A stretch of 36,036 nt of DNA, taken from NCBI GenBank assembly GCA_029257065.1, contig JARIDA010000028.1, positions 1 through 36,036 of the forward strand, read 5' to 3'. The position numbers and the translations under genes were made by a program. Under the pieces are notes generated by a model, which worked only from the letters and a program-made list of their open reading frames with translations, did no database searches and was not told the origin of the DNA. This document shows, piece after piece, positions 1 to 36,036 of the stretch (position 1 is its first letter; each line of letters begins with the position of its first letter). The stretch is from Tissierellaceae bacterium. GTDB taxonomy: Bacteria; Bacillota; Clostridia; Tissierellales; Tissierellaceae.

Positions 1-495
1 TATATAGAAGAAGCAAATGGTTATAATAATTTAATAATTGATCATGGTTTTACTCAAAAGGAAATAGCTTCTAATATAGGTAAAAGTCAATCAACTATAG
101 CAAATAAATTGAGAATATTAAAGCTTCCCATAGATATTCAAAGAGACTTAGTAGAAAACGGTCTATCTGAAAGACATGGTAGAGCCTTATTAAAATTGCC
201 TGATTCTGAATTAAAAGAAGAAATCCTAAAACAGGTAATAACCAATGGATTGAATGTGAGACAAACAGAAGATCTAATAGAGTCCATACTAGAAGATCTT
301 AGAGACGAAGATGAAAATATAGTTATTGAAGAAAAATCGAAACAAAATATTAAGGGAATTATAAATACTAAGATATACTTAAATACTATAAAAAAAGCTT
401 TTAATGCTATAAAAGATACGGGAATAAAGGCAGAATATAAAGAAGTGGATAAAGAAGATTATGTTGAAGTTGTAGTTAGAATACCAAAGAGATAG
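1..495 (+). CDS. noc: Nucleoid occlusion protein Noc, C-terminal part (5' truncated by window edge)
   Basis: The reading frame is open from base 1, so the 109 start in the ORF track is an internal TTG; 164 residues are visible. The first part holds the ParB-type helix-turn-helix (FTQKEIASNIGKSQSTIANKLRIL), then the SERHGRALL and LNVRQTEDLIE segments shared by ParB/Noc proteins. The C-terminus (IYLNTIKKAFNAI...VVVRIPKR) matches the Noc dimerisation tail rather than that of ParB. Noc is a CTP-dependent DNA-sliding, membrane-associated protein that blocks division over the nucleoid; this is family knowledge. The CTP-binding N-terminal domain lies outside the window. A second ParB-family gene follows after a terminator, and no parA lies between them. 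A strong hairpin directly follows the stop. Confidence 0.88.
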   Translation, partial: YIEEANGYNNLIIDHGFTQKEIASNIGKSQSTIANKLRILKLPIDIQRDLVENGLSERHGRALLKLPDSELKEEILKQVITNGLNVRQTEDLIESILEDLRDEDENIVIEEKSKQNIKGIINTKIYLNTIKKAFNAIKDTGIKAEYKEVDKEDYVEVVVRIPKR

Positions 496-497
496 GG

Positions 498-532
498 AAA
501 GCTGATTAATTTAAATTAATCAGCTTTTTTAT
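498..532 (+). terminator. Rho-independent terminator after noc
   Basis: A perfect inverted repeat (GCTGATTAATTT and its complement, flanked by AAA/TTT) is followed by a run of six T. It begins three bases after the noc stop and separates noc transcription from parB. Confidence 0.85.
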
Positions 533-543
533 TCTATAATTAT

Positions 544-565
544 AAATGTTCCACATGGAACATTT
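544..565. promoter_or_regulatory. parS-like ParB-binding site
   Basis: TGTTCCACATGGAACA (547-562) differs at three of 16 positions from the Bacillus parS consensus TGTTTCACGTGAAACA, and the two outer changes are symmetric so the dyad is kept. The symmetry extends to AAAT...ATTT on both sides, with only the two central bases breaking the palindrome. It lies in the noc-parB gap, where origin-proximal parS sites are expected. It does not resemble the Noc-binding consensus (ATTTCCCGGGAAAT). Confidence 0.72.
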
Positions 566-665
566 GTAATGTGATAAAGTTAAAGTGATAACTTAAATAT
601 AGAGAAAAAATAGATTATCATATATAATATTTTAATATATAATGAGTTTATACAGGAGTGAGAAA

Positions 666-1442
666 TTGGAAAGTAAGAATATGATTAGAGAATTAAAAAT
701 GGAAGAAATCCAACCAAATAAATATCAGCCAAGAGAAGATATAAAAGAAGATAATATAGAAGAATTAGCCAAATCAATAGAGGAAAATGGTATTATACAA
801 CCTATAATAGTTAGAAGATCAAAAGAGGGATATGAAATAGTTGCAGGAGAAAGGCGATTTAGAGCTGTAGAGAGATTAGGGCTAAAGAAAATCCCAGCGA
901 TAATAAGGGATATGGAAGACGACCAATCTGCTAAAATAGCCTTAATTGAGAATATTCAAAGAGAAGATTTAAATATAGTTGAAGAAGGAAGAGCTTTTAA
1001 AAAAATATTAAATGAATTTGGACTAACACAAGAAAAACTGTCCAAGGAAATTGGGAAATCTAGATCATATATTTCAAATACGGTAAGACTATTAGAACTA
1101 TCTGAAGAAATACTGGATTTAATTATAAATAAGGAAATCTCTGTAGGACATGGTAAGGTTCTATTAGGTGTAAAGGATTTAGAGAAACAGAAGGAATATG
1201 CTTCTAAAATAGTTAGTGGGAATTTAACTGTAAGACAAACGGAAAACCTTTTAAAAGAACAGAATAATAGTGAAAGTGTTAATATAGTGAAAAAAGATGA
1301 CCATTTAAGAAGTTTGGAAAATGATTTAATGATGTCCTTAGGTACTAGGGTTAACCTGGTACATGGAAAAGATAAGGGTGTTATTCAAATAGAATACTAT
1401 GGTGAAGAAGATTTAGATAGAATTCTAGATTTAATAAAATAG
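666..1442 (+). CDS. parB: Chromosome partitioning protein ParB/Spo0J family
   Basis: The product is a 258-residue ParB-family protein. An N-terminal ParB/CTPase domain shows IQPNKYQPR, ENGIIQPIIVRR, GERRFRA and IALIENIQRED, and is followed by the HTH (LTQEKLSKEIGKSRSYISNTVRLLEL) and a linker with VRQTENLLK. ParB loads at parS sites as a CTP-dependent clamp and organises the origin region. I chose the TTG at 666 because CAGGAGTG lies six bases upstream; the ATG at 642 has no ribosome-binding site. It is shorter than many Spo0J proteins (about 280 residues), mostly at the N-terminus. A parS-like site lies about 100 bp upstream. The usual partner parA is absent from the window. It differs from the upstream Noc in its C-terminal tail. 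Confidence 0.87.
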   Translation: MESKNMIRELKMEEIQPNKYQPREDIKEDNIEELAKSIEENGIIQPIIVRRSKEGYEIVAGERRFRAVERLGLKKIPAIIRDMEDDQSAKIALIENIQREDLNIVEEGRAFKKILNEFGLTQEKLSKEIGKSRSYISNTVRLLELSEEILDLIINKEISVGHGKVLLGVKDLEKQKEYASKIVSGNLTVRQTENLLKEQNNSESVNIVKKDDHLRSLENDLMMSLGTRVNLVHGKDKGVIQIEYYGEEDLDRILDLIK

Positions 1443-1472
1443 AAATAATATATATTTAAGGAGAGAGATTAT

Positions 1473-2366
1473 ATGGGAATAAATGTTTTTCAAGTAGACG
1501 CATTTTCTGACAAGCCATTTGGTGGAAATCCGGCAGGTGTAATTCCAGATGCTAAGGGAATGGAAGAAGAAAAAATGCAGACTGTGGCAAGAGAAATGAA
1601 TATATCAGAAACAGCTTTTATTGAGAAATTAGATGAAGACTATTTTAATGTGAGATTCTTTACTCCTAAAAAAGAAGTGGAGATGTGTGGGCACGCCACT
1701 ATAGGTGCTTTTTTCATATTGGCTAAAAAAAGATATATAACACCAATAGAAAACGGAGTAAAAACTGTTCACCAATATACAAGAGTGGGAAAACTTCCAG
1801 TATATATATCCTATGTGGATGGAGAAGTTAATAAAGTGGCAATGGAACAAGCACCACCAGAGGAATTTGGGCATGTAAAAGATTTAGGAGAGTTGGCCAA
1901 GTCTCTTGGAATAGATATTGGAGATATAGGAATTGAAGGTTTAGAAGTGCTCCCTAAAATAGTCTCTACAGGTTTAAAGGACATAATACTACCTGTTAAG
2001 AGTAAGCAAGTATTGGATGGTATTAAGGTGGATAACGAACATCTGTCACGCTTATCAGTTGAAAATGATGTAATAGGTGTACATGTATTCTATATGCCTG
2101 ATGTGGATGGAGATATAGTGTATACAAGAAATTTTGCTCCAAGAGTAAATATTGATGAAGAATCTGCTACAGGTACAGCTAATGGGGCTTTAATATATCT
2201 ATTAAAAAATGATGGGATTTTAAAGGGAAATAGAATGTTGGCTTATCAAGGAAAATCAATGAATAGACCAAGTCAAATAGAATGTGTAATAACTGAGGAC
2301 AATAAGGTTATGGTAGGTGGACAGGCAAGAATGTCTATAGATGGTATTCTTATGATATCTGAATAA
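1473..2366 (+). CDS. PhzF family isomerase/epimerase-like protein, copy 1
   Basis: A 297-residue protein with the PhzF family hallmarks: N-terminal QVDAFSDKPFGGNPAGV, the SETAF segment carrying the conserved catalytic glutamate, GHATIGAF, and a C-terminal-half ESATGTANGAL motif matching the second lobe of the diaminopimelate-epimerase-like fold. The length is normal for the family. The substrate is unknown; PhzF itself isomerises a phenazine precursor, but most homologues are uncharacterised, and no phenazine genes are present here. The start is supported by AAGGAGAG upstream. A collinear paralogue of identical length follows 14 bp downstream. It is probably co-transcribed with parB, since no terminator was seen in the 30-bp gap. 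Confidence 0.88.
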   Translation: MGINVFQVDAFSDKPFGGNPAGVIPDAKGMEEEKMQTVAREMNISETAFIEKLDEDYFNVRFFTPKKEVEMCGHATIGAFFILAKKRYITPIENGVKTVHQYTRVGKLPVYISYVDGEVNKVAMEQAPPEEFGHVKDLGELAKSLGIDIGDIGIEGLEVLPKIVSTGLKDIILPVKSKQVLDGIKVDNEHLSRLSVENDVIGVHVFYMPDVDGDIVYTRNFAPRVNIDEESATGTANGALIYLLKNDGILKGNRMLAYQGKSMNRPSQIECVITEDNKVMVGGQARMSIDGILMISE

Positions 2367-2380
2367 AAAGGAGGATTCAA

Positions 2381-3274
2381 ATGGAAATCAATATTTATCA
2401 AGTAGATGCATTTTCAACAGAAACATTTGGAGGAAATCCAGCAGGTGTAGTACCAGACGCCAAAGGATTAACAGAAGAAAATATGCAGTTGATTGCAAGA
2501 GAAATGAATATATCTGAAACAGCTTTTGTAGAAAAGATAGAAGAAGATTTTTATGGAGTAAGATTCTTCACCCCAACAGAAGAAGTGGATCTATGTGGAC
2601 ATGCAACAATAGGCACTTTTTATATATTTGCGGAGAAGGAGTTTATTAAACCTTTAGAAAATGAAACTAAAAAAATATATCAAGATACTAAGGCAGGTAA
2701 GCTTCCAGTATATATATCCTATATAAATGGCTCAGTAGATAAAGTCTCCATGGAACAAGCTAAGCCAGAAAAATATGGTGGAGTCAAAGACCTAGATGCT
2801 ATTGCAAAATCCTTAGGATTAAAATCAGAAGATATAGGAATAGAAGGTGTAGAATTAGAGCCAGAAATAGTCTCTACAGGTTTAAAAGATATAATTCTTC
2901 CTGTTAAAAGCAAGGAAAAATTAGATAGTATAAAAGTTAATAATCAGCATTTATCTCAACTATCCACAGAAAATGATGTAGTAGGCGTTCACGCTTTTTA
3001 TATGCCAGATATTAAGGGAGATATAGTATATACAAGAAATTTCGCTCCAAGAGTTGGAATAGATGAGGAATCTGCAACGGGAACTTCTAATGGTGCTTTA
3101 ATTTACTTGTTAAAAAGTGAAGATATATTAGAAGGTAATAACTTAACTGCTTATCAAGGTGAGCTTATGGATAGACCCAGTGAAATCGAATGTGAAATAA
3201 CTGATGAAAATGTAGTTTTAGTTGGAGGTCGTGCTCAAATAGTACTGGATGGTAAATTAATTATTAGAAAGTAG
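2381..3274 (+). CDS. PhzF family isomerase/epimerase-like protein, copy 2
   Basis: Also 297 residues; it aligns with the preceding gene end to end without visible gaps and with most residues identical. The same motifs are kept: QVDAFSTETFGGNPAGV, SETAF (catalytic Glu), GHATIGTF and ESATGTSNGAL. The two differ mainly in surface segments and in the C-terminal quarter. The ribosome-binding site is AAAGGAGG. This is a tandem duplication in which both copies look intact, so both are probably expressed and may have diverged in substrate. It is followed after 7 bp by a cyclodeaminase-family gene, which suggests one transcript. The reaction is not determinable from sequence. Confidence 0.88.
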   Translation: MEINIYQVDAFSTETFGGNPAGVVPDAKGLTEENMQLIAREMNISETAFVEKIEEDFYGVRFFTPTEEVDLCGHATIGTFYIFAEKEFIKPLENETKKIYQDTKAGKLPVYISYINGSVDKVSMEQAKPEKYGGVKDLDAIAKSLGLKSEDIGIEGVELEPEIVSTGLKDIILPVKSKEKLDSIKVNNQHLSQLSTENDVVGVHAFYMPDIKGDIVYTRNFAPRVGIDEESATGTSNGALIYLLKSEDILEGNNLTAYQGELMDRPSEIECEITDENVVLVGGRAQIVLDGKLIIRK

Positions 3275-3281
3275 GAAATAT

Positions 3282-3920
3282 ATGTATATAAATAAGAGTT
3301 TAAAGGAGTATGGAGAACAAGTAGCCAGTAATAGTTCCATGCCAGGAGGGGGAAGTGTGGCTGGTCTAGTTTCTAGCTTAGGAGGAGCACTAACCCTAAT
3401 GGTAATGAGCCTAACACAGGATAAAAAAGCCTTTAAAGAATTAGATAAAAGCATACAAACAGATATGTTGGAGAAATCAAAAAAAATAGAATCCCTAAGA
3501 GAAGAGTTAGATTCAATTGTAGATGAGGATACAAAAGCTTTTAATTCTGTGTTAGAATCTTTTAGATTGCCAAATAATACAGAAGAAGAAAAAGAGACAA
3601 GAAAAAATTCTATTAAAGAGGGATATAAAAAAGCCTTATCTGTTCCATTAAGATGTATGGAATTATCTTTAGAAATCCTTAGAAATCAAAAGATATTTGC
3701 GGTAAATGGAAATCCAGGATTGATTACAGATGTGGGAATAGGAAGTATACTAACTTATTCTGCAATGGAGAGTTCAAAACTAAATATCTTAATAAACTTA
3801 AGAGAGATAAGTGATGAAGAGTATAAAAGAGAAATAGAGGATAGAATATCTAATAATATGAAAATGGGCAGGGAATATAAAGATGAAATTTTAAAGATTG
3901 TATATGGATTAATAGAGTAG
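3282..3920 (+). CDS. Cyclodeaminase/cyclohydrolase (FTCD_C) family protein
   Basis: A 212-residue, mostly helical protein of the formiminotetrahydrofolate cyclodeaminase / methenyl-THF cyclohydrolase (FchA) family. The diagnostic motif MPGGGSVAGLVSSLGGAL sits at residues 18-35, followed by VDEDTKAFNSVL and the KKALSVPLRCMELS helix. Family members deaminate formimino-THF or hydrolyse methenyl-THF in one-carbon metabolism. Here it stands as a single domain, without the formiminotransferase half found in animal FTCD. It starts 7 bp after the second PhzF gene with a modest Shine-Dalgarno (AGTAGGAAA). No histidine or glycine fermentation genes are adjacent, so the precise folate substrate is uncertain. 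A hairpin follows the stop. Confidence 0.85.
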   Translation: MYINKSLKEYGEQVASNSSMPGGGSVAGLVSSLGGALTLMVMSLTQDKKAFKELDKSIQTDMLEKSKKIESLREELDSIVDEDTKAFNSVLESFRLPNNTEEEKETRKNSIKEGYKKALSVPLRCMELSLEILRNQKIFAVNGNPGLITDVGIGSILTYSAMESSKLNILINLREISDEEYKREIEDRISNNMKMGREYKDEILKIVYGLIE

Positions 3921-3946
3921 TTTAGTCTTTTAATATAAATGAGTTT

Positions 3947-3980
3947 AACAGGTCAGGATTTTGGACCTGTTAATTTTATT
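3947..3980 (+). terminator. Probable terminator after the cyclodeaminase gene
   Basis: AACAGGTC and GACCTGTT form a perfect 8-bp stem around a 9-nt loop, followed by AATTTTATT. The T-tract is interrupted, so termination may be partial. Confidence 0.65.
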
Positions 3981-4003
3981 GAATACTTTCACATTATATA
4001 TTG

Positions 4004-4012
4004 TGATATAAT
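4004..4012 (+). promoter_or_regulatory. Extended -10 promoter for the DUF4446-lipid kinase pair
   Basis: TGATATAAT is a complete extended -10 element (TGN plus TATAAT), 34 bp upstream of the ATG at 4046. No good -35 lies at 16-18 bp (TTGAAT is 22 bp away), as is common for extended -10 promoters. Confidence 0.6.
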
Positions 4013-4045
4013 TTGAGAATAAAAGAAATTAAGGAGAATGATTTA

Positions 4046-4546
4046 ATGAAAGAGATAATTGGTATAGTAAATAAATATAATGTTGAAATTATATTGGGAT
4101 TGGTAGGATTTACATTTTTAATGTTTATATTTAATTTATCTAATAGAATAAAGATATCTAAAATCACATCAAAATACAATAAGTTAGTAAATGGTTCAGA
4201 TAAAAACAATGTGGAAGATTTATTAATGGAAGTTAATTTAGGAATGGATAAATTGACAAATGAAATAAATATAACTCAAAGAGATATAAAGGATTTAGAG
4301 AATAAATCCTCATTTGCCATACAAAAATTAGAGGCGATTAGATATGATGCTTTTGATGAAATGGGAAGTGAACAGAGTTTCTCTGTGGCCATGTTAGATG
4401 ATCACAATACAGGAATTATAATTACCAATATATTTGGAAGAGACTATAATTCTAGTTTTATAAAGCCTATAAAAAAGGGAATACCTGACTATAAACTATC
4501 AGTTGAGGAGACTCAGGTATTAGACAGGGCCACCAAGGATAATTAG
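4046..4546 (+). CDS. DUF4446 family membrane-anchored protein
   Basis: A 166-residue protein with one N-terminal membrane segment (roughly residues 12-30, IILGLVGFTFLMFIFNL), a charged coiled-coil-like middle, and a C-terminal DUF4446 domain. That domain shows the family signature RYDAFDEMGSEQSFSVAMLDDHNTGIII. Function is unknown. In many Clostridia this family is encoded directly after parB; here three metabolic genes intervene. I chose the ATG at 4046 because AAGGAG lies ten bases upstream; the ORF-track start at 4013 is a TTG lying inside the extended -10 region. It is followed by the lipid kinase after 14 bp. Confidence 0.82.
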   Translation: MKEIIGIVNKYNVEIILGLVGFTFLMFIFNLSNRIKISKITSKYNKLVNGSDKNNVEDLLMEVNLGMDKLTNEINITQRDIKDLENKSSFAIQKLEAIRYDAFDEMGSEQSFSVAMLDDHNTGIIITNIFGRDYNSSFIKPIKKGIPDYKLSVEETQVLDRATKDN

Positions 4547-4560
4547 GGGGAAAGACTATT

Positions 4561-5439
4561 GTGAAGGACTATTTATTTGTTGTAAATCCAATTGCTGGTG
4601 GAGGTAAGGGTGAAAACACAATAGATATAATAGACTCTATTATGTCTCAAGAGAAATATTCATATGAAATTATAAAAACAGAATATGAAAAGCAGGGAAC
4701 TAAAATTGTAGAAGATAATATAGAAGATTTTAAAGTTTTTGTAGCAGTTGGTGGGGATGGAAGTATAAATGAAGTGGCTCAAGGATTAGTCAACAATAAA
4801 AAAGGGAAATTAGCTATAATACCAAATGGAACGGGAAATGATTTAGCCAAGCAATTAGAAATACCCTTGGATCCAAAGAGAAGTTTGAAAAGGATTTTAA
4901 ATGGTAAAGAGAGAGAGTTAGATGTAATTAAGGCCAATGGTCATAATTTTATGAATATAGGAAGTATTGGATATGACTCTGAAGTTATCTATAATTATAA
5001 TAATCTTAGAGATAAAACACCTGGAAAGCTTTCATATTTATTTTCTGTATTATATACACTAATAGGATTTAAAAGTAAAAAAATGGAAATTGAAATTGAT
5101 GGGGAGAAATTTCAAGGGAATTACACCCTCTTAGCCCTGGGAAATGGTAAATATTATGGGGGAGGATTTAAAATATTACCAAAAGCTAAAGTTGATGATG
5201 AGAAAATTCATATTTGTATTGTATCTGAACTAAGTAAATTTAAAATACTGCTATTATTTCCAACAATATTATTTGGAACACATGTTAAAATAACTAAATA
5301 TGTGAAGATTTATAAGGCAAATACATTGAATGTGAAGTTGAAAGATGCAATTTGGTTAAATTTGGATGGAGAATTGGTAGAAAAGACGGATTTTATACAA
5401 TTTTCATTGGATAAATATAAGATTAAATTAATATCTTAA
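4561..5439 (+). CDS. Diacylglycerol kinase-family lipid kinase (YegS/DgkB-like)
   Basis: A 292-residue protein with the three motifs of the DAGK catalytic domain in order: VVNPIAGGGKG near the N-terminus (nucleotide binding), VGGDGSINEVAQGL near residue 60, and IPNGTGNDLAKQL near residue 87. The C-terminal beta-sandwich has the typical GNGKYYGGGFKILPKA segment. Family members phosphorylate diacylglycerol or related lipids and return them to phospholipid synthesis. The start is GTG with GGGGGAAAG upstream. The exact lipid substrate is not determined. The final codons and the stop lie inside a long perfect palindrome. The following gene has its own strong promoter. Confidence 0.87.
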   Translation: MKDYLFVVNPIAGGGKGENTIDIIDSIMSQEKYSYEIIKTEYEKQGTKIVEDNIEDFKVFVAVGGDGSINEVAQGLVNNKKGKLAIIPNGTGNDLAKQLEIPLDPKRSLKRILNGKERELDVIKANGHNFMNIGSIGYDSEVIYNYNNLRDKTPGKLSYLFSVLYTLIGFKSKKMEIEIDGEKFQGNYTLLALGNGKYYGGGFKILPKAKVDDEKIHICIVSELSKFKILLLFPTILFGTHVKITKYVKIYKANTLNVKLKDAIWLNLDGELVEKTDFIQFSLDKYKIKLIS

Positions 5440-5458
5440 GATATTAATTTAATCTTAT
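5417..5458. repeat. 42-bp perfect palindrome spanning the lipid kinase stop codon
   Basis: Bases 5417-5458 read the same on both strands with no interruption (21-bp arms, central CTTAAG). The sequence covers the last seven codons and the TAA of the kinase gene. It is AT-rich and lacks a T-run, so it may act as a transcript 3' stabiliser, a weak terminator or a binding site. Confidence 0.75.
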
Positions 5459-5477
5459 TAGAGAAAGAAAAAAACTA

Positions 5478-5522
5478 TTGATTTAACTGGTTACTATGGT
5501 ATAATTGTTACGGAATGGTTAC
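5478..5522 (+). promoter_or_regulatory. Sigma-A promoter of the M23 gene with WalR-like direct repeat
   Basis: TTGATT (5478-5483) and TATAAT (5500-5505) are 16 bp apart, and TGG precedes the -10, giving an extended -10. Directly after it, TGTTAC (5506-5511) and GGTTAC (5517-5522) are spaced 11 bp start to start, the layout of WalR sites (TGTWAH-N5-TGTWAH) with one mismatch in the second half. A further GGTTAC lies in the spacer (5489-5494). The position after the -10 would suggest repression if WalR binds here. Confidence 0.65.
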
Positions 5523-5599
5523 GTTCGGAAAACATTTAGATTAAATATACAGAAAAGCAGATATAAAATCAAATATATTTAGATTAATTGGAGGCAATT

Positions 5600-7078
5600 A
5601 TGGAGGATTCGAATGGTATGAAAAAATTATTTAATACTATGAGAGATAGATTTAAAAATATAGATAAAAAAGACAATAGAGTATTAAACTTTGTTGGGGA
5701 TAAATTAGAAAAAATAAAAGAGAGTGAATTATTTAGAAGTATAAAATTAGATGAAGAAAAAACTATAAAAATGGGATTAACTATATCAGCAATATTTTTA
5801 ATAGCTTTTGCAGTTAATCTAAAGGCAACTGCATATAATTTGAGTTTGAATGATCAAGAGATTGGGATTATAAGAAGACAGGAAGATTTAGAATTAGTAT
5901 TAGAAGAATTAAAAGAAGAATTATCACATACATATAATATGGATATTGTATTAAATGATGAATTGCAAATGGATAAAATATATTCTTCAGATAAAAATCT
6001 TACTCCTATAAATGAGATAAAGATGAGTATAAAAAACAAAATGGACTTTTTAGTACAGGGTTATACTCTAGAAGTAGATGGAGAAATTGTTGGAGCATTA
6101 AAAACAAAAGATGAAATAGAAAGTGTTTTAAATAGAATAAAAGAGCCTTTTGAAAAGGCTAATAAAGAAAATGAAGAGATAGAGAAAATAGAAACTTTAG
6201 AAGATATAAAAATTAAAAAAGCAGAATTACCTTATTATCAAATAGCCTCAGAGAATAGACTTTATGAGAAATTGATGCATGGTGGAGAAGACCTCCAAAT
6301 ACATGAGGTTGAGGTTGGAGAAAGTCTTTGGACTATCTCAAATATCCATGGAATATCCATGGATGAGTTAATTGAAGCTAATAAGGACAAGGACCCAGAT
6401 AGACTTCAAATAGGTGATGAGATAAAATTAGTTTCTTCAAAACCATTATTAACTGTTGCAACTGTTGCAAAGATAAACTATGAAGAGAGTATAGAGTTTG
6501 AATCAGAAGTAGAAACTGATAGTTCAAAATATAATACAGAAAAAGAAGTAAAAGTTCCAGGTAAAGAAGGAAAAGCTAAAATAATAGCTGAAGAGACAAG
6601 ACATAATGGAATTACAATAAGTAAGAATGAAATAAAAAGAGAAGTGATAGAAGAACCTGTAAAGGAAGTTATTATACAGGGAACTAAAGAAGCTCCAAGA
6701 ACTGTAGCTACAGGTAATTTCACTATGCCAACAAGGGGAAGAATTTCTTCTGGTTATGGTATGAGAAATGGTAGAATGCATAGAGGAATAGATATAGCTA
6801 CTAGTACAGGGACACCTATTAATGCTGCAGATGGTGGTACTGTAGTGTTTTCTGGATATAGTGGAGCATATGGTAATTTAATAGAAATAGACCATGGTAA
6901 TGGCTACAGGACAAAATATGCACATTGTAGTAAATTATTAGTAAGTAAAGGTGCTAAGGTTTATAAAGGACAACATATAGCTAATGTTGGTAATACGGGA
7001 AGATCCACAGGTCCACATTTACATTTAGAAGTAATAAAAAATGGATCAAATCAAAATCCAAGTAATTATGTAAGATAA
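5600..7078 (+). CDS. Membrane-anchored LysM-G5-M23 cell-wall metallopeptidase
   Basis: A 492-residue protein. It has a cytoplasmic lysine-rich N-terminus, one membrane segment (TISAIFLIAFAVNL, about residues 58-75), an extracellular region, a LysM domain (VGESLWTISNIHGISMDELIEANK), a G5-like domain (EESIEFESEVETDSSKY...), and a C-terminal M23/LytM peptidase domain. The zinc ligands of M23 enzymes are present: the His and Asp of HRGIDIA and the HLHLE motif. It should bind and cleave peptidoglycan cross-bridges at the outer membrane surface. I chose the ATG at 5600 with GGAGG five bases upstream; the ORF-track TTG (5588) overlaps that site. It has its own promoter with a WalR-like repeat, and the WalRK genes lie about 15 kb downstream. 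Confidence 0.88.
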   Translation: MEDSNGMKKLFNTMRDRFKNIDKKDNRVLNFVGDKLEKIKESELFRSIKLDEEKTIKMGLTISAIFLIAFAVNLKATAYNLSLNDQEIGIIRRQEDLELVLEELKEELSHTYNMDIVLNDELQMDKIYSSDKNLTPINEIKMSIKNKMDFLVQGYTLEVDGEIVGALKTKDEIESVLNRIKEPFEKANKENEEIEKIETLEDIKIKKAELPYYQIASENRLYEKLMHGGEDLQIHEVEVGESLWTISNIHGISMDELIEANKDKDPDRLQIGDEIKLVSSKPLLTVATVAKINYEESIEFESEVETDSSKYNTEKEVKVPGKEGKAKIIAEETRHNGITISKNEIKREVIEEPVKEVIIQGTKEAPRTVATGNFTMPTRGRISSGYGMRNGRMHRGIDIATSTGTPINAADGGTVVFSGYSGAYGNLIEIDHGNGYRTKYAHCSKLLVSKGAKVYKGQHIANVGNTGRSTGPHLHLEVIKNGSNQNPSNYVR

Positions 7079-7092
7079 TATATAAAATATAG

Positions 7093-7128
7093 AAAAATAA
7101 AGGAACCCTAGGGTTCCTTTATTTTTTT
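7093..7128 (+). terminator. Rho-independent terminator after the M23 gene
   Basis: AAATAAAGGAACCC pairs with GGGTTCCTTTATTT around a central TA, followed by a long T-run. It separates the cell-wall gene from the uronate cluster. Confidence 0.88.
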
Positions 7129-7163
7129 ATTATTATATAATAAATGAGAATGGAGATGATTAT

Positions 7164-8612
7164 ATGTTATTGAATAGAGAAGTCTATAAGGACTATAGGG
7201 AATACACACAGCGTATAATACAGTTTGGAGAGGGAAATTTCTTAAGAGCTTTTGCAGATAAATTAATAGATGATATGAATAAGAATCATAATTATGATTC
7301 CTCTATAATTGTAATACAACCTAGGGATAAAGATTTAGTATATGAGTTAAATGATCAGGATGGATTATTTACTGTAATATCAAAAGGATTAGATAAGGGT
7401 GAAGAGATAGAAGATATTAGAGTTATAAACTCCATATCTATGGGCTTGAATACATATAAGGAATATAATAAATATTTAGAAATAGCAGAAAATCCTGATT
7501 TGAAAATTATACTTTCCAATACAACAGAGGCAGGAATTGTTTATGAGGAACAAGATAAATTACAGGATAGACCAGCTGAATCTTTTCCAGGAAAATTAAC
7601 AGCTTTTTTATATCATAGATATAAAACTTTTAGTGGAAGTGTGGAAAGTGGTATGTATATAATTCCCTGTGAACTAATAGAGGATAATGGAGATAGATTA
7701 AGAGAAATAATTATTAAAATAGCAAGGAACTGGGATTTAGAAAGAGAATTTATAAAATGGATAGAAGAGTTTAATTATTTTTGTAATACATTAGTGGACA
7801 GTATAGTTCCTGGAATGCCAGAAAATAAGGATGAAATAGAGAAAAAATTAGGATATGAAGATAAATTTATGGTAGAATCAGAGATTTACTATCTATGGGT
7901 TATAGAGGAAAAGGGAGAATTAGAGAAATATTTTCCTGCAAATAAATTAGGATACAATGTACTCTTTGTCCAAGACTTAGAACCCTATAGGGAGAGGAAA
8001 GTGAGTATACTAAATGGAGCCCATACAAGTATGGTTCCTGTTTCCTATTTATATGGCTTGAGAACTGTAAAAGAATCTGTGGAAGATGAAATAATAGGAA
8101 AATTTATCCATAGAGCAATATTTAAAGAGATTATTCCAACAATAGACATGGATAGAGGAGAAATTGAAGAATTTGCTAGAGATGTTATTGAAAGATTTAA
8201 AAATCCATATATAAGACATGAACTAATAGATATATCTCTTAATTCAATGTCTAAATTCAGGACTAGAGTACTTCCAAGTATATTGAAATATAAGGAGATA
8301 AATGGAGTATTACCTAAAAATCTAGTATTCTCCTTTGCCTCACTAATGGCTTTTTATAGAGGTGAATTTGGAGAAGAGGAGATACAAATATCAGATGATA
8401 AATATATCTTAGACATATATAGTCAATTATGGAGAGGATATTATGAAGAGAGTTTAACTCTTCTTGATTTAGTCCATGAAATATTAGGGTTGGAAAAGTT
8501 ATGGGAGAAGGATTTAAACCAAGTGGAAGGACTAGGAAATCAGATAGTAGAATATTTGGAAAAAATTATTAAAAATGGAATGGAAAAAACAATAGAAGAA
8601 ATTCTCGAATAG
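7164..8612 (+). CDS. uxaB: Tagaturonate reductase (altronate oxidoreductase)
   Basis: A 482-residue member of the mannitol dehydrogenase/polyol dehydrogenase family, of typical UxaB length. The N-terminal nucleotide-binding segment reads IQFGEGNFLRAFADKLID, followed by LSNTTEAGIVYEE, and the C-terminal half has the catalytic-region motif KVSILNGAHTSMVPVSYL. It reduces D-tagaturonate to D-altronate with NADH in the galacturonate branch. GGAGATGA precedes the ATG. The altronate dehydratase gene follows 13 bp downstream in the same direction. The isomerase that supplies its substrate, uxaC, is 5 kb away in another transcript. Confidence 0.92.
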   Translation: MLLNREVYKDYREYTQRIIQFGEGNFLRAFADKLIDDMNKNHNYDSSIIVIQPRDKDLVYELNDQDGLFTVISKGLDKGEEIEDIRVINSISMGLNTYKEYNKYLEIAENPDLKIILSNTTEAGIVYEEQDKLQDRPAESFPGKLTAFLYHRYKTFSGSVESGMYIIPCELIEDNGDRLREIIIKIARNWDLEREFIKWIEEFNYFCNTLVDSIVPGMPENKDEIEKKLGYEDKFMVESEIYYLWVIEEKGELEKYFPANKLGYNVLFVQDLEPYRERKVSILNGAHTSMVPVSYLYGLRTVKESVEDEIIGKFIHRAIFKEIIPTIDMDRGEIEEFARDVIERFKNPYIRHELIDISLNSMSKFRTRVLPSILKYKEINGVLPKNLVFSFASLMAFYRGEFGEEEIQISDDKYILDIYSQLWRGYYEESLTLLDLVHEILGLEKLWEKDLNQVEGLGNQIVEYLEKIIKNGMEKTIEEILE

Positions 8613-8625
8613 AGGTGATGGATAA

Positions 8626-10104
8626 TTGGAAAATCTAATTAAGATTCACGAAAAGGATAATATAGTAATAGGAATTAAAGATTTGGAGATAGGTTTTGAA
8701 ATCTTTCCAGGGGTTAAACTGAAAGAAAACATTGAAAAAGGCCATAAAATAGCTATTGAAAATATAAAAAAAGGTGAAAATATAATAAAATATGGATATC
8801 CAATAGGACATGCTACAGAGAATATCCAAATGGGAGAATTTGTACATTCCCATAATTTAAAGACTAATTTGGCAGGTGTAGAGGAATATGTATTTGATCA
8901 AAGTTTAAATCCGTTGAATATGGAAGATAAAAATCTCTCCTTCAAAGGATATAAGAGGAAAAACGGAGATGTGGGTATAAGAAATGAACTGTGGATAGTG
9001 CCAACAGTTGGATGTGCAAATGGAATAGGAGAACAGATAATACAAGAATTTAAGAAAAAAGTTGATACTTCTAAAATAGATGGAATTCATATATTTAAGC
9101 ATGATTATGGTTGTTCTCAACTAGGTGAAGATCACAAAAACACAAGAACAATTCTAGCTAATATGACCAAACATGCAAATGCAGGTGGAGTATTAATATT
9201 AGGATTAGGTTGTGAGAATAATAATATAGAAGAATTCAAGAAAAATCTAAATCAATATGACTCAGATAGAGTAAAATTTTTAGTTAGCCAAGATGTAAGA
9301 GATGAAGTTCAAGCTGGTGTGGAAATATTAAAAGAGTTATATGACAATATGCTGGAAGACAAGAGAGAAGCAGCTTCCATTTCTAAGCTTAAAATAGGAC
9401 TGAAATGTGGAGGGTCTGATGGATTTTCTGGTATTACTGCAAATCCATTATTAGGAGAACTATCTGACTTTATAGTGTCACAAGGTGGATCAAGTATATT
9501 AACAGAAGTCCCCGAAATGTTTGGTGCAGAAACTCAATTAATGAGTAGAGCTAAAGATGAAGATGTATTTAGAGATATTGTTCATTTGATAAATAATTTT
9601 AAAGAATATTTTATTCAACACGATCAACCAATATATGAAAATCCATCTCCAGGAAATAAGGCAGGAGGTATAACAACTCTAGAAGAAAAATCATTGGGAT
9701 GCACAGAAAAAGGTGGAATGGCAACTATAGTAGATGTTTTAGACTATGGAGAGATTATATCTAAGAAAGGTCTTAATCTCTTAAACTCCCCAGGTAATGA
9801 TCTAGTCTCTTCAACTGCCTTAGGGGCCTCAGGTTGTCAAATGGTTCTATTTACAACTGGAAGAGGTACACCCTTTTCTACATTTGTACCAACTGTAAAG
9901 ATCTCAACTAATAGTGACTTATATAATAATAAACCTCATTGGATAGATTTTAATGCAGGCAAGTTATTAGAGGGATATAGTATGGAAGAAGTTTTAGAAG
10001 ATTTAACTCAATATATATTGGAAGTAGCTAGTGGAGAAAGGGTAAATTCTGAGATAGGGAATTTTAAAGAAATAGCAATTTTTAAAACAGGAGTTACTCT
10101 ATAA
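8626..10104 (+). CDS. uxaA: Altronate dehydratase
   Basis: A 492-residue protein of the UxaA family. It has an N-terminal SAF-like domain (to about residue 85, with GHKIAIENIKKGENIIKYGYPIG) followed by the large catalytic domain. That domain has the conserved NELWIVPTVGCANGIGE, HDYGCSQLGEDH, LGLGCENNNI and KCGGSDGFSGITANP motifs, which carry the cysteines and histidines expected for iron binding. It dehydrates D-altronate to 2-keto-3-deoxygluconate, where the galacturonate and glucuronate branches join. The start is TTG with AGAGGTGATGG upstream. It is the last gene of the uxaBA unit, and a bidirectional terminator separates it from the convergent kdgK. Confidence 0.92.
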   Translation: MENLIKIHEKDNIVIGIKDLEIGFEIFPGVKLKENIEKGHKIAIENIKKGENIIKYGYPIGHATENIQMGEFVHSHNLKTNLAGVEEYVFDQSLNPLNMEDKNLSFKGYKRKNGDVGIRNELWIVPTVGCANGIGEQIIQEFKKKVDTSKIDGIHIFKHDYGCSQLGEDHKNTRTILANMTKHANAGGVLILGLGCENNNIEEFKKNLNQYDSDRVKFLVSQDVRDEVQAGVEILKELYDNMLEDKREAASISKLKIGLKCGGSDGFSGITANPLLGELSDFIVSQGGSSILTEVPEMFGAETQLMSRAKDEDVFRDIVHLINNFKEYFIQHDQPIYENPSPGNKAGGITTLEEKSLGCTEKGGMATIVDVLDYGEIISKKGLNLLNSPGNDLVSSTALGASGCQMVLFTTGRGTPFSTFVPTVKISTNSDLYNNKPHWIDFNAGKLLEGYSMEEVLEDLTQYILEVASGERVNSEIGNFKEIAIFKTGVTL

Positions 10105-10109
10105 TGCAA

Positions 10110-10143
10110 AAGAGACTTGTCAGAAGACAAGTCTCTTTTCTAT
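10110..10143. terminator. Bidirectional terminator between uxaA and kdgK
   Basis: AAAAGAGACTTGTC and GACAAGTCTCTTTT form a perfect 14-bp stem with an AGAA loop. The flanking A and T runs let it serve the two convergent genes. Confidence 0.85.
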
Positions 10144-10160
10144 ATTGTATTTTAATTATA

Positions 10161-11183
10161 TTATCTTTGTACTCTACCAGATGCGTCTCCGCCAACTAAA
10201 GCTTCAACTTCTTCAACTGTAACCATATTAAAGTCACCGTGAATCGTGTGTTTAAGTGCTGATGCTGCTACACCAAACTCTAAAGCATCTTTGAAGTCTT
10301 TGTCTTCAAGTAATCCGTAGATTACACCTGAAGCAAAAGAGTCTCCCCCTCCAACTCTGTCAACAATTCTTACATCATACTCAGTAGTGTGATAGAATTC
10401 TTTTCCATCATATCCACAAGCAGACCAACCATTGTCAGAAGCTGAATAAGATTCTCTTAAAGAACTTATTACATAGTCAAAATCAAATTTATCGATCATT
10501 TCTTTGAAAATACGTTTGTATCCATCAAGTTCTAATTCTCCAGAAGTTACATCTGTATCACCAGGTTTAAATCCAAGTGTTAAATGTGCATCTTCTTCGT
10601 TTCCTATACAAACATCAACATATTGCATTAAATGAGTCATTGTTTCTTGCGCCTCTTCAGGAGTCCATAGATTATGTCTATAGTTTAAGTCTACTGAAAC
10701 TTTAACTCCGTGTTTCTTAGCAGCTATTAAAGCAGCTTCAGTTAATTTTGTAGCTTTTTCTCCTAGTGCTGGTGTAATTCCTGAGAAATGGAACCAACTA
10801 GCACCTTCAAATATTTCGTCAAAATCAAAATCTTCGATTTCAGCTTCAGAAATTGATGAATTAGCTCTATCATAAATAACTTTTGATGGTCTCATAGAAG
10901 CTCCAGTTTCTAAATAATAGATACCTACTCTATCTCCACCTCTAGCGATATAATCAGTGTCTACTCCAAATCTTCTTAAGTGATTTATAGCAGATTGTCC
11001 TATTTCATTTTCAGGTAATTTTGTTACAAAGTGTGCATCATATCCATAATTAGAAAGTGAAACAGCCACATTAGCCTCTCCACCACCATAAATTACATCA
11101 AAAGATTCAGCTTGCACAAATCTTTGGAAATTAGGAGTTGTAAGCCTTAACATTATTTCTCCCATAGTTACTACTTTTTTCAT
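10161..11183 (-). CDS. kdgK: 2-keto-3-deoxygluconate kinase, copy 1
   Basis: A 340-residue PfkB/ribokinase-family sugar kinase. The N-terminal substrate lid region reads GEIMLRLTTPNFQRFVQA, followed by YGGGEANVAVSLS, and the C-terminal anion-hole motif is DRVGGGDSFASG with the catalytic Asp at about residue 281. The FHFSGITPALGEK and SVDLNYRHNLW segments are typical of KdgK. It phosphorylates 2-keto-3-deoxygluconate to KDPG. It lies 25 bp downstream of eda in the same transcript, driven by the promoter and operator upstream of eda. A diverged paralogue lies at 18.2-19.3 kb. Codon choice here is somewhat less AT-rich than in neighbouring genes, perhaps reflecting higher expression. Confidence 0.92.
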   Translation of the reverse strand: MKKVVTMGEIMLRLTTPNFQRFVQAESFDVIYGGGEANVAVSLSNYGYDAHFVTKLPENEIGQSAINHLRRFGVDTDYIARGGDRVGIYYLETGASMRPSKVIYDRANSSISEAEIEDFDFDEIFEGASWFHFSGITPALGEKATKLTEAALIAAKKHGVKVSVDLNYRHNLWTPEEAQETMTHLMQYVDVCIGNEEDAHLTLGFKPGDTDVTSGELELDGYKRIFKEMIDKFDFDYVISSLRESYSASDNGWSACGYDGKEFYHTTEYDVRIVDRVGGGDSFASGVIYGLLEDKDFKDALEFGVAASALKHTIHGDFNMVTVEEVEALVGGDASGRVQR

Positions 11184-11208
11184 AAATTATCCCTCCACAA
11201 ATTATAAG

Positions 11209-11835
11209 TTATTTTCTAGCTTCTTTTATTTTATCAATGAATTCTTTAGCTGTTGAAGTAATATCTTCACTACTTCCTTTAGTAAGTCCGCCACCAACGC
11301 CTACCGCAACACAACCATTTTTAATCCATTGGTCAACATTATCAATATTAACTCCTCCAGTTGGCATTATATTAGCTTGAGGAATTGGTCCCTTAATTGC
11401 CTTAACTATATCTGGTCCAAAAGCACTACCAGGGAATAGTTTAACAATGTCAGCTCCTGCTTCCATGGCTTCGATTATCTCAGAAATCGTCATGCAGCCA
11501 GGCATATAAGGGACTTGGTATCTATTACATAACTTCGCAGTATCCAAATCAAAAGCTGGACTAACTATATATTCAGCACCAGCAAGTAAAGCAATTCTAG
11601 CTGTCTCACTATCTAGTACCGTTCCAGCACCTACAATTAAATCATCTCCAAACTCTTTAACTAAATCTTCTATAACCTTATCTGCACCAGGTACAGTAAA
11701 TGTTATTTCTATAGCATTTACTCCACCTTCCATGCATGCTAGTGTAACTTTCTTAGCTTCTTCACTATCATTTGCTCTTACAACAGCAACAATTCCAGTT
11801 TCTTGAATTCTATTAATTATATTAATTTTCTTCAT
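11209..11835 (-). CDS. eda: KDPG/4-hydroxy-2-oxoglutarate aldolase
   Basis: A 208-residue class I aldolase with the full KDPG aldolase signature: GIVAVVRA near the N-terminus, the catalytic Glu in AIEITF (residue 43), GAGTVLD, and the Schiff-base lysine in DIVKLFPGSAFG (Lys132), followed by MPTGGVN. It cleaves KDPG to pyruvate and glyceraldehyde-3-phosphate, the last committed step of hexuronate breakdown. AGGAGGTCAATAGTT precedes the ATG. It is first in an eda-kdgK operon with a strong sigma-A promoter and a dyad operator in the leader. It is divergent from the kdgR regulator gene, a common arrangement for a local repressor. Confidence 0.94.
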   Translation of the reverse strand: MKKINIINRIQETGIVAVVRANDSEEAKKVTLACMEGGVNAIEITFTVPGADKVIEDLVKEFGDDLIVGAGTVLDSETARIALLAGAEYIVSPAFDLDTAKLCNRYQVPYMPGCMTISEIIEAMEAGADIVKLFPGSAFGPDIVKAIKGPIPQANIMPTGGVNIDNVDQWIKNGCVAVGVGGGLTKGSSEDITSTAKEFIDKIKEARK

Positions 11836-11870
11836 AACTATTGACCTCCTAAATTATTATATGTATAATT

Positions 11871-11909
11871 GGTTCCATAAGATGAAACAATATATCTCAT
11901 AGTAAAACC
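11871..11909 (-). promoter_or_regulatory. Probable KdgR operator in the eda leader
   Basis: A 39-bp imperfect dyad bounded by GGTT and AACC has the core ATGAAACAATATATCTCAT (11882-11900), in which ATGAAAC opposes ATCTCAT. It lies just downstream of the predicted eda start site. The same organisation occurs before kdgK2 (19299-19339). The half-site ATGAAAC resembles known IclR-family KdgR sites (TGAAAC). A repressor bound here would block elongation. Confidence 0.7.
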
Positions 11910-11919
11910 TTCTAGTATC

Positions 11920-11948
11920 ATTATAATAAATAGTTCTGACAATATCAA
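11920..11948 (-). promoter_or_regulatory. Sigma-A promoter of eda-kdgK
   Basis: On the minus strand TTGATA (11948-11943) and TATAAT (11925-11920) are exactly 17 bp apart, near consensus. The predicted start site, around 11913, falls directly before the dyad operator. Confidence 0.8.
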
Positions 11949-11982
11949 GTATAAAATTAAATATTTTGAAAATTAGAAAATA

Positions 11983-11991
11983 TGTTATAAT
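11983..11991 (+). promoter_or_regulatory. Extended -10 promoter of kdgR-gntR
   Basis: TGTTATAAT forms an extended -10. A TTGAAA lies only 14 bp upstream, so the -35 contribution is doubtful. It is 37 bp before the chosen ATG and divergent from the eda promoter. Confidence 0.6.
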
Positions 11992-12027
11992 GGAATATAG
12001 TTTTATAATATGAAATGGAGTGTTAAA

Positions 12028-12780
12028 ATGACAATAGTTAATTCAGTGGATAGAGCTCTTTCAATAGTAGAGTTAATATCTAACCATAGTGATGGTTTAG
12101 GAATAACAGAAATTGGAGAGAAATTAGATTTACACAAAAGTACTGTTCATAGATTACTACAAACTTTAATATACAAAGGTTTTGTTGTTCAAGATAATAA
12201 TAGTAGGAATTATATGATCTCTTTTAAATTGTTTGAGATAGGACAGAGAAAAGTAGAAGGATTAGATATATTGGAAATATCAAAAAAACATATTAAAAGA
12301 CTGGTAAAACAGGTTAATGAAACAGTGCATCTAGTTGTAAGAGATAAAAATGAAGTTGCTTATATAGATAAAATGGAAGCTGATAATACTATAAGCATGA
12401 GTTCTAAAATAGGAAGAAGATCACCAATGTACTCAACTTCAGTGGGAAAAGCTATATTGGCCTATTCGGAAAAATTGGATATTGAAAAAATATGGAAATC
12501 CAGCGAAATAATTAAATTTACAGAAAATACAATAACAGATTATGAAAAGTTTATTGAAGAATTGGATAAAATTAAACAACAAGGATATGCTATAGACAAT
12601 GAAGAGCATGAATTAGGGGTAAGATGTATAGGAGTTCCAGTATTTAATAGATTTGGAGAAGTTGAAGCTGCAATAAGTGTTTCTGGACCGGCTATGAGAA
12701 TGGATAAGGAAAAAATAGACAGAATTAAAAAAGATGTAATGGAATCCGCTAGAGAAATAGGAAGAGAATTAGGATATTAA
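12028..12780 (+). CDS. kdgR: IclR-family transcriptional regulator, probable KdgR
   Basis: A 250-residue IclR-type regulator. The N-terminal winged helix-turn-helix reads GLGITEIGEKLDLHKSTVHRLLQTL (about residues 22-46). The C-terminal effector domain has VAYIDKMEADNTISMSSKIGRRSPMYSTSVGKAILAY and, near the end, GVRCIGVPVFNRFGEVEAAISVSGP, both standard for the family. KdgR proteins respond to 2-keto-3-deoxygluconate and repress uronate genes. I chose the ATG at 12028 because GGAG lies nine bases upstream; the ORF-track ATG (12010) precedes that site. It is divergent from eda-kdgK and followed by a GntR gene after 17 bp. Its target is inferred from the shared dyads at eda and kdgK2. Confidence 0.82.
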   Translation: MTIVNSVDRALSIVELISNHSDGLGITEIGEKLDLHKSTVHRLLQTLIYKGFVVQDNNSRNYMISFKLFEIGQRKVEGLDILEISKKHIKRLVKQVNETVHLVVRDKNEVAYIDKMEADNTISMSSKIGRRSPMYSTSVGKAILAYSEKLDIEKIWKSSEIIKFTENTITDYEKFIEELDKIKQQGYAIDNEEHELGVRCIGVPVFNRFGEVEAAISVSGPAMRMDKEKIDRIKKDVMESAREIGRELGY

Positions 12781-12797
12781 TAAAAGAGGGTGAAAAT

Positions 12798-13463
12798 ATG
12801 TTAAAGAAAATATCTATGAGTAATTATGTATATGAAAAAATTAAAGATCAAATAATTAAATTCGATTTAAAACCAGGCGAGAAAATAAGTGAAAATGAAA
12901 TATCAAATGTATTGGGAGTTAGTAGAACACCTGTTAGAGAGGCTTTTATAAGATTAAAAAAGGATATGTTATTAAATATAATTCCACAAAAAGGAACATA
13001 TGTATCCCATATTGATTTGGATTTAGTAGAAGAAGCTAGATTTATAAGAGAAAGCTTGGAATTAGCAGTATTTCAACTTGCTGCAGAGGATTTCCCAGAG
13101 GAATATATAGTAAAATTAAAAGAAAATATATATTTGCAAGAATTTAAAATAAAAGAAGATCTGTTTATGGACTTTCTTCAGCTAGATGAGAAATTTCATT
13201 CTTTAATATTTGAAGGCTGTAATAAAAGTCTAAGTTGGGATATGATAGAACAACTTAATAGTCAATACAAGAGAATAAGGATGTTAACATTTATAGAAGA
13301 TATGAACTGGGATAAAACTATATCTCAACACAAAGCTTTAGTAGAATATATTGAGTCAGGAGATGCAGATAAAGGTAAAGAAATTCTAAGAGATCATATT
13401 GGAAAACTCAAAGAAGAACAAATAATATTGAAGGAGAAGTATAAGGATTACTTCACAGAATAG
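12798..13463 (+). CDS. GntR-family (FCD/FadR subfamily) regulator
   Basis: A 221-residue regulator. The N-terminal winged helix reads ISENEISNVLGVSRTPVREAFIRLKKDMLL, typical of GntR proteins. The C-terminal all-helical FCD domain carries conserved metal- and effector-binding positions (LDEKFHSLIFEG, SQHKALVEYI, LRDHIGKL). FCD regulators of this kind (ExuR/UxuR-like) often bind hexuronates or their aldonate derivatives. It is co-transcribed with kdgR and sits upstream of uxaC, so the uxaC-MFS-uxuA-uxuB promoter is its likely target; a dyad at 13526 is a candidate site. The effector is not known. RBS: GAGGGTG before the ATG. Confidence 0.82.
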   Translation: MLKKISMSNYVYEKIKDQIIKFDLKPGEKISENEISNVLGVSRTPVREAFIRLKKDMLLNIIPQKGTYVSHIDLDLVEEARFIRESLELAVFQLAAEDFPEEYIVKLKENIYLQEFKIKEDLFMDFLQLDEKFHSLIFEGCNKSLSWDMIEQLNSQYKRIRMLTFIEDMNWDKTISQHKALVEYIESGDADKGKEILRDHIGKLKEEQIILKEKYKDYFTE

Positions 13464-13464
13464 T

Positions 13465-13493
13465 TTGACAATACAAGTTGAGAATGTTACTAT
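13465..13493 (+). promoter_or_regulatory. Candidate promoter of the uxaC operon
   Basis: A perfect TTGACA (13465-13470) is 17 bp from TACTAT (13488-13493, four of six matches to TATAAT). It begins two bases after the gntR stop. A second weaker pair (TTGTAT at 13560 with TATTAT at 13581) is possible, so the start site is uncertain. Confidence 0.5.
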
Positions 13494-13525
13494 ATAATTA
13501 ATTGTATTAGTCTTATTTGTTAGTA

Positions 13526-13549
13526 AAAATAAAGTAATCACTTTATTTT
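13526..13549. promoter_or_regulatory. Perfect dyad upstream of uxaC (operator or weak terminator)
   Basis: AAAATAAAGT and ACTTTATTTT form perfect 10-bp arms around AATC. The dyad sits downstream of the predicted uxaC promoter and 109 bp before the uxaC start. It has no T-run, so an operator, perhaps for the GntR protein encoded just upstream, is at least as likely as a terminator for kdgR-gntR. Confidence 0.5.
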
Positions 13550-13658
13550 GTAAGTTCCCTTGTATGGTAGTAAACTAGTATATTATAAGGGGATATACTT
13601 AAAAGATAATAAGCATTATTACTTCTATTAAAATTAATAGTACTCAGGAGGTTTCAAA

Positions 13659-15062
13659 ATGAACAAGTTTATGAAAGAGGATTTTCTATTAGAGACAAAA
13701 GAAGCAGAGATTTTATATGACAATTATGCTAAGGATATGCCAATAATTGATTTTCATTGCCATCTATCTCCAAAGGAGATTGCGGAAGACAAAAAGTATA
13801 AAAATATAACAGAAATATGGTTGGATGGAGATCACTACAAATGGAGGGCAATGAGAGCAAATGGTATAGAGGAAAAATACATAACAGGTGACGCTTCAGA
13901 CTATGAAAAATTCATGGCTTGGGCAAAAACTATGCCATATTGCTTAGGGAACCCACTATATCATTGGTCCCATCTAGAACTTAAAAGATATTTTGGTATA
14001 GATGAATTACTAAATGAATCAACAGCAGATGATATATGGAATAGGACAAAAGAACTATTAGAAAAAGATGATTTTTCAGCTAGAAGATTATTAGAAAGAC
14101 AAAAAGTAGAAGTTGTATGTACAACAGATGATCCAATAGATAGTTTAAATTACCATAGGGATATAAGAGAAGATAAGGATTTTAATATTAAAGTATTGCC
14201 TACTTTAAGACCAGATAAGGGAATTAAAATAGAGAATGATGAATTCCTAGACTGGATGGATAAATTGGCTAAAGTATCAGATATAGAGATAAAAAATTAT
14301 GAAGATTTCTTAAAAGCACTGGAAAACAGAGTGGATTTTTTCCATGAAAATGGGGCTAGAGTATCAGATCACGGACTGGATACATTATTATATATGGATG
14401 CAAGTCTAGAAGAGGTTATAGAGATATTTAATAAGAAATTAAATGGAGAAGTTCTTACAAATGATGATATAGCTAAATATCAAGGATACACAATTATCCA
14501 ATTAGCTAAGATGTATAATGAGAGAAATTGGGTTATGCAATTACATTTAGGAGCAATAAGAAATAATAATAAGAGAATGTTTGGTAAATTAGGTCCAGAT
14601 ACAGGTTTTGACTCCATAGGAGACCAATTAATTGCAAGACCATTATCAGATTTAATGAACAGAATTGAAGATAATAGTGGACTACCAAAGACAATATTAT
14701 ATACTTTGAATTCCGGATATAATGAAATAATAGCAACTATGATTGGAAATTTCCAAGATGGGAAAACACCAGGGAAAATACAATTCGGTTCAGGTTGGTG
14801 GTTCCATGATCAAAAAGATGGAATGGAAAAACAATTAACCGCATTGGCAAATTTTGGAATGCTTAGAAGATTTGTAGGAATGTTAACAGATTCGAGAAGT
14901 TTCCTTTCATATACAAGACATGAGTACTTTAGAAGAGTATTGTGTAATCTAGTAGGAAATTGGATGAATAATGGTGAAGTTCCTTATGACTACAATTTAA
15001 TAGGAAGTATGATAGAAGAAATCTGCTACTATAATTCAATAGATTATTTTGAATTGGATTAA
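13659..15062 (+). CDS. uxaC: Glucuronate isomerase (uronate isomerase)
   Basis: A 467-residue member of the UxaC amidohydrolase-related family, of normal length. The N-terminal metal-binding motif is MPIIDFHCHLSPKEIA. Conserved segments follow: LDGDHYKWRAMRANG, CTTDDPIDSLNYH, MQLHLGAIRNNN and GSGWWFHDQKDGME, and near the C-terminus LTDSRSFLSYTRHEYFRR. It interconverts glucuronate/fructuronate and galacturonate/tagaturonate, so it feeds both branches. CAGGAGG precedes the ATG. It is first in a uxaC-MFS-uxuA-uxuB operon, with gaps of only a few to about 25 bp. Confidence 0.94.
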   Translation: MNKFMKEDFLLETKEAEILYDNYAKDMPIIDFHCHLSPKEIAEDKKYKNITEIWLDGDHYKWRAMRANGIEEKYITGDASDYEKFMAWAKTMPYCLGNPLYHWSHLELKRYFGIDELLNESTADDIWNRTKELLEKDDFSARRLLERQKVEVVCTTDDPIDSLNYHRDIREDKDFNIKVLPTLRPDKGIKIENDEFLDWMDKLAKVSDIEIKNYEDFLKALENRVDFFHENGARVSDHGLDTLLYMDASLEEVIEIFNKKLNGEVLTNDDIAKYQGYTIIQLAKMYNERNWVMQLHLGAIRNNNKRMFGKLGPDTGFDSIGDQLIARPLSDLMNRIEDNSGLPKTILYTLNSGYNEIIATMIGNFQDGKTPGKIQFGSGWWFHDQKDGMEKQLTALANFGMLRRFVGMLTDSRSFLSYTRHEYFRRVLCNLVGNWMNNGEVPYDYNLIGSMIEEICYYNSIDYFELD

Positions 15063-15086
15063 TATAGACCTAAAGAGGTGTTAGAC

Positions 15087-16256
15087 TTGGAAACGAATAA
15101 AAATAATAGAATTATATATAGTTGTTACTATGCGTTTTTTATAAATGGTGTTATTGCTCTAATATTTGGAGCAATAATGCCCTATATATTATCGGATTTT
15201 AATATAGGATACGATAAAGGTGGATTACTACTTTCAATGCAATCAGCAGGGAATTTAGTTGCCAGTACCTTAGCTGGAATGGTAGTAATTTACTTTGGTT
15301 TGAAAAGAGCAGCTGTAACATTATCAGCAATGACAGTTATAGGATTTGTAAGTATGTTATTTACTAAAAATCCAGCATTTCTATTGATTCCTTTTTTCTT
15401 AACAGGATTGGGAAGGGGAAGTATTAGTAATATATCTAACACAATTGTCAATGATGTAAGTGGTGGAGATGCAGGTAAGTTGAATGTACTACATACATTT
15501 TTTGCAGTGGGAGCATTTATGGCACCTTTCTTTGCATCATGGGCATTTAGTAGAGGATATGCTTGGCAATATATTATTGGTGTAATATCAATATTAGCAG
15601 CCCTTGTAGTTTTAAATTTCATGTCTTTAAAAATTGAAGATGGAAAAGAAGAGATAAAAGAAGATGAACAGAGTAAATCATCAGATTTAAGTTTTTTGAA
15701 AAATATAGATTTTTATGTATCAAGTGGAATATTATTCTTCTATGTAGGAGTAGAATATGCAGTGAATGGTTGGATAGTAACATATCTAAAGGATACTGGA
15801 TTAATGACTACTACTATGGCACAGACAATATTATCCTTATTATGGATAGTAATTATATTTGGAAGATTATTTACAGCTAGAATATCAAAAAGAGTGGACA
15901 ATACAAGTATATTGTTGGCAAGTGCTACAGGAACAATAGTGTTTTTTGGAATATTTTTAATGCTATCAAATATATGGGGAATAATTTTTTGTATATTAGG
16001 ATTAGGATTTTGTTTGTCTGCAATATATCCAACTACAATATCCAATGTAGGTTCAGTGCTTCAGGGCTCAAGCTTAGCTATGGGAGGTTTATTAGGAGCA
16101 GCAGGTTTAGGTGGAATACTAATGCCTTATATTACTGGATTAGTAGCTGAGATGAAGGGGATAGCCGGAGGTATGATGGTTATATCTGTAGCTGTAATTT
16201 GTATGTTCCTATGTACATTGGTTAATAAGATTAGAAGACAAAGAAGAGTTATTTAA
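15087..16256 (+). CDS. MFS transporter, probable hexuronate importer
   Basis: A protein of 389 residues with about 12 hydrophobic segments in two halves, separated by a charged cytoplasmic loop near residues 185-210 ([18 protein letters not shown]). This is the standard major facilitator layout. The first segment pair ([19 protein letters not shown], followed by [13 protein letters not shown]) resembles sugar MFS permeases. Its position between uxaC and uxuA makes uptake of glucuronate or galacturonate the obvious role, but this is contextual; it is not a close match to ExuT that I can recognise. I prefer the TTG at 15087, with AAAGAGGTG six bases upstream, over the GTG at 15078, which is part of that site. 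Confidence 0.8.
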
Positions 16257-16269
16257 AGGAGGAAATGAT

Positions 16270-17322
16270 TTGAAATTATCGTTTAGATGGTATGGTTTAG
16301 ATGACCCAGTAACTTTGCAAAATATAAGGCAAATACCAACTATGGAAAGCATTGTAACAGCTATATACGATGTTCCAGTAGGTGAAGTTTGGGAAATGGA
16401 AAAGATAAATGATTTAAAGCAAGTGGTTGAAGATTCAGGATTAAAATTTGATGTTATTGAAAGTGTTCCGGTTCATGAAGATATAAAATTGGGAATTGGA
16501 AAAAGAGATGAATATATTGAGAATTATAAAACAAATATTAGAAATTTAGGAAAAGCAGGAATAGAAGTTATCTGTTATAACTTTATGCCTGTGTTTGATT
16601 GGACTAGATCAGAATTAAATAAGGAATTAGAGGATGGTTCCACAGCATTAGTTTATTATCAAGATGAAGTAGATAAAATGGATCCATTAAAGGGAGAATT
16701 ATCCTTACCAGGATGGGATTCTAGCTATACAAAAGAGGATTTAGAAGAATTATTTGCAGAATATAAAAAAGTGGATAAAGAAAAGCTATGGGAAAATCTA
16801 GAATATTTCTTAAAGGAAATCATACCAGTAGCAGAAGAGAGTGGAGTTAAAATGGCAATACACCCAGATGATCCACCATGGTCAATCTTTGGGTTACCAA
16901 GAATAATCACTACTGAGGAAAATATAGATAGATTCTTAAAAATCGTAGATAGTGAGTACAATGGTCTAACTTTATGTACAGGTTCATTGGGAAGTGGATC
17001 ATTTAATGATATACCAGCTATGGTAGACAAATATGCTGCAATGAATAGAATACATTTTATGCATATCAGAAATATAAAGTTAACTGGAGAGAGAAGTTTT
17101 GAAGAAACAGCTCATCCTTCATCCTATGGATCACTGGATATAGTTAAAATAATGGAAGCACTATATAAAAATGATTTTGATGGATATATAAGACCAGATC
17201 ATGGAAGAATGATTTGGGATGAAACAGGGCGTCCAGGATATGGATTATATGATAGAGCATTAGGTTCAACATATATAGCAGGTATATGGGAAACATTAGA
17301 AAAAACATATAACAAGGAGTGA
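16270..17322 (+). CDS. uxuA: Mannonate dehydratase
   Basis: A 350-residue protein starting with the UxuA signature [29 protein letters not shown] and DVPVGEVWE. Other conserved segments are [16 protein letters not shown]-like ([15 protein letters not shown]), [18 protein letters not shown] and [25 protein letters not shown] near the C-terminus; the His and Cys (TLCTGSLG) residues match metal ligands of the family. It dehydrates D-mannonate to 2-keto-3-deoxygluconate. The length is that of the shorter Firmicute form (E. coli UxuA is about 394). The start is TTG with AAAGGAGG upstream. It lies between the transporter and the reductase in the uxaC operon. Confidence 0.93.
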
Positions 17323-17326
17323 TTAT

Positions 17327-18181
17327 ATGAAATTACCTTTCAAGGTGGATTTAAAAGACAAAGTAGCGGTTGTAACAGGTGGAACAGGGGTATTAGGTAG
17401 TGTATGGGTTGATGCTCTTGCACAGTGTGGAGCGAAAGTAGCAGTATTAAGTAGAAGCCAAGAGAGTCTAGATAAAAAGGTAGAAGAAGTTGAAGCTTTA
17501 GGTGGAACAGCTATAGGAATTCCTACAGATGTTTTAGATAAAGACAGTATTGCAAATGCTAGAAAGATTGTTAATGAAGAATTTGGACCATGTGATATAT
17601 TGATTAATGGTGCAGGAGGAAATCATCCAAAGGGAACAACAACCAAGGAATATATGTATGAGGAAGATTTAAACTCAGATAGTGATGACATAACATTATT
17701 CGACCTGACTGAAGAGGGTATAGGATTTGTACTTGATTTAAACTTTTTAGGAACATTTTTGCCAACTCAAGAATTTGTAAAGGATATGGTTGGTAGAGAA
17801 GGTTGTAATATAATAAATGTATCATCTATGAATGCATATACACCTTTAACAAAAATTCCAGCTTATTCAGGAGCAAAAGCTGCAGTATCAAATTTAACAG
17901 AATGGTTAGCAGTTCATTTATCAAAAGTTGGAATAAGAGTTAACGGAATAGCACCAGGTTTCTTCTTAACCAGCCAAAATGAAGAACTACTGTTAAATAA
18001 AGATGGTAGCTTAACAGAGAGATCAGATAAGATAATAGGAAGCACTCCTATGGAAAGATTTGGAAAACCAGAGGAACTGGTAGGTGGACTATTATTCTTA
18101 GTTGATGAAAATGCTTCAAGTTTTGTAAATGGAGTAGTAATTCCAATAGATGGAGGATTTGCTGCATATTCAGGAGTATAA
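17327..18181 (+). CDS. uxuB: SDR-family fructuronate reductase (mannonate oxidoreductase)
   Basis: A 284-residue short-chain dehydrogenase. The cofactor loop is VVTGGTGVLGSVW (residues 15-27), NAG appears as NGAGGNHPKG, and the catalytic residues are the Ser of NVSSMNAYTP and the Tyr/Lys of YSGAKAA. The C-terminus has the FVNGVVIPIDGGFAAYSGV tail. It is unrelated to E. coli UxuB (mannitol dehydrogenase family) but like the SDR enzyme that occupies this step in Bacillus (YjmF) and Thermotoga. It reduces fructuronate to mannonate, supplying UxuA, whose gene ends 4 bp upstream. It is the last gene of the operon, ending in a terminator shared with convergent kdgK2. Confidence 0.88.
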   Translation: MKLPFKVDLKDKVAVVTGGTGVLGSVWVDALAQCGAKVAVLSRSQESLDKKVEEVEALGGTAIGIPTDVLDKDSIANARKIVNEEFGPCDILINGAGGNHPKGTTTKEYMYEEDLNSDSDDITLFDLTEEGIGFVLDLNFLGTFLPTQEFVKDMVGREGCNIINVSSMNAYTPLTKIPAYSGAKAAVSNLTEWLAVHLSKVGIRVNGIAPGFFLTSQNEELLLNKDGSLTERSDKIIGSTPMERFGKPEELVGGLLFLVDENASSFVNGVVIPIDGGFAAYSGV

Positions 18182-18199
18182 TAAAATATAAAAAAATCC

Positions 18200-18238
18200 A
18201 AAAAAGATTCTACAATTTAAAATTGTAGAATCTTTTTT
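18200..18238. terminator. Bidirectional terminator between uxuB and kdgK2
   Basis: AAAAAAGATTCTACAATTT pairs perfectly with its complement around a single A, with T-runs on both strands. It overlaps the stop codon of the minus-strand kdgK2. Confidence 0.87.
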
Positions 18239-19274
18239 ATGTGTATAGAATCATATCTAGAAAACTATCAGCTTTAAGATCATAAGCTTCTTTAGCTTTT
18301 ATCATATTACTATCTCCATGGATTGTATGCTTTAATATAGAAGTATATAGTCCGAAATCCAGTGCTTTTTCTAAATTATCTCCTTCTATTAAACTATGTA
18401 TTAATCCAGCAGAAAAAGAGTCCCCTCCCCCAATTCTATCTACTATTCTGATTCTCTTTTCATCTGTGTAGAAAAAATTACTTCCATCATGTCCACAAGC
18501 GGATAGTGTATTATCTGATGCAGAATGAGATTCTCTAATAGTGGAAACTATATATTTAAAGTTATATTTATCTATAAGTTGTTTAAAAAGTTTTTCATAT
18601 AGATGAAGTTCATATTCTTTTTCATTCATATCCGTGTTTATGTAATTGTGTTTATTATAAAAAGGCATATCCTCATCATTTCCCAAATAGGCATCTATAC
18701 ATATATCCACATAGGGAAACATTCGTATCATATGTTTTTGAGCCTCTTCTGGACTCCATAAGTTTTTTCTAAAATTCAAATCACAGGAAACTAAAATATT
18801 ATATTTTTTAGTATATTTTAATATTTTCAATAATAATCTCCTAGGCTTTTCCCCTAGTGCAGGTGAAATACCTGAGAAGTGAAACCAATTAGCATCTTTA
18901 AAAATAGAATCTAAATCAAAGTCTGATAGATCAATATTTGAAAAAGAAGTATCTTTTCTATCATATATTATTTTAGATGGTCTTAAACTAAAGCCCTTTT
19001 CATGATAATAGACACCTATACGCTTTTTATCTCTAGATATATTGTCAATATTAACTCCCGACTTTTTTATAGACTCAAGAGCAGACTCTCCTATAGGATT
19101 ATCTGGTAAGCTACTAATGTGATGGGTGTCGTGTCCAAATCTGGATAAAGAAATGGCAACATTAGCCTCAGCTCCTCCATAATCTGCTTCAAAAGAATTG
19201 GCCTGTATAAATCTTTTATAATTAGGTGGAGTAAGTCTTAATAGAACTTCTCCAAAGGTAACTATTTTTTTCAT
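18237..19274 (-). CDS. 2-keto-3-deoxygluconate kinase paralogue, copy 2
   Basis: A 345-residue PfkB-family kinase collinear with the kdgK at 10.2 kb: GEVLLRLTPPNYKRFIQA, YGGAEANVAISLS, RPSKIIYDR, FHFSGISPALGEKP, DLNFRKNLWSPEEAQ and DRIGGGDSFSAG with the catalytic Asp. It differs clearly outside these motifs, notably in the 190-215 segment (CIDAYLGNDEDMPFYNKHN, against CIGNEEDAHLTLGF in copy 1), where specificity could have shifted. It stands alone with its own promoter and operator. I chose the ATG at 19274, with GGAGGGAG upstream, rather than the track start at 19295. It is probably a second KDG kinase, but a related 2-keto-3-deoxy sugar acid substrate cannot be excluded. Confidence 0.83.
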   Translation of the reverse strand: MKKIVTFGEVLLRLTPPNYKRFIQANSFEADYGGAEANVAISLSRFGHDTHHISSLPDNPIGESALESIKKSGVNIDNISRDKKRIGVYYHEKGFSLRPSKIIYDRKDTSFSNIDLSDFDLDSIFKDANWFHFSGISPALGEKPRRLLLKILKYTKKYNILVSCDLNFRKNLWSPEEAQKHMIRMFPYVDICIDAYLGNDEDMPFYNKHNYINTDMNEKEYELHLYEKLFKQLIDKYNFKYIVSTIRESHSASDNTLSACGHDGSNFFYTDEKRIRIVDRIGGGDSFSAGLIHSLIEGDNLEKALDFGLYTSILKHTIHGDSNMIKAKEAYDLKADSFLDMILYT

Positions 19275-19298
19275 AAATCTCCCTCCATTTAACAATAA

Positions 19299-19339
19299 GG
19301 TTTACCACTATGCGAAACCGAATCTCATAATATGGAACC
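19299..19339 (-). promoter_or_regulatory. Probable KdgR operator before kdgK2
   Basis: A 41-bp symmetric element is bounded by GGTT and AACC, with the core ATGCGAAACCGAATCTCAT (19310-19328). It has the same framework, ATCTCAT half-site and position after the start site as the eda operator. One outer arm read on the minus strand (GGTTCCATATTATGAGA) closely matches the eda arm GGTTCCATAAGATGAAA. Confidence 0.72.
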
Positions 19340-19347
19340 TTAGATAT

Positions 19348-19376
19348 ATTATATAAAGAAAAAGTTATAAATTCAA
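19348..19376 (-). promoter_or_regulatory. Sigma-A promoter of kdgK2
   Basis: On the minus strand TTGAAT (19376-19371) and TATAAT (19353-19348) are exactly 17 bp apart. The predicted start, around 19341, abuts the operator, as at eda. Confidence 0.78.
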
Positions 19377-19419
19377 GTGAAAATAAAATCTATTTAGAAT
19401 TATCTGAATATAGCCTAAA

Positions 19420-19450
19420 ATAAAGAGGAAATGCTGAGCATTTCCTCTTT
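19420..19450 (-). terminator. Terminator after the calcium ATPase gene
   Basis: AAAGAGGAAATGCT and its exact complement flank a single central base (14-bp arms). The minus-strand side continues into TATTTTAG. It begins four bases after the ATPase stop. Confidence 0.82.
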
Positions 19451-19453
19451 GAT

Positions 19454-22159
19454 TTAATTAGTTTTTTTAAATAGTTTAAATAATTCTCCTATAATAAGTG
19501 GAATAAATCCTAATGGTAATATGATTTTCCAATCATCTAAGCCAAGTGGGAATGTGTCAAATAGTGGTTGTAATAATGGAATATATATAACTGCTAGTAA
19601 TAAGGCAAAGGAAAATGAGGTTGCCAATACTAGTTGTGGATTTGAAAATATTCCAATTTCAAATATACTATAATTTTCTGATCTACTTGAGTATGCTCTT
19701 AACAATTCTGCAACTATTAGGGTTGCAAAAACTAATGTTCTAGCATTACTCAAATTGTCAGGATAGTATTGAAGTCCAAAATAAAATGCTGCTAGTGAAG
19801 TACCACCAATAGCCAATCCTTGAATTAAAATTCTAAATATCATGCCTCCACTTAAAATGGAACTTTTTGGATCTCTAGGTTTTTGATCCATTATATCTGG
19901 ATCTCCTTTTTCAACTCCAAGAGCTAAGGCTGGAAAACTATCTGTAACTAAATTAAGCCATAATAACTGTATGGGTATTAATGGAATAGGTAGTCCTAAT
20001 AATATACTTCCTAAAACTAAAAACACTTCACCTATATTACAAGATAGGAGAAAGAAAACGAATTTTTTAATATTGCTATAGATTATCCGACCTTCTTCAA
20101 CAGCATCTACTATAGAGACAAAATTATCATCTGTAAGAATCATTTCCGCAGTGTTCTTAGCAACATCAGTACCTGTTATACCCATTGCTACTCCAATATC
20201 AGCTCTTTTCAATGCTAGAGCATCATTAACACCATCGCCAGTCATGGAAGTAACTTCTCCATTGGCTTTTAGAGCTTCTATTATTTTAACCTTGTGTTGA
20301 GGAGATACTCTGGCATAAACTCTAATATGACCAACTAAATCTTGTAGTTCTTCTGGTGTATAATTATCCAACTCTTCCCCAATCATGGTTTGGTCAATAT
20401 TATCTGCAATACCTAAATCCTTTGCTATTGCAAAAGCAGTTTCTTTATAGTCACCTGTTATCATAACTGTTTTTATACCTGCATTAGTACATCTAGAAAT
20501 AGCATCTCTAGCTTCTGGTCTAGCAGGATCAATTAAACCCACAAGGCCTATAAATACCATGTCAGTTTCATCTGTTTCACTATCTATATTTTCAGGGAGT
20601 GAATCATAATCCCTATATGCAAAGGCCAAAACTCTAAGGGCTGAGGAAGAAAATTCCCTATTTGCCTTTAAAACCTCTGCTTTCAATTCATCTGAAAACT
20701 CTCTAACAGCTCCACCTGTACTAATTTTAGTACATCTATCAATTATTATGTCAGGAGCCCCTTTGGTAAAAGAGATAATTCCTCCAGGAATATAGTCCTG
20801 ATGAAAAGTAGTCATCATTTTTCTAGTAGAATCAAAGGGAATTTCCCCAACTCTTTTATATTTATCATTAAATTCTTTTTTATTAAATTTAGCTTTTTCA
20901 CCAAGGGTGACAAGTGAACCCTCTGTAGGATCGCCTATTATATTAAAGCCATCAGGGCCACTTTCTAAAACTGCATCATTGGAAAGTGTTGCAGCAGCTA
21001 ATAAAGTTTCTAAATCTCCTATTAAATGAGGGTCTATTTCCTCATCTTCAATGGAGAACCTACCTATAGGTTCGTAACCAGAGCCTGAAACTTCTACTAT
21101 TTTACCATCTACATATAATTTTGTAGCTGTCATTTCATTTTGTGTAAGTGTACCAGTTTTGTCTGAACATATTACAGTTGTAGCTCCTAGAGTTTCAACT
21201 GCTAATAGTTTTTTAACAATAGCATTTTTTTCAACCATTCTATTCATACCTATTGCAAGTACAATTGTAACTATTGCAGGAAGTCCTTCTGGAATAGCTG
21301 CTACAGCCAAACTTATAGCAATCATAAACATATCCATAGGATTTCTGCCCTGTAATTTATATCCAATAAAAAAGACAGCAATACATATTAAGATTGTTAT
21401 TATTCCTAAGCTTTTCCCCAGATTATTAAGTTGTTTTTGAAGAGGTGTTGCTTCATCCTCATAGGATTGAATCATAGTGGCTATTTCTCCTATTTCAGTG
21501 TTATGACCTGTTCCAACTACAACTCCTGTCCCTCTACCATATGTAACTATTGTGCTCATATAGGCCATATTAATCCTGTCTCCTAAAGGTTTATCCTCAT
21601 CAAAGACAATACTAGCATCTTTCTCCACTGGGACAGATTCTCCGGTTAGAGAGGACTCTTCAACTTTTAAATTTGAAGACTGGACAAGTCTTAAGTCTGC
21701 AGGAATAATATCTCCAGTTTCTAAAGATACTATATCTCCTGGAACAATTTCACTGGCAGGAATAATCTTTACCCTTCCCTCTCTTATTACTTTAGAGTTG
21801 GCGGAAGTCATTTTCTGCAGTGACTCCAAGGATTTCTCTGCTTTTCCCTCTTGATAAATTCCTAAGGCAGCATTTATTATAACGATAGATATTATTACAA
21901 TAGCGTCTTTTTGTTCACCAAGAAGAAAAGAAATTACAGCGGCAGCAATCAAAATAATTACTAAGAAATCTGCAAACTGACCTATTAATTTAGATAATAA
22001 ACCAGGTTTTTTCTTCTCCTCTAATTCATTTCGCCCATATTGTACAAGTCTTGCACTAGCTTCATACTCATCAAGACCCATCTCATCATGGGTATTAAAG
22101 TTTTTAATTGTATCTTGAGATGTTTTTATATAAAAATTATCTCTACTATTATTTTCCAT
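19454..22159 (-). CDS. Cation-translocating P-type ATPase (P2A, calcium type)
   Basis: A 901-residue P-type ATPase of full length. An N-terminal cation-ATPase domain is followed by TM1-2, the actuator loop with LTGESVPVEK, and TM4 with AIPEGLPAIVTIVLAIG (the PEGLP ion-binding motif of calcium pumps). The phosphorylation motif is CSDKTGTLTQNEM, the nucleotide-binding domain has FTKGAPD, the hinge is MTGDGVNDALALKRADIGVAMG, and TM5-10 include NLVTDSFPALALG. It should export Ca2+ using ATP; specificity for Ca2+ over Mn2+ or other ions is inferred from subfamily motifs. GAAAGGAG precedes the ATG. It is a single-gene unit divergent from walR and has no evident link to the uronate genes. Confidence 0.9.
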   Translation of the reverse strand: MENNSRDNFYIKTSQDTIKNFNTHDEMGLDEYEASARLVQYGRNELEEKKKPGLLSKLIGQFADFLVIILIAAAVISFLLGEQKDAIVIISIVIINAALGIYQEGKAEKSLESLQKMTSANSKVIREGRVKIIPASEIVPGDIVSLETGDIIPADLRLVQSSNLKVEESSLTGESVPVEKDASIVFDEDKPLGDRINMAYMSTIVTYGRGTGVVVGTGHNTEIGEIATMIQSYEDEATPLQKQLNNLGKSLGIITILICIAVFFIGYKLQGRNPMDMFMIAISLAVAAIPEGLPAIVTIVLAIGMNRMVEKNAIVKKLLAVETLGATTVICSDKTGTLTQNEMTATKLYVDGKIVEVSGSGYEPIGRFSIEDEEIDPHLIGDLETLLAAATLSNDAVLESGPDGFNIIGDPTEGSLVTLGEKAKFNKKEFNDKYKRVGEIPFDSTRKMMTTFHQDYIPGGIISFTKGAPDIIIDRCTKISTGGAVREFSDELKAEVLKANREFSSSALRVLAFAYRDYDSLPENIDSETDETDMVFIGLVGLIDPARPEARDAISRCTNAGIKTVMITGDYKETAFAIAKDLGIADNIDQTMIGEELDNYTPEELQDLVGHIRVYARVSPQHKVKIIEALKANGEVTSMTGDGVNDALALKRADIGVAMGITGTDVAKNTAEMILTDDNFVSIVDAVEEGRIIYSNIKKFVFFLLSCNIGEVFLVLGSILLGLPIPLIPIQLLWLNLVTDSFPALALGVEKGDPDIMDQKPRDPKSSILSGGMIFRILIQGLAIGGTSLAAFYFGLQYYPDNLSNARTLVFATLIVAELLRAYSSRSENYSIFEIGIFSNPQLVLATSFSFALLLAVIYIPLLQPLFDTFPLGLDDWKIILPLGFIPLIIGELFKLFKKTN

Positions 22160-22238
22160 AAAATTCTCCTTTCTATATAGGATTCTTATGATAAGTATAC
22201 CTTAAATAGTAAACTATATTCAATATAAATATTAAGAT

Positions 22239-22267
22239 TTGACAAGCAATATGGTTTGATAGATAAT
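22239..22267 (+). promoter_or_regulatory. Sigma-A promoter of walR-walK
   Basis: A perfect TTGACA (22239-22244) is 17 bp from GATAAT (22262-22267), 42 bp upstream of the walR start. No TGTWAH-N5-TGTWAH repeat is visible here, so direct autoregulation at this promoter is not supported. Confidence 0.8.
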
Positions 22268-22309
22268 TTAGTAAGATACTAGTTTACACTAAGATTGGAG
22301 TGAGTCAAA

Positions 22310-22996
22310 ATGAAAGACAAAATATTAGTAGTAGATGATGAAAAAGCAATAGCTGATATTATAAAATTCAACTTGGAAAAAGAGGAATATACTGTTGAAG
22401 TGGCTTATGATGGTGAAGAAGGAATGGAAAAAGTTCATAATAGTGAATTTAATCTTATAATACTAGATGTTATGATGCCTAAAAAAGATGGTTTTCAGGT
22501 TTTGAAAGAGATAAGAGCAGAATACAATATACCGGTTTTAATGTTGACTGCAAAGGAAGAAGAAGTGGATAAGGTATTAGGACTGGAACTAGGTGCAGAT
22601 GATTATATAACGAAACCCTTTAGTATGAGAGAATTAGTAGCTAGGGTTAAGTCTAATTTGAGACGTGTTGATTTTGGAAATCATCAAGAGATTCCTAAAA
22701 TTATTGAATCAGATGAGATAAAAATAGATTTAGATAAATATGAAGTTATGAAAAATGAAGAAATATTAGATCTGACCCTTAGAGAGTATGAGTTGTTAAA
22801 ATTCTTAGCTAAAAGTCCAGGTCAAGTGTTCACAAGAGAGCAACTTCTAGAAGAAGTTTGGGGATATGAATACTATGGAGATATTAGAACTGTAGATGTT
22901 ACAGTGAGAAGGCTTAGAGAAAAAATTGAAGATGATGATGGAGAATTTATATATATATTAACAAAAAGAGGAGTAGGTTACTACTTTAGGAGATGA
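22310..22996 (+). CDS. walR: Response regulator WalR (YycF), OmpR family
   Basis: A 228-residue OmpR/PhoB-type regulator. The receiver domain (1-118) has the acidic pair DD at 9-10, the phospho-acceptor Asp53 in LIILDVMMPKKDG and the Lys in ITKPFS. The winged-helix effector domain (about 128-228) has LTLREYELLKFLAKSPGQVFTREQLLEEVWGY and DIRTVDVTVRRLREKIED. WalR controls peptidoglycan hydrolases and is essential in several Firmicutes. Assignment rests on the receiver/effector sequence plus the downstream walK-yycH-yycI-yycJ order. The gene overlaps walK by four bases (ATGA), indicating coupled translation. Confidence 0.92.
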   Translation: MKDKILVVDDEKAIADIIKFNLEKEEYTVEVAYDGEEGMEKVHNSEFNLIILDVMMPKKDGFQVLKEIRAEYNIPVLMLTAKEEEVDKVLGLELGADDYITKPFSMRELVARVKSNLRRVDFGNHQEIPKIIESDEIKIDLDKYEVMKNEEILDLTLREYELLKFLAKSPGQVFTREQLLEEVWGYEYYGDIRTVDVTVRRLREKIEDDDGEFIYILTKRGVGYYFRR

Positions 22997-24819
22997 TGAA
23001 TATATTTTCTGATATGTTTTCTAGTATAAAATGGAAGTTTATGGTAGTGTATTTTTTATTAGTATTTATGGCCATGGTAATAGTTGGAATATTTATAGTT
23101 GGAAAATTAGAAACACAGCAAATAGATAATGTTACAAATAATATGGAACAACATATAAAAAATATCATAAATACCTCCTCCTATTTACAGGAGGATGATT
23201 GGAAATCAGTTCAAGAGGAAATTCAAGAAACACTAAATGAATGGAGAATTGACAGTAAAGAAAATATTTATGTTATTTATAATGAGGAAATTCCTAAAAT
23301 ACTTGCATCATCTTTAAAAGATACAGAAAAAGCCAACAATCAAAATGCCCTATCCTATAAGGATATAGATCCTACTCTTATAATAGAAGCAAATAAGGGA
23401 ATAAAAGCCACGGGAAGAGTAGAGCAGATAAATGAGGAAAGATTGACAAGTCATATAGCATATCCTGTTTTAACTGAGTATGGTGAGGTAAAAGGAATCA
23501 TCTATATGATTTCAGATTTAAAGGATGCTATGGAAACAGTGGAAAGATCCAAAATAATTCTGACCAATGCAACTCTAATAGCTCTATTGATAACCATAAG
23601 TTTAGGTTATTTAATTGCCAATAGTATAACTGAACCGATAAGAGATGTTACTAGAAAGGTAGAAGAGATGGCTGAAGGAGACTTTGATCAGAAGGTTGAG
23701 GTTAGGTCCAATGATGAGGTAGGGCAGTTGGCAAGTATGTTTAATTATCTTACATCAGAACTGAAAGCTACAATAAATGAAATGGAAGTTGAAAAATCAA
23801 AATTGGATACCATATTTAACTATATGACTGAAGGGGTTGTGGCCATAGATCAAGAGGGATATATTATTCATGCCAATCCAATAGGTTTAGATATACTTAA
23901 TATGGAGAAGGAAAAATCCTTTTTAGATAAAAAAGAATTAGTCCAATTTCCCTATGAAAAAGTTAACTTTAATAGAATTGACTATTCGGAAATTGATAGA
24001 CTTCAAGGAGATACAATCTCAGAAATAGATGGGGAGATTTATAAGATAAAATATGCTCCTTATAAAACAGATACGAATCATATAGATGGACTTATTTTAG
24101 TATTTCAAAATATGACCAATGAATATAAATTGGATAATTTGAGAAAAGAATTTGTAGCCAATGTGTCTCACGAGTTAAAAACTCCAATTACCACAATAAA
24201 AAGCTATACGGAAACACTTATGGATGGTGGAATGGATGAATCAGTACAATTGAGCTTTCTGCATGTTATAGATGACGAATGTAATAGAATGGGAAGACTT
24301 GTCAGTGATCTTTTACAATTATCAAATATGGATTTCAAGAAAACCGTATGGAAAAAAGAAAAATTGAATATTAATAGACTTATAAGGGATATAGTTCAAA
24401 AACTGGAATTGAGTTTTGAGACGAAAAATCAAAAATATGAATTGGATTTGGATGAAGAAAACCCAAGTCTTAAAGTGGATAGAGATGCTATAGAACAAGT
24501 ATTGTTAAATATAATTTCAAATGCAGTTAAATATACAAATGAAAATGGTTTAGTGGTTATTAAAACTAAATGTACAGATAATTTTATAAATATTTCAATA
24601 AGGGATAATGGAATAGGAATACCTGAAGAGGATTTAGAGAGGATATTCGAACGGTTTTATAGAGTAGAGAAGGGCCGTAGTAGAGATTTAGGTGGAACTG
24701 GCCTTGGACTGGCAATAGCAAAAGAGATAATTCAAGGACATAATGGATATATAGACATATATAGTGAATATGAAAATGGAACAACAGTAGAGATAAAATT
24801 GCCTAAGATGGTATTGTAA
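22993..24819 (+). CDS. walK: Sensor histidine kinase WalK (YycG)
   Basis: A 608-residue sensor kinase. TM1 is FMVVYFLLVFMAMVIVGIFIVG (about 16-37), followed by an extracytoplasmic sensor of about 150 residues, TM2 (TLIALLITISLGYLIANSI), HAMP (ITEPIRDVTRKVEEMAEGDFDQ), PAS (about 270-375), and HisKA with the phospho-acceptor His393 in NVSHELKTPITTIKSYTETL. The HATPase has NAVKYTNE, DNGIGIPEEDLERIFERFYR and GGTGLGLAIAKEI. The layout equals Bacillus WalK. RBS: TTTAGGAG inside walR. The following gene begins after a WalR-type box, so part of the operon may have a separate, regulated promoter. Confidence 0.92.
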   Translation: MMNIFSDMFSSIKWKFMVVYFLLVFMAMVIVGIFIVGKLETQQIDNVTNNMEQHIKNIINTSSYLQEDDWKSVQEEIQETLNEWRIDSKENIYVIYNEEIPKILASSLKDTEKANNQNALSYKDIDPTLIIEANKGIKATGRVEQINEERLTSHIAYPVLTEYGEVKGIIYMISDLKDAMETVERSKIILTNATLIALLITISLGYLIANSITEPIRDVTRKVEEMAEGDFDQKVEVRSNDEVGQLASMFNYLTSELKATINEMEVEKSKLDTIFNYMTEGVVAIDQEGYIIHANPIGLDILNMEKEKSFLDKKELVQFPYEKVNFNRIDYSEIDRLQGDTISEIDGEIYKIKYAPYKTDTNHIDGLILVFQNMTNEYKLDNLRKEFVANVSHELKTPITTIKSYTETLMDGGMDESVQLSFLHVIDDECNRMGRLVSDLLQLSNMDFKKTVWKKEKLNINRLIRDIVQKLELSFETKNQKYELDLDEENPSLKVDRDAIEQVLLNIISNAVKYTNENGLVVIKTKCTDNFINISIRDNGIGIPEEDLERIFERFYRVEKGRSRDLGGTGLGLAIAKEIIQGHNGYIDIYSEYENGTTVEIKLPKMVL

Positions 24820-24836
24820 TATAGAAGTAATTTGCC

Positions 24837-24875
24837 TGTAATAAGACTGTAATATATATAATGTATAATTGTAAT
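24837..24875 (+). promoter_or_regulatory. Candidate WalR-activated internal promoter
   Basis: TGTAAT (24837-24842) and TGTAAT (24848-24853) form a perfect TGTWAH-N5-TGTWAH WalR box. A -10 TATAAT lies at 24864-24869, ten bases after the box, and no -35 is seen; this is the class II spacing of PhoB-type activators. A third TGTAAT at 24870 lies in phase (22 bp after the second). It lies between walK and the secreted-protein gene. Confidence 0.72.
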
Positions 24876-24915
24876 GTGTAAGAATAAAATTAAAGAGAAT
24901 GTGAGGTGGAGTGAA

Positions 24916-25461
24916 ATGTGGAAAAAAGCTTTATTTAGCTTTTTTATAGGAGCAACTTTGTTTACATTAAATCCAATAGTAGAGGCAGCAGAACTTGATA
25001 GAGTTACTATAGGCCAAAATGTACTTATTGAAGATTTTAATCAGGATTCATTTGTTGTGCGTAGAAATGGAGTTAAAAGAACACTTACTACTAATAAGCC
25101 TGGATATGAAGTTATAAATCCAGACAGGGATTCTTTTTCAACAGAGACAAAGGTTGCATTAATAAATGGGAAAGCTCCTGCAAAAACTCCTATTACTATA
25201 AAATTATATGGAACAACAGGTGGAAATAGAAATAATACTTTTAATTTAAATAAATTGCCATCATCTAAAGATTATATTGAAGTATCCAGTGATACAATAT
25301 ATTCAGGAAATCTAGGGTTTTTCCAGAAACAACAGGACTTAGTAATGGGAATAAATAAAATTGTAATAGATTTTGGAGCAAAAGATGTTAAACCAATTGA
25401 AATAATTGTATATGTTTATGAAAAAGCACCATCATTAATAGAGATAATGAATAGAAATTAA
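24916..25461 (+). CDS. Secreted protein of unknown function in the wal operon
   Basis: I do not recognise a family. The 181-residue product starts with a clear Sec signal peptide, MWKKALFSFFIGATLFTLNPIVEAAE, with probable cleavage after VEA. The mature part (about 157 residues) is rich in beta-prone residues with no cysteines. It contains VTIGQNVLIEDFNQDSF, FSTETKVALINGKAPAKTPITIKLYGTTGG, YIEVSSDTIYSGNLGFF and GINKIVIDFGAKDVKPIEIIVYVYEK, suggesting immunoglobulin- or stalk-like beta domains. I chose the ATG at 24916, with GGTGGAG upstream; the track start at 24874 lies within the promoter. It sits between walK and yycH behind a WalR box, so a wall-related role under WalR is plausible but unproven. 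Confidence 0.75.
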   Translation: MWKKALFSFFIGATLFTLNPIVEAAELDRVTIGQNVLIEDFNQDSFVVRRNGVKRTLTTNKPGYEVINPDRDSFSTETKVALINGKAPAKTPITIKLYGTTGGNRNNTFNLNKLPSSKDYIEVSSDTIYSGNLGFFQKQQDLVMGINKIVIDFGAKDVKPIEIIVYVYEKAPSLIEIMNRN

Positions 25462-25490
25462 TGTCCAATTGAATATTGGAGTTGATAAGT

Positions 25491-26942
25491 ATGAAGGAAA
25501 AGTTTAAAACAGTTTTATTAATATTACTGTTTGCTTTGAGTATTGTATTGACCAAACAATTATGGATAGAAGTTCCCACTAAAGTTTTCAGTTGGTTAAA
25601 TAAACCGGCAGAAAGCTTTAGTTCTTCATATCTATTAATAGATATGATTGCGCCAAATAAATATTTACTGAATTTTGATTCAGAAAAACATATGCTTTTT
25701 TATGATGAATCAATATATGAATTATGGACAGATGCAAGAGGCAGTTTAAATAAAATATTGGGATCAAAAAATATTGAGATAAAAGCAGTTACAGGTGATG
25801 ATCTATATAATTACAATGCTAAAAAATCAATTTCTTTTTCATTTCCAGAAAAATTAAATACTAATATATTGGCAAAGGCTTTGGATGTGGAAACACCTAA
25901 TGAAATTACAGAGGCTATTAGAGAGATTAATAGTATCTATATTTATTTAGGATCAGAAGAGCCTTTTTTTGTATTTTCAAATGGTGATAATCATATCAGA
26001 GTAGAAGATGAAGATATAGATACTGAAAAGATAAAAACCCAATTTTTAGAGATAGAAGAGAAAGAAAGATCCAAAGATAATCCTAATTATTACTATTCTA
26101 TGAGACAAACTATGGGAACAGAAAAAGATATATATATACCCTATAAAGTGGAGGATAATTTAGCAAGGATTTTTGTTGAAAATGAAATAGAAACACTTAA
26201 TGAGAGAGACAAAGAGAAATTAGCAGAAAAGTTTTTTGATAAAAATATAGATTATATAAGGGAAATAGTTGAGAATAATGGTTCTAATATATATATTGTA
26301 GATCAAAAAATATTGAAGCTAAATGCAAATGGGTCTTTAGAGTATTTTCATGTAATTCCAGAACAGGTTAAAAAGAGAAATCTTTATGAAAGTATGAATA
26401 CTGCAGCAGATTTTATATCTAAGAATATAGGGCTAGCCAAGGGAATGATTAAGTTAGCAGATGTAGAAGAAATAGAAGAGGATGGTAGTCAAGGTTATAA
26501 ATTTAACTTTAGATATAGAATAAAGGGTATACCTGTAATACTGGGTAATAAAGAGGTTGTAGATTTTATAGAGGTTGAGGTATTTAATGATCATATAAAA
26601 TCCTATAAGCAATTTATAAGACAAAGCATGAATAATACGGATAAAATACTTGGTTTTGATGAAGATTTAAATTTAAATAGAAATATGTTAACTTCCTTTC
26701 AAGTTATAGACATGAATTATGATATATTCCTAGAAGAGTATAGAGGAGATAATTCCTCTGAAGAGATAACAACAGATCAAATTCTATCAATAATAGAAGA
26801 TATTAATCTATCTTATTTTGATCCCTGTTTCCAAGATACAGGAGATGAGCTAATTGGAATCTGGGCGATTAGAACCAAAGAGTATTTATATGGATTTGAT
26901 GTGTATAATGGTAAACTGGTTTATTATAATAAAAATAGGTGA
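25491..26942 (+). CDS. yycH: YycH family regulator of WalK
   Basis: A 483-residue protein with one N-terminal membrane anchor (VLLILLFALSIVLTKQLWI, about residues 7-25) and a long extracytoplasmic part. It is assigned to YycH from position (after walRK and before a clear YycI) and topology; the N-terminal KTVLLILLFALSIVLTKQLW resembles YycH starts. Primary sequence is poorly conserved in this family, so identity depends on synteny. YycH and YycI form a membrane-associated pair that modulates WalK activity. I chose the ATG at 25491 with TTGGAG upstream; the track start at 25476 falls in that site. Its stop overlaps the beginning of yycI. Confidence 0.78.
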   Translation: MKEKFKTVLLILLFALSIVLTKQLWIEVPTKVFSWLNKPAESFSSSYLLIDMIAPNKYLLNFDSEKHMLFYDESIYELWTDARGSLNKILGSKNIEIKAVTGDDLYNYNAKKSISFSFPEKLNTNILAKALDVETPNEITEAIREINSIYIYLGSEEPFFVFSNGDNHIRVEDEDIDTEKIKTQFLEIEEKERSKDNPNYYYSMRQTMGTEKDIYIPYKVEDNLARIFVENEIETLNERDKEKLAEKFFDKNIDYIREIVENNGSNIYIVDQKILKLNANGSLEYFHVIPEQVKKRNLYESMNTAADFISKNIGLAKGMIKLADVEEIEEDGSQGYKFNFRYRIKGIPVILGNKEVVDFIEVEVFNDHIKSYKQFIRQSMNNTDKILGFDEDLNLNRNMLTSFQVIDMNYDIFLEEYRGDNSSEEITTDQILSIIEDINLSYFDPCFQDTGDELIGIWAIRTKEYLYGFDVYNGKLVYYNKNR

Positions 26943-26947
26943 TGAAA

Positions 26948-27790
26948 ATGGATTGGTCCAAAGCAAAAACCATATTAATTGTATCCTTTCTAATAACGAA
27001 TATTCTATTAGGTGTATTTGTAGTATCAAGTGATAATATGGAAGATGCAACATTATCAGAAGAGTTTAAGAGAGATGTAATATCCATGCTGAATGAGAAG
27101 GACATTGAGTTAAATACTCAGCTACCTACTATAAATCCTAGTTTGCCTCCTATAATTGTAGAATATGAACAATTAAAAGCGGTTAAAATAAATGAGGATT
27201 TTTTCCAATCTAAGGGAGATATAATATTAAGAGGAAATAGTAGTCAAATAGTCTATGGAAGAGAAGTTATAGAGATAAAAAATAATAAAATTTTGAACTA
27301 TAAGAATGGTTCTAAAGATATTAAATATGAAAATTTGAATAGAGAAAAAGTTGAAGATATAGTTAGAAAATTTATATCAAACAGAAATTTAGATAGAGAT
27401 AATATGGAATTGACCTCCATAACTGAATCTGAAAATATTTATATAGCTAGATTTAGTAAAATCTATAAAGATAAATATGTTGAAAGAGCATATTTAAATA
27501 TATTTGTAGATGAAACAGGAGTTAAATCAGCTGAAAAATTATGGTTGGAGATTATAGACGATGGTGAAAAAGAAATATATATAAATACTGCACCAAAAGC
27601 AATATTAAGTCTCCTAAATATGGAGGAAGCTAAAGGTAGGATAATTGAAGATATTTCAATTTGCTATTATTTTGATCCAGAGGAAGAAGATTATATAGAA
27701 GATTTAAAAGATGCTAAAAAAGGAAAAACAATTCCCGCATGGAGAGTATTATTTGATGATGGGAATAGAATAATTATAGATAATTATTAG
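26948..27790 (+). CDS. yycI: YycI family regulator of WalK
   Basis: A 280-residue protein starting MDWSKAKTILIVSFLITNILLG, the family's typical MDW-K-KT start with a single N-terminal membrane helix (about residues 8-27). The rest is extracytoplasmic and ends with the YycI-type domain (ICYYFDPEEEDY and KKGKTIPAWRVLFDDGNRIIIDNY), resembling YycH/I beta-sheet repeats. It should partner YycH in controlling WalK. The ATG at 26948 fits the AGGTG at 26937-26941 and the family's start; the track uses a GTG (26939) within the RBS. It ends in a terminator, so walJ is on a separate transcript or read-through. Confidence 0.83.
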   Translation: MDWSKAKTILIVSFLITNILLGVFVVSSDNMEDATLSEEFKRDVISMLNEKDIELNTQLPTINPSLPPIIVEYEQLKAVKINEDFFQSKGDIILRGNSSQIVYGREVIEIKNNKILNYKNGSKDIKYENLNREKVEDIVRKFISNRNLDRDNMELTSITESENIYIARFSKIYKDKYVERAYLNIFVDETGVKSAEKLWLEIIDDGEKEIYINTAPKAILSLLNMEEAKGRIIEDISICYYFDPEEEDYIEDLKDAKKGKTIPAWRVLFDDGNRIIIDNY

Positions 27791-27818
27791 AAGAATTTAA
27801 AAGTTCTTCTTTTTTTTG
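27789..27818 (+). terminator. Terminator after yycI
   Basis: AGAAGAA and TTCTTCT form the stem, extended by A/T pairs with one mismatch, followed by eight T. A TATAAT at 27829-27834 just beyond could serve walJ, but it lacks a clear -35. Confidence 0.8.
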
Positions 27819-27866
27819 TCATTTATACTATAATAGATAGAAGAGAGAAGAATTTGGAGGAGAAAT

Positions 27867-28661
27867 ATGAAAATAAACTTTTGTTCCCTATCTAGTGGAA
27901 GTTCTGGAAATGCACACTATATAGGAACTGACAATATAGAGATTCTAGTTGATGCAGGGATGTCAGGAAAAAGAATAGAAAATCTATTGAAAGAGAGAGA
28001 CTTAAGGGCGGAGGATTTGGATGCTCTATTTGTAACCCATGAACACACTGATCATGTTAAGGGCATCGGGGTACTGTCCAGAAGATATAATATTCCCATA
28101 TATGCAAATAAGGGAACTTGGAAGGGTATGGAGGATAAGATAGGTAAGATCAAAGAGGAAAATATTAAAATAATTGAAACAGAAAAAGAATTTATCTTGA
28201 AAGATTTGTGTATAAAGCCAGTGGAAATATATCATGACGCAAGGGAACCTGTTGGATATATAATATCCAATGGGAATAAAAAAATTAGTATAGTAACAGA
28301 TACTGGAAAATTAGATGATAGAATAATGTGTGCCATGGAAGACTCTGATATATATTTACTGGAGACAAATCACGATATACAAATGTTAAGACAGGGAAAC
28401 TATCCATATTATTTAAAAGAGCGAGTTTTAAGTGACCATGGTCATCTCTCTAACGCATATGCATCCAATGCATTGAGCCATTTGCTAAAAGCTGATGGGG
28501 AAACTGTTTTATTGGGTCATTTAAGTCAGGATAATAATACACCTAGAATGGCCTTTAATGAGGTGGCTTTTAAAATTATGGAATTGGGAATAGACATAAA
28601 AAAGGATATTAATTTAGAATTGACACATAGAAACAAGCAAACAGATATTATAACTATTTAG
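27867..28661 (+). CDS. walJ: MBL-fold hydrolase WalJ (YycJ)
   Basis: A 264-residue metallo-beta-lactamase-fold protein. The N-terminal NFCSLSSGSSGNAHYIGTDNIEILVDAG is the YycJ signature. The metal motif is VTHEHTDHVKGIG (HxHxDH), with further ligands in SIVTDTGKL, ETNHD and DHGHLSN. YycJ/WalJ is a probable 5'-3' exonuclease or related nuclease linked to cell division and wall homeostasis; its substrate in vivo is not settled. GGAGGAG precedes the ATG. It is followed by a small membrane protein gene. In Bacillus, htrA and then rlmH lie beyond; here rlmH is 5 kb further, after a minus-strand block. Confidence 0.9.
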   Translation: MKINFCSLSSGSSGNAHYIGTDNIEILVDAGMSGKRIENLLKERDLRAEDLDALFVTHEHTDHVKGIGVLSRRYNIPIYANKGTWKGMEDKIGKIKEENIKIIETEKEFILKDLCIKPVEIYHDAREPVGYIISNGNKKISIVTDTGKLDDRIMCAMEDSDIYLLETNHDIQMLRQGNYPYYLKERVLSDHGHLSNAYASNALSHLLKADGETVLLGHLSQDNNTPRMAFNEVAFKIMELGIDIKKDINLELTHRNKQTDIITI

Positions 28662-28691
28662 AGTTATAAAATTAGATTAGGAGGCGAATCT

Positions 28692-28871
28692 ATGCCTATT
28701 GTTATTTTGTATGGGGTTGTTTCAATTGCATTTGGTTTTAAGGTTTTTGAATCTATAAAAGAAATTAAAAAAGGTGGATTTAAAAAAGAAAAAGTTTGGA
28801 GATTATTATATAGCTCTCTATTGTTAGTAACAATAATTATGTTGTTTTTTAGTAAAGTAAATAAACTATAA
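28692..28871 (+). CDS. 59-residue membrane protein, unknown function
   Basis: Not in the ORF track because of its length. AGGAGG lies eight bases before an ATG, and the frame runs 59 codons to TAA. The product starts MPIVILYGVVSIAFGFKVFESI (first hydrophobic segment), then a lysine-rich turn (KEIKKGGFKKEKVW), then LLYSSLLLVTIIMLFF (second segment). This is a hairpin topology with a positive loop, which would be cytoplasmic. It lies 30 bp after walJ and just before a strong terminator, so it is very probably the last gene of the walJ unit. No family is recognised. Confidence 0.72.
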   Translation: MPIVILYGVVSIAFGFKVFESIKEIKKGGFKKEKVWRLLYSSLLLVTIIMLFFSKVNKL

Positions 28872-28905
28872 AAAATGCTTTCAACCTAGGTTGAAAGCAT
28901 TTTTG
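28871..28905. terminator. Bidirectional terminator between the small membrane gene and DUF4387
   Basis: A perfect palindrome centred on CCTAGG (ATGCTTTCAACC and its complement), flanked by five A and five T. It serves both convergent transcripts. Confidence 0.88.
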
Positions 28906-28910
28906 GTTTA

Positions 28911-29210
28911 TTAAATTTCCATTTCTAATAAGGCAGAACTTAAACTTTTACCATGCATATCTATAGACAAGGATTTTGTAACTCCTCCACCTAAAGCTCC
29001 ATGCATAACAAAATTTAATGCACCTAATTTAGGAAGTTCATATCTTACAACATCTCCTGTAACAATATCTGAAAACCATTCTTTTACACTATCAGTTGTT
29101 ACTTTTTCCTTTAATAAATCATAATCCTCAATATCATATGCAATAAGAGATATATTTGATATATTTCCCTTATCTCCAGTACGAGAATGTGCTATTTCAT
29201 ATAATTTCAT
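28911..29210 (-). CDS. DUF4387 / AtuA ferredoxin-like domain protein
   Basis: A 99-residue protein with the family pattern LYEIAHSRTGDKGNISNISLIAY at the start and RYELPKLGALNFVMHGALGGGVTKSLSIDMHGKS near the end. It corresponds to the small C-terminal domain that is fused to AtuA in some bacteria and encoded separately in others. Function is unknown. It begins 2 bp after the AtuA stop, with GAGGAGG inside the AtuA 3' end, so the two are translated from one transcript and probably form a complex. It is last in the CitMHS-AtuA-DUF4387 operon and ends at a strong shared terminator. Confidence 0.87.
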   Translation of the reverse strand: MKLYEIAHSRTGDKGNISNISLIAYDIEDYDLLKEKVTTDSVKEWFSDIVTGDVVRYELPKLGALNFVMHGALGGGVTKSLSIDMHGKSLSSALLEMEI

Positions 29211-29212
29211 AA

Positions 29213-30568
29213 TTATACCTCCTCATAAACAACAGTTGAGTTTACCTTATCTCTTGGAACAAATATAGAACAAACTGCAATTATTTCTTTAATATTTTTA
29301 GTAGCTCCTCCACCAGCAGCTGGTCCATTTGTGTAAAGAGTTTCAACTTCATTCACTATCTTAGTTGCTTCTGATCTAGTTTTTGTTCTAGCTGCAATTC
29401 TAAGTCTAATATCCTTAACATCGGTTGCATTTGAAATCATTTTATTGCTAATTTTATCCTTGTAAAGAGAGTTAACACCAATATAATCAACTCTTAATTC
29501 ATCATATTCAGATCCAATTATATCCAATCTCTTCTCAACAATTTCAGCAGCAAGTTTAGCCCTTTCAAGTGCATTTGAACCGCCATAGCTTATTTCACCC
29601 TCTGCAATAAACCCATCTCTATATCCAATACTAACTTTTAATGCTTCTGGCTTTACCTTACCTTTTCCACCAGTAACTAAAACTCTATCTTCCCCTATTT
29701 CATCTATTTCAACCCCTGTATAGTCTGCCACTCCATCTGGAGTAATATAAGCACTTGGGTCATGGATTTCATATAGTAGTTGCTCTATTGCAGTATGTCT
29801 GTTGATTGTTCCACCTGAACCATCAACTTTTGAAATTTCAGTATCTCCATTTTCAGAAACTTCTGCTATAGGAAATCCTAATTTCCATGGTTCTTTAACA
29901 TCTTTAAAACCTGGATCAGCAAAATATCCTCCTGTAATCTGTCCACCACACTCGAGTAGATGACCTACCATAACTGCTCTACCAATATTATCAATATCAT
30001 CTAAAGACCAACCAAATTCATAGGCAAGAGGTGCTACTACAAGTGCTGGATCTGAACATCTTCCAGTTATAATAACATTTGCTCCATTTTCAAGTGCTTC
30101 TATTATACCTTCAGACCCCATATAAACATTTGCTGATATTATTTGATCTTTTATAGTTTCCAATTTACTATCCAGTTCTAAAATATCATAATCCATATAA
30201 TCTTCAATTGAATCATAAATATCATCACCAAGAACCGCTGCTATTTTAAGGCCAGTAAGACCTTGTTTTTCAGCAATCTCTTTAACAACTTTTATAGCTG
30301 ATATAGGATTAGCTGCACCCATATTAGTTATGATTTTTACACCCTTCTCAAGAGCTAATGGAAGTACATTTTCCATTCGATATTCCAACAGTCCATTATA
30401 ACCCTTAGTTGGATCTTTTAATTTTGACTGTTGTGCAATAGCAATAGTTCTCTCTGCTAATGTTTCAAAAATAACATAATCTAAATTTCCTTTTTCTATA
30501 ACTTCTAAAGCTGGTTCTAGTCTGTCACCACTATATCCTGCTCCAGAACCAATACGAACTTTTTTCAT
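29213..30568 (-). CDS. AtuA family (DUF1446) protein
   Basis: A 451-residue protein with the N-terminal VRIGSGAGYSGDRLEPALEVIEKGNLDYVIFETLAERTIA, GAANPISA, VITGRCSDPALVVAPLAYEFGW, HLLECGGQITGGYF and GGTINRHTAIEQLLYEIHDPSAY motifs of the AtuA/DUF1446 family. The name comes from acyclic terpene utilisation in Pseudomonas, but the biochemical activity is not established and no terpene genes are here. Sitting between a CitMHS carboxylate transporter and DUF4387 under sigma-54 control, it more likely acts on an organic acid or its CoA ester (inference). GGAGG precedes the ATG. The length is typical of the unfused form. Confidence 0.88.
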   Translation of the reverse strand: MKKVRIGSGAGYSGDRLEPALEVIEKGNLDYVIFETLAERTIAIAQQSKLKDPTKGYNGLLEYRMENVLPLALEKGVKIITNMGAANPISAIKVVKEIAEKQGLTGLKIAAVLGDDIYDSIEDYMDYDILELDSKLETIKDQIISANVYMGSEGIIEALENGANVIITGRCSDPALVVAPLAYEFGWSLDDIDNIGRAVMVGHLLECGGQITGGYFADPGFKDVKEPWKLGFPIAEVSENGDTEISKVDGSGGTINRHTAIEQLLYEIHDPSAYITPDGVADYTGVEIDEIGEDRVLVTGGKGKVKPEALKVSIGYRDGFIAEGEISYGGSNALERAKLAAEIVEKRLDIIGSEYDELRVDYIGVNSLYKDKISNKMISNATDVKDIRLRIAARTKTRSEATKIVNEVETLYTNGPAAGGGATKNIKEIIAVCSIFVPRDKVNSTVVYEEV

Positions 30569-30593
30569 AATAAAAACCTCCTATTTGTTTTAG

Positions 30594-31889
30594 TTAAATA
30601 GCAATTACTCCCGTTATTAAAGCCACTATAAGCATAACAATTGAAATTGTAAATGCATATGGGATTGTACGTTTTTGATGCTCACCTAAGTCTACATTTG
30701 TAAGTCCTACTAGTAAAAAAGTTGCACCTGTAAGTGGACTCACTGGGAATCCTGTTGTCATTTGTCCTATAATAGAAGCTCTAGCAACACTCATAGCACT
30801 AACTCCAAATGCAGCTGAGGCTTCAGCAAGAACTGGCATAACTCCAAAGTAGAATGAATCTGGATCAAATACTAAACTGGCTGGCATTGAGAATACCCCA
30901 ATTATAACTGGAATAAATCTTCCCATTGCATCTGGTATTATAGTTACTACAGCAGCAGCCATAGCATCTAGCATTCCAGCACCTTTTAATATTCCTGTAA
31001 ATGAACCTGCTGCAAATAATATACTTGCCATCATAAGGGCTGATTGTGCATGTGCATCAACTCTTTTTCTCTGTTCATCCACCTTTGGATAATTTACTAG
31101 AAGTGCAAAGGCAAAAGCAAACATAAATATAACAGTTGGTGAGAAAAAACCTTTAATCAATATAAATACAGCAAGGAAAATCGTTGCAATATTTACCAGG
31201 AAAAGTTTAGGTCTCTTCAAAGCCTCAATCTCTGGATCGACTTCAACCTTAGTGTCTATATCTTTTAAATCAATATTACCAATTCTAGCCTTTTCCTTAG
31301 CTCCCAATCTATATGCAATAAAAAGTACAGTTGCAAGTCCAGCTAAAAATGGAATCAACATTGGGTTAAATAATTCAGAAACATTTACACTTAGAGCAGA
31401 TGCTGCTCTTAATGTTGGTCCACCCCATGGAACCATATTCATTGTACCTGCAGACAAAGCAACTACTGTAGCTAATGTAGTTCTTCTCATGCCAAGTGCA
31501 TCATATAAGGGTAACATTGCAGGTACTGTTACTAAGAAGGTAACGGCCCCTGAACCATCTAAATGAATAAACATTGCTAATATGGCAGTACCAAGTGTAA
31601 TTTTAACTGGATCACTACCTACAATCTTAAGAATCTTATTGATTATAGGGTCAAAAGTCCCTGCATCAGTTAAAATACCAAAGAATAGTATGGCAAATAT
31701 AAACATTGTACCTGTTGGTGCAATTGTCTTTATACCATCAATAATAAATCCATTTAACTCTCCCCCAAATCCTCCAATAACCGCTGCTATTGATGGAACA
31801 ACTATTAAAGCAACTACTGGAGATGCTTTCTTAGCCATTATTAAAATAAGTAATACAATAATTGTTAAAAATCCTAATGCTGCTAACAT
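30594..31889 (-). CDS. CitMHS-family organic acid transporter
   Basis: A 431-residue membrane protein with about 11-12 hydrophobic segments. Family features are [44 protein letters not shown], the [26 protein letters not shown] motif, [13 protein letters not shown] and a C-terminal half with [18 protein letters not shown] and [13 protein letters not shown]. CitMHS proteins carry citrate with Mg2+ or Ca2+, or related di- and tricarboxylates, driven by protons. The substrate here is unknown; no citrate lyase genes are adjacent. It is the first gene of the operon behind a sigma-54 promoter, with AGGAGGGA before the ATG and a leader of about 40 bp. Confidence 0.88.
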
Positions 31890-31940
31890 AAAATCCCTCC
31901 TAAAATAAAATTATGATTAATATCCTACTATCTATAATAT

Positions 31941-31959
31941 AATGCAATTATCATGCCAA
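31941..31959 (-). promoter_or_regulatory. Sigma-54 (-24/-12) promoter of the CitMHS operon
   Basis: The minus strand reads TTGGCATGATAATTGCATT. The -24 TTGGCAT and -12 TTGCAT have the strict sigma-54 spacing (TGGCAY-N5-TTGC), matching TTGGCACG-N4-TTGCAT with one change in the core. The predicted start is near 31932. A gene for a sigma-54 activator lies immediately upstream. Confidence 0.85.
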
Positions 31960-32042
31960 CTAAATAAAATTATGAGAAGATGGCCATTTATTGTGAAAAA
32001 ATAAATAATCTTTAAATAATATGCTGGATTAGACTGTATAAG

Positions 32043-32060
32043 TTTCCAAAGAGTTAGAAA
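32043..32060 (-). promoter_or_regulatory. Enhancer (UAS) candidate 1 for the sigma-54 activator
   Basis: TTTCCAAAGAGTTAGAAA, an 18-bp dyad centred about 94 bp upstream of the -24 element. It lies within a longer ATAAGTTTC-N10-GAAACTTAT inverted repeat (32038-32065). It matches two further sites at 32110 and 32140. Confidence 0.72.
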
Positions 32061-32109
32061 CTTATGCATTATTATAAGAATTAACCATATAAAATGGCAA
32101 TACAACTCA

Positions 32110-32127
32110 TTTCCAAATATTTAGAAA
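32110..32127 (-). promoter_or_regulatory. Enhancer (UAS) candidate 2
   Basis: TTTCCAAATATTTAGAAA differs from candidate 1 only in three central bases (positions 9-11 include two changes; both arms are identical). It is centred about 161 bp upstream of the -24 element. Confidence 0.68.
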
Positions 32128-32129
32128 AA

Positions 32130-32167
32130 AAGAACACAATTTCCAGATTATTGGAAATCGTGTTCTT
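32130..32167 (-). terminator. Terminator of the sigma-54 activator gene, containing UAS candidate 3
   Basis: AAGAACAC-A-ATTTCCA pairs with TGGAAAT-C-GTGTTCTT (15 bp with one mismatch), and on the minus strand it is followed by TTTTTTCT. The loop holds the activator stop codon. Its inner part, TTTCCAGATTATTGGAAA (32140-32157), fits the same 18-bp dyad as the two upstream enhancers, so this element may have two functions. Confidence 0.75.
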
Positions 32168-33506
32168 TTAATTTATTGTAAAGAGTGGATAGGGATATAT
32201 TTAAAGCTTTTGCTGCTAATTTTTTTCCTTCCACACTACTTCCATAGATTAAAAGGGCATTTTCTATGGCTTCTCTTTCTGCTTTAAGTACAATATGTGA
32301 CAAAGATTGAATTTTTATTAGATTATCTTCAATTCCCTTTATTCGAATAATCTGTGGAAGATTATTCTCCTTGATCAAATAGTCATCTGTCATATTAGCT
32401 GAAAATTCAATTGCATTTTTAAGTTCTCTAACATTCCCTGGCCATTGGTAGTTTACTAAAATATTCATAGCAGTATTGTCTATTTTCATAGAGCGTTTAA
32501 ATTTATCTTCGAATTCCTTTAAAAATACATTTATAAGTCCCTCAATATCATCTTTTCTCTCTCTTAGAGGAAGCACATTAATTGGAAAGACGGATAATCT
32601 ATAGTATAGATCTTCCCTAAATTCACCCTTTTCACACATTTGAAGTAGATTTTTATTTGTGGCTGCAATAATTCTAACATTCACAGGAATTTCTTCCAGT
32701 CCACCAATTCTCCTTATTCGGCCCTCTTGCAATACTCTTAAAAGTCTAGATTGAAGATCCAGATCCATTTCCCCTATTTCATCTAAAAAAAGAGTACCTC
32801 CATGAGCTATTTCAAATAAACCAAATTTACCATTCTTTTTAGCCCCGGTAAAAGCTCCATCCTCATATCCAAAGAGCTCTGATTCCAAGAGATTTTTATC
32901 AAAAGAGGCACTGTTAACTGGAACAAAAGAACTATGACTTCTCTCACTATTATTGTGTATAGAGTGAGCATACAATTCTTTTCCAGTACCAGTTTCACCA
33001 GTTATCAGAACATTAGAGTCAGAAAGAGCTGCTCTTTTTGCTAACTCCTTTGTTTTAATTGAATTTTTATCAAAGGAAATTATATCTCCAAAGTCATATC
33101 TGGATTTATTTATATTGTCCATATGATCTTCTAATTTTTTAATAATAGATTCTGATTTTTTAAGTTTTTCAAAAAGATCGTATAAATTATCCATCTCATT
33201 GACTATTGAAATTCCACCAATAATTTTACCATCCTGCTTTATGGGAACCATATTAACCATGTATTCAAGTCCATTTTCCACTCTGGGAATATTTAATAAT
33301 TCCTCCCCATTATCAATAACAGAGGGTAATCTGGCACCAGGTCTTATATCTTCTAAATGCTCTCCAATAATCGATTCAGATTTAATTCCCGTTATTCGCT
33401 CATAAGATGGATTAACATATCTAACTATATGCTCTGAATCAGCAATTAAAACTCCCTCAAATATGGATCCTAGTAATATATCTAATAAATCATTTTTAAT
33501 AATCAA
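32148..33506 (-). CDS. Sigma-54-dependent activator (PAS-AAA+-Fis HTH)
   Basis: A 452-residue enhancer-binding protein. The N-terminal PAS domain (about 10-105: GVLIADSEHIVRYVNPSYERITG) is the likely signal sensor and is followed by a coiled linker. The AAA+ domain has Walker A GETGTGKE (about 168), the sigma-54 contact loop GAFTGA, Walker B GGTLFLDEIGEM, and the arginine finger region REDLYYRLSVFPI. A Fis-type HTH ends the protein (GKKLAAKALNISLSTLYNKLKEHDF). No receiver domain is present, so it should respond to a small ligand. The start is TTG with AAGGGGG upstream. It is 11 bp downstream of mgsA. The sigma-54 promoter and three dyads in the next gap make CitMHS-AtuA-DUF4387 its obvious target. 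Confidence 0.9.
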   Translation of the reverse strand: MIIKNDLLDILLGSIFEGVLIADSEHIVRYVNPSYERITGIKSESIIGEHLEDIRPGARLPSVIDNGEELLNIPRVENGLEYMVNMVPIKQDGKIIGGISIVNEMDNLYDLFEKLKKSESIIKKLEDHMDNINKSRYDFGDIISFDKNSIKTKELAKRAALSDSNVLITGETGTGKELYAHSIHNNSERSHSSFVPVNSASFDKNLLESELFGYEDGAFTGAKKNGKFGLFEIAHGGTLFLDEIGEMDLDLQSRLLRVLQEGRIRRIGGLEEIPVNVRIIAATNKNLLQMCEKGEFREDLYYRLSVFPINVLPLRERKDDIEGLINVFLKEFEDKFKRSMKIDNTAMNILVNYQWPGNVRELKNAIEFSANMTDDYLIKENNLPQIIRIKGIEDNLIKIQSLSHIVLKAEREAIENALLIYGSSVEGKKLAAKALNISLSTLYNKLKEHDFQ

Positions 33507-33517
33507 AGAATTCCCCC

Positions 33518-33994
33518 TTATTCCTTCATGCTCATTTCCTCAGTTCTTTTACGCATTAATGCCTCATAATCTATAACTCTTCTCTCATATTCACTATTCA
33601 TAAGAGGAGAGGTTAGAAGAAAATCTGCTGAGCTCCTATTATTGGCAATTGGAATATTATAAAGAACTCCAATTCTTAAAAGAGCCTTAACATCAGGATC
33701 ATGGGGTTGAGCTTCTAGTGGATCCCAGAAAAATATCATGAAATCAATCAGCCCTTCAGAAATTCTAGAACCAATTTGTTGATCCCCTCCAATAGGGCCA
33801 GATTTAAAAGCTTCTACTGGCAAATTAACTTTTTCAGAAATTAAAGTAGCAGTAGTTCCAGTTCCGCATAGAAAGTGCTTGCTTAGAGACTTTTTATTCT
33901 CTTCCACCCAATTAGTAAGCTCTCTTTTCATATTATCATGTGCAATAAGTGCGATTCTCTTTTGTCTATTTGATTTTTTATATTTAAATTCCAT
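33518..33994 (-). CDS. mgsA: Methylglyoxal synthase
   Basis: A 158-residue protein with the complete MgsA signature: IALIAHDNMKREL with the conserved His and Asp, LCGTGTTATLI (phosphate binding), SGPIGGDQQIGSRI (catalytic Asp), FFWDPLEAQPHDPDVKALLRI and IANNRSSADFLLTSPLM. It converts dihydroxyacetone phosphate to methylglyoxal, a phosphate-releasing bypass of lower glycolysis. The N-terminus is about ten residues longer than the E. coli core and basic. AGGAGGTTAC precedes the ATG. The gene lies directly upstream of, and apparently in operon with, the sigma-54 activator; a functional link between the two is not obvious. Confidence 0.93.
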   Translation of the reverse strand: MEFKYKKSNRQKRIALIAHDNMKRELTNWVEENKKSLSKHFLCGTGTTATLISEKVNLPVEAFKSGPIGGDQQIGSRISEGLIDFMIFFWDPLEAQPHDPDVKALLRIGVLYNIPIANNRSSADFLLTSPLMNSEYERRVIDYEALMRKRTEEMSMKE

Positions 33995-34067
33995 ATGTAA
34001 CCTCCTAATAACTATAAAATTAAAATTCCTTACAAGAGAAATATACCCAATTTAGATGAAAGATACT

Positions 34068-34094
34068 AATATATACTATAATATAGTATATATT
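34068..34094. repeat. AT-only dyad between mgsA and rlmH
   Basis: AATATATACTATA and its complement flank one central base (13-bp arms). It lies in the divergent promoter region and contains a TATAAT (34077-34082) that could be the rlmH -10, but no convincing -35 is seen. It may be an operator, or chance in AT-rich sequence. Confidence 0.45.
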
Positions 34095-34116
34095 ATAATA
34101 ATTGGAAGGAGAATAT

Positions 34117-34596
34117 ATGAATATAAATTTAATAGTAGTGGGAAGAGTAAGAGAAAAATATATTAATGAGGGAATAAAGGAATTTAAAAAGAGATTAAGC
34201 TCATATTGTGATTTAAGAATAGTAGAAGTTTCAGATGAACCGGCTCCAGACAATCTGTCAAAGAGAGAAGAGGAAATAGTGAAGAATAAAGAGGGAGAGA
34301 AAATATTAAAAAAACTTCCAAAGAATACATATTTAATTCCACTAGTAATAGAAGGTCGTCAATTAAAATCAGAAGGTTTGGCTGAAAAGATAGAAAGTTT
34401 AGGAATAGATGGATTTTCAAATATTACATTTGTAATAGGAGGTTCCCTTGGAATTTCAGATGAGATAATAAAAATGGCAAATTTTAAATTATCTTTTTCA
34501 AAAATGACATTTCCTCATCAATTAATGAGACTGATACTTCTGGAACAAATATATAGGGCATTTAGAATCATAAGAAATGAACCCTATCACAAATAA
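34117..34596 (+). CDS. rlmH: 23S rRNA (pseudouridine1915-N3)-methyltransferase RlmH
   Basis: A 159-residue SPOUT-class methyltransferase of the family's usual length. It starts MNINLIVVGRVREKYINEGIKEF, and the SAM-binding trefoil knot includes FVIGGSLGISDEI and the C-terminal LSFSKMTFPHQLMRLILLEQIYRAFRIIRNEPYHK, the most diagnostic segment of the family. It methylates pseudouridine 1915 in helix 69 of 23S rRNA on the assembled 70S ribosome. I chose the ATG at 34117 with GGAAGGAG upstream; the track start at 34102 overlaps that site. In many Firmicutes rlmH follows walJ/htrA closely; here a minus-strand catabolic block separates them. Confidence 0.95.
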   Translation: MNINLIVVGRVREKYINEGIKEFKKRLSSYCDLRIVEVSDEPAPDNLSKREEEIVKNKEGEKILKKLPKNTYLIPLVIEGRQLKSEGLAEKIESLGIDGFSNITFVIGGSLGISDEIIKMANFKLSFSKMTFPHQLMRLILLEQIYRAFRIIRNEPYHK

Positions 34597-34648
34597 GAGA
34601 GTGGTTAGAAATATTAGAATTTAGATAAATTAAACAAGGAGGATTTTC

Positions 34649-35341
34649 TTGGAGAAAAGGAATAAAATAAAAAATGTGGATAAAAATATAAATTCAATGG
34701 GAATTAGGATTGTAGGCTTTATATTATCTACTATAGCAGGATGGGTTGATGCTATTGGAGTAAAGTTATTTTTAAAGCAAAGGTCTTCTTCCATGACGGG
34801 AAGAGGACATATGTTGGGAAAACTAGCTTATAAGTCTGAGTTTAAAATGTTTCTTGGTATAGCTTTAATAATAGTAGCTTTTATATTAGGTGCTTTTATT
34901 TCTACAATAATAGCTGAGCGAAGGGGACTAGTTGGAAGCTTATTAATGACGGGAATTTTGATTTTAATAAGCTCCATTCCCTTTGTTTTTCAACATTCAG
35001 TTTTCCTTATAATATTTCTACCCATGAGCATGGGTTGTCAAAACGCAGGAACCAGCTTAACTGCAATCAGAAGGACAACGCATTTAACAGGAGCATCTAC
35101 TGATATGGGAATAAATATGGCTAAGGGGAATTGGCAAGTTGTAAGATTTTGGTTATATAGGTTGATTGGTTTTCCCTTAGGTGCCCTAGTTGGATTTAAT
35201 CTGGCTGATCTGGCTAATAGAAATGTAATTAGTGCTTCAATAACATTAATAATACCAGCTTTTATAGTCGTTTCCATTGGAATTATACAAGATAAACTCC
35301 TAGATATTCCTATATTAGAAGAATCATTGAAAACAAACTAA
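34649..35341 (+). CDS. YoaK / DUF1275 family membrane protein
   Basis: A 230-residue membrane protein with about six hydrophobic segments (IRIVGFILSTIAGWVDAIGV, MFLGIALIIVAFILGAFIS, GSLLMTGILILISSIPFVF, VFLIIFLPMSMGCQNAG, FPLGALVGFNL and a last one near SITLIIPAFIVVSIGII). The pairing of AGWVDAIG with MSMGCQNA and THLTGASTDMG is the DUF1275 signature. Function is unknown. It starts at a TTG with AAGGAGG five bases upstream, 52 bp after rlmH on the same strand and possibly co-transcribed. A strong bidirectional terminator follows. Confidence 0.85.
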   Translation: MEKRNKIKNVDKNINSMGIRIVGFILSTIAGWVDAIGVKLFLKQRSSSMTGRGHMLGKLAYKSEFKMFLGIALIIVAFILGAFISTIIAERRGLVGSLLMTGILILISSIPFVFQHSVFLIIFLPMSMGCQNAGTSLTAIRRTTHLTGASTDMGINMAKGNWQVVRFWLYRLIGFPLGALVGFNLADLANRNVISASITLIIPAFIVVSIGIIQDKLLDIPILEESLKTN

Positions 35342-35384
35342 AATAAAGGCCTTTTAGATAATTATCTAAAAGGCCTTTATTTTT
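35341..35384. terminator. Bidirectional terminator between DUF1275 and the SDR gene
   Basis: A near-perfect palindrome (ATAAAGGCCTTTTAGATAA and its complement) with T-runs on both strands. It serves the two convergent genes and begins at the DUF1275 stop codon. Confidence 0.87.
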
Positions 35385-36036
35385 ACATTTCCTTTAATTT
35401 AATTGTTAATCCACCATCTATAAGAATATCTGTACCAGTGATAAAAGATGCCTTATCACTTGACAAAAAGGCAATAAGCTCAGCCACATCTTCAGCCTTA
35501 CCGTATCTTCCCGCTGGAGTTTGAGCCTTCATATACTCCATTTGTTCTCCATGTTCTTCTATAGCTTTTTCTGTCATAGGACTCATTATAATCCCCGGGG
35601 AAACTGAAAGGATTCTCCCGCCTTTTTCTCCAAATTTATGAGCATATTTTTCAACTAATAATTGAACACCTTTTTTAGAGAAATTATAAGCCTTATCTGA
35701 GTCATTTTGGACTATTTCAATTAAAGCATCCATGGACCCTTCCTTAGTTGGATTAGTTAAATAATCATTATACAATTCACTATGGGGAATTGTTTTACCC
35801 ATCATGGAAGCAATTAGTATTAATACAGTTCCATCATTAACAATACCTATTGCCTCATTTATTAAATTATCTGTACCTACCAAGTCAATTTCAAAAGTCA
35901 ATCTAGCATCTCCACCAGAACCACTTACTCCTGCAGAGTTTACTATTGTTTTGATATTACCTAAGGATTTCCCATAATCAAATAAATCTTTTATACTGTC
36001 CCTGTTTGTAAGATCACTTGTCTTGTATAAAGCATT
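35383..36036 (-). CDS. Short-chain dehydrogenase/reductase, C-terminal part (5' end outside window)
   Basis: The frame stays open to the window edge, so the track start at 35901 is an internal TTG; about 217 residues are visible. They include the NAG motif region (TIVNSAGVSGSGGDAR), a Ser in LILIASMMG, the catalytic YNFSKKG (YxxxK), and the C-terminal SPGIIMSPM, GRYGKAEDVAELIAFLSSDKASFITGTDILIDGGLTIK typical of classical SDR oxidoreductases. The Rossmann glycine motif is missing because it lies upstream. An insertion after the Ser (TIPHSELYNDYLTNPTKEGSMDALIEIV) is like that of 3-alpha-hydroxysteroid-dehydrogenase-type SDRs. The substrate is unknown. It converges on the DUF1275 gene. Confidence 0.86.
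   Translation of the reverse strand, partial: NALYKTSDLTNRDSIKDLFDYGKSLGNIKTIVNSAGVSGSGGDARLTFEIDLVGTDNLINEAIGIVNDGTVLILIASMMGKTIPHSELYNDYLTNPTKEGSMDALIEIVQNDSDKAYNFSKKGVQLLVEKYAHKFGEKGGRILSVSPGIIMSPMTEKAIEEHGEQMEYMKAQTPAGRYGKAEDVAELIAFLSSDKASFITGTDILIDGGLTIKLKEM

Follow-up and report, generated by a model that had tools for sequence, protein, structure and literature searches.

Low-GC Gram-positive bacteria depend on WalRK, their essential two-component system for the cell wall. The wal operons of B. subtilis, S. aureus, and C. difficile have all been reported not to be autoregulated (PMC9210968, PMC7299342, PMC4801191), and from this lack of autoregulation it has been argued that the system does not tune its set point via the levels of the WalK-WalH-WalI complex (PMC7299342). 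In B. subtilis, YycH and YycI (WalH and WalI) inhibit WalK (PMC7299342), while in S. aureus the effect of YycHI differs (PMC4801191; PMC5013275). C. difficile encodes WalA, a lipoprotein with a predicted beta-propeller that is the first gene product of a walA-walR-walK-truA2 operon, which is reported to lack autoregulation and contains no yycH (PMC9210968). The locus described here lies in a 36,036-nt stretch of Tissierellaceae DNA (the window), in which a gene designated X is located between walK and yycH. The relevant features are arranged as follows:

22239-22267, plus strand: sigma-A-like promoter of walR, canonical TTGACA-17-GATAAT, without a WalR box
22310-22996, plus strand: walR (yycF), OmpR-family response regulator; top-scoring NCBIfam model YycF (324 bits; cut-off 340)
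22993-24819, plus strand: walK (yycG); top-scoring NCBIfam model HK_WalK (526.9 bits; cut-off 725)
24837-24853, plus strand: putative WalR box TGTAATaagacTGTAAT, TGTAAT-AAGAC-TGTAAT, two direct half-sites at an 11-nt pitch, 17 nt past the walK stop
24864-24869, plus strand: predicted -10 element TATAAT, exactly 10 nt after the WalR box
24916-25461, plus strand: gene X, 181 codons; signal peptide at residues 1-24 and one predicted Ig-like (Glucodextran_B-type) domain at about residues 64-170
25491-26942, plus strand: yycH (walH), PF07435 (4.7e-8); ATG 25491 after TTGGAG
26939-27790, plus strand: yycI (walI), named by position and by orthology to locus L029; no Pfam match
27867-28661, plus strand: yycJ (walJ), metallo-beta-lactamase fold, named from family models
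28871-28904, both strands: terminator-like bidirectional hairpin after yycJ

The identities of WalR, WalK, YycH, and YycJ derive from Pfam and NCBIfam models, with WalK and WalR scoring below their curated NCBIfam cut-offs. Like WalA, which is suspected to modulate WalK (PMC9210968), X is a predicted exported accessory encoded together with WalRK in a clostridial lineage. However, WalA is a lipoprotein at the start of its operon, whereas X is cysteine-free, Ig-like, of the signal-peptidase-I type, and located between walK and yycH; a lipobox cysteine and a position as the first gene before walR were both looked for in X and are absent, as X follows walK. The MtrAB-associated protein LpqB is, like X, an exported accessory, but it is a lipoprotein. 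It is encoded beside the WalRK-like MtrAB two-component system of Mycobacterium (PMC9210968). YycH and YycI share the locus and an extracytoplasmic or membrane-exposed location with X, which is always found beside yycH, but they are membrane-anchored, single-pass proteins, whereas X is secreted and much smaller. The published wal clusters of B. subtilis and S. aureus contain neither X nor a WalR box. Our literature search, which covered mostly papers available without subscription, found no account of X or of a WalR box inside a wal locus.

The first-pass annotation had proposed a secreted protein between walK and yycH, and this was borne out. Judged from its sequence, 24916-25461 is a genuine gene: its ATG at 24916 is preceded by a good ribosome-binding site (AGGTGGAG), its stop is at 25461, and its N-terminus (MWKKALFSFFIGATLFTLNPIVEA followed by AE at the putative cleavage point) reads by eye as a typical signal-peptidase-I leader, which would be cleaved to leave a mature part of ~157 residues. 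By eye, X has no membrane segment besides the signal peptide, and because it contains no cysteine, it is not a lipoprotein. An alternative in-frame start (ATG 24874) was rejected, as it has no ribosome-binding site and the predicted transcription start coincides with it or lies downstream. X is separated from walK by 96 nt and from the yycH ATG by 29 nt, and yycH is presumed from this arrangement to be cotranscribed with X. walR has an ordinary -35/-10 promoter without a WalR box, which places walRK outside of the control of the box. The walK-X gap shows no terminator, and hence transcripts reading through from walR may contribute basal expression. A plasmid search gave no match and thus no sign of mobility. 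Further downstream, the minus strand of the window (28911-31889) carries an AtuA-like protein in two ORFs (28911-29210 and 29213-30568) adjoining a CitMHS/GntP-like transporter (30594-31889), which, as named by eye, resembles a small catabolic cluster.

The published WalR consensus is TGTWAH-N5-TGTWAH (PMC9210968). The box at 24837-24853 matches it perfectly and is the sole such box on either strand of the window, while the complete pattern of box plus -10 occurs once in the 1.7-Mb genome to which the window belongs. No -35 hexamer is present before X, as the position 17 nt upstream of TATAAT reads ATAAGA. Among 60 relatives, the complete promoter pattern was found in 43, mostly once and mostly at X. 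In a first set of 95 walK-X gaps, 83 contained an exact WalR box compared with 0.25 in mononucleotide shuffles; 80 had the 10-nt spacing to the -10 and 77 a perfect TATAAT. In the final set, an exact box preceded X in 125 of 142 distinct loci, against 0.8 expected from 300 dinucleotide shuffles (maximum 5), and the 10-nt spacing between box and -10 was present in 115/124 scored loci, of which 124 a perfect TATAAT was seen in 112. By comparison, none of 11 walK-yycH junctions lacking X had a WalR box. Outside of this position the 142 loci contain zero boxes, a count not taken as a control because the TAA within the half-sites rules out most coding frames. The WalR-type promoter that the first-pass annotation had ascribed to X is accordingly a perfect box with a TATAAT, conserved far beyond chance. 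The regulatory wiring of X by a WalR box is strongly supported by this conservation; we would describe the box as a conserved WalR-type site of activator geometry, with WalR as its probable binding protein.

Similar promoters were also seen in other settings. Two genomes (G029 and G059; L188-L193) have several copies, such as TGTAATTAAAATGTAATT, with TATAAT 10 nt past the second half-site, preceding pilin-like, secreted, and GGDEF/HD-type signalling genes, possibly as another OmpR-family regulon. In the window's genome, one-mismatch promoters L195, L196, and L197 on contigs C40, C100, and C113 precede genes for secreted proteins (phosphodiester glycosidase-like, PepSY/YPEB-like, and copper-amine-oxidase-N-like) that are candidates for its remaining WalR regulon, with the number of one-mismatch promoters in this genome not clearly above a reversed-pattern control.

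X is also firmly fixed in its position. When searched at the protein level, 28/60 related genomes proved to have an X orthologue, always between walK and yycH (in L027 and L028, X was detected by genome search and not by tblastn). Profile A1 detected X as a single copy in 67/249 genomes of the order, and the wider profile A2 detected it in 85/391 sampled genomes of the class, with X nearly always single copy across order and class, and in 19/300 genomes of the phylum, mostly as weak matches. Four weak profile matches in other contexts (L127, L128, L131, and L133; E above 1e-5) were excluded as doubtful. In all 142 distinct loci yycH is directly 3' of X, and in 124 of them walK is directly 5' (within 450 nt); the other 18 comprise some contig ends and some real separations. 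A Tissierellia metagenome assembly (L029) has the full order walR-walK-X-yycH-yycI-yycJ. Conservation at this place is thus not sporadic, with near-perfect synteny across many clostridial families. As for the earlier description of X as inserted between walK and yycH, the location holds, while insertion is one reading among others, since presence or absence at this site varies among lineages. In one genome (G021; L006/L040), stop codons divide yycH into two ORFs while X is intact, which may reflect a sequencing error or a decaying gene.

Comparing genomes with and without X provided natural controls. YycH is present in 155/249 genomes of the order, including all 67 that have X, and X occurs in 0/94 genomes without a YycH match; owing to the relatedness of the species, the events behind these counts are not independent. 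In an initial set of 22 genomes without X, yycH is missing from 8 and present in 14; in 3 of these 14 a divergent X-like ORF is in place (L134, L138, and L139), and in the remaining 11 walK abuts yycH directly. There is a clear asymmetry within the order: X needs yycH, and yycH does not need X. As many genomes have yycH without X, X is not required for YycH function in general. In family f62, X-yycH is located behind an uppP-like gene with WalR and WalK elsewhere, and the box still precedes X, which indicates that it belongs to X-yycH and not to the 3' end of walK. Four f62 loci (L245, L248, L260, and L261) have two overlapping WalR boxes upstream of the relocated X. Since X is never without yycH in the order and stays beside it even when walK is elsewhere, its genomic context suggests that X is tied more closely to YycH than to WalK. 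Genus g10 (three species) has lost X, and its walK adjoins yycH directly. Each of its genomes has one full WalR-box promoter (L182-L184; G009, G016, and G023), located 51-61 nt before a gene for an NlpC/P60 endopeptidase, a protein named by eye from its sequence. Endopeptidases of this kind are a classic type of WalR target, and this one may be the main WalR-activated hydrolase of the genus.

The family to which X belongs was examined by profile searches. X of the window is without a Pfam match or a significant NCBIfam match, and in particular matches neither PF07435 (YycH family) nor PF09136 (Glucodextran_B; curated cut-off 27 bits); a PDB sequence search with the X profile found nothing. A spore_II_P match (E 0.039) was rejected as chance, having 13.8 bits against a cut-off of 123. 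Glucodextran_B was, however, matched weakly by 14/28 close X orthologues (E<=1, best 3.9e-6), two remote orthologues exceeded the PF09136 cut-off (38.8 bits in G656, 36.1 bits in G734), and hhalign of the X profile against Glucodextran_B gave a probability of 85 (E 6.5e-6). X consists of a single domain, distantly homologous to Glucodextran_B, with a conserved insertion (YGTTDLTRKNFNL..LP...DY) that is absent from the 14 compared Glucodextran_B domains. Structure models of X alone and of its domain together with L029, made from at most two sequences, had mean pLDDT values of 38 and 35, too low for use. From the profile comparisons, X is likely an Ig-like sandwich with a lineage-specific insertion. 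Clear homology to an unrelated family was not found: X is related to known families through this distant Ig-like domain alone, from which no function follows.

Taken together, we favor a reading, with a probability of roughly 0.55, in which X-yycH-yycI-yycJ is a WalR-activated unit and X an extracytoplasmic adaptor that, with YycH and YycI, tunes WalK and closes a feedback loop. Phosphorylated WalR would activate this sub-operon, of which X is the first gene, from a class-II promoter in which the WalR box stands in for the -35 and ends 10 nt before TATAAT; activation by the box-bound protein, rather than repression, is suggested by analogy with OmpR/PhoB-type promoters. X would be exported via Sec and cleaved, acting on the outer side of the membrane as a small adaptor of Ig-like type. 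Along with YycH and YycI, it would set the sensitivity of the kinase, such that active WalR would yield more of the proteins that tune WalK. Should YycHI inhibit WalK as they do in B. subtilis, the feedback would be negative, but given that their effect differs between B. subtilis and S. aureus, the loop could have either sign. What the sequences show is the gene, its fixed linkage to yycH, and the conserved promoter; signal-peptide cleavage, WalR binding, activation, cotranscription, and the biochemical role of X, including any contact with YycHI or WalK, are inferred, as is the sign of the loop.

The fixed linkage could also reflect co-regulation alone, with X acting on the wall or its hydrolases and not on YycHI. 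X might then be an effector of the WalR regulon, either a secreted wall-binding protein or an IseA-like D,L-endopeptidase inhibitor, located beside yycH merely through shared WalR control. We regard this as unlikely, though with points in its favor: the same promoter precedes the endopeptidase gene in genus g10, three of the four one-mismatch sites of the window's genome are followed by genes for signal-peptide proteins, and surface proteins often contain single Ig-like domains (most of the domain-search matches were large multi-domain ORFs). One would expect an effector to have left the locus in some cases, however, and X adjoins yycH in every one of the distinct loci; moreover, IseA of B. 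subtilis is repressed by WalR (PMC7299342), whereas the X promoter has activator geometry. A second alternative is that a different OmpR-family regulator, such as a PhoP/PhoB-like paralogue, recognizes the box and that X-yycHIJ answers phosphate or another signal rather than WalR. PhoB and PhoP promoters also typically carry direct repeats at an 11-nt pitch with a -10 about 10 nt downstream, and relatives encode several OmpR-family paralogues. We nonetheless consider this reading improbable, since the half-sites fit the published WalR consensus (PMC9210968), the site is within the wal locus itself, and what it precedes in genus g10 is a gene for an NlpC/P60 endopeptidase and not phosphate genes. 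Lastly, it is highly improbable that X is a lineage-specific secreted protein without a Wal-related function that was fixed here by happenstance, as the many genomes in its order with yycH but no X, and the quick divergence of X, might suggest, because synteny and promoter are kept across many families, including at loci that have moved away from walRK.

Returning to the feedback model, a WalR box with a nearly fixed spacing to the -10 is found before X-yycH in >30 families of Clostridia and relatives. We would tentatively extend the model, at somewhat less than even odds, to a large part of the Clostridia, where WalR~P would drive X-yycHIJ, with X as an unnamed secreted subunit of a WalK-YycHI sensor complex and the feedback setting wall-hydrolase homeostasis. 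Control by WalRK of its own accessory branch, if true, contrasts with the published view of non-autoregulated wal operons. If WalR binds the box, these bacteria would adjust the level of the regulators by feedback, via a secreted component unnamed in the literature that was searched.
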